From the NCBI RefSeq assembly GCF_026967795.1, contig NZ_JAPVBH010000002.1:310001-374000 (forward strand): a stretch of DNA of 64,000 nucleotides, in the 5' to 3' direction. Positions 1-64,000 of the stretch are shown here, piece by piece (the stretch's first letter is position 1; every line of letters begins with the position of its first letter). The DNA is from Modestobacter sp. VKM Ac-2986 (lineage in GTDB: Bacteria; Actinomycetota; Actinomycetes; Mycobacteriales; Geodermatophilaceae). The notes under the pieces are model-generated. The model was not told the origin of the DNA, did no database searches, and was given only the letters and a program-made list of their open reading frames with translations. Both the position numbers and the translations under genes were made by a program.

Positions 1-210
1 GCTGGCGATCTGCTCGGTCACCGAGACGGTGCCCTCGCGGGTCGAGCCGCCGGCGCCGTAGGTGACGGAGACGAACGAGGGCTGGAGGCGCTCGAGCTCA
101 CGGAGCGCGGTCCACAGCTGGACCTCGCCGGTGTCGTCCTTCGGGGGGAAGAACTCGAAGGACCAGGTGGGCTGCTCGCGTGAGAGCAGGTCGCGAACGG
201 TGCCGGTCAC
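1..210 (-). CDS. metF: Methylenetetrahydrofolate reductase, N-terminal part (runs off the left edge)
   Basis: Seventy N-terminal codons are present and the rest lies outside the window. The translation carries the MTHFR signatures SFEFFPPK (residues about 16-23) and [12 protein letters not shown] (about 47-58). The first holds the catalytic-site region at the start of the TIM barrel and the second is the first FAD/folate-contacting loop. The enzyme reduces 5,10-methylene-THF to 5-methyl-THF for methionine synthesis. The GTG at 208-210 is chosen because a TAGTCT hexamer (complement 219-224) lies 8 nt upstream, a leaderless arrangement. It is divergent from the polyprenyl synthase gene, the same arrangement as Rv2172c/idsA2 in M. 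tuberculosis. Cofactor preference cannot be judged from this fragment. Confidence 0.9.
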
Positions 211-218
211 GGGGGTCG

Positions 219-224
219 AGACTA
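219..224 (-). promoter_or_regulatory. -10 hexamer TAGTCT, leaderless promoter of metF
   Basis: TAGTCT on the minus strand lies 8 nt before the GTG of metF. There is no Shine-Dalgarno sequence, so the transcript probably starts at the start codon. Confidence 0.6.
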
Positions 225-290
225 CGTGCGCGCCGGGCGCCCTGTCGGCAGAACGCCACCCGGTGGCGGTCGCGCCACGCCGAGTTGGGC

Positions 291-296
291 AATACT
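291..296 (+). promoter_or_regulatory. Probable -10 (AATACT), leaderless promoter of the carotenoid operon
   Basis: AATACT matches TANNNT at five of six positions and lies 6 nt before GTG 303. No ribosome binding site precedes that start. Confidence 0.45.
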
Positions 297-302
297 CGCC
301 TC

Positions 303-1451
303 GTGACAACCGGGACGCAGCAGCGCGAACCCTCCGCCGGGAGCGCCACCGAGACCACGGGACGACCCGCTCTCGCGGTCGCCGACCTCGACCGGCTGCG
401 GGCCGCCGTCGAGTCGGCGCTCCGCTCCTTCCTGACCGAGCAGCGCGAGACGCTGGCCGCCATGGCCGCCGAGCTGGTGCCGGTCGCCGACGAGGTCGTC
501 GCCGTCGCCGGCGGGGGGAAGCGGTTGCGGCCGGCCTTCGCCTACTGGGGCTGGCGCGGCTTCGCCGCCGCCTCGGGCGTGGCGCGCGAGACCGACGACG
601 CGGTGCTGCGCGCGGTGGCCGCGCTGGAGCTGGTGCACAGCTCCGCCCTGGTGCACGACGACGTGATGGACGCCGCCGTCACCCGGCGCGGCCGCCCGGC
701 CACGCACGTGGGCTTCGCCGACCGGCACGACGGCCACGCCCTGGACGGCGACGCGGCGGCCTTCGGCGTGGGCGCGGCGATCCTGGTCGGCGACCTGGCC
801 CTGGTCTGGTCCGACGAGCTGCTGCGCCGGTCGGGCATCTCCACCGACGCCCTGGCCCGGGTCCGCCCGGTCTGGGACACCATGCGCACCGAGGTCACCG
901 CCGGTCAGTACCTGGACCTGCTGCGCGCCGCCGGTGGCCTGCCCGGCCCGGCCGGTGCGCTCAAGGTCGCCCGGTTCAAGAGCGCCGGCTACACCGTGCA
1001 GCGCCCCCTCCAGCTGGGCGCCGCGCTGGCCTGCGCCGGGCCCGCGGCCATGGAGGTCTGCAGCGCGGTCGGCCTGCCCCTGGGCGAGGCCTTCCAGCTG
1101 CGGGACGACGTCCTGGGCGTGTTCGGCGACCCCTCGGTCACCGGCAAGTCCGTCGACGACGACCTGCGGGAGGGCAAGCGCACGCTGCTGGTCGCGCTGA
1201 CCGAGGAGGGCACCGACGACGCCGGCCGGCGTCTGCTGGCGGGCACGCTGGGCAACAGCGCCGCCGACCCGGCCGAGCTCGACGGCGTCCGGGCGCTGAT
1301 GACCCGCAGCGGCGCCCTGGCCCGGGTCGAGGAGCGGATCGCCGAGCAGACCGGCCAGGCCCGAGCCGCGATCGCCGGCGCACCCCTGGCCGACGACGCC
1401 CGCCAGGCGCTGGACGCCCTCGCCGTCGCCGCCACCACCCGCGCGGCATGA
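303..1451 (+). CDS. idsA: Polyprenyl diphosphate synthase (GGPP/FPP synthase type)
   Basis: A 382-residue trans-isoprenyl diphosphate synthase. It condenses IPP with allylic diphosphates to make the C15-C20 precursor used by the two carotenoid genes that follow. The first aspartate-rich motif is HDDVMD (about residues 118-123), followed by RRGRPATH. The second motif is degenerate, [10 protein letters not shown] instead of DDxxD, as seen in actinobacterial idsA2-type enzymes. GTG 303 is preferred over upstream in-frame codons because those run back into the divergent metF, and an AATACT hexamer sits 6 nt before it. The stop overlaps the crtI start (ATGA), so the two are translationally coupled. 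Chain length cannot be assigned from sequence; GGPP is inferred from the crtB neighbour. Confidence 0.9.
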
Positions 1452-2965
1452 AGCGCTTCCTGGACCGTCCCCTGCGCACCGTCCCCGGCCGCACCGACCG
1501 GGTCGTCGTCATCGGCGCGGGCCTGGCCGGGCTGTCGGCGGCGATGCGGCTGCGCGGCGCCGGCCGCGAGGTCACCGTCGTCGACCGTGTCCCGGGCCCC
1601 GGCGGCCGGGCCGGCCGGGTGGAGCGCCGCGGCTACGCACTGGACACCGGGCCCTCGGTGTTCACCGCCCCCGAGGTGGTCTCCGACGCCTTCGCCGCCC
1701 TCGGCGCGCGGATGGAGGACACCCTCACGCTCACGCCGCTGGACACCACCTACCGGGCGCAGTTCGCCGACGGCTCGCACCTGGACGTGCACGCCGACCG
1801 CACCGCCTTCGCCGCCGAGGTCGAGGCGCTGTGCGGGCCGGGCGAGGCCGCGGCCCTGCTGCGCTACCTCGACGACCTGGCCGAGCTCTACGAGCTGCAG
1901 CTGCGCACCTTCATCGACCGCAACCTCGACTCCCCGCTGGACCTGCTCGGCCCCGAGCTGCTCCAGCTGGTCCGCCGGGGCGGGTTCCGCCGGCTGTCGA
2001 ACCACGTCGAGGGCTTCTTCACCGACGACCGGCTGCGCCGGCTGTTCAGCTTCCAGGCCCTCTACGCCGGGGTGTCGCCGTTCAAGGCGATCGCGGCCTA
2101 CGCCGTCATCGCCCAGCTCGACATCGGCGCCGGGGTCTGGCACCCCCAGGGCGGGATCGGCGCCGTCCCGCGGGCGATGGCCGCCGCCGCGGCCGCGGCC
2201 GGGGTCGAGTTCCGCTACGGCACCGAGGTCGACCGGCTGGAGACCTCCGGCAGCCGGGTCACCGGTGTCGCGCTGGCCGGCGGCGACCTGCTGCCCGCCG
2301 ACGCGGTCGTGGTCACCGCCGACGCCCCGCACCGGCTGGTGCCCGGGCTCCGCGGTCCGCGCCGGCCGGTCTACTCGCCGTCCTGCGTCGCCCTGCACCT
2401 GGGCGTGAAGGCCGAGCTGCCCGGCCAGGCGCACCACACGATCAGCTTCGGGGAGTCCTGGCAGCAGGTGTTCGACGAGCTGACCCGCGACGGGCGGCCG
2501 ATGAGCGACCCGAGCCTGTTGATCAGCATGCCCTCGCGCACCGACCGCTCGCTGGCCCCCGAGGGCGGGCAGGTGCTCAGCGTCGTGGCGCCCACGCCGA
2601 ACCTGGACCCGCGCAGCGGCGGCAACCCAGACATCGACTGGCCCCGGCTGCGCGGCCCCTACCGGGACGAGCTGCTGGCCACCCTGGAGGCCCGCGGCTG
2701 GACCGGCATCGGCGACGCGATCGAGGTCGAGGAGCTGCTGGACCCCCGCGACTGGGAGGCCCAGGGCATGGTCGCCGGCACGCCGTTCGCCCTCGCCCAC
2801 ACCTTCGGCCAGACCGGCCCGTTCCGGCCCTCGACGCTGCCGCGCAGCGGCCCGGAGAACGTCGTGCTGGCCGGCTCGTCGGTGCAGCCGGGCGTCGGCG
2901 TGCCGATGGTGGTCATCAGCGGGCGGCTGGCCGCGGAGCGGATCACCGGCCCGGTGCCGGCGTGA
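1448..2965 (+). CDS. crtI: Phytoene desaturase-type FAD oxidoreductase
   Basis: A 505-residue CrtI-family flavoprotein. The dinucleotide-binding motif VVVIGAGLAGLSAAMRL is at about residues 20-36, followed by a GGRAGR-type region. The C-terminus holds AGSSVQPGVGVPMVVISGR, the second FAD-contacting motif typical of carotenoid desaturases. It introduces double bonds into phytoene to give lycopene or a related coloured product. It overlaps idsA by 4 nt (ATGA) and crtB by 4 nt (GTGA), forming one three-gene operon that makes and desaturates phytoene. The number of desaturation steps (3 or 4) is not visible from sequence. No cyclase, ketolase or hydroxylase gene follows here, so later pigment steps must be encoded elsewhere. 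Confidence 0.9.
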   Translation: MKRFLDRPLRTVPGRTDRVVVIGAGLAGLSAAMRLRGAGREVTVVDRVPGPGGRAGRVERRGYALDTGPSVFTAPEVVSDAFAALGARMEDTLTLTPLDTTYRAQFADGSHLDVHADRTAFAAEVEALCGPGEAAALLRYLDDLAELYELQLRTFIDRNLDSPLDLLGPELLQLVRRGGFRRLSNHVEGFFTDDRLRRLFSFQALYAGVSPFKAIAAYAVIAQLDIGAGVWHPQGGIGAVPRAMAAAAAAAGVEFRYGTEVDRLETSGSRVTGVALAGGDLLPADAVVVTADAPHRLVPGLRGPRRPVYSPSCVALHLGVKAELPGQAHHTISFGESWQQVFDELTRDGRPMSDPSLLISMPSRTDRSLAPEGGQVLSVVAPTPNLDPRSGGNPDIDWPRLRGPYRDELLATLEARGWTGIGDAIEVEELLDPRDWEAQGMVAGTPFALAHTFGQTGPFRPSTLPRSGPENVVLAGSSVQPGVGVPMVVISGRLAAERITGPVPA

Positions 2966-3891
2966 CGGTCGCTCCCCCCAGCACCCGCGCGGCCCAGCAG
3001 GAGCAGCTGGACGCCGCCTACGCGGTGTGCCGCGGGATCGCCGCCGAGCACGGCAAGTCCTACTTCCTGGCCACCCGGCTGCTCACCCCCGACCGCCGGT
3101 CGGCCGTCCACGCGCTCTACGCCGCCGCGCGGGTGGCCGACGACATCGTCGACGTGGGCGCCGACGAGCCCGGCCGGGACCCCGAAGGCGAGCTGCTGAC
3201 CTGGTCGCGGGCCGCGCTGGCCGAGGTCGAGGCCGGCTGGTCCGACGACCCGGTGCGGCTGGCGCTGGCGCACACCTACCGCCGGTACGACATCCCGCTG
3301 GAGCACCTGGTCGACTTCCTGGCCGCGATGACCAGCGACCTCGACGTCACCGGCTACCCCGACCTGGCCGCGCTGGACCGGTACATGTGGGGCTCGGCGT
3401 CGGTGATCGGGCTCCAGGTGCTGCCCGTGCTGGGCACCGCCCCCGGCGTGGTCCGCGAGGAGGCCGCCCCGCACGCGATCGCGCTCGGCGAGGCCTTCCA
3501 GCTGACCAACTTCCTCCGCGACGTCGCCGAGGACGTCGACCGCGGCCGGGTCTACCTGCCCGAGGACATGATGGCCGCGCACGGGGTGACCCGCGAGCAG
3601 CTGTCCGCCCGGCGGCACACCCCCGGCTTCACCGCGCTGATGCGCGAGATGGTCGACGTCACCCGCCGCCGCTACGACGACGCCGCGCTCGGCACGCCGA
3701 TGCTGGCCCGGGAGTCGCGCGACTGCGTGCGTGCCGCGACCGACCTCTACGGCGGCATCCTCACCGAGATCGAGCGGGCGGGGTACCGGGTGCTCGACGG
3801 CCGGGTGCGGGTGTCCAAGCCACGCCGGCTCGCCGTCTTCGCCCGGCGGCTGACCGCCGCGCAGCTCGCCCGGGTGGGCACCGGCCGCTGA
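2962..3891 (+). CDS. crtB: Phytoene synthase
   Basis: A 309-residue squalene/phytoene synthase. It joins two GGPP molecules head to head to form 15-cis-phytoene. The two aspartate motifs are visible: VADDIVDVGADE near residue 60 and NFLRDVAEDVDRGRVYLP near residue 185. The GTG start overlaps the crtI stop (GTGA). Gene order is idsA-crtI-crtB, so substrate supply, condensation and desaturation are co-transcribed. A perfect palindrome overlapping the last codons probably ends the operon. In M. tuberculosis the gene next to idsA2 is a mannosyltransferase, so the carotenoid pair is a lineage-specific occupant of this position. Confidence 0.93.
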   Translation: MTVAPPSTRAAQQEQLDAAYAVCRGIAAEHGKSYFLATRLLTPDRRSAVHALYAAARVADDIVDVGADEPGRDPEGELLTWSRAALAEVEAGWSDDPVRLALAHTYRRYDIPLEHLVDFLAAMTSDLDVTGYPDLAALDRYMWGSASVIGLQVLPVLGTAPGVVREEAAPHAIALGEAFQLTNFLRDVAEDVDRGRVYLPEDMMAAHGVTREQLSARRHTPGFTALMREMVDVTRRRYDDAALGTPMLARESRDCVRAATDLYGGILTEIERAGYRVLDGRVRVSKPRRLAVFARRLTAAQLARVGTGR

Positions 3892-3915
3892 CCCCGCGCG
3901 CGCGGGGTCAGCGAC
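3886..3915. terminator. 30-bp perfect palindrome between convergent genes
   Basis: Perfect 15-bp arms (3886-3900 and 3901-3915) with a GC core straddle the crtB stop. The next gene ends at 3922 on the other strand, so this is probably a bidirectional terminator. There is no U-tract. Confidence 0.6.
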
Positions 3916-3921
3916 GGGTCG

Positions 3922-4245
3922 TCAGAGCGCCAGCGCCTGGGCGCGGCGGGTGACCTCGGTGTGCCGGTCGCCGCGCAGCGCCTCGACCGGCGTGCCCGGC
4001 AGGGAGTCGTCGACCTCGAAGAGCCAGGCGAAGGCCTCCTCGTCGGTGAACCGGCCGTCGTAGAGCACGGTGAGCAGGCCCGGCAGGTGCTTGAGGACGG
4101 CGCCGTCCTGGATGAAGTCGGCGGGGATCTTGCTGTTGCCGCTGCCGGGCACGGCCATCAGCTTCCGCTCGGCGATCAGCTGGCGGACCTTGTTGGTCGA
4201 GACGCCGAGCTGCGCGGCGACCTCAGCGGGGGTGAGCGTGTCCAT
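3922..4245 (-). CDS. Rv2175c-type small winged-helix DNA-binding protein
   Basis: A 107-residue protein matching the Rv2175c family. The N-terminal helix-turn-helix reads LTPAEVAAQLGVSTNKVRQL at residues 4-23, followed by a small C-terminal conserved domain (about 45-107). In M. tuberculosis, Rv2175c is a DNA-binding protein phosphorylated by PknL. Here too it is divergent from a pknL orthologue, so the pairing is conserved. The N-terminal Thr/Ser-rich stretch MDTLTP could hold the phosphosite (inference). ATG 4245 is chosen because TAGGCT lies 8 nt upstream, giving a leaderless transcript. The region further upstream in this frame is not conserved-looking. Confidence 0.85.
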   Translation of the reverse strand: MDTLTPAEVAAQLGVSTNKVRQLIAERKLMAVPGSGNSKIPADFIQDGAVLKHLPGLLTVLYDGRFTDEEAFAWLFEVDDSLPGTPVEALRGDRHTEVTRRAQALAL

Positions 4246-4253
4246 GACCGCCG

Positions 4254-4259
4254 AGCCTA
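4254..4259 (-). promoter_or_regulatory. -10 hexamer TAGGCT, leaderless promoter of the Rv2175c-like gene
   Basis: TAGGCT on the minus strand lies 8 nt before ATG 4245, with no ribosome binding site. Confidence 0.6.
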
Positions 4260-4632
4260 TGGCGCCGGGCGGGCCCGCGAGCGGGCGGCCGGTCACCGCG
4301 CGCCCCGCCGGGCGCCGACAGCGGTCCCGACGGCGTGGCGCGGCCTCCCGGCAGCCTGCTGCCAGGGTCAGCGCACACCATGGGGGGCGTGTGGACCGGA
4401 CACCTCGCGCGCACGGCGACCAGCCGCCGTCCCCGCGCCGTCCCGCACCCGCCGCCGGCGCTGGACACGCGGGCAGCGCACCGTCGCCCCCCAGCCGTCC
4501 CACTGGCCACCCGGGGCGCTCCCCGACCACGCTGCGTCGTCCCACGCGTCCGCCTGGTCACTCCCGTCGACCGGTGTCCGTCCCGTGACCTGACGACCCG
4601 CGTCATCACGGTCCCGGCGCCCTCGGCGCTCC

Positions 4633-4638
4633 TAGACT
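4633..4638 (+). promoter_or_regulatory. -10 hexamer TAGACT, leaderless promoter of pknL
   Basis: TAGACT lies 7 nt before GTG 4646. The spacer is CG followed by a C-run, with no Shine-Dalgarno sequence. Confidence 0.65.
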
Positions 4639-4645
4639 CGCCCCC

Positions 4646-6664
4646 GTGGAGACCGTCGTGACCGACCCCGTGGTCGGCCTGGTGCTCGAGGGGCGCTACC
4701 GCCTCGAGGAGCGCCTGGCGCGCGGCGGCATGTCCACCGTCTACGCCGCCACCGACCTGCGGCTGCACCGCACGGTCGCGGTCAAGGTGATGGCCGAGCA
4801 CCTGGCCCACGACCCGGCGTTCGTCGACCGGTTCACCCGCGAGGCGCGGGCCACCGCGATGCTCAGCCACGTCAACGTCGTCTCCGTCAGCGACCAGGGC
4901 GCCGACCAAGGACTGGTCTTCCTGGTCATGGAGCTCGTCCGCGGCCGCACGCTGCGCGACCTGCTGCAGGCCCGCGGGCGGCTGACCGTCGGTGAGGCCT
5001 TCGCCGTGCTGGAGCCGGTGCTGGCCGGGCTGACCGCCGCCCACCGGGCCGGCATCGCCCACCGCGACGTCAAGCCCGAGAACGTCCTGATCGCCACCGA
5101 CGGCCAGGTCAAGGTCGCCGACTTCGGCCTGGCCCGCGCCGTGGCCGGCACCGGGCAGACCAGCCACACCGGCGGGGTGCTGATCGGCACCGTCGCCTAC
5201 CTGTCCCCCGAGCAGCTCGAACGCGGGCGCAGCGACGCCCGCAGCGACGTCTACGCCGCCGGCGTGATGTTCTACGAGCTGCTCACCGGCCACCCGCCCT
5301 ACGTCGGTGACAGCGCGCTGGCCGTGGCCTACCAGCACGTGCACCACGACGTGCCCGCACCGTCGGCCGAGGTGCCCGGCGTGCCGTGGCAGGTCGACGA
5401 GCTGGTCGCCCGCACCACCCGGCGCGACCCGGCCGGCCGGCCGCTGGACGCCGGGGCCTTCCTCGCCGAGCTGACCGACCTGCGCGCGGACCTGGGCCTG
5501 GCCCGGGTGCCGGTGCCCACCGGCCGCCCGGCCGGCGACCCCACCGCCACCCTGCGGCCGATCACCCGGTCGACCGCGCCCCGCCCGCGGCACCCCAGCT
5601 CGCCCGGCGGCCGGCACAGCGACCCCGTCGGCGACCCGCGCACCGAGGTCTTCGGGGCGGTCCGCGGCGACCGCGGCCGGGGCACCACCGTGCTGCCGGG
5701 CATGGGCGGCGGCCCGACCACCGCCGTCGGCCGGGCCCGCCCCTCCCCGGTGCGCCCGGGCGTGCCGCAGCACATCCGCCGGCGCCGGGCCCGGCTCGCC
5801 GTCGCCCTGGTGCTGCTGCTGGCCGTCACGATCGGTGCGGTGGCGTGGTGGCTGGGCACCGGGCGCTGGACCGACGTCCCCGACCTGGTCGGCAAGGACC
5901 GCGACACCGCCATCGGACTGCTGCAGGAGGCCGGGCTGGACCCGGAGCTCGGCGCGCAGGAGTTCAGCGAGGACGTCCCCGAGGGCGCGGTCATCTCCGC
6001 CGACCCCGCGCAGGGCGAGGCGATCCGCGGCACCGACGTGCAGCTGGTGACCTCCCGGGGGCCCGAACGCTTCACCGTCGGCGGGGAGCTCGTCGGCCAG
6101 CCCGTCGACCAGGTGCTGGCCCGGCTGTCCACCGACCTGCCCGGCGTGACGGTCGCCCGCGCCGACGACTTCAGCGCCGACGTGCCGCGCGACGCCGTCC
6201 TCGCCTTCGACCCCGCCCCGGGCACCGCGCTCAAGCGCGGCGACACCGTCACCGTCGTCGTCTCCTCCGGGCCCGCCCCGGTCGACGTGCCCGACGTCGT
6301 GGGCCAGTCGCCCGAGGCCGCGCAGTCGACCCTGGAGCAGCTGGGCTTCACCGTGCAGCGCGACGGCGACCGGACCGCCTCGGTGCCCGTCGGCTCGGTC
6401 ATGGCGGTCACCCCCGGCCCGGACGCCGGCGCGCAGCAGTACGGCAGCGAGGTCACGATCACCGTCTCCGAGGGCCTGCCCCAGGTGGCCGTGCCCGACG
6501 TCACCGGCCAGAGCCGGGACGACGCGCAGCGCGTGCTGGAGGAGGCCGGCCTGGACGTCGAGGTGCAGCAGTTCTTCGGCAACCGGGTCATCCGGCAGAC
6601 CCCCGCCGCCGGGGAGACCGTCGACCTGGGCACCACCGTGACCATCCTCGCGACGTTCGGCTGA
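4646..6664 (+). CDS. pknL: Ser/Thr protein kinase PknL with PASTA repeats
   Basis: A 672-residue transmembrane Hanks-type kinase. The kinase domain spans residues about 18-280, with glycine loop ARGGMSTVYA, ATP lysine VAVKVM (K47), catalytic loop HRDVKPEN near residue 140, DFG (VADFGLARA) and a GTVAYLSPEQ activation segment. A Pro/Arg-rich juxtamembrane linker precedes one membrane segment (about 383-406, ALVLLLAVTIGAVAWW). The outside part, about 408-672, has four PASTA repeats beginning with VPDLVG, VGGELVG, VPDVVG and VPDVTG. PASTA domains bind peptidoglycan fragments, so it likely links wall status to phosphorylation of the divergent Rv2175c-like protein. GTG 4646 is fixed by a TAGACT hexamer 7 nt upstream. 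It is longer than mycobacterial PknL, which I recall as lacking full PASTA repeats. Confidence 0.92.
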   Translation: METVVTDPVVGLVLEGRYRLEERLARGGMSTVYAATDLRLHRTVAVKVMAEHLAHDPAFVDRFTREARATAMLSHVNVVSVSDQGADQGLVFLVMELVRGRTLRDLLQARGRLTVGEAFAVLEPVLAGLTAAHRAGIAHRDVKPENVLIATDGQVKVADFGLARAVAGTGQTSHTGGVLIGTVAYLSPEQLERGRSDARSDVYAAGVMFYELLTGHPPYVGDSALAVAYQHVHHDVPAPSAEVPGVPWQVDELVARTTRRDPAGRPLDAGAFLAELTDLRADLGLARVPVPTGRPAGDPTATLRPITRSTAPRPRHPSSPGGRHSDPVGDPRTEVFGAVRGDRGRGTTVLPGMGGGPTTAVGRARPSPVRPGVPQHIRRRRARLAVALVLLLAVTIGAVAWWLGTGRWTDVPDLVGKDRDTAIGLLQEAGLDPELGAQEFSEDVPEGAVISADPAQGEAIRGTDVQLVTSRGPERFTVGGELVGQPVDQVLARLSTDLPGVTVARADDFSADVPRDAVLAFDPAPGTALKRGDTVTVVVSSGPAPVDVPDVVGQSPEAAQSTLEQLGFTVQRDGDRTASVPVGSVMAVTPGPDAGAQQYGSEVTITVSEGLPQVAVPDVTGQSRDDAQRVLEEAGLDVEVQQFFGNRVIRQTPAAGETVDLGTTVTILATFG

Positions 6665-6675
6665 CCCGCGCACCC

Positions 6676-7572
6676 GTGACCTCCCCGCACACCCCGCCGC
6701 CGGTCGGCGCGCACGTCCAGGTCAGGGGCGGCCTCGCGAAGGGCGGTCTGGCCTACACCGACGCCGTCGGGGCCCGCGCCGTCCAGGTGTTCGTGGGCAA
6801 CCCCCGCGGCTGGCGGCCCAGCGCCGGCGACCCGGCCCAGGACGCCGCGTTCACCGCGGGCTGCGCCGAGCGCGGGGTGCCGTCGTTCGTCCACGCGCCG
6901 TTCCTGGTCAACGTGGGCTCCCCCAGCGAGGCCACCGTCGACCAGTCGGTCGAGACCGTCCGGCACACGCTGGCCCGCGGCACCCAGCTGGGCGTGCAGG
7001 GCGTCGTGGTGCACGCCGGCTCCGCGGTCGGCGCCGACCGGTACGAGGCGGCGCTGGCCCAACTGCACGAGCGGTTGCTGCCGGTGCTGGACGAGCTGCC
7101 CGAGGGCGCGCCACGGCTGCTGATCGAGCCCACCGCCGGCGGCGGGCGGTCGCTGGCTGCGACCGTGGAGGACCTGGGGCCCTACCTGGCCGCGCTGGAG
7201 GACCACCCCGCGGTCGGCGTCTGCTTCGACACCTGCCACGCCTGGGCCGCCGGGCACGACCTCGCCGCCCCCGGCGGGATGACCGCCACGCTGGACGCGC
7301 TGGTGGCCACCGTGGGACCGGGCCGGCTCGGGCTGGTGCACGCCAACGACTCCCTCGACGCCTGCGGCTCCACCCGCGACCGGCACACCACCATCGGCGC
7401 CGGCTCGATCGGCACCGCCCCCTTCGCCGAGCTGCTCACCCACCCGGCGGTCTCCGGCGTCCCGGTGGTCGTCGAGACCCCCAGCGAGGACGACGGCCAC
7501 GCCCGTGACATCGCCCTGCTGTGCGCCCTGCGGGACGGCGTCCTCGCAGGTCGGGCCCCGGTTGCCGGCTGA
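6676..7572 (+). CDS. nfo: Endonuclease IV (AP endonuclease, Nfo family)
   Basis: A 298-residue AP-endonuclease family 2 TIM barrel. It cleaves 5' to abasic sites in base-excision repair, using a trinuclear zinc site. Metal-ligand motifs appear in the expected order: VHAPFLVN, GVVVHAGSA, LLIEPTAGGG, VCFDTCHAWAAGHD, LVHANDS, DRHTTIGAGSIG and VVVETPS. The start GTG 6676 follows pknL by 11 nt with no clear ribosome binding site. It may be co-transcribed with pknL and translated by re-initiation. Length is usual for the family. Confidence 0.9.
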   Translation: MTSPHTPPPVGAHVQVRGGLAKGGLAYTDAVGARAVQVFVGNPRGWRPSAGDPAQDAAFTAGCAERGVPSFVHAPFLVNVGSPSEATVDQSVETVRHTLARGTQLGVQGVVVHAGSAVGADRYEAALAQLHERLLPVLDELPEGAPRLLIEPTAGGGRSLAATVEDLGPYLAALEDHPAVGVCFDTCHAWAAGHDLAAPGGMTATLDALVATVGPGRLGLVHANDSLDACGSTRDRHTTIGAGSIGTAPFAELLTHPAVSGVPVVVETPSEDDGHARDIALLCALRDGVLAGRAPVAG

Positions 7573-7714
7573 CACGCCCACGGTCGGCGACGCGCCGGGC
7601 GCAAACGATCCCACCGGCCCGGGGGTTCCCCCTCCGGGACGAGCGGGCTTCACTCGACGTGTCCGTGTCGCACCACAGAGTGCGGCCTCACCGCATCGAG
7701 GAGAGCCCCGGCCC

Positions 7715-8878
7715 ATGCGCACCCGTCTGACCACGCTGGCCTTCAGCGCCCTGTCCGTCACCGCCCTGACGGTGACCGGGGTCGGTGCCGGCACCGCCTC
7801 CGCCGCCCCGCAGGCACAGGACACCTACATCGTCAGCCTCACCCCCGGCTCCCCGGCGGCGGCGATCGCGGCCCAGGCCGTGCAGCGGCTCGGCGGCGAG
7901 GTCGACCACGTCTACACCGCGGCGCTGACCGGCTTCGCCGTCACGCTGCCCACCACCGTGGCCGCCCGGCTGTCGACGCTGCCCGGGGTCGCGTCGGTGG
8001 AGCTGGACCAGCCGGTGCAGCTGGCCGCCACCCAGAGCGGGGCGACCTGGGGCCTGGACCGGGTCGACCAGCGGGCCCTGCCGCTGAGCAGCAGCTACAG
8101 CTACACCGCCACCGGCGCGGGGGTCACCGCCTACGTCATCGACACCGGGGTCCGCCTCGACCACACCGACCTGGCCGGGCGCGCGGTGTCCGGCTACGAC
8201 GCGGTGGACGGCGGGACCGCCGACGACTGCAACGGCCACGGCACGCACGTCGCGGGCACCGTGGGCGGGGCGCGGTACGGCGTGGCCAAGGGCGTGCGCC
8301 TGGTCGGCGTCCGGGTGCTGGACTGCGCGGGCAGCGGCACCAACGCCGGGGTCATCGCCGGCATCGACTGGGTCACCGCCCACCACCAGGCCGGTGCCCC
8401 GGCCGTGGCGAACATGAGCCTGGGCGGCGGGGCCAGCACCGCGGTCGACGCGGCGGTGCAGCGCTCCATCGCCGACGGCGTCACCTACGCGGTGGCCGCG
8501 GGCAACGGCAACTCCCGCGGGGTCCCGCAGGACGCCTGCGGCGGCTCGCCGTCCCGGGTGCCGGCCGCGCTGACCGTCGGCGCCACCGACCGCACCGACG
8601 CCCCGGCCTCGTTCAGCAACTACGGCTCCTGCGTCGACCTGTTCGCCCCCGGCGTCGGCATCACCAGCGACTGGTACACCTCCGCCACGGCGACCAGCAC
8701 CATCAGCGGGACGTCGATGGCCACCCCGCACGTGGCCGGCGTCGCCGCGCTCTACCTGCAGGGCAACCCCACGGCCAGCCCGGCGACGGTCTCGACCGCC
8801 GTCCTGGGGGCCACCACCAAGGACCGGGTGAAGACCACCCGGACCGCGGCCAACGACCTGCTCTTCAGCGCGTACTGA
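7715..8878 (+). CDS. Secreted subtilisin-like serine protease (S8, proteinase K type)
   Basis: A 387-residue preproprotease. A Sec signal peptide covers residues 1-30 with likely cleavage after GTASA. An I9 inhibitor propeptide runs to about residue 108 (YIVSLTPGS to [14 protein letters not shown]). The catalytic domain shows Asp143 ([14 protein letters not shown]), His175 ([13 protein letters not shown]), the oxyanion Asn region AVAAGNGN and Ser334 ([12 protein letters not shown]). ATG 7715 is preceded by GAGGAG at a good distance and starts exactly at the signal peptide. Role: extracellular protein degradation. No further C-terminal domain follows. Expression signals beyond the ribosome site are not obvious. 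Confidence 0.93.
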
Positions 8879-8884
8879 GCCGAC

Positions 8885-8935
8885 CGCACCCGGGGCCGGG
8901 TCGCCCGCACCCCGCGGGCGGCCCGGCCCTGTGCG
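8885..8935. terminator. Bidirectional hairpin between subtilase and permease
   Basis: A 16-bp GC stem (8893-8908 with 8914-8929, one G-T pair) with a 5-nt loop is enclosed by an outer CGCAC/GTGCG pair. It sits between convergent genes. Confidence 0.7.
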
Positions 8936-8938
8936 TGG

Positions 8939-10351
8939 TCAGACGACCAGGCTCAGCAGCGCGGCGATCACGAAGCCGACGACGCCGATCAGCGTCTCCA
9001 TCACCGTCCAGGTGCGCAGCGTGGTCTTCACGTCCATCTCCAGGAACCGGCCGACCAGCCAGAAGCCCGAGTCGTTGACGTGGGACAGCACGGTGGCACC
9101 GCAGGCGATCGCGATGACCACGAGGGAGACGTCGAGCCGGGACAGGTCGGCGGACTCGACGGCCGGGGCGATGAGCCCGGCGGTGGTCAGCAGCGCCACG
9201 GTGGCCGAGCCCTGGGCGACCCGCAGGCAGGTGGCGATCACGAACGCGGCCACGATGACCGGCAGGCCGATCGACTCGAGGCTGTCGGCCAGGGCGGTGC
9301 CGATGCCGCTGGCGCGCAGGACGCCGCCGAACATGCCGCCCGCGCCGGTGATCAGGATGATCGCGCAGACCGGGCCCAGGGAGTCGTTGAGCAGCGTCTC
9401 GGTCTCTGCGCGGCTGAACCGCTCCCGGGCGAGCACGACCATCGCGACCAGCACGGTGATCAGGAGGGCGACCGGGGTCTGGCCGAGCAGGGTGACCCAC
9501 TGCAGCCAGCCGGCCTCCTCGTCGACGGCGCCCGCGGTGGCCAGCGTGGTGAACCCGGTGTTGAGCAGGATGAGCACCAGCGGCAGCAGGAGGAGCAGCA
9601 GCACGGTGCTGAACCGGGGCGGGGCCTTGCGGCCGACCGCCGTCGTGACGCCCCCGCCGGTGCCCTCGCCGTCGTGGTCGGCCGCGCCGGCCACCGACGA
9701 GGGCACCGGCACCTGGAACCGCTTACCGGCCCACAGGCCGTACAGGTAGGCCGCGACGTACCAGGTGGGCAGGCCGACGACGAGGCCCACCACCACCAGC
9801 AGGCCGATGTCGGCGCCGAGGATGTCACCGGCGCCGACCGGGCCGGGGTGCGGCGGGACGAAGGCGTGCATGACGGCGAAGGCGCCGGCGGCGGGGAGCG
9901 CGTAGGTGAGCACCGAGCCGCCGAAGCGCCGCGCGACGCTGAAGATGATCGGCAGGAAGACGACGAAGCCGGCGTCGAAGAAGATCGGGAACCCGAACAG
10001 CAGCGAGGCCACGCCCAGGGCCAGCGGCGCCCGGCGCTCACCGAACCGGTTGATCAGCGTGTCCGCCAGCACCTGCGCGCCGCCGGTGACCTCCAGCAGC
10101 TTGCCGATCATGGCCCCGAGCCCGACCAGCAGGGCGACGCTGGCCAGCGTCGAGCCGAAGCCGGACAGCAGTGTGGAGACCACGTCGCCGACCGGGATGC
10201 GGGTGGCGAGAGCGGTCAGCAGGCTCACCAGGACCAGCGCCACGAAGGCGTGGACCCTGAACTTCATGATCAGCACCAGCAGCAGGGCGACCGCGGCGAC
10301 GGCGATCAGCAGCAGGGCGGTGGTGCCCAGGACGGGTTCCGGTGGTGGCAC
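8939..10351 (-). CDS. GntP-family gluconate/organic-acid permease
   Basis: A 470-residue, strongly hydrophobic permease with about 12 membrane segments. Conserved GntP features include LVGLGAMIGKLLEVTGGAQ near residue 75, FGFPIFFDAGFVVFLPI near 125, HAFVPPHPGPVGA near 165 and VLSHVNDSGFWLV near 425. The family takes up gluconate or related sugar acids with protons. Substrate cannot be decided here because no kinase or catabolic gene sits beside it. The GTG start is preceded by AAGAGG. The upstream 250 bp contain a perfect 15-bp inverted repeat that could be an operator. Confidence 0.88.
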   Translation of the reverse strand: MPPPEPVLGTTALLLIAVAAVALLLVLIMKFRVHAFVALVLVSLLTALATRIPVGDVVSTLLSGFGSTLASVALLVGLGAMIGKLLEVTGGAQVLADTLINRFGERRAPLALGVASLLFGFPIFFDAGFVVFLPIIFSVARRFGGSVLTYALPAAGAFAVMHAFVPPHPGPVGAGDILGADIGLLVVVGLVVGLPTWYVAAYLYGLWAGKRFQVPVPSSVAGAADHDGEGTGGGVTTAVGRKAPPRFSTVLLLLLLPLVLILLNTGFTTLATAGAVDEEAGWLQWVTLLGQTPVALLITVLVAMVVLARERFSRAETETLLNDSLGPVCAIILITGAGGMFGGVLRASGIGTALADSLESIGLPVIVAAFVIATCLRVAQGSATVALLTTAGLIAPAVESADLSRLDVSLVVIAIACGATVLSHVNDSGFWLVGRFLEMDVKTTLRTWTVMETLIGVVGFVIAALLSLVV

Positions 10352-10483
10352 GGGGGACCTCTTCGAGTCGTCGGTGACCGGGTCTCCCCCGCGGTCACGG
10401 AGGAGGTGACCACTGTGTCAGGGGCGGCTCCCCCGCACGTCCCCCGCGCATCTCGGTTCGGACTCGGTGCCCGCCGCGACGTC

Positions 10484-10526
10484 TGCGATCTCGTGGCCTC
10501 CGGCCCCGGGTGGCCACGAGATCGCA
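10484..10526. repeat. Perfect 15-bp inverted repeat upstream of the permease gene
   Basis: Arms 10484-10498 (TGCGATCTCGTGGCC) and 10512-10526 are exact reverse complements around a 13-nt centre. They lie between the end of the threonine aldolase gene and the permease start, both on the minus strand. It could be an operator, a terminator of the aldolase transcript, or a dispersed intergenic repeat. There is no U-tract. Confidence 0.7.
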
Positions 10527-10608
10527 CATCTCGCGGGACCCGGCGAGGACGACGACCAGCCCCCGGGCCACGGCGTCCGGTCCGGCCCGCCGACGGCGGG
10601 GCGGCCGG

Positions 10609-11658
<1,050 letters not shown>

Positions 11659-11673
11659 TCGACTGTGCCTCTC

Positions 11674-11728
11674 GGCCCCACTGCAGGGGCCCGCCGCGAG
11701 CTTGCGAGTGGTGGGGGGCAGTGGGGCC
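11674..11728 (-). terminator. aroG terminator hairpin (member of a shared-sequence family)
   Basis: An 11-bp stem (11674-11684 with 11718-11728) follows the aroG stop at once. The flanking sequence closely matches the hairpin after the AsnC-type gene at 33.6 kb. Confidence 0.65.
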
Positions 11729-11733
11729 CTTCG

Positions 11734-15391
<3,658 letters not shown>

Positions 15392-15434
15392 CGCGTTCCC
15401 GGGCACGGTGTGCGCCGAGGCCGCCTCCCCGCAC

Positions 15435-15938
15435 TCAGCGGCCGGCGGCCCGCTCCGCTGCCTCGATGACCTGCCAGCGGGTGAGGTTGTAGCGGGCGTC
15501 GACCAGGGCGTCGTGGGTGCCGGCCGGCTTCGGGGGCAGGGCCGGCTGGCCGGCGTCGTCCCACCGCTGGCGCAACTCGTGGGTGAACCGCGGGACCGAC
15601 CGGGGCAGCGCGGGCATCGCGCCCCACAGCTGGGCCAGCACCACGTGGTCGTAGGCGGCGAACCAGGCCCACAGCTCGACCTCCTCCCCGGGTGCGGTGA
15701 GGAAGGACAGCAGGTCCTCGCGGATGCGCTGCCGGCTGCGCCACGCCTTGTCCGCCGGGGGCGGCAGCTGGTCCAGGACGTTGCGGCGCACCCACGGGAC
15801 GGCCCGGTCGGGGTCGAACTCGGTGCTGACGGCGTAGAACTCCCGGCCGGTCTCGTCGACCACCCCGATCGACACCAGGTCGATCGTGGTGCCGTCCTCG
15901 ATGAACTCGGTGTCGTAGAAGAAGCGCCGCACGGTCAC
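15435..15938 (-). CDS. Small 3'-5' exoribonuclease, Rv2179c (RNase AS) family
   Basis: A 167-residue single-domain DEDD exonuclease. The motif RRFFYDTEFIEDGTTIDLVS at the N-terminus carries the Asp and Glu metal ligands. WAWFAAYDHVVLAQLWG carries the middle Asp and THDALVDARYNL the C-terminal His/Asp. M. tuberculosis Rv2179c is a homodimeric exonuclease that trims 3' overhangs and prefers polyadenylate, and it sits next to aroG there too. The GTG start has a TACGGT hexamer 6 nt upstream, so the mRNA is probably leaderless. The length matches the family. Confidence 0.88.
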   Translation of the reverse strand: MTVRRFFYDTEFIEDGTTIDLVSIGVVDETGREFYAVSTEFDPDRAVPWVRRNVLDQLPPPADKAWRSRQRIREDLLSFLTAPGEEVELWAWFAAYDHVVLAQLWGAMPALPRSVPRFTHELRQRWDDAGQPALPPKPAGTHDALVDARYNLTRWQVIEAAERAAGR

Positions 15939-15944
15939 GCGGAC

Positions 15945-15950
15945 ACCGTA
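15945..15950 (-). promoter_or_regulatory. -10 hexamer TACGGT, leaderless promoter of the exonuclease gene
   Basis: TACGGT on the minus strand lies 6 nt before GTG 15938. Confidence 0.6.
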
Positions 15951-16019
15951 GGCGTCCGGGTGCCCGGGCCGCCCGGGGCCGCAGGGCCGGGACGGCGGCG
16001 GGCGTGCATCCTGTGAGCG

Positions 16020-16067
16020 ATGAGCCAGGACGACGCACCACAGCCCACCCTGTCCGCGGCGAGCTGA
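16020..16067 (+). CDS. Possible 15-codon leaderless mini-ORF before the antiporter gene
   Basis: The hexamer CATCCT (16007-16012) lies 7 nt before ATG 16020, which opens MSQDDAPQPTLSAAS. Its stop is 5 nt before GTG 16073, the preferred antiporter start. The spacing fits the leaderless pattern of this window, with translation re-initiating at the antiporter. The alternative is that the antiporter itself starts at GTG 16004 or 16013 and this frame is meaningless. Confidence 0.3.
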   Translation: MSQDDAPQPTLSAAS

Positions 16068-16072
16068 CCGGC

Positions 16073-17362
16073 GTGGACCCCACCGGCACGACCTACGCCC
16101 TGGCCGGCGCCGCCGCGCTGCTGGCGGCGCTGCTGCCCCGGCTGCTGCGCCGGCTCCCCGTCTCCGTGCCGATGGTGGTCGTCGCCGTCGGGCTCGTCGT
16201 CTTCGCCCTGTTCCAGGGCCTGCCCGACCCGGACCCGATGGAGCACGCGACCATCACGGTGCACCTGACCGAGGCGTGCGTGATCATCTCGCTGCTCGGC
16301 GCGGGCCTGGCCCTGGACCGGCCCGTGGGCTGGCACCGCTGGGCCACCACCTGGCGGCTGCTGGCGGTCACCATGCCGCTGACCATCGTCGTCACCGCAC
16401 TGCTGGGCGCCTGGCTGCTGGGCCTGGGCGCCGCCGCGGCCGTCCTGCTGGCCGCGGTACTGGCCCCCACCGACCCGGTGCTCGCCACCGAGGTGCAGGT
16501 CGGCGAGCCGACCGAGGACATCGAGAGCGAGGACGAGGCCCGCTTCGCCCTCACCGCGGAGGCCGGGCTCAACGACGGGCTGGCCTTCCCGTTCACCTAC
16601 GCCGCGATCGCCATGGCCACCGTCGGGGCGGCGCCCTCGCAGTGGCTGGTCGACTGGCTGCTGCTGGACGTGCTGTGGCGGCTGGCCGCCGGGGTGGCCA
16701 TCGGCATCGCCGTGGGCTGGGTGCTCCGGCTGCTGTTCTTCTCCGCCCGCTCCCAGCAGGTCGGGCTCGCCGAGCGGGCCGAGGGCTTCGTCGCCCTGGC
16801 CACCGTCTTCCTGGCCTACGGGGTCACCGAGCTCGCCGAGGGCTACGGCTTCGTCGCCGTCTTCGTCTGCGCGTGCACGATCCGCGCCGCGGAGCGTGCC
16901 CACGGCGCGCACAAGACGCTGCACACCTACGTCGAGCAGGTGGAGCGGCTGCTGACGATGGTCCTGCTCGTGCTGCTGGGCGGGGCGGTCGCCCGCGGGG
17001 CGCTGGCCGACGTGACGGTGGCCGAGGTCGTCCTGGCCGTGCTGGTGCTCCTCGTCGTCCGACCGGCCGCCGGCTGGCTGGGGCTGGCGCGGGGCAAGAC
17101 CGGACGCCGGGAGCGCGCGGTCATCTCCTTCTTCGGCGTCCGCGGGATCGGCTCGCTGTACTACCTGGCCTACGCGCTGGAGAAGGCCGAGTTCGCCGGG
17201 GCCGAGCAGCTGTGGCGGGTGACGGTGCTGGTCGTGCTGGGCTCGGTCGTCGTCCACGGCATCGCCGCGACCCCGGTGATGGCCCGGCTGGACCGGCACC
17301 GGGAGAAGGCGGCCGTCGCCCTGCACGGCACGACCGACGCGGCCACCACGACGGCGGTCTGA
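16073..17362 (+). CDS. Sodium/proton antiporter, CPA1 (NhaP-like) family
   Basis: About 429 residues with 11-12 membrane segments. The family core motifs are visible: VLLAAVLAPTDPVLATEVQV (the TDP of the unwound helix) near residue 140, and EAGLNDGLAFPFTY (the ND ion-binding pair) near 165. A later conserved segment, FFGVRGIGSLYYLAYAL, carries the conserved Arg. It exchanges Na+ or another cation for H+ for pH and salt homeostasis. There is no long C-terminal regulatory tail. Start choice is uncertain: GTG 16073 places TM1 near the N-terminus, while in-frame GTG codons at 16004 and 16013 would add a polar leader. The gene ends 10 nt from the convergent hydrolase gene. Confidence 0.85.
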   Translation: MDPTGTTYALAGAAALLAALLPRLLRRLPVSVPMVVVAVGLVVFALFQGLPDPDPMEHATITVHLTEACVIISLLGAGLALDRPVGWHRWATTWRLLAVTMPLTIVVTALLGAWLLGLGAAAAVLLAAVLAPTDPVLATEVQVGEPTEDIESEDEARFALTAEAGLNDGLAFPFTYAAIAMATVGAAPSQWLVDWLLLDVLWRLAAGVAIGIAVGWVLRLLFFSARSQQVGLAERAEGFVALATVFLAYGVTELAEGYGFVAVFVCACTIRAAERAHGAHKTLHTYVEQVERLLTMVLLVLLGGAVARGALADVTVAEVVLAVLVLLVVRPAAGWLGLARGKTGRRERAVISFFGVRGIGSLYYLAYALEKAEFAGAEQLWRVTVLVVLGSVVVHGIAATPVMARLDRHREKAAVALHGTTDAATTTAV

Positions 17363-17372
17363 GCCGGACCGG

Positions 17373-18620
17373 TCAGCCCGCCCTGCTCGCCGGCAGCACC
17401 CGCTCGACCGCGAGCGCCGTCCGGACAGCGGTGCCCAGCAGCCGGGACGGGCCACGCCGCGGGAGGGCGGACAGCCGGGGGGCCAGCGCGGACAGCCGGT
17501 GGTGCCCACCGGTGCGGACCACCTGGTCGACCAGCAGCGCCGCTGCGCGGTGGGTGTCCAGCGCGCTGTGGCCCGTCCCGGCCAGCGGTACCAGCACGGC
17601 GTCGGGCAGCAGCCCGGTGACCTCCTCGGCCACCGCCCGCGGGGCGCGGAGGTCGCGGTCCCCGGACACCACCGCGGTCGGCCACGAGAAGTCCGGCAGC
17701 TCGACCCGCAGGTCGTAGGGCTCACCGGTGAACGGCGTGGCAGCGGCGGCGGCGGCGAAGGAGAGGTTGACGTCCAGCGGCTGCCCGTCCGGATCGGGTG
17801 CGTAGCCGAGCTCGGCGAACGCGATCCGGGCCACCAGGTCGGACTCCATGAACAGGGGCCGGCGGACGTCGGCCTCGGCGGCCCCCAGCGTGGACAGCCG
17901 CTCCCAGGTACGTCGGCCGCGCCCGGACAGCCGGAGGCGGAGGAGCTGCTCGAGGGCGTCCGGCCCGGCGAACTCGTGCACCAGCTGGGCGACCGCACCG
18001 GTCGACTCCACGGTCACCGCCCCGGACGCCACGGCGGCGCGCATCAGCTCCGCGGCCCGCGCCGTGCTCGGGTGGCGGCCCTCCCAGTACAGCTCCCGCA
18101 GCGTCCGGCGCACCACCCGGTCGTCGTGCGCGCTCAGCACCGCCGAGTCCAGCACCATCCCGGCCACCCGCCCGGGGTGCCGGACGCCGAACCCGGCGGC
18201 GAGGTAGCTGCCGTAGGAGGACCCGTGCACAACGGCCCGCGAGGCGCCGCAGTCGTCGAGGACCGCCGCGAGGTCGGCCACCACCTGCTCGATGGTGAAC
18301 GCCTCCGGCGGCAGGTCCCGCCCCTCGTCGTCCGTGCGGGACAGCCCGACGCCGCGGTGCTCGACCATGACCACGTCGATGCCGCGCCGGGCCGCCTCGT
18401 CCCGGAAGGCGGCGTACGGCAGCACCGAGGCCAGGCCCGGGCCACCGGGGAGGACGAGCAGCGGCTGGTCGCCGGCCGGGCCCTCCCGGACGTAGGCCAG
18501 CTCGAACGTCTGCCCCGGACGGTCGGGGGCGACCGGCCGCCGCACCCGGTGGACCCGCGGGTCGGCGTCCAGTCGCCGGCGCAGCCGTGCCGTGCGGTCC
18601 CGTCGTCCCCCGGTGCCCAT
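17373..18620 (-). CDS. Alpha/beta hydrolase, proline iminopeptidase-like
   Basis: A 415-residue serine hydrolase of the prolyl aminopeptidase (S33) type. The oxyanion motif LLVLPGGPGLASVLPYAAF is near residue 55, MVEHRGVGLSR near 88, and the nucleophile elbow VVHGSSYGSYLAAGF holds the catalytic Ser. A cap domain follows. The Asp (VVSGDRDLRAP) and His (LAGTGHSALD) complete the triad. Likely activity is release of N-terminal proline or hydrolysis of a small ester or amide; substrate is not predictable. ATG 18620 starts a basic N-terminus with no signal peptide, so it is cytoplasmic. No promoter hexamer at leaderless distance was seen. Confidence 0.8.
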   Translation of the reverse strand: MGTGGRRDRTARLRRRLDADPRVHRVRRPVAPDRPGQTFELAYVREGPAGDQPLLVLPGGPGLASVLPYAAFRDEAARRGIDVVMVEHRGVGLSRTDDEGRDLPPEAFTIEQVVADLAAVLDDCGASRAVVHGSSYGSYLAAGFGVRHPGRVAGMVLDSAVLSAHDDRVVRRTLRELYWEGRHPSTARAAELMRAAVASGAVTVESTGAVAQLVHEFAGPDALEQLLRLRLSGRGRRTWERLSTLGAAEADVRRPLFMESDLVARIAFAELGYAPDPDGQPLDVNLSFAAAAAATPFTGEPYDLRVELPDFSWPTAVVSGDRDLRAPRAVAEEVTGLLPDAVLVPLAGTGHSALDTHRAAALLVDQVVRTGGHHRLSALAPRLSALPRRGPSRLLGTAVRTALAVERVLPASRAG

Positions 18621-18657
18621 GTCCGTCCAACGGGAGACCGGACGGCGGCGTTCCGGG

Positions 18658-18663
18658 CAGGAT
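18658..18663 (+). promoter_or_regulatory. Probable -10 (CAGGAT), leaderless promoter of the RidA-like gene
   Basis: CAGGAT (five of six matches to TANNNT) lies 6 nt before GTG 18670. Confidence 0.4.
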
Positions 18664-18669
18664 GGGCCG

Positions 18670-19092
18670 GTGCCCGCAGCGATCGAGTTCGTCCGCCCCG
18701 CCGGCCTGACCGACCGGGCCCCGTACGCCTACGCCGCCGTGGTGGGCCCCGGCCGCACGGTGTTCACCGCCGGCGCCTGCCCGCTGGACGCCGCCGGGAC
18801 CACCGTCGCGGTCGGCGACGTCGCCGGGCAGGCACGGCAGGTGGTGGCGAACCTGGTCACCGCGCGCGCCGCGGCCGGGGCCGGGCTGCCCGACGTGGTG
18901 CGGACGACGGTGTACGTGGCGTCGACCGAGCGGGCCGACCTGGTGACCGCCTGGGACGTCGTCCGGGCGGCCTTCGGGGACCACGACGCACCCAGCACGC
19001 TGCTCGGGGTCACCGTGCTCGGGTACCCCGACCAGCTGGTCGAGGTGGAGGCCGTCGCCGTCCTGCCCGCGGAGCCCTCGCACGCCGGGTGA
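18670..19092 (+). CDS. RidA family (YjgF/YER057c/UK114) protein
   Basis: A 140-residue RidA-type enamine/imine deaminase. Visible are the N-terminal VRPAGLTDRAPYAYAAVVG, TVFTAGACPLD, and the conserved arginine in LPDVVRTTVYVAS that holds the substrate carboxylate. The C-terminal signature glutamate lies in VEVEAVAVLP. It would clear reactive 2-aminoacrylate or related imines made by PLP enzymes. The start is supported by a CAGGAT hexamer 6 nt upstream. It is divergent from the hydrolase and ends 10 nt before the convergent acyltransferase. Subgroup (true deaminase or divergent RidA) is not certain. Confidence 0.82.
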   Translation: MPAAIEFVRPAGLTDRAPYAYAAVVGPGRTVFTAGACPLDAAGTTVAVGDVAGQARQVVANLVTARAAAGAGLPDVVRTTVYVASTERADLVTAWDVVRAAFGDHDAPSTLLGVTVLGYPDQLVEVEAVAVLPAEPSHAG

Positions 19093-19102
19093 ACGGCGCG
19101 GG

Positions 19103-19885
19103 TCACCCGGCCAGGGAGTCCGGGAGCCGGTCGACGGCCTCGCGCGGCTGCGGCTGCAGGCGCCCGACGGCGTCCTGCGCCGAGGCACCCGTGGTGTCCA
19201 TCGACTTCTTCACCTTGGCGCCGTACAGGTCGACGTACTCCTGGCCGGACAGCTCCATGATCTCGTACATGATCTCGTCGGTGATGGAGCGCTCGACGAA
19301 GCGGTCACCGCTGAGCCCGGCGTAGCGGGAGAAGTCCAGCGGCTTCCCGAAGCGCACGGTGACCTCGGCGAAGACCTCGCCCAGCACCCGGCCGGCCCGG
19401 CCCGGCAGCGGCACCCGGCGCGGCCGGTAGACCATCGCGACCGGGACGACGGGGGCGCCGGTCTCCAGCGTCATCCGGGCGACGCCGGTCTTGCCGCGGA
19501 ACAGCCGGCCGTCGGGCGAGCGGGTGCCCTCGGGGTAGATGCCCAGCAGCCTGCCCTCGCGGAGGATGCGCATCCCGGTGCGGATGGCGTCCTCGGCGGC
19601 GCTGGCGTTGGTGCGGTCGATGGGCACCTGACCGCTGCCGGCGAAGAAGGCACGCTGCGCGGCGCCCTTGAGCCCGTGACCGGTGAAGTACTCGGCCTTG
19701 GCCAGGAACGTGACCCGGCGGCGCAGCGACAGGGGCATGAAGACCCAGTCGGCGGCCGACAGGTGGTTGCTCGCCACGATCGCCGCGCCCTTGGCCGGCA
19801 CGTGCTCGGTGCCCTCGGCGGTGGGCCGCAGCGCGAGCCTGACGATCGGCCCGACGGCCACGAACTTGAGGAACCAGTAGAACAA
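19103..19885 (-). CDS. 1-acyl-sn-glycerol-3-phosphate acyltransferase (PlsC family)
   Basis: A 260-residue LPLAT-family acyltransferase, matching Rv2182c. The acceptor/catalytic motif NHLSAAD (NHxxxxD) follows VPAKGAAIVAS, then the GxVPIDR-like GSGQVPIDR, the phosphate-binding IYPEGTRSPDG and VPVAMVYRP. It adds the second acyl chain in phosphatidate synthesis at the membrane. The start is the TTG at 19885, because GAGGGAGG lies 4 nt upstream and TAGTCT further up (19908-19913) gives a short leader. Upstream in-frame codons extend past that promoter. The Gln/Pro-rich C-terminal tail is not conserved. Confidence 0.9.
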   Translation of the reverse strand: MFYWFLKFVAVGPIVRLALRPTAEGTEHVPAKGAAIVASNHLSAADWVFMPLSLRRRVTFLAKAEYFTGHGLKGAAQRAFFAGSGQVPIDRTNASAAEDAIRTGMRILREGRLLGIYPEGTRSPDGRLFRGKTGVARMTLETGAPVVPVAMVYRPRRVPLPGRAGRVLGEVFAEVTVRFGKPLDFSRYAGLSGDRFVERSITDEIMYEIMELSGQEYVDLYGAKVKKSMDTTGASAQDAVGRLQPQPREAVDRLPDSLAG

Positions 19886-19907
19886 CGCGCCTCCCTCAGC
19901 GACTGTC

Positions 19908-19913
19908 AGACTA
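19908..19913 (-). promoter_or_regulatory. -10 hexamer TAGTCT with RBS GAGGGAGG, promoter of plsC-like gene
   Basis: TAGTCT on the minus strand lies 22 nt upstream of the TTG start. A strong Shine-Dalgarno sequence follows, so this is a led rather than leaderless transcript. Confidence 0.55.
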
Positions 19914-19998
19914 GGGAGGCTTGCTGCCGTCCGACAATCGGCGAGCCGTCCGGGGACATCCTGCCCCAGCCGCCCACCCAGCGCTCCCCGGAGGACCG

Positions 19999-20778
19999 AT
20001 GCCGCAGGCCACACCGGTGATGGCCGGGGCCGAGCCGTTCGACCTGCCGGGCGGGGCCGTCGGGGTGCTGCTGTGCCACGGTTTCACCGGCACCCCGCAG
20101 AGCATGCGGGCCTGGGGCGAGCACCTGGCCGGGGCCGGCTTCTCCGTCAGCTGCCCGCTGCTGCCCGGGCACGGCACCCGCTGGCAGGACGCCAACGCCA
20201 GCACCGAGGACGACTGGTACGGCGCGCTGTCCACCGCGCTCGACGACCTGCTGACCCGGTGCGACGCCGTCGTCGTGGCCGGGTTGTCGATGGGCGGCAC
20301 GCTGGCGCTGCGGCTGGCCGAGCGCCGGCCGGACGACGTCGCGGCGCTGGTGCTGGTCAACCCCTCGCTGCTCACCGAGCGCCGGGACGCGGCTCTCCTG
20401 CCGGTCCTGGCCCGGGTGACCCCGGTCTGGGCCGCGATCGCCGGCGAAATCAAGAAGCCCGGCGTCACCGAGCTCGCCTACCCGCGGCTGCCGACCCGGG
20501 CCGCGGTGGCGCTGCGCCGGCTGTGGACGGCGGTGCGCGCCGACCTGGGCCGGGTGCGCGCGCCGCTGCTGGTGTTCCGCAGCGTCACCGACCACGTGGT
20601 GGAAGCGTCCTCGACCCGGCTGCTGCTCGAGCGGGCCGCCAGCACCGACACCACCGAGGTCCTGCTGCACGACAGCTTCCACGTCGCGACCCTGGACAAC
20701 GACGCCCCGCTGCTGTTCGACCGGTCGGTGCAGTGGATCCGCGACCGCGTCCCGGCCGCCCGCGGGACGATGGCGTGA
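19999..20778 (+). CDS. Carboxylesterase / monoacylglycerol lipase-like alpha/beta hydrolase
   Basis: A 259-residue serine esterase resembling Est30-type carboxylesterases. Motifs are GVLLCHGFTGTPQSM (oxyanion region), VVAGLSMGGTLALRL (nucleophile Ser), FRSVTDHVV (acid) and LLHDSFHVATLDND (His). It likely cleaves short- or medium-chain acyl esters, perhaps linked to the lipid genes around it. ATG 19999 follows CGGAGGA. Its stop overlaps the next start (GTGA), so the two genes are coupled. It is divergent from the acyltransferase gene. There is no signal peptide. Confidence 0.85.
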   Translation: MPQATPVMAGAEPFDLPGGAVGVLLCHGFTGTPQSMRAWGEHLAGAGFSVSCPLLPGHGTRWQDANASTEDDWYGALSTALDDLLTRCDAVVVAGLSMGGTLALRLAERRPDDVAALVLVNPSLLTERRDAALLPVLARVTPVWAAIAGEIKKPGVTELAYPRLPTRAAVALRRLWTAVRADLGRVRAPLLVFRSVTDHVVEASSTRLLLERAASTDTTEVLLHDSFHVATLDNDAPLLFDRSVQWIRDRVPAARGTMA

Positions 20779-21467
20779 CCCTCCCCCGCCGCGGACGCGG
20801 CCGCCGCGACAACGGCCTGGACGCGGTCCTGTGGCACCCGCTGCGCGACGTCGACCCGCGGGTCGGTGAGCACCTGCTCGACGTGCTGGCCGCAGCCGGC
20901 ATCGCCGCGTACCTGGAACCCTCCACCGACGTCGACCCCTACACCCGGGGCGTCTCGCTGCCCAGCCCGCCCACCGACCGGCTCTTCGTCGACCGGGCCC
21001 GGCGCGCCGAGGCCGCCGCGGTGCTCGACGTGCACGGTGGGCCGCCCGTCCCGCCGCTGCCGGCGCAGCCGCCCGCGCGCCCGGCCCGGGACCCGGCCGC
21101 CGACGACGAGGCCTTCGCCCGCATCGTCGCCGCCTTCGAGGCCGAGCACGGGCCGACCGCCGCCCCCGGCGTGCCACGCGACGACCCGCCCCCGCCGCCG
21201 GCCGAGCGCTCGGTGCTCGACCTGCCCGAGGAGCACTTCGAGCCCCCGCCGCCCCCGCCGCTGCCGGTGCTGGCGCCGGCCTCGCTGTACTCGCTGCTGC
21301 TGATCCTGGCCGGCGCGGTGCTGGTCATCGCGCCGGGCCGGCTCGGGCTGTCGGCCGACACCGGTCTGGTGCTCGGCGTGGCCGCGCTGATCGGCGGCGT
21401 CGGCGTCCTGGTCTCCCGGATGCGGGAACGCTCCACCGAGGACGGCGACGACGGCGCGGTCGTCTGA
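20775..21467 (+). CDS. Hypothetical membrane protein with proline-rich middle
   Basis: A 230-residue protein of unknown function. The N-terminal half (about 14-85) is a compact soluble region beginning NGLDAVLWHPLRDVDP and ending TDRLFVDRARRAEA. A Pro/Ala-rich linker (about 90-165) follows, with DDPPPPPAERSVLDLPEEHF in it. Two membrane segments are at about residues 175-215 (LYSLLLILAGAVLVIAPG and LVLGVAALIGGVGVLV), and the tail is acidic. It corresponds in position to Rv2183c. The GTG start overlaps the esterase stop by 4 nt. It might tether or regulate the esterase at the membrane, which is inference from coupling only. Confidence 0.7.
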   Translation: MTLPRRGRGRRDNGLDAVLWHPLRDVDPRVGEHLLDVLAAAGIAAYLEPSTDVDPYTRGVSLPSPPTDRLFVDRARRAEAAAVLDVHGGPPVPPLPAQPPARPARDPAADDEAFARIVAAFEAEHGPTAAPGVPRDDPPPPPAERSVLDLPEEHFEPPPPPPLPVLAPASLYSLLLILAGAVLVIAPGRLGLSADTGLVLGVAALIGGVGVLVSRMRERSTEDGDDGAVV

Positions 21468-21473
21468 GCGCAG

Positions 21474-21497
21474 GCCCCCGGTCCCGACGCCGGGGGC
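21474..21497. terminator. Hairpin ending the esterase operon
   Basis: An 8-bp stem (21474-21481 with 21490-21497) with an 8-nt loop follows the stop at 21467. The rest of the 180-bp gap before the convergent kinase gene shows nothing notable. Confidence 0.55.
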
Positions 21498-21649
21498 GCG
21501 CCCGTGACCCGGGACAGGTCCGTCGACGCGGTGACCGTGGCTCAGGAGGTCCTCGGTGCCGGCAGGCCCCGGCGCAGCCGCGCCCGAGCCGACCCGGCCG
21601 CTCAGCGGCCCCGGCCGGCGGACCGACCCGGGACCAGCGCGCGCTCAGC

Positions 21650-22678
21650 TCAGCTGTCGCCCTCGCACACGGCGCGGCGGACGAGGTCGGCCGCGCCCAC
21701 CAGGCCGGCCTGGGCGCCGAGCTCGGCAGCCACGATCCGCGGGCCGGGCCGGAAGCCGCGGCCGGGCAGCGCCCGTTCCAGCCGCTGGCGCGCGGGGCCC
21801 AGCACCGTCTCGCCGAGCACGCTCACGCCGCCGCCGATGACGACCACCTCGGGGTCCAGGACCGCGGACAGGTCCGCGATCCCCTGCCCGAGCCAGGTGC
21901 CCACCTCGGCCAGCAGCTCACCGGCCAGCGGGTCGCCGTCGGCAGCCGCACGGGCGACGTCCTCACCGGTGATCCGGTCCGGGTCGCCGTCCACCCGGTC
22001 CAGCAGGTGCGCGGCGGCGGCCGGGGACGAGTGCGCGACCTCGCGGGCAGTGGTGCCCAGCGCGTTGCCGCTGGCGTACTGCTCCCAGCAGCCGCGGTTG
22101 CCGCAGGCGCACAGCCGGCCGTCGGGCACGACCCGCATGTGGCCGTACTCGCCGGCCACGCCGTGGGCGCCGCGCTGCAGCCGGCCGTCGATGACCATCC
22201 CGCCCCCGATGCCGGTGCCCAGGGTGATCATCAGCATCAGGCTGCTGCCGCGCGCGGCGCCGTAGCGGTACTCGGCCCAGGCGGCGGCGTCGGCGTCGTT
22301 GCCCACCCACAGCGGGCGCTGCAGCCGGTCGGACAGCTCCTTGCGCAGCGGCTGGTTGCGCCAGGCCAGGTGCGGGCTGAACAGCACGGTGTCGCCGGTG
22401 CGGTCGAACCAGCCGGCCGCGCCGACGCCGACGCCGACCAGCGGGCCGCCGTGCCGCTCGGCCAGCTCGTCGACGACGGCGGCGATCGCGTCCTCGGTGG
22501 CGGCCACCGACTTGCCCGGCGTGGGCCGGCGGGCGGTGTCGGTGACGGTGCCGTCGGGCAGGACGACGCCGCCGGCGACCTTGGTCCCGCCGATGTCGAT
22601 GCCGAGCGCCGGCAGCGCGGCGGCGTCCTCGGCGCAGCCGTAGGGCAGCGAGCCCAGGTCGGTGTCGGAGGCGCTCAC
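21650..22678 (-). CDS. glkA: ROK-family glucokinase
   Basis: A 342-residue ROK sugar kinase. ALGIDIGGTKVAGGVV is the phosphate-1 loop (residues about 24-39). The catalytic Asp lies in WVGNDADAAAWAEY, and TLGTGIGGGMVIDG is the second ATP loop. The zinc-binding motif is CACGNRGCWEQYASG. It phosphorylates glucose with ATP. In Streptomyces the orthologue GlkA also mediates carbon repression; whether that holds here is unknown. The GTG start overlaps the upstream stop (GTGA), making it the last gene of a four-gene operon with an SRPBCC protein, an ArsA-like protein and a small protein. That linkage is conserved in Streptomyces as I recall it. Confidence 0.9.
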   Translation of the reverse strand: MSASDTDLGSLPYGCAEDAAALPALGIDIGGTKVAGGVVLPDGTVTDTARRPTPGKSVAATEDAIAAVVDELAERHGGPLVGVGVGAAGWFDRTGDTVLFSPHLAWRNQPLRKELSDRLQRPLWVGNDADAAAWAEYRYGAARGSSLMLMITLGTGIGGGMVIDGRLQRGAHGVAGEYGHMRVVPDGRLCACGNRGCWEQYASGNALGTTAREVAHSSPAAAAHLLDRVDGDPDRITGEDVARAAADGDPLAGELLAEVGTWLGQGIADLSAVLDPEVVVIGGGVSVLGETVLGPARQRLERALPGRGFRPGPRIVAAELGAQAGLVGAADLVRRAVCEGDS

Positions 22679-23109
22679 GCGACGTCGATCCGCTGGACGG
22701 GGGCAGTGTGGGGCACGGTCGTCTCCGGAGGAGCGGCCGCGTCCGGGGTGGACGCGGCGGGGTCGGGTGTGCCGGCTGCGGCGGCGCTGCCGTCCGGACG
22801 GGAGGGGGCGCCCTGGGCGGCCGCCTGGGCCCGCAGCGTCGTCGCGGCGGAGGTGAGGACGTCGGCCAGGGACTCGAGCAGGTCGGGGCGGCGGCCGCGC
22901 AGGGCCGCCAGGCCGGTGCACACCGGGCACCAGCGGCACTCCGCGGAGTGGTCGTCGGCCGCGGGCGCACCGGCCGGGGACGCGGTGGCCGCGCCGCCCA
23001 GCAGCCCGCCGAGGACGTCGGACAGCGACGTCCCGGCGGCGTGCTCGGCGGCCAGGCCCGCGGCGAGCCGGCGGGCCTGCTCGACCCAGTCGGGTCCGGG
23101 GGTGGTCAC
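22675..23109 (-). CDS. Small hypothetical protein with CxxC pair (DUF5304-like)
   Basis: A 144-residue protein. The conserved-looking core is residues about 5-90: DWVEQARRLAAGLAAEH, then SAECRWCPVCTGLAALRGRRP, a closely spaced three-Cys group (CRWCPVC) that may bind metal, then PDLLESLADVLTSAATTLR. The C-terminal third is low-complexity Ala/Pro/Ser. It resembles the small protein found between the arsA-like and glucokinase genes in Streptomyces (DUF5304 by memory). It overlaps both neighbours by 4 nt (GTGA each), so synthesis is tightly coupled. Function is unknown. Confidence 0.75.
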   Translation of the reverse strand: MTTPGPDWVEQARRLAAGLAAEHAAGTSLSDVLGGLLGGAATASPAGAPAADDHSAECRWCPVCTGLAALRGRRPDLLESLADVLTSAATTLRAQAAAQGAPSRPDGSAAAAGTPDPAASTPDAAAPPETTVPHTAPVQRIDVA

Positions 23110-24284
23110 GCGGTCCTCCGTTCGCTCCGGGCCGGTCCGGTGGTGGCCGACAGCAGCCCGGGCGGCCACTGCGCCGGGTCGGGGGCGAACCGGACCTCCA
23201 GGGTGGCCTGCCCGGTGCCGGGGGCGGTGAGGTGCCCGGACACCACGGTGCAGCGGCGCAGCAGCGCGTCCAGCGGCAGCGACCGGCGGACGCCGGAGGC
23301 GGTGACCACCAGGTCGTCGCCCCAGCGGGTCAGCCCGACCTCGCCGCGGCGGGCGTGCGGCAGGGCGACGTCCAGCGTCCACCCCTCCGCCGTCCGCCGG
23401 GACGCCGGCGGCGCCGGCGCGGCGGACGCGGTCTCCGGGACCGCGGCGTCCAGGGCCAGCAGGTCGGCCGTCGAGCCCGGCGGGACGGCGGCCTCGGCCA
23501 CCTCGGCGACCGGGACAGACAGCGCGCGCACGGCGGCGACGGCGTCGGACTGCACGGCGGCGCGGGCCGCCCACCACTCCCCCGCCCCCACCGGCAGCAC
23601 CCGGGCCACGGTCGCCGAGGCGACTCGCTGGCCGAGCACCGCCAGCGCCGCGGCGGTCTCCTCCAGCTGGCCGGCGGCGGCCGGCTCGGGGCGCAGCACC
23701 AGGTGCACGGCGGTGCGGGCGGGGTCGGCCAGCGGGACGGCGTCCAGCAGGTCCTCCACCGCGGCGGCGGCGTCCAGCAGCCCGGTGGCGGCACCGGGGC
23801 GGCCGGGGGTCGCGGCGGCGCGCAGGGTGGTAAGCACCCGCAGCCGGGTCGGGGCCAGCTGCCCCAGCCACCAGCGCAGGGCGCCGGGCAGGGCGAGCAG
23901 CGCGGTCGCGTCGGCGAGCGGGCCGGCGTCCACGACGACGACGTCGGCGTCCCCGGCGCGCACGTGGCCGGCGAGCGCGGTCAGCAGCGCGAACGCGGTC
24001 ACCCCGGGGACGGGCACGACCGACGTGGCCGGCGGCACGGTGAGCACCGGGACCGCGGCGGTCAGCTGCTCGGCGTGCCGGGCCCACAGGGTCTCCAGCG
24101 CCGGCAGCGGGGCCACGACGTCGACCGTCACCGCGTCGGCGACGCCGGGGACCACGGGCGACTGGGCGCCGAGGAGCACGACCCGTGCGCCGGCCCGCGC
24201 CCGGGAGAGGGCGGTGGCGGCGGCGACGGTGGAGGTGCCGGCGCCACCCGGGCCGGTGACGAGGAGGACCTGGAGGGAGCCCAT
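23106..24284 (-). CDS. ArsA/ParA-like P-loop protein with degenerate Walker A
   Basis: A 392-residue member of the ArsA/SIMIBI fold, matching Rv2184c in position. The N-terminus reads MGSLQVLLVTGPGGAGTSTV, where the deviant Walker A (KGGxGKST) should be. Both lysines are replaced (GPGGAGTST), so normal ATP hydrolysis is doubtful. A Walker-B-like VVVVDAGPLAD is near residue 120. The C-terminal part (about 305-385) looks like the small beta-rich domain seen at the end of bacterial ArsA-like proteins (LDVALPHARRGEVGLTRWGD, LEVRFAPDPAQWPP). It overlaps the SRPBCC gene by 1 nt and the small-protein gene by 4 nt. True arsenite export is unlikely. A structural or nucleotide-sensing role is possible. 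Confidence 0.75.
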   Translation of the reverse strand: MGSLQVLLVTGPGGAGTSTVAAATALSRARAGARVVLLGAQSPVVPGVADAVTVDVVAPLPALETLWARHAEQLTAAVPVLTVPPATSVVPVPGVTAFALLTALAGHVRAGDADVVVVDAGPLADATALLALPGALRWWLGQLAPTRLRVLTTLRAAATPGRPGAATGLLDAAAAVEDLLDAVPLADPARTAVHLVLRPEPAAAGQLEETAAALAVLGQRVASATVARVLPVGAGEWWAARAAVQSDAVAAVRALSVPVAEVAEAAVPPGSTADLLALDAAVPETASAAPAPPASRRTAEGWTLDVALPHARRGEVGLTRWGDDLVVTASGVRRSLPLDALLRRCTVVSGHLTAPGTGQATLEVRFAPDPAQWPPGLLSATTGPARSERRTA

Positions 24285-24715
24285 CAGCCCTCGACGCGCT
24301 TCTTGAGCTCCTTGAGCGCGGTGTCCAGGATGACCTTCTCGGCCTTGCGCTTGATCAACCCGAGCATCGGGATGGTGAGGTCGACGGTGATCGCGTAGGT
24401 GACCGTCGTGGACCCAGCGGACTCGGCCAGGGAGTAGGACCCGTCCTGCTGCTTCTGCATCTGGCCCTTCACCAGGGTCCAGTCGACCCGGCGGTCACCG
24501 TCCCAGGTGTAGGCCAGCACGTAGTCGTCCTTGACCGCACCGGCGTCGAGCACGAAGTGCACCTGGGAGGCCCGCCCGTCGGGGCCGGTGCCGAGCACCT
24601 CGACCTCCTTGGCCGCGGCCACCCACTGCGGGTAGGCCGGGAAGTCGGCGATCACGGCCATGACCTCGGCCGCGGGGGCGGCGACGACGATCGACTGCGT
24701 GGACTGGTCGGCCAT
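24284..24715 (-). CDS. SRPBCC (START-like) polyketide cyclase/dehydrase family protein
   Basis: A 143-residue helix-grip protein, matching Rv2185c. Typical elements are QSIVVAAPAAEVMAVIADF at the N-terminus, YPQWVAAAKEVEVLG, a beta-rich middle, and the long C-terminal helix KRKAEKVILDTALKELKKRV. SRPBCC domains form a cavity for hydrophobic ligands. With FadD15, PlsC and ArsA-like neighbours a lipid-binding role is plausible but not shown. ATG 24715 is fixed by TACCCT 7 nt upstream (leaderless). It is the first gene of the operon SRPBCC-ArsA-like-small protein-glucokinase. Confidence 0.85.
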   Translation of the reverse strand: MADQSTQSIVVAAPAAEVMAVIADFPAYPQWVAAAKEVEVLGTGPDGRASQVHFVLDAGAVKDDYVLAYTWDGDRRVDWTLVKGQMQKQQDGSYSLAESAGSTTVTYAITVDLTIPMLGLIKRKAEKVILDTALKELKKRVEG

Positions 24716-24722
24716 GGGCGGC

Positions 24723-24728
24723 AGGGTA
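24723..24728 (-). promoter_or_regulatory. -10 hexamer TACCCT, leaderless promoter of the SRPBCC operon
   Basis: TACCCT on the minus strand lies 7 nt before ATG 24715, with no ribosome binding site. Confidence 0.6.
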
Positions 24729-24817
24729 GTCGCTCCGCACGTCCTCCCTGGTCCACGACCGGGGCACACCGCCCGTCCGGGGGGTCGCTGGGCTGCTGCC
24801 CGGGCGCGTCGCCGGAC

Positions 24818-24823
24818 TAGATT
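24818..24823 (+). promoter_or_regulatory. -10 hexamer TAGATT, promoter of fadD15
   Basis: TAGATT lies 68 nt before GTG 24892 and implies a leader of about 60 nt that includes the GAGAGG ribosome site. It is divergent from the SRPBCC promoter. Confidence 0.5.
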
Positions 24824-24891
24824 GAGGGCCGACCCCACGTCCGGGCCGGGTGCGACGGAGCTCCCGGCAGGGCGGGACAGAGAGGACCGGC

Positions 24892-26706
24892 GTGCGCGAG
24901 CTGAGCGTTCCCCCCACCGCCACCGTGGGCCCCGACGAGGCGCTGACCGACATGGTCACCCGCAACGCGGCCGAGCACCCCGACGACGTCGGGCTGCGCC
25001 GGCAGCACGAGGACCGGTGGACCGACGTCACCTACGCCCAGTTCGCCGCCGAGGTCGCCGGGGTCGCCAAGGGCCTCGTCGCCGGGGGCGTGCGAGCCGG
25101 CGACCGGGTCGCGCTGCTGGCGCGCACCCGCTACGAGTGGACGGTCCTGGACTACGCGATCTGGACCGCCGGCGCGGTCGTCGTCCCGGTCTACGAGACC
25201 TCCAGCCCCGACCAGGTCGCCTGGGTGCTGGCCGACTCCGGCGCCCGCGCGATCGTGGTCGAGACCGCCGCGCACGCCGGGGTGGTGGAGTCCATCCGCA
25301 GCGAGGTCCCCGACCTCGACGCCCTCTGGGTCATCGAGGAGGGCGCCCTGGACACCCTCACCACCGCCGGCGCCGACGTCCCCGACGGCGTCCTGGCCGA
25401 GCGCCGGGCGACGCTGGGCGCGGCCAGCCTGGCCACGCTGATCTACACCAGCGGCACCACCGGGCGGCCCAAGGGCTGCGAGCTGACCCACGCGAACTTC
25501 CTCTTCGAGGTCCGCAACGGCATCAGCCTGCTGTCCGGCCACCTCAACGAGCGCGGCTCGCTGCTGCTGTTCATCCCGCTGGCGCACGTGCTGGCCCGGG
25601 TGCTGCAGGTGGGCTGCATCGACAACCGCGTGACGCTCGGGCACACCCCGGACATCAAGGACCTGGTCGGCGACCTCGGCCGTTTCCAGCCCACCTTCGT
25701 GCTCGCCGTCCCCCGGGTGTTCGAGAAGGTCTACAACGGCGCGAAGGCCAAGGCCGAGGCCGACGGCAAGGGGAAGATCTTCGACCGGGCGGCGCAGGTG
25801 GCCATCGACTGGTCCCGCGCCCAGGACGCCGGCGGCCCGGGCCTGGGGCTGCGCGTCCAGCACGCGCTGTTCGAGCGGCTGGTCTACGGCAAGCTGCGCG
25901 CCGCACTCGGCGGCCGCTGCCACGCCGCCATCTCCGGCGGCGCCCCGCTGGGCGCCCGGCTGGGCCACTTCTTCCGTGGCCTGGGCGTCACCGTCTTCGA
26001 GGGCTACGGGCTCACCGAGACCACCGCCGCCGCCGCGGTCAACCACGACGCCGCCCTGCGCATCGGCAGCGTCGGCCGGCCGCTGCCCGGCGTCGACGCG
26101 ATGATCGCCGAGGACGGCGAGGTGCTCCTGCGCGGCGGCATCGTGATGCGCGGCTACTGGCGGAACGAGAAGGCCACCGCCGAGGCGATCGACGCCGACG
26201 GCTGGTTCCGCACCGGTGACATCGGCGAGCTCGACGCCCAGGGCTTCCTGACCATCACCGGCCGCAAGAAGGAGATCCTGGTGACCGCGGCGGGCAAGAA
26301 CGTGGCCCCTGCGGTGCTGGAGGACCGGCTGCGTGCCCACAAGCTGGTCAGCCAGTGCATCGTGGTCGGTGACCAGCGGCCCTTCATCGGCGCCCTGGTC
26401 ACCCTCGACCCCGAGGCGCTGCCGGCCTGGCTGAAGAGCGTGGGCAAGGACACCGCGCTGACCGCGGACCAGCTGCGCGAGGACCCGGAGCTGCTGGCCG
26501 AGCTCGACCGCGCGGTCGCCGAGGCCAACAAGGCGGTCTCCCACGCCGAGGCGATCAAGAAGATCCGGGTGCTCGGTGAGGACTTCACCGAGGCCAACGG
26601 CACGCTCACCCCGAGCCTGAAGCTCAAGCGGGCCGTGGTGATGAAGCAGTACGGCGACCAGGTCGAGGCCCTCTACGCGACCGACGCCGCCGGCTCCCGC
26701 CACTGA
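24892..26706 (+). CDS. fadD15: Long-chain fatty acid-CoA ligase (AMP-forming)
   Basis: A 604-residue ANL-superfamily ligase. It activates long-chain fatty acids to acyl-CoA through acyl-AMP. Motifs: LIYTSGTTGRPKG (P-loop, about 183-195), FEGYGLTETTAAAA (A5), GWFRTGDIGELDAQGFLTIT (A7-A8 with the adenylate Asp), and GRKKEILVTAAGKNVAPAVL with the C-terminal catalytic lysine region. It matches Rv2187/FadD15 in length and in position next to the pimB-like gene. GTG 24892 has AGAGAGG upstream and a TAGATT hexamer about 70 nt away. A strong hairpin follows the stop. Confidence 0.93.
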   Translation: MRELSVPPTATVGPDEALTDMVTRNAAEHPDDVGLRRQHEDRWTDVTYAQFAAEVAGVAKGLVAGGVRAGDRVALLARTRYEWTVLDYAIWTAGAVVVPVYETSSPDQVAWVLADSGARAIVVETAAHAGVVESIRSEVPDLDALWVIEEGALDTLTTAGADVPDGVLAERRATLGAASLATLIYTSGTTGRPKGCELTHANFLFEVRNGISLLSGHLNERGSLLLFIPLAHVLARVLQVGCIDNRVTLGHTPDIKDLVGDLGRFQPTFVLAVPRVFEKVYNGAKAKAEADGKGKIFDRAAQVAIDWSRAQDAGGPGLGLRVQHALFERLVYGKLRAALGGRCHAAISGGAPLGARLGHFFRGLGVTVFEGYGLTETTAAAAVNHDAALRIGSVGRPLPGVDAMIAEDGEVLLRGGIVMRGYWRNEKATAEAIDADGWFRTGDIGELDAQGFLTITGRKKEILVTAAGKNVAPAVLEDRLRAHKLVSQCIVVGDQRPFIGALVTLDPEALPAWLKSVGKDTALTADQLREDPELLAELDRAVAEANKAVSHAEAIKKIRVLGEDFTEANGTLTPSLKLKRAVVMKQYGDQVEALYATDAAGSRH

Positions 26707-26711
26707 CGGTC

Positions 26712-26739
26712 GACCCCGCCGCCTCCGGGCGGCGGGGTC
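26712..26739. terminator. Hairpin between fadD15 and pimB-like gene
   Basis: A perfect 12-bp stem (26712-26723 with 26728-26739) with a TCCG tetraloop lies between convergent stops. Confidence 0.75.
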
Positions 26740-26740
26740 C

Positions 26741-27862
26741 TCAGCCGTCGAGGACGGCGGCGAAGGTCCCGGCGATCGTCGTCCAGGACCACCGCTGCTC
26801 CACCCACGCCCGGCCGGCCGCGCCCATGGCGCGCGCCCGGTCGGGGTCGTCGAGCAGGCCGGCCAGCGTGGCGGCCACCGCCGCCGGTGAGCGAGGGTCG
26901 ACCACGTGCCCGGTGACCCCCTCGACGACGGTCTCCGGCGCCCCGCCGGAGGTGCCGGCCACCACCGGCCGGCCGCAGGCGGCGGCCTCGAGGAAGACCA
27001 TGCCCAGCCCCTCGACGTCCAGCCCGCCCCGGCGGGTGCGGCAGGGCATGGCGAACACGTCCCCGGCGGCGTAGTGCGCCGGCAGCTCCTCCGCCGGCAC
27101 CCCTCCGGTCAGGACGACGGAGTCCTGCAGCCCGCGCGCCGCCACCGCCCGGCGCAGCGCCGGCTCCAGCGGACCGCCACCGACCAGCAGCAGCCGGGCC
27201 CGCGGGTGCCGGGCGAGGACGTCGGCCCAGCCGGCCACCAGCACGTCCTGGCCCTTGCGCGGCACCAGCCGGGACACGCAGACCACGACGGGGGCGTCGC
27301 CGAGCCCGTGCCGGGCGCGCACCGCCGCACCGTCGACGTCCGGGGCGAACCGGTCGACGTCCACGCCGGGTGAGAGCTGCACCAGCTCGGTGCGGTCCCC
27401 CAGCGCCGGGGCGAGCCGGCTCCTCGTGTACTCGCTGATGTAGGTGACGGTGTCCAGGCCGCCGGCGATCCGGCGCATCACCTGCCGCGCGCCGGGCAGC
27501 GCCACCCAGCCGGTCTCGTGCCCGTGGGTGGCCCCGACCAGCCGTTCGACCCCGGCCCGGCGCAGCGCCGGGGCGAGCAGGCCCAGCGGTGCGGCGGCGC
27601 CGAAGAACACCGTGCGGCAGTCGCGCTCGCGGGCCAGCCGCACGGCGGCCCGGGCGGCGCCGGGGGTGGGCAGCAGCATCCCGGTGGGCAGCCGCACGAC
27701 CTCGTAGGGCAGCGCGGCGTCGTGCTCGGCCGAACCGGGGTGGTCGGAGGCCAGCACGACCAGCGACTCCGGGGGCCGGGTGTCCAACAGGGCGGCGACG
27801 AAGGTCTGGATGCCGCCCTGCCGCGGCGGGAAGTCGTTGGTGACGACCAGGGTGCGGCTCAC
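26741..27862 (-). CDS. pimB: GT4 glycosyltransferase, PimB-like (GDP-mannose dependent)
   Basis: A 373-residue GT-B glycosyltransferase. N-terminal VVTNDFPPRQGGIQTFV (acceptor and phosphate loop), ATHGHETGW, TYISEYTRSRL, PGVDVDRFAPD, CVSRLVPRKGQDVLV, and the GT4 EX7E-like EGLGMVFLEAAACGRPVVAG are all present. It is orthologous by position to Rv2188c, which transfers the second mannose onto phosphatidylinositol mannoside. An equivalent PIM-type glycolipid function is likely but depends on whether this organism makes PIMs. GTG 27862 overlaps the M48 peptidase stop (GTGA), so the two form an operon. Confidence 0.85.
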   Translation of the reverse strand: MSRTLVVTNDFPPRQGGIQTFVAALLDTRPPESLVVLASDHPGSAEHDAALPYEVVRLPTGMLLPTPGAARAAVRLARERDCRTVFFGAAAPLGLLAPALRRAGVERLVGATHGHETGWVALPGARQVMRRIAGGLDTVTYISEYTRSRLAPALGDRTELVQLSPGVDVDRFAPDVDGAAVRARHGLGDAPVVVCVSRLVPRKGQDVLVAGWADVLARHPRARLLLVGGGPLEPALRRAVAARGLQDSVVLTGGVPAEELPAHYAAGDVFAMPCRTRRGGLDVEGLGMVFLEAAACGRPVVAGTSGGAPETVVEGVTGHVVDPRSPAAVAATLAGLLDDPDRARAMGAAGRAWVEQRWSWTTIAGTFAAVLDG

Positions 27863-29148
27863 CGGCCGCGCACCCGGGTCCAGTCCTCGGCGAAGGCGAT
27901 CCGCTGTGCCGAGGTGGGGTGACTGCCGAAGAACCACTGCCAGGCTGCCGGCGGGTCGGGGTCGTTGAGGTTGGCCGAGCCCAGCGACCGCTGCACGGCG
28001 ATGAAGGACGCGGGGTCGCCGGTGAGGTCGAGGGCGTGCAGGTCGGCGCGGACCTCGATGTGCCGGGACACCAGGTTCTGCACCGGCGTCGACACCAGCG
28101 TGCCCAGGGCCAGCAGCAGGAGCAGCAGACCCACGACCCGGCCGTCACCCGGGCCGCTCGCCCCCGCCCGGCGCAGCAGCGGGGTGGAGCTCAGCAGCCA
28201 GCCGAGCAGCGCCGTCCCGGCGCCGGCACCCAGCGCACCGATCAGCGTGCCGGTGAGGACGTCGTCGTTGGCGACGTGCCCCAGCTCGTGGGCGGCGATC
28301 GACTCGACCTGCTCGTCGGGCACCTGCTCGAGGAGGGTGTCGTAGACGACGATCCGCCGGGTCGAGCCGAACCCGGACACGTAGGCGTTCAGCGCGGTCG
28401 TGCGGCGGCTGGCGTCGGCGACGAGCACGTCCTCGACCGGGGTGCCGCTGCGCTCGGCCAGCGCGAGCAGCTCGGTGCGCAGCGGGCTGTCGGGCATCGG
28501 TGCGAAGCGGTTGAACGCCGGCTCGATGAGCAGCGGGTAGAGGAACGAGCCGACGACGACCAGGACCGCTGCCCCACCGCCGGCCCAGGCCCACCAGGTG
28601 CGGGGGGCGCGGCGGGCCAGCCAGACCAGCACCAGCAGGCCCACCGCGGTGATCCCGGCGTTGATGCCGGTGGAGGTGGCGACGTCGCGGGCCCACAGGC
28701 CCCAGCTCCGGGTGGACAGCCCGTAGCGGTGCCGGACGACCTCGGCGTAGGCGGCCAGCGGCAGGGTGGCCAGCCGGCCGGCCACCAGGAGGGCCACCGT
28801 GCCCAGCAGCACCTGCCAGCCCCACCCACCGCCCAGCGGCCGGGCCACCGCACGGGCGGTGGCCGCACCGGCCGGGGTCAGGCCGAACACGGCCGAGACG
28901 ACCAGCCCGAGCAGCAGCGAGGTCAGCGACGCCGGGCGCAGCGCCCGGGCGAAGGACTCGGCGCGGGCCGCCTGCTCGGCGGTGAAGGCGGCGGCCGGGT
29001 CGACCGGGGTCCGCCCGCCGGCCGGGGCGGGCAGCAGGTCCCAGGGCGTGACGACCGCGATCACCGCGACCAGGGCCAGGCCCAGCACCGCGGCCACCGC
29101 CAGCGCGAGCCGGCGGGAGGTGGGCTGGACCCCGACGGCGGTGCTCAT
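27859..29148 (-). CDS. M48 family membrane zinc metallopeptidase (Ste24/HtpX type)
   Basis: A 429-residue multi-pass membrane protease. Four or five membrane segments precede the zinc motif AAHELGHVAND (HELGH about 287-291). The third ligand is the Glu in SRHIEVRADLHALDLTG near residue 365, followed by the C-terminal FFGSHPTSAQRI characteristic of Ste24/CAAX-protease-like M48B members. Likely role: quality control or processing of membrane proteins. ATG 29148 shares its first bases with the stop of an 11-codon leaderless mini-ORF (ATGA), so translation is probably coupled to that ORF. It overlaps the pimB-like gene downstream by 4 nt. Mycobacterial Rv2189c at the analogous place is a different protein. 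Confidence 0.87.
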   Translation of the reverse strand: MSTAVGVQPTSRRLALAVAAVLGLALVAVIAVVTPWDLLPAPAGGRTPVDPAAAFTAEQAARAESFARALRPASLTSLLLGLVVSAVFGLTPAGAATARAVARPLGGGWGWQVLLGTVALLVAGRLATLPLAAYAEVVRHRYGLSTRSWGLWARDVATSTGINAGITAVGLLVLVWLARRAPRTWWAWAGGGAAVLVVVGSFLYPLLIEPAFNRFAPMPDSPLRTELLALAERSGTPVEDVLVADASRRTTALNAYVSGFGSTRRIVVYDTLLEQVPDEQVESIAAHELGHVANDDVLTGTLIGALGAGAGTALLGWLLSSTPLLRRAGASGPGDGRVVGLLLLLLALGTLVSTPVQNLVSRHIEVRADLHALDLTGDPASFIAVQRSLGSANLNDPDPPAAWQWFFGSHPTSAQRIAFAEDWTRVRGR

Positions 29149-29180
29149 CCGGAGGCCCCCGAGCGGGTCAGCGTGGACAC
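29145..29180 (-). CDS. 11-codon leaderless mini-ORF coupled to the M48 peptidase gene
   Basis: GTG 29180 opens VSTLTRSGASG and stops at TGA 29147-29145, which overlaps the peptidase ATG as ATGA. The hexamer TAAGCT (complement 29188-29193) lies exactly 7 nt before the GTG, as at the other leaderless starts of this window. The peptidase start itself has no convincing ribosome site, so ribosomes loading on the leaderless mini-ORF would be the simplest route to translate it. The peptide has no recognisable family or Cys run. Confidence 0.5.
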   Translation of the reverse strand: MSTLTRSGASG

Positions 29181-29187
29181 GGCGGCG

Positions 29188-29193
29188 AGCTTA
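29188..29193 (-). promoter_or_regulatory. -10 hexamer TAAGCT, leaderless promoter of mini-ORF and M48-pimB operon
   Basis: TAAGCT on the minus strand lies 7 nt before GTG 29180 and 39 nt before the peptidase ATG. Confidence 0.55.
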
Positions 29194-29255
29194 GGCAGCC
29201 GGTCTGTGCGCGGCCCCTGACCGGCGGGCGCCCGGCCGGCGGCCCCGGGGACGCC

Positions 29256-29311
29256 GGGCCCAGGGCGGCGGGCCCAGGGCGGCGGGCCCAGGGCGGCGGG
29301 CCCAGGGACGC
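29256..29311. repeat. 14-bp tandem repeat, 3.8 copies
   Basis: The unit GGGCCCAGGGCGGC occurs at 29256-29269, 29270-29283 and 29284-29297, with a partial fourth copy to 29311. Each unit holds a GGGCCC palindrome. The array lies between the NlpC/P60 gene end and the M48 promoter. Confidence 0.9.
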
Positions 29312-29330
29312 CGGTCGCGGGGCGGCGCGG

Positions 29331-30449
29331 TCAGCCGAGCAGGCGGCGGGCGCCGACGTAGCCCTTCATGTCCACCGTGGACACGAGCACCGGCTGACCG
29401 AAGGTCGAGGCGTGCACCATCTGGCCGCTGCCGATGTAGATGCCCACGTGGCTCACCGGGCTGTGGAAGAAGACCAGGTCACCGGGCTGCAGTGCGGATC
29501 GCTCGACGGGCGTGCCCATCGCGGACTGGGCGCGACTGGAGTGCGGCAGCGCCTGGCCGGCCGCCGCGTAGGCGTACTGGGTGAGGCCGGAGCAGTCGAA
29601 GGCGTCCGGGCCGTCGGCGGCCCACACGTAGGGGTCGCCGAGCTGGGCGAGCGCGGTGTCGACGACGACCTGCGCCGCGTCGCTGGGGGCGCTCACCACC
29701 GCTGGCGGCTCGAGGACCGGGCCGGAGTGCTCGACGACGACCTCCTGCTGCTGGACGACCGAGAGCGCGTCGAACTGCTGCTCGTAGTCGCCGATCCGGG
29801 CGGTGAGGTCCTCCTGGCGGGCGGTGGTGTCGGCCAGCGTCTGCTCGGCGGCGGCCGCGGCGGACTCGGCGTCCACGCGGGCCTGCTCGGCGGCCGCGGC
29901 GGCCTCGGCGACCCGACCGAGCACCTGGTCGGTGTGCCCGGCGATCGCGTCGAGGGTGGTGACCTGGGCCAGGAACTCGTCGGCCGAGCCGCTGGTCATC
30001 AGGGCGTTGAACCGGGACAGGTTCTCCCCGGTGAAGGCGCTGCGGGCGATCCGGCGCACGTGCTCGTCCAGCGCGGCGAGCTGGGCCCGGGTGTCGGCGA
30101 CCGCCTGCTCGGCGGCCCCGGCCGCGGCCTGCTGCTGGGCCAGCGTCTCCCGGGCGTCGTTGAGCTGCTCGGTGACGACCTCGAGCTCGTGGGTGGCGTC
30201 CGAGACCAGCCGGGTCGCCTCCTCGGAGGTGGCCGCCCGGGTGACCGGGTCGCCGGGTGCGGCGGCGGCGGTACCGGGCAGCACGGTCAGCACGAGGCTC
30301 GCCGCGACACCCGTCAGCAGTCCCGCGGTCAGCCGCCCGCCCGGTCGAGCTCCCGCTCGTGCCCGGGGACGGGCGAGACGCCGGCCGACGGTGCGCTCGA
30401 CGGGTGCGGGCACCCGAGTGGTCCGGTCTCGGGGCTGAGGGCTCGCCAC
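29331..30449 (-). CDS. Secreted NlpC/P60 peptidoglycan endopeptidase with coiled coil
   Basis: A 372-residue secreted cell-wall hydrolase. The basic N-terminus leads into a signal/anchor segment (AGLLTGVAASLVLTVLPGTA, about residues 40-62). Then come two long coiled-coil helices (about 75-255, Ala/Glu/Gln rich) as in RipA/Rv2190c, which hold the enzyme inactive or target it. The C-terminal NlpC/P60 domain shows DAFDCSGLTQYAY (catalytic Cys), PGDLVFFHSPVSHVGIYIG (His) and MVHAS. It cleaves stem-peptide bonds during growth or division. GTG 30449 has GGAG upstream; an in-frame GTG 30599 is the alternative. If 30449 is right the mRNA has a leader of about 230 nt (see the separate entry). Confidence 0.88.
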   Translation of the reverse strand: MASPQPRDRTTRVPAPVERTVGRRLARPRARAGARPGGRLTAGLLTGVAASLVLTVLPGTAAAAPGDPVTRAATSEEATRLVSDATHELEVVTEQLNDARETLAQQQAAAGAAEQAVADTRAQLAALDEHVRRIARSAFTGENLSRFNALMTSGSADEFLAQVTTLDAIAGHTDQVLGRVAEAAAAAEQARVDAESAAAAAEQTLADTTARQEDLTARIGDYEQQFDALSVVQQQEVVVEHSGPVLEPPAVVSAPSDAAQVVVDTALAQLGDPYVWAADGPDAFDCSGLTQYAYAAAGQALPHSSRAQSAMGTPVERSALQPGDLVFFHSPVSHVGIYIGSGQMVHASTFGQPVLVSTVDMKGYVGARRLLG

Positions 30450-30682
30450 GGGCGGCGGGACTCCGTTCTCCTGCTCGACCGCCGGTCCGGTCAGCCGCCG
30501 GGCCGGGCCGGGGCCCTGTCGCGTCCTGGTCGACGCGGTGCTCGGTGCTGTGCGGACCCGGGAGGAGACACCCGGCACTGCGGCGGCTCCCCCGTCCACC
30601 GACCCGGTTCAGGGGCTGGCGGTCGGGCGGTGCCCGGCCGAGGTCACCCTCTGTGGCGACGACGTCTCGTACGGACACGACG
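30450..30682 (-). promoter_or_regulatory. Long GC-rich leader of the NlpC/P60 gene; possible c-di-AMP (ydaO-type) riboswitch
   Basis: Between TAAGTT (complement 30683-30688) and GTG 30449 the transcript has about 225 nt without a credible ribosome-served ORF. It can form several GC stems and includes GGTGGACGGGGGAGCC (about complement 30600-30585), reminiscent of the conserved GGGGGAnCC segment of ydaO/yuaA RNAs. Those RNAs control wall hydrolases in actinobacteria. Other expected ydaO elements are not clear, so this is tentative. A longer coding start at 30599 would shorten the leader. Confidence 0.3.
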
Positions 30683-30688
30683 AACTTA
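30683..30688 (-). promoter_or_regulatory. -10 hexamer TAAGTT, probable promoter of the NlpC/P60 gene
   Basis: TAAGTT on the minus strand is upstream of the long leader. No start codon sits at leaderless distance in the NlpC frame. Confidence 0.4.
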
Positions 30689-30741
30689 GGTCCGTGACCG
30701 GATCGAGATGAAGCCCCGTCAAACACCCGACTGGAGCGAGA

Positions 30742-30775
30742 AGCTGACGAATCACAGTGGTGCGATTTGTCAGCT
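30742..30775 (-). terminator. Hairpin at the end of the Cys-motif protein gene
   Basis: A 12-bp stem with one G-T pair (30742-30753 with 30764-30775) and a 10-nt loop overlaps the stop codon. It is unusually AT-rich for this genome. Confidence 0.5.
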
Positions 30776-31162
30776 CACGTGGCGACTGCCCCGGATGAAC
30801 GCATCCTGATGACGCAACGGCGGAACCAGCCCGAACTCTGCCAACGCGCGGACCGCCTCCTGCTCCACCTCGTCCAGTTCGACCAGCGACCAGGGGTCGT
30901 CGGCGGACGTGTCCACGTGGATCACGTCACACTCGGCGTCGACACGTCCGGGCGCGTCGCCGGCCGCGACGGCACCCACCGCCCCCGCCTGTCCGGCCCG
31001 GACCACGGGCTCCCCGGCCCCGACCGCCGGCCGCCGACGGGTCAGCGGCACGACGGTGGGGTCGCTCCCCCGCCAGCCGGGTGGCGCGCCCAGCAGGACG
31101 GTCACGACGCAGTCGTCGCAGCCGTGACCGCGGACGGTGCAGGTGTCACAGTCGATGAGCAC
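30770..31162 (-). CDS. Conserved small protein with double CxxC motif
   Basis: A 130-residue protein I recognise only as a conserved actinobacterial unknown. The N-terminus is VLIDCDTCTVRGHGCDDC followed by VVTVLLG, giving two CxxC pairs (C5/C8 and C15/C18) that look like a zinc or Fe-S site. A variable Ala/Gly-rich middle (about 40-85) and a C-terminal helix VELDEVEQEAVRALAEFGLVPPLRH follow. GTG 31162 has the strong ribosome site AAGGAGAG. Its promoter region matches a DNA-damage promoter motif shared with the divergent exonuclease/UvrC-like gene, so a role linked to the damage response is inferred. Confidence 0.8.
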   Translation of the reverse strand: MLIDCDTCTVRGHGCDDCVVTVLLGAPPGWRGSDPTVVPLTRRRPAVGAGEPVVRAGQAGAVGAVAAGDAPGRVDAECDVIHVDTSADDPWSLVELDEVEQEAVRALAEFGLVPPLRHQDAFIRGSRHVS

Positions 31163-31202
31163 GACGGCTCTCCTTCTCTCTCTCCGGGTCCGGACAGCGC
31201 GG

Positions 31203-31225
31203 ACGTTAGGGACGGGCACCGACAG
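31203..31225 (-). promoter_or_regulatory. RecA-NDp/PafBC-type DNA-damage promoter, minus strand
   Basis: Minus strand: CTGTCGGTG (31225-31217), exactly 8 nt, then TAACGT (31208-31203). This fits the mycobacterial LexA-independent damage promoter TTGTCRGTG-N8-TANNNT with one mismatch. It drives the Cys-motif protein gene, with a leader of about 35 nt holding its ribosome site. Confidence 0.6.
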
Positions 31226-31295
31226 TTCCGTCCCGCCGCCGCACGGGCCCCACGTCCGGCCCGGCCGCCCGGCGTGGGCTGCACGGAACTGTCGG
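31219..31295. repeat. Perfect 13-bp inverted repeat forming the -35 regions of two divergent promoters
   Basis: 31219-31231 and 31283-31295 are exact reverse complements (ACGGAACTGTCGG read outward on each strand), 51 bp apart. Each copy is 10 bp from its own -10 hexamer. Confidence 0.85.
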
Positions 31296-31311
31296 ACACC
31301 CGACCTAGCGT
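31289..31311 (+). promoter_or_regulatory. RecA-NDp/PafBC-type DNA-damage promoter, plus strand, leaderless
   Basis: CTGTCGGAC (31289-31297), 8 nt, then TAGCGT (31306-31311), 7 nt before GTG 31319. It matches the damage-promoter spacing exactly, with two or three mismatches in the upstream box. Confidence 0.55.
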
Positions 31312-31318
31312 CCGGGGC

Positions 31319-33301
31319 GTGCTGTTCCCCCCTGTCCCACCCTTCCCGCCGGACGCACCCGGGGCGCCGCCGGACCGAGCCGGGTGGCAGCAGGTGGCAC
31401 TGCCGGTGCACGGTGCCGCAGCGCCGGAGGTCTCCGCGCCCGGCCGGCCGCGCTACCACCAGGCCACGATCGACGACCTGGGCACCGCGCTGGCCGAGGT
31501 CACCTTCGTGGTGGTCGACCTGGAGACCACCGGCGGCAGCCCCAAGGACAGCGCGATCACCGAGATCGGCGCGGTCAAGGTCCGTGGCGGTCAGGTGGTC
31601 GGGGAGTTCCAGACCCTGGTCGACCCGGGGCACGCGATCCCGCCCTACATCAGCGTGCTCACCGGCATCACCACGACGATGGTCGCCGCCGCCCCCCGGA
31701 TCGCCGCCGTGCTGCCCGGCTTCCTGGAGTTCGCCCGCGGCACCGTCCTGGTGGCCCACAACGCCCCCTTCGACCTGGGCTTCCTGCGCGCGGCCTGCGA
31801 GGCCAGCGACATGGCGTGGCCGGCGTTCGCCTCGGTCGACACCGCCGTCCTGGCCCGCCGGCTGCTCACCCGCGACGAGGTGCCCAACTGCAAGCTCGGC
31901 ACCCTCGCGCCCTTCTTCTCCTCCCGGACCCAGCCCACCCACCGCGCCCTGGAGGACGCCCGGGCCACCGTCGACGTGCTGCACGGCCTCTTCGAGCGGC
32001 TGGGTCCGCTGGGCGTCACGTCGCTGGAGGAGCTCACCGGCCTCACCCGCCAGGTCGACCCGCGGCGCCGGCGCAAGCGCCACCTGGCCGAGGACGTCCC
32101 CCACGGCCCCGGCGTCTACGTCTTCCGCGGTCCCGGCGACGAGCCGCTCTACGTCGGCACCTCCGGTGACCTGCGCACCCGGGTCCGCAGCTACTTCTCC
32201 GCCGGCGAGCAGCGCAGCCGGATGACCGAGATGATCACCCTCGCGGAGCGGATCGAGACGCTGCCCTGCGCCCACGACCTCGAGGCGGCCGTCCGGGAAC
32301 TGCGGCTGATCGCCCAGCACAAGCCGCGCTACAACAAGCGCTCGCGCTTCCCCGAGCGGGCGCTGTGGGTCCGGCTCACCGACGAGCCCTTCCCCCGGCT
32401 GTCGGTGGTCCGCCGCGAGGTCCCCGGCACGGGCACCTTCCTCGGCCCGTTCCCCGACCGCCGGGCCGCCGAGGCCGCGATGGCGGCGGTGCACGAGTCG
32501 CTGCCGCTGCGGCAGTGCACCGGCCGGCTGTCCCTCACGGTGCTCGGCAGCGCGTGCGCGCTGGCCGGGATGGGCCGCTGCGGGGCGCCCTGCACTGGAG
32601 CGCAGAGCCGGGAGGAGTACGCGTCGGTGGCCGAGGTCTTCACCGCCGCCGTCGACCACGACCCCCGCGGCCTGGTCGCCCCGCTGCTCGAGCGTGTCGA
32701 GCGGCTGGCCAGCGAGGGCCGCTACGAGGACGCCGCAGAGCTGCGCGACCGCGCCGCCGTCCTCGTGCGCGCCGTCCGACGCCGGCAACGGCTGGCCTCG
32801 CTGGCCGCGGTGCCCGAGCTGACCCTGGCCCGGCCCGACGGGGAGGGCGGGTGGCAGCTGTCGGTGGTCCGCAGCGGCCGGCTCGTGGCCGCCGGGGTCG
32901 CCGAGCGGGGACGCTCGGTCCGCGGGTACCTCGCCGACCTGCGCGCCACCGCCGAGACCACCACCACCCCGGAGGGAGAGCTGGCCGCCACCGTGGAGGA
33001 GACCGAGCTCGTGCTGCGGTGGATGGAGAAGCCGGGCACCCGCCTGGTCGACGTCACCGGCACGCTCGCCAGCCGCACGCCCGGCACCGGTGACTACAGC
33101 GGCTTCCTGGCCCTGGTCGAGGCCGGCCGGGCCGAGCGGGACCCCTTCGCCGACAACCGGGCGCTGGGCACCCGGTCCCAGCCCGACCGGGTCACCCCGG
33201 GCCGTCCCGCCGAGCCCGGCCGGCGGTCCCGGCCCCGACCCGACGGCCGCACGCCGGGACGGCGCGGGCGGACCGGCACCGGGCTAGCATCCCCGACGTG
33301 A
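31319..33301 (+). CDS. DEDDh exonuclease fused to UvrC-like GIY-YIG endonuclease (Rv2191 type)
   Basis: A 660-residue two-domain nuclease. A DnaQ-like 3'-5' exonuclease covers about residues 50-225: FVVVDLETTGGSPKD, VLVAHNAPFDLGFLR and the final THRALEDARATVDVL with its His/Asp. A UvrC N-terminal GIY-YIG domain follows at about 255-340 (GPGVYVFRGPGDEPLYVGTS, DLRTRVRSYFSAGE). Then come UvrC-like Cys residues (CALAGMGRCGAPC) and a UVR-type EDAAELRDRAAVLVRAV. It is probably an alternative excision-repair nuclease like Cho/Rv2191. GTG 31319 is leaderless (TAGCGT 7 nt upstream) and the promoter resembles the RecA-NDp damage box. The basic C-terminal tail overlaps the next gene by 4 nt. Confidence 0.9.
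   Translation: MLFPPVPPFPPDAPGAPPDRAGWQQVALPVHGAAAPEVSAPGRPRYHQATIDDLGTALAEVTFVVVDLETTGGSPKDSAITEIGAVKVRGGQVVGEFQTLVDPGHAIPPYISVLTGITTTMVAAAPRIAAVLPGFLEFARGTVLVAHNAPFDLGFLRAACEASDMAWPAFASVDTAVLARRLLTRDEVPNCKLGTLAPFFSSRTQPTHRALEDARATVDVLHGLFERLGPLGVTSLEELTGLTRQVDPRRRRKRHLAEDVPHGPGVYVFRGPGDEPLYVGTSGDLRTRVRSYFSAGEQRSRMTEMITLAERIETLPCAHDLEAAVRELRLIAQHKPRYNKRSRFPERALWVRLTDEPFPRLSVVRREVPGTGTFLGPFPDRRAAEAAMAAVHESLPLRQCTGRLSLTVLGSACALAGMGRCGAPCTGAQSREEYASVAEVFTAAVDHDPRGLVAPLLERVERLASEGRYEDAAELRDRAAVLVRAVRRRQRLASLAAVPELTLARPDGEGGWQLSVVRSGRLVAAGVAERGRSVRGYLADLRATAETTTTPEGELAATVEETELVLRWMEKPGTRLVDVTGTLASRTPGTGDYSGFLALVEAGRAERDPFADNRALGTRSQPDRVTPGRPAEPGRRSRPRPDGRTPGRRGRTGTGLASPT
33285..33290 (+). promoter_or_regulatory. 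-10 hexamer TAGCAT inside the nuclease gene, leaderless promoter of the AsnC-type gene
   Basis: TAGCAT lies 7 nt before GTG 33298, within the last codons of the upstream CDS. Confidence 0.5.
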
Positions 33302-33585
33302 TCACCGCCATCGTGATGATCGATGCCGCCACCGACTCGATCGGCGAGGTCGCCGAAGCGGTCGCCGCCCTGCCCGGCGTCAGCGAGGTGTACTCCGTGG
33401 CCGGTGGGGTCGACCTGGTCGCCCTCGTCCGGGTGCACGAGTTCGAGGAGATCGCCCAGGTGATCGCCGGACGGATCAACAAGGTGCCCGGGGTGCTGGA
33501 CACCGACACCCACATCGCCTTCCGCGCCTACTCCCGGCACGACCTGGAGGCGGCGTTCTCGATCGGCTTCGAGTCCGCCGACTGA
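33298..33585 (+). CDS. Stand-alone Lrp/AsnC ligand-binding (RAM) domain protein
   Basis: A 95-residue RAM domain with no DNA-binding part. Visible are ITAIVMIDAATDSIGEVAEA, ALPGVSEVYSVAGGVDLVAL (the ligand-pocket GxxDxxL) and RINKVPGVLDTDTHIAFRAY. Such proteins form octamers that bind amino acids and act as metabolic sensors or modulate full-length Lrp members. The GTG overlaps the nuclease stop (GTGA) and also has its own TAGCAT hexamer, so it may be made from two transcripts. A nested hairpin follows the stop. Its neighbour across the hairpin is trpD, convergent. Confidence 0.88.
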   Translation: MITAIVMIDAATDSIGEVAEAVAALPGVSEVYSVAGGVDLVALVRVHEFEEIAQVIAGRINKVPGVLDTDTHIAFRAYSRHDLEAAFSIGFESAD

Positions 33586-33592
33586 CGAAGGA

Positions 33593-33643
33593 CCCCGCTG
33601 CCCCCCGCCCTGCGCAGGCTCAGGGCGGGGCCCTGCAGCGGGG
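33593..33643. terminator. Nested hairpin between AsnC-type gene and trpD
   Basis: The inner 10-bp stem (33603-33612 with 33621-33630) and outer 9-bp stem (33593-33601 with 33635-33643) are perfect. The flanks resemble the aroG terminator. Downstream to 33747 nothing else is evident. Confidence 0.7.
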
Positions 33644-33747
33644 CCGAGGGGCACTGCGATGTGCTCTGGTGGACGCTGACACCGTGGGCACCGGAGACGG
33701 CTGAGGGGCCGCGGCCAGTGGCCAGCGGCGTGGCTCGGTGAGGTCGG

Positions 33748-34806
33748 TCAGCCGCCGACGGCGGCGCGGGCCTGCTGGCTGACCTGGACCCACTGGTCGA
33801 GCTTGGCCGCGGCCCGGCCGTCGTCCACCGCGGCGGCAGCTCGCTCCAGCCCGGCCGCCAGCACGTCGTGCAGCCGACCGCCGTGCGTGTCGAAGGCGGC
33901 CAGCGCGGCGGCCGCGTTCAGCAGCACCGCGTCCCGCACCGGACCCCGGTCCCCGGCCACCAGCCGTCGCACCACCTCGGCGTTGACCTCGGGCCCGCCG
34001 CCGCGCAGCGCGCCGGGCTCGGCCACCGGGACGCCCAGCGCCGTCGGGTCCAGCCGCTCGGGCACCACCTCGCCGTCACGGACCACCCACACCGCCGAGG
34101 TGGTGGTGGTCGTCAGCTCGTCGAGCCCGTCGTCGCCGCGGAACACCAGCGCCCGGGTGCCACGGTCGGCCAGCACCTGGGCCAGCACCGGCGCCATCCG
34201 GGTGTCCGCGCAGCCGATCGCCGCGGCCACCGGGCGGGCCGGGTTGGTCAGCGGCCCCAGGAAGTTGAAGACCGTGCCGATGCCCAGCTCGCGACGCGGG
34301 GCGGCCGCGTGCCGCATGCCCGGGTGGAACACCGGGGCGAAGAAGAAGCCGATCCCGGCGTCGCGCACGCACCGGGCCACCGCGGGCGCCGGCAGGTCGA
34401 TGACCACGCCCAGCGCCTCCAGCACGTCGGCGGTGCCGGACGCCGAGGACGCCGCCCGGTTGCCGTGCTTGGCGACGGGCACCCCGACGGCGGCGGTGAC
34501 CAGGGCGGCCATGGTCGAGATGTTGACCGTCTGGGCCCCGTCCCCGCCGGTGCCGACGATGTCGACGCAGTCGACCGGCAACGGGACCGGCGTGGCCTGG
34601 TCGAGCATGGTCGCGGCCATGCCGGCGACCTCGTCGGGCGACTCGCCCTTGGCCCGCAGCGCCACGACGAAGCCGGCCACCTGGGCGGGGGTCGCCTCGC
34701 CGGTCATCACCTGCCGCATCGCCCAGCGGGTGTCGTCGGCGGACAGGTCCTCCCGGCGGATCAGCCGGTTGAGCAGTCCCGACCAGGTCGGGCGGACGTC
34801 GGCCAC
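33748..34806 (-). CDS. trpD: Anthranilate phosphoribosyltransferase
   Basis: A 352-residue TrpD. It joins anthranilate and PRPP in tryptophan synthesis. Signatures: [20 protein letters not shown] (PRPP loop, about 83-102), [25 protein letters not shown] (about 109-133), and [22 protein letters not shown]. The magnesium site lies in [13 protein letters not shown]. The GTG start lies 4 nt after the stop of the receiver-like gene, which is transcribed first, so the two form an operon. TrpD is separate from the other trp genes, as in M. tuberculosis (Rv2192c). Confidence 0.95.
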
Positions 34807-34810
34807 CGGG

Positions 34811-35233
34811 TCAGCGACGCACGGCGGGGCGCTGCAGGGCGCGCTCCCGCAGCAGCCCGGCGACCACCTCGGTGGCCGTCAGCGGGTCGATCGGGTAGGC
34901 CAGCGTGGCGTCGGCCAGCGACCAGTGCGCCAGCCAGCGGTCGGCCTGACGGGCGATGAGGACGACGAGCTGCGGGCAGTCGGCGATCTCGTTCTTCAGC
35001 TGCCGGCTGATGCCCATGCCGCCGGTCGGCTGGGCCTCGCCGTCGAGCAGGCACAGGTCGATCTGGCCGGCGTCGACCGCGGCCACCACCTCGTCACCGG
35101 TGGCGCACTCGACGTACCGCAGCGGGCCGACGTCGGCCGACGGGGAGCTGCCCAGGGCGGTGCGCACGGCGGCGCGGACCTCTGCCCGCTGACTGAAGAC
35201 CAGCACGGTGGCCGGCGCGGCGTCGACGCTCAC
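34811..35233 (-). CDS. Receiver-like (CheY-fold) protein without output domain
   Basis: A 140-residue response-regulator-like protein. Strand 1 is [20 protein letters not shown]; the acidic pair after strand 1 that normally binds Mg is missing (FSQ). The candidate phospho-Asp is in [17 protein letters not shown] (DGEA). The conserved lysine region is replaced by [11 protein letters not shown], so normal phosphotransfer is doubtful and it may act as an atypical receiver. GTG 35233 is leaderless with TAGGCT 7 nt upstream. It is co-transcribed with trpD and divergent from ctaE-qcrCAB. Confidence 0.8.
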
Positions 35234-35240
35234 CCGGCGG

Positions 35241-35246
35241 AGCCTA
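35241..35246 (-). promoter_or_regulatory. -10 hexamer TAGGCT, leaderless promoter of the receiver-trpD operon
   Basis: TAGGCT on the minus strand lies 7 nt before GTG 35233. Confidence 0.6.
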
Positions 35247-35281
35247 GCGGGCAGCGCCGCCCTCCGGGGACCCTGGCCGCG

Positions 35282-35303
35282 TACCCTCAGGTTGTGCACA
35301 ACC
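35282..35303 (+). promoter_or_regulatory. Candidate promoter TACCCT with 14-bp palindrome, upstream of ctaE
   Basis: TACCCT (35282-35287) is followed at once by the perfect palindrome GGTTGTGCACAACC (35290-35303), which would cover the start site. It looks like an operator. Both strands also carry TTGTGCACA, similar to a DnaA box. Confidence 0.45.
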
Positions 35304-35367
35304 GGCATGTTCCGCAGGACGCGCCACGCGGACCCGACCCCACGTCGTGGGAACCCTGTCCCGATGC

Positions 35368-35373
35368 CATGAT
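35368..35373 (+). promoter_or_regulatory. Probable -10 (CATGAT), leaderless promoter of ctaE
   Basis: CATGAT (five of six matches) lies 6 nt before GTG 35380. Confidence 0.4.
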
Positions 35374-35379
35374 GAGCCA

Positions 35380-35994
35380 GTGACAACGGCCCCCGTGGCG
35401 AGCAGCACCTTCGACACCTCGCGGGTGCACTCCCTGACTCGACCGAACATGGTCAGCGTCGGCACGATCGTCTGGCTCTCCAGCGAGCTGATGTTCTTCG
35501 CCGGCCTGTTCGCCATCTACTTCACCGCGCGCGCGCGAGCGCTGGAGGGTTGGCCGCCTGAGCCGACCGAGCTCAACGTTCCCTACGCGACGGTCTTCAC
35601 CCTGATCCTGGTGGCCTCCTCGGTCACCTGCCAGTACGGGGTGTTCGCCGCGGAGATCGGCAACGTCTACGGGCTCCGGCGCTGGTTCACCATCACCTTC
35701 GTGATGGGGCTGGTCTTCGTGCTCGGCCAGGCGTTCGAGTACCGCACCCTGATCGTCGACCACGAGACGACCCTCTCGTCGTCCACGTACGGCTCGGCGT
35801 TCTACCTGACGACCGGCTTCCACGCCCTGCACGTGATCGGCGGCCTCGTGGCCTTCGCCTTCGTGCTCATGCGGTCCACCATGGGCCGTTTCACGCCTGC
35901 CCAGGCGACCTCGGCCATCGTGGTGTCCTACTACTGGCACTTCGTCGACGTCGTGTGGGTCGGTCTCTTCGTCACGATCTACCTGATCAAGTAG
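35380..35994 (+). CDS. ctaE: Cytochrome c oxidase subunit III
   Basis: A 204-residue, five-helix subunit III of the aa3 oxidase. Segments include [52 protein letters not shown], and the C-terminal [20 protein letters not shown] typical of actinobacterial CtaE. It stabilises the proton-uptake side of the oxidase. GTG 35380 is leaderless by a CATGAT hexamer; another candidate promoter lies 90 bp up. It begins the ctaE-qcrC-qcrA-qcrB operon, the hallmark of the actinobacterial bc1-aa3 supercomplex. Confidence 0.95.
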
Positions 35995-36002
35995 GGAACC
36001 GG

Positions 36003-36884
36003 GTGTCCACTCCCAACGCCTCATCCGTCGCCCCCGCCGAGGGTCGTCGCCGCGGGCTGCGCCGTCTCCGGCCGGAGGCCGGCACGCCGGCCGCCGCGGC
36101 TCGCGACCGTCGTCGGTCCAAGCGAAGCCGCCGGTTGGCCAACGTCGCCGGCCTGATGGCTGCCCTGGTGCTGACCGGGGTGGGCTACTCCGCGCTGGCC
36201 CCCGGCGCCAGCGCCGCAGACGACTCGACCGGCAACCCGTCCAACGCCGTCGAGGCCGGCCGCGAGCTCTACGTCCGCAGCTGCATCACCTGCCACGGCT
36301 CCAACCTCGAGGGCGTCACCGACCGCGGCCCGTCCCTCATCGGGGCCGGCGAGGCCGCCGTCTACTTCCAGGTGCACACCGGCCGCATGCCGCTCGTGCG
36401 CCAGGAGGCCCAGGCCGCCGAGCGCCCGCCGATCTTCTCCGAGGAGGAGATCGACCAGCTCATGGCCTACGTCCAGGAGAACGGCGGGGGGCCCACGCTG
36501 CCCTCCGGCGACCTGCGCGACGGCGACCTGGCCGAGGGTGGCGAGCTGTTCCGGCTCAACTGCGCCCAGTGCCACAACTTCACCGGCCAGGGCGGTGCGC
36601 TGTCCTCGGGCAAGCGGGCCCCCTCGCTGGCCGAGGCCAACGACCTGACGATCTACGCGGCCATGCTGCACGGCCCGGAGAACATGCCCGTGTTCGGCGA
36701 CAACCAGCTGAGCCCGGACGAGAAGCGCTCGATCATCGACTACGTGCAGACCATGAAGACCAGCGCCGACCCCGGTGGCTACGGCGCCGGCCGTGTCGGC
36801 CCGGTCGCCGAGGGTCTGGTCATCTGGGTCGCGGCCGTCGGTGCCCTGCTCTTCGGCATCTTCTGGATGGGGACCAAGGCGTGA
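36003..36884 (+). CDS. qcrC: Diheme cytochrome c subunit of the bc1 complex
   Basis: A 293-residue membrane-anchored cytochrome cc. One N-terminal membrane segment (GLMAALVLTGVGYSALAPG, about 52-70) exports two c-type heme domains. Their motifs are CITCH (residues 94-98) and CAQCH (187-191). A C-terminal membrane anchor is GLVIWVAAVGALLFGIFWMG. It passes electrons from the Rieske centre directly to CuA of the oxidase without a soluble cytochrome c. GTG 36003 starts 8 nt after ctaE with AGGGAA upstream. It overlaps qcrA by 4 nt. Confidence 0.96.
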   Translation: MSTPNASSVAPAEGRRRGLRRLRPEAGTPAAAARDRRRSKRSRRLANVAGLMAALVLTGVGYSALAPGASAADDSTGNPSNAVEAGRELYVRSCITCHGSNLEGVTDRGPSLIGAGEAAVYFQVHTGRMPLVRQEAQAAERPPIFSEEEIDQLMAYVQENGGGPTLPSGDLRDGDLAEGGELFRLNCAQCHNFTGQGGALSSGKRAPSLAEANDLTIYAAMLHGPENMPVFGDNQLSPDEKRSIIDYVQTMKTSADPGGYGAGRVGPVAEGLVIWVAAVGALLFGIFWMGTKA

Positions 36885-37996
36885 CCACGACAGACCCCCG
36901 CCCCGGTTCCGCGGGCGGTGCCGACGAGGCCGGCCAGCTGCACGGTGGACCGGACGACGACTACTCGCCGGAGCAGCTCGCGGCGATGGACCGCACCGAG
37001 CTGGACCGCCTCGGCGCCCGGCTCGACGGCGTCGAGATCCTGCACGTCGAGCCCGCCGCCCCCATCGGGTCGGCGCTGGACAAGAAGAACACCCGGCTCG
37101 TCACCCTGTGGTTCGCCCTGGCCGGCCTGCTGTCGCTGGCCTTCGTGGTCGTCTTCCTCGGCTCGGGCTGGTTCCTGCCCAGCTGGGAGTGGCGGATCGA
37201 GAGCGGCACCTGGCAGTCGCTGTACACCCCGCTGTTGGGCGCCACCATGGGCGGTGCGCTGATCGCCATCGGCATCGCCCTGGTGCTCTACGTCAAGAAG
37301 CTGCTCCCCCACGAGACCGCCGTGCAGGACAAGCACGACGGCTCGCACTTCGACCGGGTCACCACCGGCGCCACGCTGATGGGCGGGCTGGACAGCTCCG
37401 GCCTCCCGCGGCGCAAGCTCCTGGTCGGCGTCCTGGGCATGATGAGCCTGGCGTTCGGCGCGATGCTCGTCTCCTTGCTGGGTGGCTTCATCAAGAACCC
37501 GAACAAGGGCAACCCGCTGGGCACGACCCCCTGGGCCGAGGGCGTCCGTCTCCTCCGCGACGACGGCACCCCCATCCGCCCCGGTGACCAGCAGCCGGGC
37601 TCGCTGGCCACGGTCTTCCCGGCCGTCGAGGGCGGTGACCGCGCCTACGACGCCGCGGTCATGCTGATCCGCCTCCGTCCCGAGCAGATCGAGACCCTCG
37701 TGCCGGCCGCCGGCCGCGAGGACTTCGCCTTCGGCGACTACGTCGCCTACTCCAAGGTCTGCACCCACGCCGGCTGCCCGGTGTCGCTCTACGAGCAGGA
37801 GACCAGCCGCATCCTGTGCCCCTGTCACCAGTCGCAGTTCGACGTGACGCAGGGCGCTCGACCGGTCTTCGGCCCGGCCACCCGGTCCCTCCCGCAGCTG
37901 CCCATCGCCCTCGACGAAGAGGGGTACTTTGTGGCACGAGGAGACTTCCCCGAGCCGATCGGGCCGTCGTTCTGGAACATTGGGAGGCTCAACTGA
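36881..37996 (+). CDS. qcrA: Rieske iron-sulfur subunit of the bc1 complex
   Basis: A 371-residue actinobacterial Rieske protein with three predicted membrane segments: about 70-92 ([20 protein letters not shown]), 112-135 ([18 protein letters not shown]) and 178-200. The [2Fe-2S] site is CTHAGC (residues 294-299) with CPCH (313-316), the two Cys-His pairs. It takes the first electron from menaquinol. It overlaps qcrC (GTGA) and qcrB (TGATG). The three-helix topology, rather than one, is normal for this phylum. Confidence 0.95.
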
Positions 37997-39699
37997 TGGC
38001 CACCAGCACCGTGCCCGGGCCAGGGGCGCCCGCAACGCTCGTCGGCAAGGCGGCCTACGAGGTCGACGACCGACTGATCGTCGCCGGACCCGTCCGGCGC
38101 ACCCTGAACAAGGTCTTCCCCGACCACTGGTCGTTCCTGCTGGGCGAGATCGCTCTCTACTCGTTCATCATGCTGCTGCTGTCGGGCACCTACCTGACCT
38201 TCTTCTACGACGCGTCGATGAAGGAGATCGTCTACGAGGGGTCCTACTCGGCCCTGCGTGGGATCGAGATGTCGGCGGCCTACGAGTCGACGCTGGACAT
38301 CTCCTTCGACGTCCGTGGCGGTCTGTTCATCCGGCAGATGCACCACTGGGCGGCGCTGCTGTTCGTCGCCTCGATCGTCGTCCACCTGCTGCGCATCTTC
38401 TTCACCGGCGCCTACCGCCGGCCCCGTGAGACCAACTGGTTCATCGGTGTGGCGCTCCTGGTGCTGGCCATGCTCGAGGGCTTCGCCGGCTACACCCTCC
38501 CCGACGACCTGCTCTCCGGTACCGGTCTCCGCATCTTCTCCGCGGTGTTCCTCTCCATCCCGGTGATCGGGACGTGGATCTACTTCACCGTCTTCGGCGG
38601 GGACTTCCCCGGAGAGCTGATCATCGGCCGGCTCTACATCCTGCACGTGCTGATCATCCCGGCGGTCCTGCTGGCGCTCATCGCGCTGCACCTGCTGATC
38701 CTGGTCAAGCAGAAGCACACGCAGTTCCCGGGCGCTGGACGCACCGAGCACAACGTGGTCGGCAACCGGCTCTTCCCGACGTTCGCCGCCAAGGCGACCG
38801 GGCTGCTGTTCATCGTCTTCGGTGTCCTGGCCGCCCTCGGTGGCCTGGTGCAGATCAACCCGATCTGGCAGATGGGGCCCTACAACCCCGCGCAGGTCTC
38901 CGCCGGTTCCCAGCCCGACTGGTACATCGGCTTCGTCGACGGCGGCTCCCGCATCTTCCCGCCGTGGGAGATCGACCTGTGGGGCTACCACATCCCGCCG
39001 GTCCTCTGGGGGGCCCTCGGGATCCCCGGCATCATGTTCACGCTCCTGATGCTCTACCCGATCATCGAGCGCAAGCTCACCGGCGACACCGCCAGCCACC
39101 ACCTGCTCCAGCGGCCGCGTGACGTGCCCGTCCGCACCTCGCTGGGCGCCATGGCGATCACCGCGTACCTGGTGCTCTTCATCTCCGGCGGCAACGACGT
39201 CATCGCCGAGAGGTTCGACATCAGCCTCAACGCCATGACCTGGGCCGGCCGCATCGGCTTCCTGGTCCTGCCGCCGATCGCCTACTGGGCGACCTACCGG
39301 CTGTGCCTGGGTCTCGAGCAGCACGACCGCGAGGTGCTCGAGCACGGCATCGAGACCGGTGTCATCCGTCGCCTGCCCAGTGGTGAGTTCATCGAGGTCC
39401 ACCAGCCCCTGGGCCCGGTGGACGAGCACGGCCACGGCATGCTGGCCTACGGTGGCGCCTCGGTGCCGAAGAAGATGAACCAGGTCGGTGGCGCCCGCCG
39501 CGCGATCCGGGGCTTCTTCAAGCCGATCGAGGAGCCTGCGGCCGTGCAGCTCGAGGCCGAGCAGGAGGCCCGCGGCCTCGAGTCCGAGCAGTCGCACCGG
39601 CAGCTCACCGGCTCGGGTCGTCCCTCCGAGGGTGGCCGCCCGTCCGAGGGTGGTCGTCCCTCCGAGGGCGGGAAGCCCCAGCAGGAGCCCCGCGCCTGA
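37996..39699 (+). CDS. qcrB: Cytochrome b subunit of the bc1 complex
   Basis: A 567-residue cytochrome b. Membrane helices carry the heme-ligand histidines ([20 protein letters not shown] and the later [19 protein letters not shown]). The quinol site is of the PPW/PPWE type ([10 protein letters not shown] near residue 320). An extended C-terminal cytoplasmic tail ends in three RPSEGG repeats encoded by an 18-bp tandem repeat. It houses menaquinol oxidation and the Q-cycle and is the target of Q203-type inhibitors in mycobacteria. ATG 37996 shares a base with the qcrA stop and is preceded by GGGAGG. A very strong hairpin ends the operon. Confidence 0.96.
39619..39672 (+). repeat. 18-bp tandem repeat at the end of qcrB (RPSEGG x3)
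   Basis: Three in-frame 18-bp units at 39619-39636, 39637-39654 and 39655-39672 encode RPSEGG three times. Codons differ slightly between units, so selection on protein is possible. Confidence 0.9.
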
Positions 39700-39720
39700 C
39701 CGAGCAGCACGAGCACCACA

Positions 39721-39762
39721 CAGCAGGGGCCCCGGCGGCATCGTCCGCCGGGGCCCCTGCTG
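39721..39762 (+). terminator. qcr operon terminator
   Basis: A perfect 18-bp GC stem (39721-39738 with 39745-39762) with loop CATCGT lies 22 nt after the qcrB stop. It is the longest perfect hairpin in the window. Confidence 0.85.
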
Positions 39763-41177
39763 CATGTCGGGCCACCTCGCTCGACTGCCGTCCTCAGCCG
39801 CTCCCCTCCCCCTGTGCTCCGCTCCACGGCGAGAACGCCAGCGTGACCCACCGAGGTCGTGTGCCGGGCACTCGAACGAGTGCCCTGGGCTCGCCCCAGG
39901 TGGGCGACGTGGATCCGCGCCCCGGCCAAGGCACAGCGGCGACACACCGGCGCGTGCCCCGGTGAGACGCCATGGCACCCTGCCGCGAAGCAGAGCTGTC
40001 TGGGTTCTCGGCGGAGCGGGTCGGACTGCGTCACCCGGAGTCGTGGACAGGCCACAGGTTCCCCTCACCAGGCCGGGCGCGACCGGCCCCCGGACCGCGC
40101 CAGCAGGCCCGAGCGCGGGTGGCAGGGCGCGGCTGGCAGATCCGAACGTGAGTGCCAGGCTGCGCCTGGTGGATGCGGGCGCAGAATCTGAGCCGGCCGT
40201 GGGCCTCGCGGGCTCAGGCTGTCCTCGTTGGGTGAGCAGCACGTGCGTCCTCTCACCAGACGCCCAGAGCTGGCGCAGCCCGAAACGCCTCCGTGTGCGT
40301 CGACACGCGTACGCACGCGGACGCCCAGCTGCGTGCGGCGCCCACCGACAGGCGGCAGACCTGCTCACGGCACACGGCGTCCCAGCGGGTCCGCTCTGCG
40401 GAGCCACGCAGCCCGGGGACCGCCACATGAGCGGAGCCCTTCGGCACACCGCGCTGGACCATCCGGTGCTGCTGTCCGCAGTATCGGGCACCGGCGCCTG
40501 CATCGCAGGTCCATCAGCCGTGTGACGATCGGGCACCAGGACCCGGCACTCTGAGGACCCGACACCCCAATCGGTCGGCGCGAGGTGACCCACTCGCCGG
40601 ACACCGATCCAGCGTGGACCTCAACACCCTCAGCGCTAGCCGATCAGCGTGACAGGCCCCTGCTGTCAGCGCCCCGGAGCATCGGCCCGCCAGCCGTTCG
40701 GCGTCGCCGATCGCACACCGGTCGCACGCACCCTGTCGTCCGGCCACTGCCCTTGCACCGGACGTCGACACAGGCGGCCCGGGGCGCCGGCCACGCATCC
40801 ACGATGCGCCGGGCGCCGTGACCCCGGCACCGGCACCGGCACAGGGACACCACGAGCGAGCGGCGGCGGTCCGAGCTCGTGGAGGGCTGTCTGATCCGCC
40901 CCTACCGGCCCTGACTCGGCAGCGAGCCAGCGGTTCCGCGGAGCCCCGGCAGGCCGGTACCCAGGTGTTGCAGGCGTGGAGGGGTGGGCCGTGACGTCAC
41001 GAGCCCGTGGGCAGCTGGACGAGCCGCCCCGATGCCAGCTGCTGCAGCCGAACACCTGGGCCACCAGGACCTGAGGCACCACGCGCCTGGGGCACCAGGC
41101 ACCCGGGGCACCAGGCGGACGGGCGGCCGGCGTCGGACGGCTCACCCAGGAGCCGGGGTGAGGCAGGCCCCGCAACG
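39763..41177. other. 1.4-kb region without recognisable genes between qcrB and ctaF
   Basis: Every reading frame here translates to low-complexity Arg/Pro/Ala-rich sequence without domains or ribosome sites, and base composition seems less biased to G+C at third positions. Local hairpins occur (for example 39866-39885, a 9-bp stem with a 2-nt loop). A 16-bp tandem repeat lies at 41054-41116. It may be decayed coding DNA, a non-coding RNA or a spacer. M. tuberculosis has Rv2197c and mmpS3 at this place. Confidence 0.55.
41054..41116. repeat. 16-bp imperfect tandem repeat, about 4 copies
   Basis: Near-copies of CCTGGGGCACCAGG start at 41054, 41069, 41085 and 41101 in the gene-free region. Confidence 0.75.
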
Positions 41178-41216
41178 CACGACGGACCCCTCCCCGGTGG
41201 GGAGGGGCCCGTCGTG
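41178..41216 (-). terminator. ctaC-ctaF operon terminator
   Basis: A stem of 8 + 9 bp with one internal mismatch (41178-41195 with 41199-41216) and a 3-nt loop lies just downstream of ctaF. Confidence 0.75.
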
Positions 41217-41233
41217 GCCGAGGAGTGCTGGTC

Positions 41234-41635
41234 TCAGCTGTGCGCGTTCTGACCGACGTAGTACTCGAACAGCAGGCCACCGATGGTGAGCAGCAGCGCG
41301 ATGCCCGCGATCAGGATCAGCCAGGGGTAGTAGAACGCCAGGGCCAGACCCATCAGCGCGGCGGAGAGGGCCAGACCGAAGGGCCAGTAGCTCGCCGGGC
41401 TGAAGAAGCCCAGCTCGCCGGCACCGTCGGCGATCTCGGCGTCCTTGCTGTCCTCGGGCCGGGCGTCGATGCGCCGGCTGACGAACCAGAAGAAGCCACC
41501 GATCAGCGCGGTCAGCCCGGCCGAGAGGGCCAGTGCCGTCGTGCCGATCGGCTCCTTCGACCAGAAGCCGTAGACGAACGCGGCCACGATGCAGAACACG
41601 GTGATCAAGTTGAAGATGAGCGCTTCGACCTTCAC
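41234..41635 (-). CDS. ctaF: Cytochrome c oxidase subunit IV, actinobacterial type
   Basis: A 133-residue four-helix protein of the actinobacterial subunit IV family (Rv2199c). Helices are at about residues 5-27, 33-53, 85-103 and 105-126. Family landmarks are MKVEALIFNLITVFCIVAAF, GGFFWFVSRRIDARPED and PASYWPFGLALSAALMGL. It is an accessory subunit of the aa3 oxidase in the bc1-aa3 supercomplex. The GTG start is preceded by GAGGAG and follows ctaC by 33 nt in the same operon. Confidence 0.93.
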   Translation of the reverse strand: MKVEALIFNLITVFCIVAAFVYGFWSKEPIGTTALALSAGLTALIGGFFWFVSRRIDARPEDSKDAEIADGAGELGFFSPASYWPFGLALSAALMGLALAFYYPWLILIAGIALLLTIGGLLFEYYVGQNAHS

Positions 41636-41668
41636 GGCCGCTCCTCCTGGTGCTGCGGGGTGAACAGG

Positions 41669-42550
41669 TCAGTCATCCGAGGCCGCCGCCGACGACTGCT
41701 CGCGCTCGAGGTCGAGCGGACGGGTCGACGTCGAGTTGCCCGGCTGACCGATGCTCTCGAGTGCGTCGTGGGTCGACAGACCGTCCTCGCGGGCGGCGAG
41801 GTAGGCCTCGTAGTCGGCCGAGTTGACCGACCGGACCTCGAAGTTCATGTAGGCGTGGTACGTCCCGCACAGCTCGGCGCAGCGGCCGACGAAGGCACCC
41901 TCCTCGCGGACGGTCACCTCGAAGACGTTGTCGCGGCCGTTCTCGTTGCCCGGGACGACGTCGAGCTTGAAGAGGAACTCCGGCACCCAGAACGAGTGGA
42001 TGACGTCCGCAGAGGCCAGCTCGAACCGGATGGTCTGGTCGGTGGGGACCACCAGGATCGGGATCTCGGTGCTCGACCCGACCGTCGACACCGGCTCGCC
42101 GCCGTTGCTGTCGGTGGTGTCCGGGTAGACGAACTGCCAGTTCCACTTGAACGCGTTGACCGCGATGGTCACGTCGGGGTCGGCGCTGCGCTGCATGACC
42201 CGGTTCTGCGTGCTCACGGTGAAGAAGAACAGCACCGCGATGATGATGAACGGGACGATCGTGTAGATGATCTCCAGCGGGAGGTTGTACGCCGTCTGGC
42301 GCGGGACCTCGTCGCCGCGCTTGCGGTACCGGATCGCCGCGTAGGCGATGAGCGCCCACACCGCGATGCCGACCACGAGGGCGGCGATGGTGGAACCGAT
42401 CCAGAGGGAGTGCATCCGGGCGGCCTCGTCGGTGATGCCCTCGGGCCATCCCCAGCTGAGCCAACCGCCCTGCACGTCACACCCGCTGAGCGTCAGAGCA
42501 CCCAGGAGACCGAGCCCGGCGACCTTCGCCAGCTTGCTGCGTCGAGCCAC
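41669..42550 (-). CDS. ctaC: Cytochrome c oxidase subunit II
   Basis: A 293-residue CuA subunit. It has a lipoprotein signal with lipobox LSGC near residue 24, then two membrane helices (about 48-70 and 90-115), then the extracytoplasmic cupredoxin domain. CuA ligands are in DVIHSFWVPEF and CAELCGTYHAYMNF (C-x3-C-x3-H-x2-M). It accepts electrons from QcrC heme. GTG 42550 is preferred because AGGAGG lies 9 nt before it; the ATG six codons upstream contains that ribosome site itself. The promoter TAGTCT lies about 110 bp upstream. It is divergent from a small membrane-protein gene. Confidence 0.94.
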   Translation of the reverse strand: MARRSKLAKVAGLGLLGALTLSGCDVQGGWLSWGWPEGITDEAARMHSLWIGSTIAALVVGIAVWALIAYAAIRYRKRGDEVPRQTAYNLPLEIIYTIVPFIIIAVLFFFTVSTQNRVMQRSADPDVTIAVNAFKWNWQFVYPDTTDSNGGEPVSTVGSSTEIPILVVPTDQTIRFELASADVIHSFWVPEFLFKLDVVPGNENGRDNVFEVTVREEGAFVGRCAELCGTYHAYMNFEVRSVNSADYEAYLAAREDGLSTHDALESIGQPGNSTSTRPLDLEREQSSAAASDD

Positions 42551-42656
42551 TGCTCGCTGCCTCCTCATCCCCCGCGTGGCGGCACCACGCGGTCTCACCG
42601 GCGGGTGTCCCTCGGTTGCCCGACAGGCCTTGCCCACCTCGACCACAGTCTCCCCG

Positions 42657-42662
42657 AGACTA
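42657..42662 (-). promoter_or_regulatory. -10 hexamer TAGTCT, promoter of ctaC-ctaF
   Basis: TAGTCT on the minus strand is 106 bp upstream of the ctaC start and implies a leader of about 100 nt. Confidence 0.45.
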
Positions 42663-42824
42663 GCCGACCACGCTCGTCGTCCCGGGGGCGGGAGCAGGGG
42701 CGCGGCGGGTCGCACCCCGGCGTGCCGCAGCGGGCCCCGCCGGCGCCGGGCGCGATGGTCGTCGGGCCCCACGCATGTGCCCGGCGCCTCCCCGGTACGG
42801 CGCCTCGCCCGCCGGGCCGCCGAC

Positions 42825-42830
42825 TACAGT
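42825..42830 (+). promoter_or_regulatory. -10 hexamer TACAGT, leaderless promoter of the 42.8-kb membrane-protein gene
   Basis: TACAGT lies 6 nt before GTG 42837, with no ribosome site. Confidence 0.6.
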
Positions 42831-42836
42831 CGAGGC

Positions 42837-43202
42837 GTGTACTCACGCGTCCTGACCGTGCGGTGGGTGCTGTTGCACCTGCTGGTGCTGGCGCTGTTCG
42901 TGGCGACGTTCTTCCTGGGCAACTGGCAGCTGGGCAAGGCCGAGGGCGGCGGTGGCGCGGTCAACTGGAGCTACGCGCTGCAGTGGCCGCTCTACGGCTT
43001 CATGGGCCTGGGCTTCTACCTGCGGATGTTGAAGGACGAGCTCAACCGCGACCCCGCCGACGACGAGCCGGGCAACGCCGTCGTGCTGTACCAGCGGCCG
43101 CGCATCGACACGACCGGTGACCCGGAGCTGGCCGCCTACAACGCCTACCTGGCCGACCTGAACGCCAAGGCCCTCGGACAGGAGACGCCCCGTGGGCGCT
43201 GA
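42837..43202 (+). CDS. Small conserved membrane protein of unknown function
   Basis: A 121-residue protein. The N-terminal membrane segment is WVLLHLLVLALFVATFFLGN (about 10-29) followed by WQLGKAEGGGGAVNWSYALQ. That start resembles the first helix of SURF1-like oxidase-assembly proteins (FLGNWQL), though the SURF1 domain itself is absent. A second hydrophobic stretch, WPLYGFMGLGFYLRML, lies at about 50-65, then a soluble acidic tail. Together with the DUF3817 gene it overlaps (11 nt) it sits between ctaC and asnB. A link to cytochrome oxidase assembly is possible but only inferred from context. Confidence 0.75.
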   Translation: MYSRVLTVRWVLLHLLVLALFVATFFLGNWQLGKAEGGGGAVNWSYALQWPLYGFMGLGFYLRMLKDELNRDPADDEPGNAVVLYQRPRIDTTGDPELAAYNAYLADLNAKALGQETPRGR

Positions 43203-43527
43203 CACGGCACTCTCCCCCCGGATCGCCGGCGCCCTGAACAGGTACCGGGTGCTGGCCTACGTCGTCGGGGTCATGCTGCTGGTCCTGGTCGCCGTGGCCA
43301 TCCCCCTGAAGTACGCCGCGGACGTCCCGGAGGTCTCGGCCGTCGTCTCGCCGATCCACGGCCTCTTCTACGTGGTGTACCTGATCACCGCGTTCGACCT
43401 CGCGCTCAAGGCCCGGTTCACCAGCAAGGGCACCGTCCTGGTCCTGCTGGCCGGCGTCATCCCGTTCGTGTCCTTCGTGGCCGAGCGGCGGGTGACGGCG
43501 CGGGTCCGCGCCGGCCAGCCCCTCTGA
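43192..43527 (+). CDS. DUF3817 integral membrane protein
   Basis: A 111-residue three-helix protein matching DUF3817. Helices: YRVLAYVVGVMLLVLVAVAI (about 18-37), ISPIHGLFYVVYLIT-like region (about 63-80, read here as VSPIHGLFYVVYLITAF) and LVLLAGVIPFVSFVAERRV (about 85-103). PIHG and the terminal PFxSFxxERRV are typical of the family. Function is unknown. GTG 43192 has AGGAG upstream and the gene overlaps its neighbour by 11 nt, so the two are co-translated. asnB follows after 52 nt. Confidence 0.85.
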   Translation: MGADTALSPRIAGALNRYRVLAYVVGVMLLVLVAVAIPLKYAADVPEVSAVVSPIHGLFYVVYLITAFDLALKARFTSKGTVLVLLAGVIPFVSFVAERRVTARVRAGQPL

Positions 43528-43579
43528 CCGGCTGCACCACCGCTCCTCCCCCGTCCCCCACCCCCTGGAGACCTCCCGC

Positions 43580-45514
43580 ATGTGCGGCCTGCTGGCCTAC
43601 CTGTCCACCGACGCCGCCCGCGTCGACGAGCAGACCGTCTCGGGGGTCCAGCACGCCCTGCGCTGCCTGCGCCACCGCGGTCCCGACGACCGCGAGGTGT
43701 GGTCCGACGGGAACGCCGTCCTGGGGTTCAACCGGCTGGCCTTCATCGACATCGAGGGCAGCCCGCAGCCGATGCCCTACGCCGACGGGCGCTACCGGAT
43801 CGTCTTCAACGGCGAGATCTACAACTACCTGGAGCTCCGCGAGGAGCTGAGGGCCGCCGGCGCGGTCTTCGCCACCGAGGGCGACACCGAGGTCATCGTC
43901 GCCGGCTGGCACCTGTGGGGCGAGGCCGTCGTCCCCCGGCTGCGCGGCATGTTCGCCTTCGTCATCTGGGACACCCAGACCGGGACGGCGTTCGGCGCCC
44001 GGGACGCCTTCGGCATCAAGCCGCTGTTCACCGCACGCCTGGCCGACGGCGGACTGGTCTTCACCTCGGAGAAGAAGGCGCTGCTGGAGCTGCTGGGCGG
44101 CAGCGCCGGGGCCGGCGGCGTCGACGCGGCATCGCTGCAGCACTACCTGACGCTGCAGTACGTGCCCGAGCCGGCGACGCTGCACCGCGGCATCCGCCGG
44201 ATCGAGAGCGGCACCAGCTTCACCGTCGCCGACGGTGAGCTCACCACGAAGCGCTGGTTCCACCCGACGTTCACCCCGCGTCCGGTCACGCCCGGTGGTG
44301 AGCAGGCCCTCTACGCCCGCATCGCCGAGGTGCTCGACGACTCGGTGGCCAAGCACATGCGCGCCGACGTCACCGTCGGGTCGTTCCTCTCCAGCGGCAT
44401 CGACTCCACCGCCATCGCCGCCCTGGCGCACAAGTACAACCCCGACCTGGTCACCTTCACCGTTGGCTTTCAGCGCCAGGCGCAGTCGGAGGTGGAGATC
44501 GCCGCGGAGTCCGCCGCGATCCTCGGCGTCAAGCACGTGCCGATCGAGGTGAGCGCGCAGGAGTTCGCCGACGCGATCCCCACGGTGGTCTGGTACCTCG
44601 ACGACCCGGTCGCCGACCCCGCGCTCGTGCCGCTGTACTTCGTGGCCCGCGAGGCCCGCAAGCACGTCAAGGTCGTGCTGTCCGGCGAGGGCGCCGACGA
44701 GCTGTTCGGCGGCTACACGATCTACCGCGAGCCGCTGAGCCTGGCCTGGGCGTCCAAGCTGCCCGCGGTGGGCCGGCGGGCGCTGGCCGGGCTGTCCCGT
44801 CTCGTCCCCGAGGGGGTGCGCGGGCAGGACCTGCTGGTGCGCGCCTCGACGCCCCTGGAGCAGCGCTACTACGGCAACGCCCGCAACATGCGCGAGGACG
44901 AGCTGGCCACGCTCATGCCCGGCCGCGACCGGGACCTGTCGCACGTCGACGTCACCGAGGCGCTGTACCGGCAGACCCGCGAGGCCGGCTACGACGACGT
45001 GACCGCGATGCAGTACGTCGACCTGTTCACCTGGCTGCGCGGCGACATCCTGGTCAAGGCCGACAAGATGACCATGGCCAACTCCCTGGAGCTGCGGGTG
45101 CCGTTCCTGGACCCCGAGGTCTTCGCCATCGCCAGCAGCCTGCCGGTCGAGCAGCGGGTCCCCGCCCGCGGTGACGCGACCAAGTACGCGCTGCGGCAGG
45201 CGATGGCCCAGATCGTGCCGCCGAAGATCATGAACCGGCGCAAGCTGGGCTTCCCGGTGCCGACGGCGGAGTTCCTGGCCGGCCCGCTGCACGAGTGGGC
45301 CCGCGGCATCGTCACCGACAGCCAGACCGACGAGTGGCTCGACCGCGACCACGTGCTCCTCCTGCTGGAGCGGCTGCGCTCCGCCGAGGTGCCGAGCAAG
45401 CGCATCGCCCGTCAGGTGTGGGAGGTGCTGGTCTTCATGATCTGGCACGGCATCTTCGTCGAGGAGCGGATCCACCCGGAGGTCCCCGAGCCGGTCTACC
45501 CGGTGCGGCTGTGA
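43580..45514 (+). CDS. asnB: Asparagine synthetase (glutamine-hydrolysing)
   Basis: A 644-residue two-domain enzyme. The N-terminal Ntn glutaminase starts MCGLLAYL with nucleophile Cys2 and contains RHRGPDD and NGEIYNYLELREEL. The C-terminal synthetase shows the PP-loop SSGIDSTAIAAL near residue 270 and LSGEGADELFGGY. It makes asparagine from aspartate, ATP and glutamine nitrogen. In M. tuberculosis the orthologue Rv2201 is next to ctaC as here, and AsnB-type enzymes of actinobacteria can instead amidate meso-DAP in the cell wall. Which role applies is not visible. ATG 43580 has TGGAG upstream. Overlaps the next gene (GTGA). Confidence 0.93.
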   Translation: MCGLLAYLSTDAARVDEQTVSGVQHALRCLRHRGPDDREVWSDGNAVLGFNRLAFIDIEGSPQPMPYADGRYRIVFNGEIYNYLELREELRAAGAVFATEGDTEVIVAGWHLWGEAVVPRLRGMFAFVIWDTQTGTAFGARDAFGIKPLFTARLADGGLVFTSEKKALLELLGGSAGAGGVDAASLQHYLTLQYVPEPATLHRGIRRIESGTSFTVADGELTTKRWFHPTFTPRPVTPGGEQALYARIAEVLDDSVAKHMRADVTVGSFLSSGIDSTAIAALAHKYNPDLVTFTVGFQRQAQSEVEIAAESAAILGVKHVPIEVSAQEFADAIPTVVWYLDDPVADPALVPLYFVAREARKHVKVVLSGEGADELFGGYTIYREPLSLAWASKLPAVGRRALAGLSRLVPEGVRGQDLLVRASTPLEQRYYGNARNMREDELATLMPGRDRDLSHVDVTEALYRQTREAGYDDVTAMQYVDLFTWLRGDILVKADKMTMANSLELRVPFLDPEVFAIASSLPVEQRVPARGDATKYALRQAMAQIVPPKIMNRRKLGFPVPTAEFLAGPLHEWARGIVTDSQTDEWLDRDHVLLLLERLRSAEVPSKRIARQVWEVLVFMIWHGIFVEERIHPEVPEPVYPVRL

Positions 45515-45837
45515 CCGGCGGGGGCCGTGCCCGGCTGGTCACCGCGGTGGCCGGCTCCCTGCTGACCGCGGGACTGCTGACCGCCTGCTCCGGTGCCGAC
45601 GACACCCCGCCGACACCCTCGACCTCGACCTCCACCTCAGGGTCGTCGTCCGGTGGCGCCCCCTCCCCGACCGGCTCCACGAGCCGGACGACGGCGGCGC
45701 CGACCACCGCAGCACCCACCAGTGCGTCACCCACGGCCGTGCCCAGCGGGTCACCGCCGTCCCCGCGGCGCACCGTGCCCAGCCCGTCGTCCGGGCTGCC
45801 GGTCCCCGTCCCCACCGGGGCGACGACCGAGAACTGA
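45511..45837 (+). CDS. Small Ser/Thr/Pro-rich lipoprotein
   Basis: A 108-residue predicted lipoprotein. The signal is VTGGGRARLVTAVAGSLLTA with lipobox LTAC at about residues 26-29. The mature part is almost wholly Ser, Thr, Pro and Ala, with no folded domain in view. It is probably an extended wall-spanning or heavily modified (O-mannosylated) tether. The GTG overlaps the asnB stop by 4 nt, so the pair is translated together. No family recognised. Confidence 0.65.
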   Translation: MTGGGRARLVTAVAGSLLTAGLLTACSGADDTPPTPSTSTSTSGSSSGGAPSPTGSTSRTTAAPTTAAPTSASPTAVPSGSPPSPRRTVPSPSSGLPVPVPTGATTEN

Positions 45838-45866
45838 GCCCGGCCGGCACCTCGCCCGGGACAGCA

Positions 45867-45902
45867 CAGTGCCCGGCACCCCCGAGGGGGTGCCGGGCAC
45901 TG
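45867..45902. terminator. Hairpin between asnB operon and Fe-S carrier gene
   Basis: 17-bp arms (45867-45883 with 45886-45902) are perfectly complementary around GA. It separates convergent genes. Confidence 0.8.
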
Positions 45903-45939
45903 GGACGATGCGGACCCGCCCGCGAGGGCGGGGGCTACA

Positions 45940-46299
45940 TCAGTGGAACGAGTCGCCGCAGGCGCAGGAGCCGCCGGCGTTCGGGTTGTCGATCGTGAAG
46001 CCCTGCTTCTCGATGGTGTCGACGAAGTCGATCGTCGCGCCGCCGAGGTAGGGGGTGCTCATGCGGTCGACGATGACCTCGACGCCGCCGTACTCGAAGG
46101 TCTGGTCACCGTCGAGGAAGCGCTCGTCGAAGAAGAGCTGGTAGCGCAGGCCGGAGCAGCCACCGGGCTGGACGGCGATGCGCAGCCGCAGGTCGTCGCG
46201 ACCCTCCTGCTCCAGCAGGGCCTTCACCTTGGACGCGGCGGGGGCGCTGAGGATGACGTCGGTGGTCGTGCCGGGGGCCTGCGTGTCCTGAACGGTCAT
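45940..46299 (-). CDS. erpA: A-type iron-sulfur cluster carrier (ErpA/HesB-like)
   Basis: A 119-residue HesB/IscA-fold protein. The three cluster-binding cysteines are in PGGCSGLRYQLFF and the C-terminal GGSCACGDSFH (CxC). It accepts Fe-S clusters and hands them to targets such as the Rieske protein or other enzymes. It matches Rv2204c in sequence type and place. ATG 46299 has GGGAGG about 10 nt upstream; a longer N-terminal extension in frame lacks a ribosome site. The terminator on its 3' side is shared with the lipoprotein gene. Confidence 0.9.
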   Translation of the reverse strand: MTVQDTQAPGTTTDVILSAPAASKVKALLEQEGRDDLRLRIAVQPGGCSGLRYQLFFDERFLDGDQTFEYGGVEVIVDRMSTPYLGGATIDFVDTIEKQGFTIDNPNAGGSCACGDSFH

Positions 46300-46504
46300 G
46301 TTGTGGTCCTCCCACACTCGAGGGTGTGCTGCTCGGCCCGCCACGGGGACGGACTCCTGCCATCAATGAGCACTGACGGCCAACACCGCCGGAGCGGAGC
46401 TGCTTCCCACTGTACGGCGCCGATGCCGGGCGGGACAGCAACCGCACCCCACCCGGAGAGGGCACGAGGGTCCACGACGGCACGGGAGGGGGCCCGTGGC
46501 CACG

Positions 46505-46510
46505 TAGACT
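46505..46510 (+). promoter_or_regulatory. -10 hexamer TAGACT, leaderless promoter of the DUF3043 gene
   Basis: TAGACT lies 8 nt before GTG 46519. Confidence 0.55.
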
Positions 46511-46518
46511 CCACAGCC

Positions 46519-47127
46519 GTGAAGCTCCGCCTGCCCGGCCGCCGCGCCGACACCTCGACGCCGGACACGACCGTCGTCACCCCGCACGGCTCGACGGCCG
46601 TCGGCGCGGGCAAGGGCCGCCCGACCCCCAAGCGCAACGAGGCCCAGGGACGCCGCACCGGGCCGGTCCCGCCGCCGCCGACCACGCGCAAGGAGGCCTA
46701 CCGGCGCCAGCGCGAGCAGCAGCTGGCCGGCCGGGGCAGCGCCCGCGAGGCAGCGGCCCGCGGCGACGACAGCGCGCTGACCCCCCGCGACCGGGGCCCC
46801 GAGCGCCGGCTGGTGCGCGACATCGTCGACGCCCGCCGCAACCTGGGCAGCTTCTTCCTGGTCATCGCCGCCTTGCTGCTGGTCAGCCTGGTCGTGCCCA
46901 GCCAGTCGCTGCAGGTGTACTCGTCGCTCCTGCTCTACGCGTTCTTCCTCGTGCTGATCGTCGACTCGATCGTGCTGGGCCGGAAGATCAAGGCCAAGGT
47001 CACCGAGCGGTTCCCGAACACCACGCAGAAGCACCGGAGCCTGATGTTCTACGGGATCAGCCGCGCCACGATGGTCCGCCGCTGGCGGTACCCCAAGCCC
47101 CAGGTCGCCCTCGGCGCCGAGGTCTGA
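46519..47127 (+). CDS. DUF3043 membrane protein
   Basis: A 202-residue protein of the DUF3043 family (Rv2206 type). The N-terminal half is basic and polar with the family signature GKGRPTPKRNEAQGRR followed by PPPPTTRKEAYRRQREQ (about 35-80). Two adjacent membrane helices are at about residues 115-155 (NLGSFFLVIAALLLVSLVV and VYSSLLLYAFFLVLIVDSIV). A basic C-terminal region ends RRWRYPKPQV. Function is unknown. The GTG is supported by TAGACT 8 nt upstream. It is followed by a hairpin. Confidence 0.85.
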   Translation: MKLRLPGRRADTSTPDTTVVTPHGSTAVGAGKGRPTPKRNEAQGRRTGPVPPPPTTRKEAYRRQREQQLAGRGSAREAAARGDDSALTPRDRGPERRLVRDIVDARRNLGSFFLVIAALLLVSLVVPSQSLQVYSSLLLYAFFLVLIVDSIVLGRKIKAKVTERFPNTTQKHRSLMFYGISRATMVRRWRYPKPQVALGAEV

Positions 47128-47131
47128 CGGA

Positions 47132-47163
47132 GGACCCCCTCGCCTGCGCCTTGCGAGGGGGCC
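47132..47163 (+). terminator. Hairpin after the DUF3043 gene
   Basis: A 9-bp stem (47135-47143 with 47153-47161), 9-nt loop, just after the stop. The first 19 nt from the stop are identical to those after the YihY gene at 50.3 kb. Confidence 0.7.
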
Positions 47164-47187
47164 GGGGTCGTTAGCCACGCTCAGGGC

Positions 47188-47193
47188 TAACGT
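47188..47193 (+). promoter_or_regulatory. -10 hexamer TAACGT, leaderless promoter of the aldo/keto reductase gene
   Basis: TAACGT lies 6 nt before GTG 47200. Confidence 0.6.
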
Positions 47194-47199
47194 CGGGTC

Positions 47200-48183
47200 G
47201 TGCAGACACGACGCCTCGGCCGCAGCGGCCTGACCATCTCCGAGATCGCCTACGGCAACTGGCTCACCCACGGCAGCCAGGTCGAGGAGGACGCCGCGCA
47301 CGCCTGCGTGCGGGCCGCCCTCGACGTCGGGATCACCACCTTCGACACCGCCGACGTCTACGCCGGCACCAGGGCCGAGTCGGTGCTGGGCCGCGCACTG
47401 GCCGGGCAGCGCCGCGAGGGCCTGGAGGTCTTCACCAAGGTCTACTGGCCCACCGGGCCCGGCGCCAACGACCGTGGGCTGTCCCGCAAGCACATCATCG
47501 AGAGCTGCAACGCCTCGCTGCAGCGGCTGCAGACCGACTACGTCGACCTCTACCAGGCGCACCGCTACGACGCCTCGGTGCCGCTGGAGGAGACGATGAC
47601 CGCCTTCGCCGACCTCGTGCGCCAGGGCAAGGTGCTCTACCTGGGCGTCTCGGAGTGGCGCGCCGAGGAGATCGCCGCGGCCGCCGAGCTGGCCCGCGAG
47701 CTGAAGGTCCAGCTGATCAGCAACCAGCCGCAGTACTCGATGCTGTGGCGGGTGATCGAGGCCGAGGTGGTGCCCACCAGCGAGCAGGAGGGCCTGTCCC
47801 AGATCGTCTGGTCGCCGCTGGCGCAGGGCGTGCTGACCGGCAAGTACCTGCCCGGTCAGCAGCCGCCGGCCGACAGCCGCGGCGGGCACGCCACCGTGGG
47901 CGGCTCGATGAAGGGCTACCTCACCGATGACGTGCTGACCCGGGTCCAGCAGCTGCGCCCGATCGCCGACGAGCTGGGCCTGTCGATGGCGCAGCTGGCG
48001 GTCGCCTGGGTGCTGCAGAACTCCAACGTCGCCGCGGCGATCATCGGGGCCAGCCGTCCCGAGCAGGTGCACGACAACGTCAAGGCCGCCGGCGTCACCC
48101 TGCCGGCCGAGGTGCTCACCCGCATCGACGACGTCCTCGGCGACGTCGTCGAGCGCGACCCGGCCAAGACCAGCCGGGGCTAG
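47200..48183 (+). CDS. Aldo/keto reductase (Kv-beta-like family)
   Basis: A 327-residue NADPH-dependent TIM-barrel oxidoreductase close to the YghZ/Kv-beta group. The catalytic tetrad is visible: Asp and Tyr in ITTFDTADVYAGTRAES, Lys in EVFTKVYWPTG, His in VDLYQAHRYD. The cofactor-binding end reads IVWSPLAQGVLTGKYLPGQ and AIIGASRPEQVHDNVKA. It likely reduces reactive aldehydes. GTG 47200 is leaderless (TAACGT 6 nt upstream). A hairpin separates it from the convergent small gene. Confidence 0.9.
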   Translation: MQTRRLGRSGLTISEIAYGNWLTHGSQVEEDAAHACVRAALDVGITTFDTADVYAGTRAESVLGRALAGQRREGLEVFTKVYWPTGPGANDRGLSRKHIIESCNASLQRLQTDYVDLYQAHRYDASVPLEETMTAFADLVRQGKVLYLGVSEWRAEEIAAAAELARELKVQLISNQPQYSMLWRVIEAEVVPTSEQEGLSQIVWSPLAQGVLTGKYLPGQQPPADSRGGHATVGGSMKGYLTDDVLTRVQQLRPIADELGLSMAQLAVAWVLQNSNVAAAIIGASRPEQVHDNVKAAGVTLPAEVLTRIDDVLGDVVERDPAKTSRG

Positions 48184-48191
48184 CGGTACCT

Positions 48192-48236
48192 GCCCTCCCG
48201 CCCCTCGCGTGCCCGCACGTCGTGGGACGGGAGGGC
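48192..48236. terminator. Hairpin between aldo/keto reductase and small hypothetical gene
   Basis: A 9-bp stem (48192-48200 with 48228-48236) with a loop that holds a smaller CGTG/CACG stem. Confidence 0.5.
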
Positions 48237-48243
48237 CTTCGCG

Positions 48244-48456
48244 CTACGAGGCCGCCAGGCCCATCGGGCCGTAGACGCGCTCGCCGTCGCGCTGGAGGGT
48301 GACCGTGGCGATCCCGCGCTCGAGCAGGTCGCGCCAGGCCTCCCCCAGCCAGGACTCCGCGTCGCCCTGGTTGTCGCACGCCGGCACCTCCACACCGAGC
48401 GTGGCGGGGTCCACGGGCGCGCCCGTCGGGTCTTCCAGCTGCCAGGTCCAGCTCAT
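48244..48456 (-). CDS. Small conserved hypothetical protein
   Basis: A 70-residue soluble acidic protein: MSWTWQLEDPTGAPVDP, then GDAESWLGEAWRDLLERGI and ATVTLQRDGERVYGPMGL. It looks like a complete small alpha/beta fold with several Trp residues. I recognise it only as a type seen widely in actinobacteria, without known function. It is supported by a TAGCCT hexamer 6 nt before the ATG, normal codon usage and a hairpin just beyond its stop. Confidence 0.75.
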   Translation of the reverse strand: MSWTWQLEDPTGAPVDPATLGVEVPACDNQGDAESWLGEAWRDLLERGIATVTLQRDGERVYGPMGLAAS

Positions 48457-48462
48457 GCGGCG

Positions 48463-48468
48463 AGGCTA
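48463..48468 (-). promoter_or_regulatory. -10 hexamer TAGCCT, leaderless promoter of the 70-residue protein gene
   Basis: TAGCCT on the minus strand lies 6 nt before ATG 48456. Confidence 0.6.
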
Positions 48469-48510
48469 GCGAGGACGACGGCCCGGCGCCGGGCCGATGG
48501 CGTCGATCTT

Positions 48511-48538
48511 GGTTTACCCGGTGAGTCGATCGGGGCAT
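48511..48538 (+). promoter_or_regulatory. Candidate SigF/SigB-type stress promoter
   Basis: GGTTT (48511-48515), 17 nt, then GGGCAT (48533-48538). The actinobacterial SigF/SigB consensus is GGTTT-N15-17-GGGTAT. It is about 45 nt upstream of the DUF3618 ATG and its ribosome site. One mismatch in the -10. Confidence 0.45.
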
Positions 48539-48580
48539 GGGAGACGCGCACCGCTTGCGCCCCGAGACCGCGGAGGACCC

Positions 48581-48835
48581 ATGAGCAAGCCCACCCCTGC
48601 GGACATCCAGGCCGAGATCGACGCGACCCGTGAGCGACTGGGCGAGACCGTCGACCAGCTCGCCGCGCGGCTCGACGTACCGGCCCGCACCCGGGCGCGA
48701 CTGACGGAGAGCGCGCTGCGCACCCGCGACACCGCGGTGGAGACCTACCGCGAGAACCCGCCGGCCGTGATGGGGGCCGCCGCGGCCCTGCTCACCGCGG
48801 TCGTGGGCCTCGTCATCTGGAGGAGCAAGCGATGA
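48581..48835 (+). CDS. DUF3618 protein
   Basis: An 84-residue protein matching DUF3618. Family start PADIQAEIDATRERLGETVDQLAARLDVPARTR forms amphipathic helices with the E-x7-L-x2-T-V-D pattern (residues about 5-37). One membrane helix ends the protein (AAAALLTAVVGLVIWRS). It is first in a three-gene set with DUF4235 and YihY that is often stress-induced in actinobacteria. ATG 48581 has CGGAGGA upstream. The stop overlaps the next ATG (ATGA). Molecular role unknown; a membrane-associated scaffold is a guess. Confidence 0.85.
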   Translation: MSKPTPADIQAEIDATRERLGETVDQLAARLDVPARTRARLTESALRTRDTAVETYRENPPAVMGAAAALLTAVVGLVIWRSKR

Positions 48836-49104
48836 GCAAGACCGCCAAGGCCGTCTACCGCCCCATCGGCCTGATCGGCAGCCTCGTGGCCAGCTCGATC
48901 GCCGCGACCCTGTTCCAGGTGGTGTGGAAGAAGGTCACCCGTCGGGACGACGCCCCCACCGCCATGCAGAGCGAGTACCGGCTGCGGGAGATCCTCGTGG
49001 CCTCCGCCGTCCGCGGTGCGATCGTCGCCGTCGTGAAGGCCCTGGTCAGCCGGGGCGGTGCCCGTGGCTTCACCAAGCTGACCGGCGCCTGGCCCGGCGA
49101 CTGA
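48832..49104 (+). CDS. DUF4235 membrane protein
   Basis: A 90-residue DUF4235 protein. RPIGLIGSLVASSIAATLFQVVWKKVTRRDDAPTA carries the first helix and the conserved W-K-x-V-T motif. REILVASAVRGAIVAVVKALVSRGGARGFTKLTG is the second helix with its family GA-x-x-A end. It overlaps DUF3618 by 4 nt (ATGA), so both are made together. Function unknown, usually next to DUF3618. Confidence 0.87.
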   Translation: MSKTAKAVYRPIGLIGSLVASSIAATLFQVVWKKVTRRDDAPTAMQSEYRLREILVASAVRGAIVAVVKALVSRGGARGFTKLTGAWPGD

Positions 49105-49153
49105 CCCCCCGCCACCCCCCCGTCCCGCCTCCAGACACGAAGGAACGCCCCCG

Positions 49154-50341
49154 ATGGTGGACACCACCGACAACGCCGTCGAGCGCATCCGTCAGCGCGT
49201 GCAGGAGAAGGCCGCGCGCCGGGCGGCTGCCCGGGCGGGCGCCGACCGCGCCACGGACCCGGCGCCCTACACGGGTGCGACGACCGCCACGGTGGTGGCC
49301 ACCGAGCGCCAGGAGGCCCAGCGCCCGGCGCCGGAGGTGCCCAGTGAGGCCGAGCTGCCCGGTGTGCAGGCGGAGAAGCCCACCGACATCCCCGCGCGCG
49401 GCTGGGTGCAGATCGTCAAGCGTGCCTGGGCGGAGAACGGCGCCGACAACATGCCGATCATCGGCGGCGGCGTGGCCTTCTTCGGCTTCCTGGCGATCTT
49501 CCCGGCGCTGATCGCGGCCATCTCCCTCTACGGCCTCATCGCCTCACCGGAGACGGTGGCCAGCCAGATCGAGTCGCTGTCGGGCCAGCTGCCCGAGAGC
49601 GCCCAGTCACTGCTGGCCGACCAGCTCACCGCCATCACGTCCAACAGCGGCGGCGCGCTGACGCTGAGCCTGATCATCTCCATCGCCGGTGCGCTGTGGA
49701 GCGCCTCCGGCGGCGTCGGGAACCTGATCAAGGCCGTCAACATCGCCTACGACGAGGTCGAGACCCGCAACTTCCTCAAGCTGCGGCTGCTCTCCCTGGC
49801 GTTGACCCTGGGCGCCATCGTCTTCGTCCTGATCACCTTCTCCCTGGTGGCCGTCGTCCCGGTGGTGCTCGACGCCCTGCCGCTGGGGGTCTTCGGCACG
49901 ATCCTGGCCCAGGTCATCCGCTGGGGGCTGCTGCTCGGGGTGATGGCCGGGGCACTGTCGGTGCTCTACCGGGTCGCCCCCGACCGTGACGCCCCCAAGT
50001 TCCGCTGGGTCAGCCTGGGCTCGGTCTTCGTCACCGTCATCTGGGCGGCGATCAGCCTGCTGTTCAGCTTCTACGTCGACAACTTCGGGTCCTACGACAA
50101 GACCTACGGGGCCATCGCCGGCGTCATCGTGCTGATGCTGTGGCTGCAGCTGACCGTCTTCCTGGTGCTGCTGGGCGCGGAGATCAACTCCGAGACCGAG
50201 CACCAGACCGCGGTGGACACCACCAAGGGCGAGCCCCAGCCCATGGGCGAGCGCGACGCGACGATGGCCGACGAGGTCGCCGACCCGCCCGTACCGGACA
50301 AGAAGGACGAGGAGGAGGCGAAGGCCAAGGCCAACGCCTGA
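49154..50341 (+). CDS. YihY/BrkB family inner-membrane protein
   Basis: A 395-residue six-helix membrane protein. A polar N-terminal region (about 1-80) precedes the domain. Family motifs: GWVQIVKRAWAENGADNMPI, GGGVAFFGFLAIFPALIAAI (helix 1), SGGVGNLIKAVNIAYDEVETR, the helix pair LLGVMAGALSVLYRVAPDRD, and YGAIAGVIVLMLWLQLTVFLVLLGAEINSE. The C-terminal tail is highly charged. Once annotated RNase BN, the family is really an integral membrane protein of unclear role. It follows DUF4235 after 49 nt, with GAAGGAA upstream of the ATG, as the last gene of the operon. Confidence 0.9.
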   Translation: MVDTTDNAVERIRQRVQEKAARRAAARAGADRATDPAPYTGATTATVVATERQEAQRPAPEVPSEAELPGVQAEKPTDIPARGWVQIVKRAWAENGADNMPIIGGGVAFFGFLAIFPALIAAISLYGLIASPETVASQIESLSGQLPESAQSLLADQLTAITSNSGGALTLSLIISIAGALWSASGGVGNLIKAVNIAYDEVETRNFLKLRLLSLALTLGAIVFVLITFSLVAVVPVVLDALPLGVFGTILAQVIRWGLLLGVMAGALSVLYRVAPDRDAPKFRWVSLGSVFVTVIWAAISLLFSFYVDNFGSYDKTYGAIAGVIVLMLWLQLTVFLVLLGAEINSETEHQTAVDTTKGEPQPMGERDATMADEVADPPVPDKKDEEEAKAKANA

Positions 50342-50344
50342 CGG

Positions 50345-50402
50345 AGGACCCCCTCGGCCCCCACCGCTCCCGAGCTCGCAACGGACCCCTACGAGGGGGC
50401 CT
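50345..50402. terminator. Hairpin between YihY and gcvT
   Basis: 8-bp stem (50349-50356 with 50392-50399), extended by 3 bp across a bulged A, with a 35-nt loop. It is weaker than the others. Shares its first 19 nt after the stop with the hairpin at 47.1 kb. Confidence 0.45.
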
Positions 50403-51520
50403 CAGCGGACATGGGACTCCACGAACGGGGGCTTGCGGACGACGACGGGCTGCGGGCGGCCGCGGACGTCGACGGCCACCTCGTCACCCTCGGTGAGACC
50501 CGCGTCGGTGTCGAGCAGGGCGAGGGCGATCCCGGTCCGCAGCGTCGGGGAGAACGTCCCGCTGGTCACCTCACCGACCGTGCTCCCGTCGGCGGACAGC
50601 ACGGCCATCCCCGGCCGCGGGATGCCCCGGCCGGGCGCCTGCAGGCCCCACAGCTGGCGGGCAGGGCCGGCCGCCTTCTCCGCCACCAGCGCCTCCCGGC
50701 CCCAGAACGCGTCCTTCCCCCAGCCCACGGCCCAGCCGGAGCGGGCCTGGTTCGGGGTGATGTCCAGCGACAGCTCGTGGCCGTGCAGCGGGTAGCCCAT
50801 CTCGGTGCGCAGGGTGTCCCGGGCGCCGAGGCCGCAGGGCCGGATCTGCTCGGGCTCGCCAGCGGCCAGGAGGGCGTCCCACAGCGCGCCGGCCCGCTCG
50901 GCGGCGACCAGCAGTTCGTAGCCGTGCTCGCCGGTGTAGCCGGTACGGCAGACGGTCACCTCGTCACCGCCCGAGCCGGGGGTCTCGGCGAAGGACATGT
51001 AGGACAGCTCGCCGGGCAGGCCCACCGCGGCCAGCACCTCCGCCGCCCGCGGGCCCTGCAGGGCGAGGACGGCGACCTCGGTGTGCCGGTCGGTCACGGT
51101 GAGCCCGGCCGGCGCCGCCGCGGACAGCCGCGCGAGGACGTCGGCGGCGTTGGCGGCGTTGGGCACCAACAGGACGTCGTCCGGGCCGTGCAGGTAGACG
51201 ATCAGGTCGTCGACGACGCCCCCGGCCTGGGGACCGTCGGCCACGCAGCACAGCGTGTACTGCGCCTGACCGGGGCCGATCCGCGTCAGGTCGTTGGTCA
51301 GGCACGAGTTCACGAAGTCGGCCGCACCGGGGCCGCGCACGGTCGCCGTGCCCAGGTGGGAGACGTCGAAGAGACCGACGCCCCCACGCACCGCCGTGTG
51401 CTCGGCGATCACCCCGCCGCCGGCGTACTCGATCGGCATCGACCAGCCGCCGAAGTCCGCGAACTTCGCGCCGGCGGCGACGTGCCGGTCGTGCAGGGGC
51501 GACAGGAGAGGGGAGGTCAC
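50402..51520 (-). CDS. gcvT: Glycine cleavage system T protein (aminomethyltransferase)
   Basis: A 372-residue GcvT. It moves the aminomethyl group from lipoyl-H protein to THF, giving methylene-THF and ammonia. Features: [22 protein letters not shown] at the N-terminus, [18 protein letters not shown], the folate-site [15 protein letters not shown] near residue 190, [17 protein letters not shown] (Arg/Glu of the active site) and the C-terminal [12 protein letters not shown]. GcvP and GcvH genes are not in the window, so the operon is split. The GTG has TAGCGT 8 nt upstream, so it is leaderless. It is divergent from the aminopeptidase gene, as with Rv2211c and Rv2213. Confidence 0.94.
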
Positions 51521-51528
51521 GACCCGCC

Positions 51529-51534
51529 ACGCTA
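51529..51534 (-). promoter_or_regulatory. -10 hexamer TAGCGT, leaderless promoter of gcvT
   Basis: TAGCGT on the minus strand lies 8 nt before GTG 51520. It is separated by 44 bp from the divergent aminopeptidase hexamer. Confidence 0.6.
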
Positions 51535-51578
51535 GTGGTCGCTGCCACGCCGGTCGTACGCCGTCCTCACGTCCTCCC

Positions 51579-51584
51579 TACGAT
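51579..51584 (+). promoter_or_regulatory. -10 hexamer TACGAT, leaderless promoter of the aminopeptidase gene
   Basis: TACGAT lies 6 nt before GTG 51591. Confidence 0.6.
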
Positions 51585-51590
51585 CGTCGC

Positions 51591-53105
51591 GTGCCGCCGA
51601 CGATCTCCGCCACCGACCGCCCGCTCGAGAAGCTCTCCGCCGACGCCGTCGTCGTCGGGATCGGCCAGGGGCCGAACGGCCTGCTCAGCACGCCGGGGGC
51701 CGACGCGCTCGACCGGCTGCTCGGTGGCCGGCTGCTCGCCGCGCTGACCGACCTGGGCGCCCGCGGCGCCGAGGGCGAGGTCACCAAGCTCCCCACGTTC
51801 GGCCAGGGGCCGTTCCCGGTCGTGGCGGTCGCCGGTCTCGGCGCCCCGCAGGCCGGTGGTGGCTGGTCCCCCGAGGCGGTCCGCCAAGCCGCCGGCTCGG
51901 CGAGCCGCGCGCTGACCGGCCGCGGCTCGGTCGTCACGCTGCTGGCCGCCGTCGGTGGCGCGCCGGACGCCGAGCGCCTGCACGCCGTCGGTGAGGGCTC
52001 CCTGCTGGGCGCCTACGAGTTCACCGCCTACAAGTCCGCGCTGCCCGCCGACCGGCCCACCCCGCCGTCGTCGTTCGAGCTCGTCGTCCCCGACGCCGGC
52101 GCCGCCAAGGGCCCGCTGGCCAGGGTGCGCGCCGTGGCCCAGGCCGTCACGTTGGTCCGCGACCTGGTCAACACCCCGCCCAACGACCTGTACCCGGCCG
52201 AGCTGGCCGCCCGCGGCGCCGCTGCGGGCAAGAAGGCCGGGCTGTCGGTCGAGGTGCTCGACGAGAAGGCGCTCCTGGCCGGTGGCTACGGCGGCATCCT
52301 GGCCGTCGGCGGTGGGTCCTCGCGCCCGCCGCGGCTGCTGCGCATGGAGTACCGGGGCAAGAAGGCGCGGACGAGCGTGGCGCTGGTCGGCAAGGGCATC
52401 ACCTTCGACAGCGGTGGCATCTCGATCAAGCCCGCCGCGCACATGGAGGACATGAAGAGCGACATGGCCGGCGCCGCGGCCGTCATCGCCACCGCGTGCC
52501 TGGTCGCCGAGCTCGGCCTCCCCGTCGACGTCACCGCCACCGTCCCGATCGCGGAGAACATGCCCAGCGGCACCGCCTACCGCCCGGCCGACGTGGTCAC
52601 CTTCCGCAACGGGAAGAAGGCCGAGATCACCAACACCGACGCCGAGGGCCGCGTCGTGCTCGCCGACGCGATCTGCCGCGCGGTCGAGGACTCCCCCGCC
52701 CACCTGCTGGAGACCTCCACGCTCACCGGCGCGCAGCTGGTGGCGCTGGGCACCCGCACGTCCGGCGTCATGGGCAGCGACGACCTGCGCGACGCCGTCG
52801 TGGCCGCCAGCAAGCGCAGTGGCGAGCCGATGTGGCCCATGCCGCTGCCCGCCGAGCTGCGCCGCGGCCTGGACTCGTCGGTGGCCGACCTGGTCAACGC
52901 CAACCCCGACCGGATGGGCGGGATGCTCGTGGGCGGGCACTTCCTCGCCGAGTTCGTCCCCTCGGGCCTGCCGTGGGCGCACATCGACGTGGCGGGCCCG
53001 GCCTACAACACCGGCAGCCCCTGGGGGCACACGCCCAAGGGCGGCACCGGCGTCCCGGTCCGCACCCTGCTGGCCACCATCGAGGACCTCATCGCCCAGG
53101 CCTGA
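51591..53105 (+). CDS. pepA: Leucyl aminopeptidase (M17)
   Basis: A 504-residue cytosolic aminopeptidase. The N-terminal macro-like domain (about 1-170) is followed by the catalytic half. ALVGKGITFDSGGISIKPAAHMEDMKSDM (about 264-292) provides Lys and Asp metal ligands. NTDAEGRVVLADAI (about 345-358) is the M17 signature with Asp/Glu ligands and the catalytic Arg. It removes N-terminal residues in peptide turnover and, in mycobacteria (PepB, Rv2213), glutathione-type peptides. GTG 51591 is leaderless (TACGAT 6 nt upstream). The usual hexameric enzyme length fits. Confidence 0.94.
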   Translation: MPPTISATDRPLEKLSADAVVVGIGQGPNGLLSTPGADALDRLLGGRLLAALTDLGARGAEGEVTKLPTFGQGPFPVVAVAGLGAPQAGGGWSPEAVRQAAGSASRALTGRGSVVTLLAAVGGAPDAERLHAVGEGSLLGAYEFTAYKSALPADRPTPPSSFELVVPDAGAAKGPLARVRAVAQAVTLVRDLVNTPPNDLYPAELAARGAAAGKKAGLSVEVLDEKALLAGGYGGILAVGGGSSRPPRLLRMEYRGKKARTSVALVGKGITFDSGGISIKPAAHMEDMKSDMAGAAAVIATACLVAELGLPVDVTATVPIAENMPSGTAYRPADVVTFRNGKKAEITNTDAEGRVVLADAICRAVEDSPAHLLETSTLTGAQLVALGTRTSGVMGSDDLRDAVVAASKRSGEPMWPMPLPAELRRGLDSSVADLVNANPDRMGGMLVGGHFLAEFVPSGLPWAHIDVAGPAYNTGSPWGHTPKGGTGVPVRTLLATIEDLIAQA

Positions 53106-53112
53106 CCCGGCC

Positions 53113-53145
53113 GGGCCCTGCCGCCCTCACCGGGCGGCAGGGCCC
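53113..53145. terminator. Hairpin after the aminopeptidase gene
   Basis: A perfect 14-bp stem (53113-53126 with 53132-53145) with a 5-nt loop. Its right arm lies in the last codons of the convergent small gene. Confidence 0.75.
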
Positions 53146-53483
53146 TGGGGGTGGTCGCGGTTCCAGTCGCGCATGCGCTGGGGGTAGCCGGTCACCTGTG
53201 CGTCGTACACCGGGACGGCGAGGTCGCGGGACAGCCTGCGGGCGGTCTCGGGCCCGTCGATGCGCCGGCGCGTCCACTCCCCGTCGGCGGCCACCAGCAG
53301 GATCGTCGTCTCGGTGACGGCGGTGCGGGGCTCGACGAAGCCCTCGACGCCGCGCCGGGTCGACACGAACTCCTCCAGGTGCCGGACGTCGGCGGACCCC
53401 GACGCACGGTCCAGCGTGCCGCGCCGGCCCGGCCCGGCCTCGGGTCGCGCGCGGCGCCCACGCAGTCGGTCGACCAGTCCCAT
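53127..53483 (-). CDS. Conserved hypothetical protein
   Basis: A 118-residue soluble protein with a basic N-terminus (MGLVDRLRGRRARPE) and a folded part from about residue 35: DVRHLEEFVSTRRGVEGFVEP, TTILLVAADGEWTRRRIDGP, RRLSRDLAVPVYDAQVTGYP and the C-terminal QRMRDWNRDHP. This pattern is familiar from an actinobacterial family of unknown function often placed before the lpd gene. It is divergent from lpdA with about 157 bp between. No catalytic motif is seen. Start ATG 53483 has only a weak GGGAG-like site. Confidence 0.72.
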   Translation of the reverse strand: MGLVDRLRGRRARPEAGPGRRGTLDRASGSADVRHLEEFVSTRRGVEGFVEPRTAVTETTILLVAADGEWTRRRIDGPETARRLSRDLAVPVYDAQVTGYPQRMRDWNRDHPQGPAAR

Positions 53484-53640
53484 GCCCTGCTCCCGTCCCC
53501 GGTGTCGCGCGCTGCACGGCGACGTTCGCAGCTGGTGAACGGAGCACCCGGACGTGTCGTTCCCGGGAGTGGCAGGATGGGCAGGCGCACGATCGTTGTG
53601 CCCGGCACCACACCGGGTCACCCAGCACTGAGGAGCACTT

Positions 53641-55023
53641 GTGAGCGCACCCACCACCCCCGCTGACCTGGTCATCCTCGGTGGTGGCTCCGGTGGCTAC
53701 GCCGCGGCGCTGCGCGCCTCCGAGCTCGGCATGTCCGTCGTGCTGATCGAGAAGGACAAGGTCGGCGGCACCTGCCTGCACCGGGGCTGCATCCCGACCA
53801 AGGCGCTGCTGCACACCGCCGAGGTCGCCGACAACGCCCGCGAGGGCGAGCAGTTCGGCGTGAAGTCGACCCTGTCGGGCATCGACATGGACGGGGTGAA
53901 CGCCTACAAGGACGGCGTCATCTCCAAGAACTTCAAGGGCCTGACCGGGCTGATCAAGAGCCGCGGCATCACCATCGTCACCGGTGAGGGGCGGCTGGTC
54001 TCCCCCACCGCGGTCGAGGTCGACGGCACCCGCTACGAGGGCAAGCACGTCCTGCTGGCCACCGGCTCCTACGCCCGCTCGCTGCCCGGCATCGACATCG
54101 ACGGCACCAAGGTCATCACCAGCGACCACGCACTGGCCCTGGACCGGGTGCCCACCTCGGCGATCATCCTCGGCGGCGGCGTCATCGGCTGCGAGTTCGC
54201 CAGCGCCTGGAAGTCCTTCGGCGTCGACGTGACCATCGTCGAGGGCCTGCCGCACCTGGTGCCGCTGGAGGACGAGTCCTCCTCCAAGCTCCTCGAGCGC
54301 GCCTTCCGCCGCCGCAAGATCGACTTCTCCCTGGGCAGCCGGGTCGCCAAGGTCGAGACCACCGCCGACGGCGTCAAGGTCTCCCTGGAGAACGGCAAGG
54401 AGTTCGAGGCCGAGCTGGTGCTCGTCGCCGTCGGCCGCGGGCCGGTCAGCCAGGGCCTGGGCTACGAGGAGGCCGGGGTCGCCATGGAGCGTGGCTACGT
54501 CCTCGTCGACGAGTACATGCAGACCAACGTGCCGACCATCTCCGCCGTCGGTGACCTGGTGCCCACCCTCCAGCTGGCGCACGTCGGTTTCGGCGAGGGC
54601 ATCCTCGTCGCCGAGCGGCTCGCCGGCCTGCCGGTCGTGCCGCTGGACTACGCCGGCGTCCCGCGCGTCACCTACTCCGAGCCCGAGGTCGCCTCCGTCG
54701 GCCTGACCGAGGCCCAGGCCAAGGAGCGCTACGGCGAGCTCGAGATCGCCACCTACGACCTCGCCGGCAACGGGCGCGCCGCCATCCTCAAGACCGCCGG
54801 CGCGGTGAAGCTGATCCGCACCGCCAACGGCGGCCCGGTCGTCGGCGTGCACATGGTCGGCAGCCGGGTGGGCGACCTGATTGCCGAGGCCCAGCTCATC
54901 TACAACTGGGAGGCCCTCCCCGAGGAGGTCGCCCAGCTGATCCACCCGCACCCCACGCTCAGCGAGGCCCTCGGCGAGGCCGCACTCGTGCTCGCGGGCA
55001 AGCCGCTGCACGCGCACAGCTGA
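53641..55023 (+). CDS. lpdA: Dihydrolipoyl dehydrogenase (E3)
   Basis: A 460-residue flavoprotein disulfide reductase. The FAD motif VILGGGSGGYAAALRA is at about residues 11-26, and the redox disulfide in GGTCLHRGCIPTKALL is C45/C50. AIILGGGVIGCEFASAWKSFG is the NAD motif near 175. The C-terminal HPHPTLSEALGEAAL carries the catalytic His437 and Glu442. It reoxidises dihydrolipoamide on the E2 component encoded next door. GTG 53641 has GAGGAG upstream. The pairing lpdA-sucB here differs from M. tuberculosis, where lpdC lies elsewhere. Confidence 0.95.
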   Translation: MSAPTTPADLVILGGGSGGYAAALRASELGMSVVLIEKDKVGGTCLHRGCIPTKALLHTAEVADNAREGEQFGVKSTLSGIDMDGVNAYKDGVISKNFKGLTGLIKSRGITIVTGEGRLVSPTAVEVDGTRYEGKHVLLATGSYARSLPGIDIDGTKVITSDHALALDRVPTSAIILGGGVIGCEFASAWKSFGVDVTIVEGLPHLVPLEDESSSKLLERAFRRRKIDFSLGSRVAKVETTADGVKVSLENGKEFEAELVLVAVGRGPVSQGLGYEEAGVAMERGYVLVDEYMQTNVPTISAVGDLVPTLQLAHVGFGEGILVAERLAGLPVVPLDYAGVPRVTYSEPEVASVGLTEAQAKERYGELEIATYDLAGNGRAAILKTAGAVKLIRTANGGPVVGVHMVGSRVGDLIAEAQLIYNWEALPEEVAQLIHPHPTLSEALGEAALVLAGKPLHAHS

Positions 55024-55084
55024 CCCTGCTCGTCCCGTCCCACCCCCCGCGACACCCCCCCTGACCTGAGGAGACCTGCCTTCG

Positions 55085-56947
55085 ATGCCGACGACCGTCA
55101 CCATGCCCGCCCTGGGCGAGAGCGTCACCGAGGGCACGGTCACCCGTTGGTTGAAGCAGGAGGGTGACACCGTCGAGGTCGACGAGCCCCTCCTGGAGGT
55201 CTCCACCGACAAGGTCGACACGGAGATCCCCTCCCCCGCCGCCGGCGTGCTCACCAAGATCGTCGTCGCGGAGGACGAGACCGTTGAGGTCGGCGCGGAG
55301 CTGGCGGTGATCGGCGGCGGCGACGACGCCGCTCCCGCCGCCCCCGCGCAGGAGGAGGCCCCGGCCGAGGCGGCCCCGGCCCAGGACGAGGCCCCGGCGG
55401 CTCCCGCCCCGGCTGCTGAGGCACCGGCGGCCGAGACCCCGTCCCAGGACGGCGGATCGGGCGGTGGCGAGGGCACCACGGTGACCATGCCGGCGCTCGG
55501 CGAGAGCGTCACCGAGGGCACCGTCACCCGCTGGCTCAAGGCCGTGGGCGACGAGGTCACCGTCGACGAGCCGCTGCTGGAGGTGTCCACCGACAAGGTC
55601 GACACCGAGATCCCCTCCCCGGTCTCGGGCACCCTGCTGTCGATCACGGTGAACGAGGACGAGACCGTCGAGGTCGGCGCCGAGCTCGCCGTCATCGGCA
55701 CCGCCGGCAGCGCGCCCGCCGCGGCACCGGCCACCCCGGCCCCGGCGGCGGCCCCCGCACCGGCGGCCGAGAAGCCGCTGCCGTCTGCCCCCAAGACCGA
55801 CGCCCCGGCGCCCGCGCCGGAGGAGGTCTCCCCGACCCCGGTCGAGGCCAACACCAGCACCGGCCAGCCCGGCGCCGACTACGGCTCCGGCGGCGTCATG
55901 CCGACCACCTCGCCCACCGACAACCCCTCGCCGGCCGAGGCCGTCGCCCCCGCCTCGCGGCCGGCGGCAGCACCCGCGCCCGAGGGCTCCGGCGCCTACG
56001 TGACCCCGCTGGTGCGCCGCCTGGCCGCCGAGCAGGGCGTCGACCTGTCCACGGTCGAGGGCACCGGCGTCGGTGGCCGGATCCGCAAGCAGGACGTGCT
56101 CGCCGCCGCCGAGGCGGCCAAGGCCGCGGCCGCCACCCCGGCCCCGGCCGCCAGCCCTGCCCCCGCCGCGGCGTCCTCGGCGACCCGCACCCCCTCGCCG
56201 GCTGCCACGTCCAGCTCCGCGCTGCGCGGGCGCACCGAGAAGCTCTCCCGGCTGCGCACCGTCATCGCCAAGCGGATGCTGGAGTCGCTGCAGGTCAGTG
56301 CTCAGCTGACCACCGTCGTCGAGGTCGACGTCACCCGGATCGCGCGGCTGCGCGACCAGGTGAAGAACGACTTCGCCGGCCGCGAGGGCGTCAAGCTGTC
56401 GTTCCTGCCGTTCTTCGCCAAGGCCGCGATCGAGGCGCTCAAGGAGCACCCGGTCGTCAACTCCTCGGTCGACCTCGAGGCCGGCACGGTCACCTACCAC
56501 GACAGCGAGAACCTCGGCATCGCCGTCGACACCGAGCGCGGTCTGCTGGTGCCGGTCATCCACGGTGCGGGCGACCTCAACATCCCGGGTCTGGCGCGCA
56601 AGATCGCCGACCTGGCCGAGCGCACCCGGGTCAACAAGATCACGCCGGACGAGCTGGGTGGCGGCACCTTCACGCTGACCAACACCGGCAGCCGGGGCGC
56701 GCTCTTCGACACCCCGATCATCAACCAGCCGCAGGTCGCCATCCTGGGCCTCGGCGCGGTGGTGAAGCGGCCGGTCGTGGTCAAGGACGCCGACCTCGGC
56801 GAGGTCGTGGCCGTGCGCTCGATGGTCTACCTGGCCCTCAGCTACGACCACCGGATCGTCGACGGCGCCGACGCCGCCCGCTTCCTGGTCACCATGAAGG
56901 AGCGTCTCGAGGCCGGCCAGTTCTCCGGCGACCTCGGCCTCGCCTGA
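55085..56947 (+). CDS. sucB: Dihydrolipoamide acyltransferase (E2) of 2-oxoacid dehydrogenase, two lipoyl domains
   Basis: A 620-residue E2. Two lipoyl domains (about 2-78 and 133-208) each hold the lipoylation site [10 protein letters not shown], separated by Ala/Pro-rich linkers. The E1/E3-binding domain lies at about 302-337 ([20 protein letters not shown]). The catalytic domain (about 385-620) ends with [10 protein letters not shown] (His589, Asp593). It corresponds to DlaT/SucB Rv2215, which in mycobacteria serves pyruvate dehydrogenase. Whether the substrate is pyruvate or 2-oxoglutarate cannot be told, since no E1 gene is here. TGAGGAGA lies before the ATG. It is co-directional with lpdA, 61 nt apart. 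Confidence 0.94.
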
Positions 56948-56955
56948 TCGAGCAC

Positions 56956-57023
56956 CCCGTCCGCCGGCTCGGCTGAGCCCGCGGACGGGTACCGAGGGCC
57001 CCGGCACCTGCCGGGGCCCTCGG
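56956..57023 (+). terminator. Two tandem hairpins ending the lpdA-sucB operon
   Basis: A 9-bp stem (56956-56964 with 56981-56989) with an inner GGCTC/GAGCC stem is followed by a 15-bp stem (56992-57006 with 57009-57023). Confidence 0.75.
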
Positions 57024-57076
57024 CATCTCTCCGGCCGTCGAGCCGGTCCGTGCGCCGCCACCGCTGGGAGAGCTCG

Positions 57077-57982
57077 ATGAAGATCGCCGTGACCGGGTCC
57101 TCCGGACTCATCGGATCGGCACTGGTCCCGCTCCTGGTCGCCGACGGGCACGAGGTGCTGCGCCTGGTGCGCCGCACCCCGCGGACCGCCGACGAGCACC
57201 GCTGGGAGCCCGCGCACCGCCGGCTCCCCCCGGGCCTGTTCGACGACGTCGACGCGGTCGTCAACCTGGCCGGTGTCGGGGTGGCCGACCACCGCTGGAC
57301 CGCGGCGCACAAGCAGGCCGTACTCAGCAGCCGGGTCGACGCCACCACGACCGTCAGCGAGGCCCTGGCCGCAGCGGCCTCGGCCGATCCGGGCCGGGAG
57401 CGGGTCCTGCTGTCGGCCTCGGCGGTGGGGTACTACGGGGACACCGGCGACCGGGTCGTCGAGGAGAGCGCACCGGCGGGCTCGGACTTCCTCGCCGACG
57501 TCTGCGTCGCGTGGGAGGCGGCCACCGCACCGGCGGTGGACGCCGGCATCCGGGTGGCCACCCTGCGCACCGGGCTGGTGCTCGCCCGCGGCGGACTGCT
57601 GGGCCGACTGGCCCCGCTGTTCAAGCTCGGGGTCGGCGGCAAGCTCGGCAACGGCCGCCAGTACATGCCGTGGATCAGCCTGGCCGACGAGGTCGACGCG
57701 ATCCGGTTCCTGCTCACCGCCCCGGTGTCCGGCCCGGTGAACCTGACCGCGCCCACCCCGGTCACCAACGCCGAGTTCACCGCCGCACTGGCCGACGTGG
57801 TGCACCGGCCGGCGCTGCTGACCGTGCCGGGCATCGCCCTGCAGGTGGTGCTGGGTGAGTTCGCGCGGGTCGGCGCGCTGGCCGGTCAGCGCGCGGTGCC
57901 GGCGGCGCTGGAGGCCGCCGGGTACCGGTTCTCCGTCACCGACCTGCGTGCGGCCCTCGCCCAGGCACACGCCAAGGGCTGA
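57077..57982 (+). CDS. TIGR01777-family epimerase (SDR39U1-like, DUF1731 C-terminus)
   Basis: A 301-residue atypical SDR. The NAD(P)-binding N-terminus is MKIAVTGSSGLIGSALVPLL, followed by VVNLAGVGVADHRWTAAHKQ. The active-site region reads LLSASAVGYYGDTGDRVVEE (YxxxG in place of the usual YxxxK). The DUF1731 C-terminal part is LTAPTPVTNAEFTAALADVV with the final AGYRF. It matches Rv2216 and is conserved between the E2 and lipB genes. The substrate is unknown. ATG 57077 has GGGAG upstream; upstream in-frame codons do not improve it. Confidence 0.9.
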   Translation: MKIAVTGSSGLIGSALVPLLVADGHEVLRLVRRTPRTADEHRWEPAHRRLPPGLFDDVDAVVNLAGVGVADHRWTAAHKQAVLSSRVDATTTVSEALAAAASADPGRERVLLSASAVGYYGDTGDRVVEESAPAGSDFLADVCVAWEAATAPAVDAGIRVATLRTGLVLARGGLLGRLAPLFKLGVGGKLGNGRQYMPWISLADEVDAIRFLLTAPVSGPVNLTAPTPVTNAEFTAALADVVHRPALLTVPGIALQVVLGEFARVGALAGQRAVPAALEAAGYRFSVTDLRAALAQAHAKG

Positions 57983-58008
57983 CCGTTCCGCCGGACACCC
58001 CCGGTCGG

Positions 58009-60042
58009 TCACCCGCCGCCGACCAGCCCGCCCTCGGCGATCCGCCATCCGCCGGGGGTGCGGGCGAGCACCAGCTCGACCCGGGCGTCCCCGCGCCCGG
58101 GAACCAGATCCGCGTCGGCCTGCAGCTCGCGGGTGCCCGGTGCCGGCACCCCCGTCCGGTAGGCCGGGAGCGCGTCGACCAGCAGCACCCGTACCCGGCC
58201 GGGTGACTCCTCCCTCACCGAGACCACCTCGCGCAGCTGTGGGGTGAAGCCCTCCACCACCCTGCCTGCGGTGCGCAGCGCGGTCAGCTGCTCGGTGTCC
58301 CGGGCGAGCAGCGGGCTGCCCGGGGCGTGGACGGTGGCCAGCACGGCCGGGTCGGCGCCGGCCGCGAAGGCGGCGGTCCGGCGCTGGTAGAGCTCACCGA
58401 CCACCCCTGCCCAGCCGTCCTCGTCGACCGGCGTCTCGGTGCGGTCGGCGGCCGGCGGGCTCGCCGACGCCTGCGTGGGCGGGCTGGGGGACGGGAGCTG
58501 CGGTGCGACGGCCGGCGACGAGGCGGTGGCCGACCCGGTCGGTGCCGGAGCCGGCTGGGTGCCCGGGGCCCCCGGCCCTCCTGGCGTACCGGTCCCCCGC
58601 CCTCCTGGCGTACCGGTTCCCGGTCCTGCTGACACGGCGCTCCCCGGCCCTCTTGGCGTGGCGGCCCCCGACCCCCCTGGCAGGGCGTCCCCCGGCCCTC
58701 CTGGCGCGCCGCGCTCCGGCGTCCCGGCGGTGGCACCCCCCGCCGTCCCCGCGGTGTCGCCCTGCGGCGCCCGGTCCCCCGGTCGTCCCCCGGCGGGCGC
58801 CGCCGGACCGTGGGGAGCCGTTGCCCCGCCGGTCGGCGACGCCGGCGGACCGGTGGGCGACCCCGACGGGGCAGTGGAGCGCACGTCCCCGGTCGGGGCG
58901 GGCCCGGCCACCGCCGCGGGCACCGGCTCGCCGGCGCTCCCCCAGCTCGACCCCAGCCAGACCGCACCCGCCAGGGCACCGCCGACCGCCAGCACCACGG
59001 CAGCACCGGTGACCGACCTCCGGACGAGTGCGCGCCACTGCCCGTCCACACCGGACCGCTCGGTCGACCACCGCCGCGCCCGGGCCAGCCGGCTCGCCGG
59101 GGCGGGTGCAGCGTGCGCGGCCCGCGGCCGCTGCCCCGGTACCTGGTGGGTCAGCTCGGTACGCGGCCCGCGGCCGGTGACGGCGAGCTCGGTGTCAGGG
59201 ACCCCGGCCACCGGCAGCCGCACCGGCTCGGGCCGGCAGGCATGCCGGAGGTCGAGGGCGAACGCGGCCGCCGAGCCCCGCTCGTGCGGCTCCGGCGACA
59301 GCCCGCGCAGGACCACCCGGACCAGCTCCTCGGGAGCCTCGGGGGCCAGCACCGCCAGGTCGGGCAGCTGACCGCCCGCCGCGACGGTGAGCGTGCCGGC
59401 GGGGTCGGCGGCGTTCCACGGTGCGATGCCGGTGAGCGCGTGGAAGGCCGCGGCCGCCACGCCGAAGACGTCCGAGGCCGGCCCCGGTGCGCCTCCGCGG
59501 GCGACCACCGGGTCGACATAGGGCGGGGTGACCTCGGCGCGGGCGGCGTCCCCGACCAGCCGCGCCGTCCCGAGGTCGGTGAGCACCGGGCGCCCCTCGG
59601 CGGTGAAGACGATGTTGCCCGGCGAGAGGTCACCGTGCACGACGCCACGGTCGTGGGCGTGGGCCAGCGCGGCGGCGACCGGGGCGACCGTGGTCACGAC
59701 CTCCCCGGGCCGCAGCCGGCCCCGCCGGGCGAGCAGCGCGGCCAGGCTCCCGCCCTCGAGCAGGTCGAGCACCAGCGCCACCTGCGCCGGTGCACCGCGC
59801 ACCTCGCGGCGGACGACCTCGTGGAGGCGGACCAGGTGCGGGTGGTCCAGCTCCCCCAGCAGCGTTGCCTCCCGCTCCTGCCGCTCGGGGTCACCCCGGA
59901 CGAGCACCTTGACCGCGACCGGGGGTCCACCGGACCGGGGACGGGCCCGCCAGACCTGGCCGGACCCGCCACGGCCGAGCAGCTCCTCGAGCACGAGTCC
60001 GGGTACGACGGGGGCCGCGGTCGGGGCGGGCTGCGCAGGCAT
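58009..60042 (-). CDS. Divergent Ser/Thr protein kinase with extracytoplasmic NTF2-like tail
   Basis: A 677-residue transmembrane kinase. Kinase domain about 15-270: GRGGSGQVWRA (glycine loop), VAVKVLVRGD (Lys), catalytic loop HGDLSPGNIVF near residue 135 (HRD became HGD, catalytic Asp and Asn kept) and LTDLGTARL in place of DFG. A membrane helix is at about 330-352 (GAAVVLAVGGALAGAVWLGS). A long Gly/Pro/Thr linker (about 360-545) with GTGTPGGRG-type repeats follows, then a folded C-terminal domain (about 555-677) resembling an NTF2/SnoaL fold. ATG 60042 is set by TACGGT 7 nt upstream. It could be an active non-RD kinase or a sensor pseudokinase. Confidence 0.82.
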   Translation of the reverse strand: MPAQPAPTAAPVVPGLVLEELLGRGGSGQVWRARPRSGGPPVAVKVLVRGDPERQEREATLLGELDHPHLVRLHEVVRREVRGAPAQVALVLDLLEGGSLAALLARRGRLRPGEVVTTVAPVAAALAHAHDRGVVHGDLSPGNIVFTAEGRPVLTDLGTARLVGDAARAEVTPPYVDPVVARGGAPGPASDVFGVAAAAFHALTGIAPWNAADPAGTLTVAAGGQLPDLAVLAPEAPEELVRVVLRGLSPEPHERGSAAAFALDLRHACRPEPVRLPVAGVPDTELAVTGRGPRTELTHQVPGQRPRAAHAAPAPASRLARARRWSTERSGVDGQWRALVRRSVTGAAVVLAVGGALAGAVWLGSSWGSAGEPVPAAVAGPAPTGDVRSTAPSGSPTGPPASPTGGATAPHGPAAPAGGRPGDRAPQGDTAGTAGGATAGTPERGAPGGPGDALPGGSGAATPRGPGSAVSAGPGTGTPGGRGTGTPGGPGAPGTQPAPAPTGSATASSPAVAPQLPSPSPPTQASASPPAADRTETPVDEDGWAGVVGELYQRRTAAFAAGADPAVLATVHAPGSPLLARDTEQLTALRTAGRVVEGFTPQLREVVSVREESPGRVRVLLVDALPAYRTGVPAPGTRELQADADLVPGRGDARVELVLARTPGGWRIAEGGLVGGG

Positions 60043-60049
60043 GCCGGGG

Positions 60050-60055
60050 ACCGTA
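60050..60055 (-). promoter_or_regulatory. -10 hexamer TACGGT, leaderless promoter of the divergent kinase gene
   Basis: TACGGT on the minus strand lies 7 nt before ATG 60042. Confidence 0.55.
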
Positions 60056-60148
60056 GGCGGTCCGGCGGCCACCGCGTCGGCGCTGTCCACAGGCCGCTGC
60101 TCCGTCCACGGGCCGGACTCCGGCCGGACGGGGCCGGCGCCCAGCGCC

Positions 60149-60154
60149 TACGTT
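60149..60154 (+). promoter_or_regulatory. -10 hexamer TACGTT, leaderless promoter of the flavoprotein gene
   Basis: TACGTT lies 6 nt before ATG 60161. Confidence 0.6.
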
Positions 60155-60160
60155 CGGGGC

Positions 60161-61414
60161 ATGACCCTGCCTGCACGCGCCGAGGTGGTCGTGGTCGGCG
60201 CCGGCCTGGCCGGGCTGTCGGCGGCGACCCGGCTGGCTGCCGCCGGCCGCGACGTCCACCTGGTCGACGCAGCCGACCACGCCGGCGGACGGCTGACCAC
60301 GACCCGGGTCGACGGGTTCACCGTCGACCGGGGCTTCCAGGTGCTCAACACCGGCTACCCGCGGGTGGCCGACCTCGACCTGGACGCCCTGGACATGGGG
60401 TGGTTCTGGACCGGGGCGGTCGTGCAGGGCGAGCGCGGCCCGCACCGCGTCGTCGACCCCCGTGAGCACCTCGGAGCACTGCTGGACACCGTGCGGGCGC
60501 CGATCGGCGGGCTCCCGCGGAAGGCGGCGCTGGCCGCCTTCTCCGCCCGGGCGGGCTACCTGCCGGTGTCCCGGTTGCTGGCGGCCCCCGAGCGCACCGC
60601 CGAGGAGGCACTGCGCTCCGCCGGCGTGGGCGAGCAGGCCCTGGAGACGTTCCTGCGCCCCTTCCTGTCCGGGGTGCTGCTGGAGGACCGGCTGAGCACC
60701 TCCAGCCGCTACCTCGACCTGGTGTGGCGCAGCTTCGTCCGTGGCCGGGTCGGCCTCCCCGCAGCCGGGATGCAGTCGGTCGGCCAGCAGCTGGCCGACC
60801 GGCTGCCCGCCGGGCAGGTGCACTTGAGGGTCCGCGTCACCGCCGTCGACGGCCGGTCGGTGCGCACCGCCGCCGGGACGACGACGGCCGACGCGGTCGT
60901 GGTCGCCACCGACCCCGACACCGCCAGCGGGCTGCTCCCCGGTCTGGGGGCCTCCGCACCGCGGCAGGTCACCACCCACCTGCACGTGCTGCCGACCTCC
61001 CCATGGTCCGAACCGCTCATCGTGCTCGGACGGCCCGGTGGCCGGCTGGTCAACAGCGTCGTCGTCTCCGACGCCCAGCCCGCCTACAGCCCTGACGGGC
61101 GGGCCCTGGTGGCCAGCTCCACCCTGCAGCCCACCCGGGAGGCCGACGTCCGGGCCGAGGTCGCCCGCGCGCACGGCGTGGCACCGGCCGAGCTCGAGCA
61201 CCTCACCAGCGTGACCGTCACCGGCGCGCAACCGGCGGCGACGGTACCGCTGCAGCACCGGCGACCGGTCGACCTGGGCGAGGGCCTGTTCGTCTGCGGC
61301 GACCACCGGGACACCCCGTCCATCCAGGGCGCCATGGCCAGCGGTGCCCGCACCGCCCGCGCCGTCCTGCGCCGGCTGGCGGGCTCGGCACCCGCGCCGG
61401 GACGCGGGGCTTGA
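60161..61414 (+). CDS. FAD-dependent amine oxidase-type oxidoreductase
   Basis: A 417-residue flavoprotein of the amine-oxidase/desaturase fold. The N-terminal motif [20 protein letters not shown] (about 7-26) is followed by HAGGRLTTTRVDGFTVDRGFQ. The C-terminal FAD contact is LFVCGDHRDTPSIQGAMASG. It resembles short phytoene desaturase/protoporphyrinogen oxidase-like proteins but matches none of the named enzymes well enough to assign a substrate. ATG 60161 is leaderless (TACGTT 6 nt upstream). It could act on a carotenoid or polyamine, which is speculation given only the distant crt genes. Confidence 0.78.
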   Translation: MTLPARAEVVVVGAGLAGLSAATRLAAAGRDVHLVDAADHAGGRLTTTRVDGFTVDRGFQVLNTGYPRVADLDLDALDMGWFWTGAVVQGERGPHRVVDPREHLGALLDTVRAPIGGLPRKAALAAFSARAGYLPVSRLLAAPERTAEEALRSAGVGEQALETFLRPFLSGVLLEDRLSTSSRYLDLVWRSFVRGRVGLPAAGMQSVGQQLADRLPAGQVHLRVRVTAVDGRSVRTAAGTTTADAVVVATDPDTASGLLPGLGASAPRQVTTHLHVLPTSPWSEPLIVLGRPGGRLVNSVVVSDAQPAYSPDGRALVASSTLQPTREADVRAEVARAHGVAPAELEHLTSVTVTGAQPAATVPLQHRRPVDLGEGLFVCGDHRDTPSIQGAMASGARTARAVLRRLAGSAPAPGRGA

Positions 61415-61459
61415 GGGCCGCCACCGCGGCGGAGCGACGGGCCGGAGCCCGGGCCCGGG

Positions 61460-61465
61460 TAGGTT
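61460..61465 (+). promoter_or_regulatory. -10 hexamer TAGGTT, leaderless promoter of the peptidase E-like gene
   Basis: TAGGTT lies 6 nt before GTG 61472. Confidence 0.6.
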
Positions 61466-61471
61466 CGCGCC

Positions 61472-62200
61472 GTGCCCGCTGCCGCACCCACGATCCTGGC
61501 CACCAGCATGGGCCTGCACGCCCGCGGCCCCCACGGCGCGGTGCCCGGACCGGTCGTCGACCTGGCGGTCGAGCTCGCCGGCCGGCCGGAGCAGCCGCGG
61601 ATCACCTACCTGGGCACCGCCACCGGCGACGACCCGGCGCGGGTGGCGGGCTTCTACGGCGCCTTCGCCGGCAGCGCCGTCCGGGCCTCGCACCTGAGCC
61701 TGTTCCCCATGCCGAACCTCGCCGACGTGCGCACGCACCTGCTGTCCCAGGACGTCGTCTGGGTGGGCGGCGGCAGCGTCGCCGCCCTGCTCGCGGTCTG
61801 GCGGGTGCACGGCCTGGACGAGGTGTTCCGGGAGGCGTGGCAGGCCGGCGTCGTACTGGCGGGGGTGTCGGCCGGGTCGCTGTGCTGGCACGCCGGGGGC
61901 ACCACGGACTCCTTCGGCCCGGACCTGCGGCCGGTGACGAACGGGCTGGCGCTGCTGCCGCACTCCAACGGCGTCCACCACGACTCCGAGGCCCAGCGCC
62001 GGCCGGTCTACCACCGGCTGGTCGCCGAGGGCGTGCTGCCCGCCGGGTACGCGACCGACGACGGCGTGGGGCTGGTCTACCGCGGCACCGAGCTGGTCGA
62101 GGCGGTCTCCGACCGGCCCGGCGCGAGCGCCCACCGGGTCGCGCGCGGCAGCGACGGGCAGGCCGTGGAGACACCGGTCCGCCCCCGCCGGCTGGCCTGA
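61472..62200 (+). CDS. Peptidase E-like protein (S51 family)
   Basis: A 242-residue serine peptidase of the class-I glutamine amidotransferase-like fold. The nucleophile elbow is [20 protein letters not shown] near residue 130. Preceding it are [15 protein letters not shown] and [17 protein letters not shown] (the GGG substrate loop). [16 protein letters not shown] carries the catalytic His. S51 enzymes cleave Asp-X dipeptides or cyanophycin-type substrates; dipeptidase E is the nearest named type. GTG 61472 is leaderless (TAGGTT 6 nt upstream). It is transcribed co-directionally with the flavoprotein gene, 57 nt away. Confidence 0.85.
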
Positions 62201-62265
62201 CCGGTCCCGTCCAGCGGCTCGTCCCGGGCTCGCGGAGGACGAGGGGGACGGAGCCGGACGAGGCA

Positions 62266-62271
62266 TAGGCT
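62266..62271 (+). promoter_or_regulatory. -10 hexamer TAGGCT, leaderless promoter of lipB
   Basis: TAGGCT lies 8 nt before ATG 62280. Confidence 0.6.
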
Positions 62272-62279
62272 GTCTGGTC

Positions 62280-62924
62280 ATGAGCGAGCTGGCGGTGGTG
62301 CGGGCGGGGCTGGTCCCCTACGAGCAGGCGTGGGCGCAGCAGCGCGAGGTGCACGAGCGACGGGTCGCCGGCACGGGCCCGGACACCCTCCTGCTGCTGG
62401 AGCACCCGCCGGTCTACACCGCCGGGAAGCGCACCCTGCCGCACGAGCGGCCCTTCGACGGCACCCCGGTCGTCGACGTCGACCGCGGCGGCAAGATCAC
62501 CTGGCACGGCCCGGGCCAGCTCGTCGGCTACCCCATCGTGCAGCTGGCCGACCCGGTCGACGTCGTCGCGCACGTCCGCCGGCTGGAGCTCGCCCTGATG
62601 GAGGTCTGCGCCGGCTTTGGTCTGGCCACGTCGCAGGTCGAGGGCCGCAGTGGCGTCTGGGTGCTGGCCGACGAGCGCGGGCCGGACCGCAAGGTGGCCG
62701 CGATCGGCGTCCGGGTGGCCCGCGGGGTGACCATGCACGGCTTCGCCCTCAACTGCGACCCCGACATGACCGCCTTCGGCAACATGGTCCCGTGCGGCAT
62801 CCCCGACGCCGGGGCGACCTCGCTGACCGCCGAGCTCGGCCGGGACGTCACCGTCGCCGAGGCCATCGAGCCGGTCGAGGCCACGATGCGCCGCGTGCTC
62901 ACCGGCACCGCCGTCCCCGCCTGA
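62280..62924 (+). CDS. lipB: Lipoyl(octanoyl) transferase
   Basis: A 214-residue LipB. It moves octanoyl from octanoyl-ACP to lipoyl domains, the first step of lipoate assembly on proteins such as the E2 encoded 6 kb upstream and GcvH. Signatures: [31 protein letters not shown] (about 71-88), the catalytic Lys138 in [10 protein letters not shown] and Cys172 in [13 protein letters not shown] 62280 has TAGGCT 8 nt upstream. lipA, which follows in M. tuberculosis, is absent; leuS is convergent instead, so the conserved block ends here. Confidence 0.95.
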
Positions 62925-63038
62925 CGTCGGGTGCCGGCGCCGGGCAGGTGCCCGCGCCGGGCAGCCCCCTGCCGCGGGCGGTGTCCCGGCCGGACCAGCG
63001 TCCCCGCCTGATCTGGTCTGCGGCGTCCTCCCTCACCG

Positions 63039-63105
63039 ACGTCTGTCCTCCCTCAGCAGCACTGGTGAGGGAGGACAGACGTGGATCAGGTCACCTGATC
63101 CACGT
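63039..63105. terminator. Two overlapping palindromes between lipB and leuS
   Basis: The first has 17-bp perfect arms (63039-63055 with 63066-63082) and a 10-nt loop. The second has 13-bp perfect arms (63079-63091 with 63093-63105) around one base. They share four bases, so only one can fold fully at a time. They lie between convergent genes. Confidence 0.7.
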
Positions 63106-63147
63106 CCGGTAGCCGGGCTCCGCCGGTCGCCGCCGCGGGGCCCTTCC

Positions 63148-64000
63148 TCAGCCGACGACGAAGTTGACCAGGCGGCCGGGGACGGCGATGACGCGGCGCA
63201 CCGTCTTGCCCTCGAGCTGGGCGACGACCTTCTCGTCGGCGCGGGCCGCCGCCTCGAGGGTCGCGGCATCGGCGTCGGCCGGGACGGCCACCTGTGCCCG
63301 GACCTTGCCGTTGACCTGCACGGCGACCTCGACGGTGTCGTCGACCAGCCAGCGGTCCTCGGCGACCGGGAACTGCGCCCAGGCCACCGAGCCGGCGTGG
63401 CCCAGCCGCGACCACAGCTCCTCGGCCAGGTGCGGGGCCAGCGGTGCGACCAGCAGCACCAGGGACTCGGCGACCGAGCGGGGCACCGCCGTCCCGGGCG
63501 GGAACGCCTGGGTCAGGTGGTTGGTCAGCTCGGTGATCCGGGCGATGGCGATGTTGAACCGCAGCGTGGTCATGCCGTCGCGCACGGCCTCGATGGCCCG
63601 GTGCAGCGCGCGGGAGGTGTCGTCGTCGGGCTCGACGTCCCCGGCGCGGACCTCTCCGGTCTCCTCGTCGACCACGACCCGCCAGATGCGGGCCAGCAGC
63701 CGGGCGGAGCCGACGACGGCCTTGGTCTCCCAGGGCCGGGACTGGTCCAGCGGCCCGGTCGACATCTCGTAGACCCGGAAGGTGTCCGCGCCGTACATCG
63801 CGATCATCTCGTCGGGCGTGACGACGTTCTTGAGGCTCTTGCCCATCTTCCCGTACTCGCGGTGGACCGGCTGCCCCTCGTAGAGGAACTGGCCGTCGCG
63901 CTCGACCACGTCGGCGGCGGGCACGGGGAAGCCGCGGGAGTCGGTGTAGGCGTAGGCGGAGATGTAGCCCTGGTTGACCAGCCGGCGGAAGGGCTCCTCG
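63148..64000 (-). CDS. leuS: Leucyl-tRNA synthetase, C-terminal part (runs off the right edge)
   Basis: 284 C-terminal residues. The signature loop [16 protein letters not shown] is the KMSKS-type motif (KMGKS here). It is preceded by [16 protein letters not shown] of the catalytic core. The anticodon-binding helices follow ([46 protein letters not shown]). The small C-terminal domain reads [20 protein letters not shown] and ends GRLVNFVVG. It charges tRNA-Leu. The start, editing domain and first half lie outside the window. It is convergent with lipB. Confidence 0.95.

Follow-up and report, generated by a model that had tools for sequence, protein, structure and literature searches.

Genes and promoter pair at the locus

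The window, by which we mean the whole 64-kb stretch of Modestobacter DNA that was analysed, includes an intergenic region at 31163-31318 with one gene on either side. On the minus strand, at 30770-31162, lies a gene for a protein of 130 aa with a IDCDTCTVRGHGCDDCVVTVLLG core, four invariant cysteines, and GLVPPLR near its C-terminus (the CxxC protein). Its start is most likely the GTG at 31162, behind the sequence AAGGAG (31170-31175, minus strand), which on direct reading is a likely ribosome binding site. On the plus strand, at 31319-33301, lies a gene for a 660-aa protein of the PRK07883 family (NF005907), which scores 847 bits against a curated cut-off of 454 over residues 44-600 and also matches PF00929. 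This protein is predicted to be a DEDDh exonuclease fused to a GIY-YIG part of the UvrC/Cho kind. Its translation contains VDLETTGG, HNAPFDLGF, HRALEDA, and GVY...YVG, which we take to be motifs with roles in nuclease activity. Rv2191 of M. tuberculosis is presumably its orthologue. In the parts of the DNA damage literature that were covered, Rv2191 is named just in a STRING list, and it is also named among the genes activated under H2O2 (PMC10178195).

A lone gene for an Lrp/AsnC ligand-binding-domain protein (33298-33585, plus strand, PF01037) follows the nuclease gene, whose stop codon is overlapped by its own GTG (GTGA). It may be co-transcribed with the nuclease gene and share its damage promoter.

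The intergenic region contains two PafBC-type promoters that face outwards, each pointing toward its own gene. The promoter of the CxxC gene occupies 31203-31224 on the minus strand (TGTCGG at 31219-31224, -10 hexamer TAACGT at 31203-31208), and that of the nuclease gene occupies 31290-31311 on the plus strand (TGTCGG at 31290-31295, -10 hexamer TAGCGT at 31306-31311). In both copies, exactly 10 nt separate TGTCGG, an element of the TGTC[GA]G type in the -26 region, from the TANNNT hexamer. The PafBC motif of M. tuberculosis and M. smegmatis is TGTCGG/TGTCAG/TGTCAC-10xN-TA-3xN-T and was derived with a PafBC knock-down in M. tuberculosis (PMC8151990, section 3.5); according to the discussion of that paper, its direction is essential. 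Both window promoters match this motif exactly. Direct reading therefore bears out the first-pass annotation, which had described two outward boxes at the correct spacing to their own -10 elements. An older form of the promoter consensus is tTGTCRgtg-8nt-TannnT (PMC5656591). The minus strand reads CTGTCGGTG-N8-TAACGT at 31225-31203 and is, as had been claimed, one mismatch from TTGTCRGTG in that older form. The plus strand reads CTGTCGGAC-N8-TAGCGT at 31289-31311.

Throughout the 64-kb window, TGTCRG-N10-TANNNT has two exact matches, both in region 31163-31318, compared with 0.11 expected from shuffles; one in 100 shuffles of the window reaches two exact matches. When one mismatch is allowed, the window has seven matches against 4.28 expected, so within the window only the exact matches carry weight. 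The LexA/SOS-type operator box is TCGAACNNNNGTTCGA. Region 31163-31318 has no match to such a box with up to three mismatches allowed, and an SOS box was rejected as the control element of the promoter region on this ground.

Motif and regulator genes in the Modestobacter genome

A scan of the whole genome (4.19 Mb in 15 contigs) found 14 copies of CTGTCGG-N10-TANNNT, including the window pair. The same two elements with a spacer of 9 or of 11 occur nowhere in the genome, and neither does the reversed pattern. Repair-type genes behind the other 12 sites are uvrC, sbcD, and a gene for a PD-(D/E)XK nuclease of the RecB/AddB type. Nine of the 12 genes are non-repair by annotation, namely metK, genes for PhoH2, a DAK2/FakA-like protein, an amidase, an isochorismatase-like hydrolase, two ABC transporters, and a DUF5925/AAA protein, and a gene with a marginal Nal1_C match. 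If the longest open frame is counted as the gene, eight of these 12 sites have the gene start 5-9 nt past the -10. The recA promoter has the form TGTCAG-N10-TAGCGT (sequence TGTCAGACCCCCGCCCTAGCGT), and an SOS-type box lies further upstream. The boxes in front of metK and phoH2 (L010, L021), which are not repair genes by name, are exact. The isochorismatase-like gene and its box (L013, G000 C9:165754) lie near a further WYL gene on the opposite strand (L024, C9:164245).

The majority of damage-induced mycobacterial genes are raised by PafBC (PMC6789036). PafBC is activated by single-stranded DNA, takes up a position between the promoter and domain 4 of sigma-A, and reads the -26 motif (PMC11804915). 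In mycobacteria, pafB and pafC share an operon with pafA (PMC5656591). A WYL search of the Modestobacter genome gave five matches, among them a tandem pair on contig 9 that consists of a PafC-type protein (HTH_PafC, WYL, WCX) and a second WYL-WCX protein. A Pup ligase gene (pafA-type) lies about 3 kb from these tandem pafB-/pafC-type genes.

The boxes could instead be read by another regulator, or they could be ordinary sigma-A promoters that have an extended upstream element and work without PafBC. A candidate for the former is ClgR; according to work cited in PMC5656591, it recognises promoters of this type in M. smegmatis. However, the motif, its spacing, and its direction equal those of the PafBC motif from the M. 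tuberculosis knock-down (PMC8151990), and the Modestobacter genome encodes pafB- and pafC-type genes. A PafBC-free reading is thus improbable. The earlier assignment of the boxes to the PafBC type gains support from the agreement with the published motif and orientation, from the pafB/pafC-type genes, and from the conservation described below.

Conservation and independence of the two promoters

To survey the class, a single-sequence search was run on 296 class genomes; it found a match in 168, and loci were taken from 130 of these. Together with eight named Geodermatophilaceae, 138 CxxC loci were examined, and the gene was relocated in 129. TGTC-N12-TANNNT lies within 200 nt upstream of the CxxC gene in 111 of the 129 loci, and the strict TGTC[GA]G form in 96. 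Single-base shuffles of these upstream sequences give rates of 0.14% and 0.03%, respectively. The spacing is nearly fixed: among spacers from N4 to N17, N10 accounts for 111 cases and N9 for one, with none at any other length. At least one CxxC box is found in 30 of the 31 family labels. A looser pattern recovered seven of the nine genes that were not relocated at first, six of them with a box; in L075 and L112, the CxxC gene was not found even by this pattern.

The box as defined is missing from 18 of the 129 upstream sequences, and 15 of the 18 carry a single family label, f29. Fourteen of these 15 keep TGTC at the right spacing and have CA (11) or TT (3) in place of TA in the hexamer. Among these CA/TT loci (L048-L093 range), an ATG follows 6-8 nt further on in 12, and the CxxC gene in these 12 loci looks leaderless. 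Eleven loci from outside the class (L216-L222, L224-L227) were also sampled. Ten of them contain the CxxC motif, and in eight of these ten the 300 nt upstream include TGTC-N12-TANNNT, for the most part in the form TGTCGT, TGTCAT, or TGTCAC.

The nuclease box was followed in 79 distinct sequences of up to 450 nt upstream of nuclease homologues, all drawn from the loci collected in this survey. TGTC-N12-TANNNT is present in 72, in the strict form in 60, and absent from seven; apart from two cases at N4, N10 is the sole spacer. Lack of conservation in relatives had been named at the outset as grounds for giving up the promoter reading, and both boxes proved to be widely kept. Among the 73 nuclease homologues that have a box and whose upstream sequence extends to 450 nt, an in-frame start codon lies within 12 nt of the -10 in 72, and the first in-frame start lies 6-8 nt past it in 69. 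Because the start codon is close to the -10 in nearly all homologues, the nuclease mRNA is probably leaderless. In the window, the nuclease most likely starts at the GTG at 31319, 7 nt past the -10.

All eight named Geodermatophilaceae loci have the CxxC box, and six of them also carry, within that region, the outward nuclease box. The other two (L006, L007) keep the CxxC box but differ in the sequence upstream of the CxxC gene, where the outward box is absent. The nuclease gene of L006 lies 2.1 kb off with its own box. The relation between the two genes was followed further in 28 neighbourhoods (304,135 bases, both strands), in which 49 boxes stand before CxxC or nuclease genes and two elsewhere. 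The latter two (L191, L203) each stand where a nuclease homologue overlooked by the scan motif begins. Both genes were located in 24 of the 28 neighbourhoods, always on opposite strands and pointing apart. Their anchor codons are 227-395 nt apart in 13 neighbourhoods, and all 13 have both boxes. In the remaining 11, a distance of 1.6-4.1 kb separates the genes; nine of these neighbourhoods keep the CxxC box, 10 the nuclease box, and eight both, with one of the two missing in three. Since the boxes are kept where the genes lie this far apart, they are best read as independent promoters. The bidirectional pair proposed in the first-pass annotation is therefore a common arrangement and not a necessary one.

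An antisense box lies within 200 nt in 36 of the 55 loci with a nuclease gene within 900 nt of the CxxC gene. It is absent from all 74 CxxC loci that showed no nuclease gene within 900 nt, although some of these loci are themselves shorter than 900 nt. Three intervening or adjacent frames were scanned, and two of them are YacP-like NYN domain proteins, encoded between the CxxC and nuclease genes (L192:3751-5076, L200:6157-7488).

The window promoters overlap a perfect 13-bp inverted repeat, ACGGAACTGTCGG, whose arms at 31219-31231 and 31283-31295 agree with the earlier description and are 51 nt apart. Such a repeat could be a palindromic operator through which one dimeric regulator controls both genes. 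The perfection of the arms is compatible with this idea, as is the distant locus L132, where the outward 22-nt promoter cores, at 456-477 (minus) and 520-541 (plus), are identical inverted copies. However, exact 13-mer inverted pairs within 130 nt are not unusual in this GC-rich window (35, with overlapping seeds counted), and just four of 81 non-redundant CxxC promoters retain the GGAA that precedes TGTC in the arms. With the boxes also kept at distant genes, a shared operator was rejected as very unlikely. Each gene owns its box, and the inverted repeat is an incidental by-product of the two outward promoters.

The arms can also be read as GGAAC-N19-CGTCC on both strands, with GGAAC and CGTC in each arm resembling ECF sigma promoters of the SigE/SigH/SigR kind. 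This reading was rejected and is given an equally small probability; the spacing exceeds that of the ECF consensus, and the same count of GGAA (four of 81) weighs against it, in a set pre-selected as a whole for TGTC-N12-TANNNT. Chance occurrence of the motif in a GC-rich genome, to which the unremarkable one-mismatch count in the window might point, is practically negligible and is refuted by the exact matches, the strict N10 spacing, the 30 of 31 family labels, the box frequencies before the CxxC gene (111 of 129) and the nuclease gene (72 of 79), and the 49 boxes at the two genes against two elsewhere.

The region thus very probably comprises two independent, outward-facing promoters that depend on PafBC, and sequence comparison strongly supports both window genes as candidate PafBC targets. 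Following the mycobacterial work, PafBC loaded with single-stranded DNA would join the sigma-A RNA polymerase upon DNA damage and would recognise TGTCGG in the -26 region, 10 nt ahead of the -10 hexamer. The plus promoter would then yield a leaderless mRNA for the DEDDh exonuclease/GIY-YIG nuclease, and the minus promoter an mRNA with a short leader and a ribosome site for the small four-cysteine protein. For Modestobacter, we infer damage induction, PafBC dependence, and the transcription start sites from the promoter sequences.

The CxxC family and comparison with known systems

A profile search places the CxxC family in 193 of the 296 sampled class genomes. In a phylum-wide sample, it is present in 66 of 296 genomes, 12 of which belong to the same class or nearer. 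No relatives were found in viral contigs, nor in phages and plasmids with a single-sequence query of each. The median length of relatives is 68 aa (n=129); the Geodermatophilaceae members carry a long variable insert and reach a total length of 114-139 aa. Residues D5, C6, C9, C16, C19, A104, and G112 are invariant in 65 relatives (in a numbering one residue longer than that from the GTG at 31162), and a GLVPPLR-type tail is near-invariant. The family has no significant match in Pfam (best E 0.048 among 65 members) or NCBIfam (best E 0.12), and no relative in the PDB up to E 10. A structure prediction for the window protein, made together with eight relatives, has a mean pLDDT of 44.8. Inspection by eye noticed no membrane segment in the CxxC protein.

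Although the linker varies, 60 of 64 non-redundant members end in G, A, or S. The same holds for 61 of 127 generic C-termini (Fisher p 5e-11) and for 19 of 36 C-termini of the nuclease (Fisher p 3e-6); the relatedness of the sequences makes both p values overstated. This C-terminus is a possible degradation signal. A tentative and rather doubtful proposal is that the CxxC protein founds an ancient, unnamed family at the core of the actinobacterial DNA damage response. It would bind a metal (zinc or iron-sulphur), be made under PafBC and rapidly removed through its C-terminal degradation signal, and act as a transient effector or checkpoint. That it binds metal, is turned over, or serves as a checkpoint is conjecture.

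Among the titles that a limited survey of the PafBC literature turned up, none has the CxxC protein as its subject. The kind of promoter is already known; the lead is a widespread, unnamed protein that appears to be wired to it, and an unnamed four-cysteine family in which most genes are preceded by a PafBC-type promoter is new to us. Given its occurrence in most of the sampled class genomes and the box before most of its genes, the family should belong to the PafBC response, and we infer that the protein would take part in this damage response throughout its family. An anonymous short gene thereby becomes a directly testable candidate of the DNA damage response.

The window pair shares TGTC[GA]G, the N10 spacer, TANNNT, and the gene-facing direction with the mycobacterial PafBC-dependent promoters (RecA-NDp, P1), such as recA P1, and promoters of the same type stand before recA, uvrC, sbcD, and the RecB-like nuclease gene in the Modestobacter genome. 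Unlike those promoters, the window has two outward copies in one intergenic region, and one of them is predicted to drive an uncharacterised gene family. Compared with the NCBIfam PRK07883 DEDD exonuclease proteins, the window nuclease has the same order, with the UvrC-like GIY-YIG part after the DEDDh exonuclease, and shows nothing unusual; its start is predicted to be leaderless. The CxxC protein resembles small damage-induced effectors such as the SOS-induced division inhibitors in its size and its damage-type promoter, and its small C-terminal residues could likewise be a degradation signal. However, no sequence relation to those inhibitors is shown, and the CxxC protein is set apart by its four invariant cysteines.
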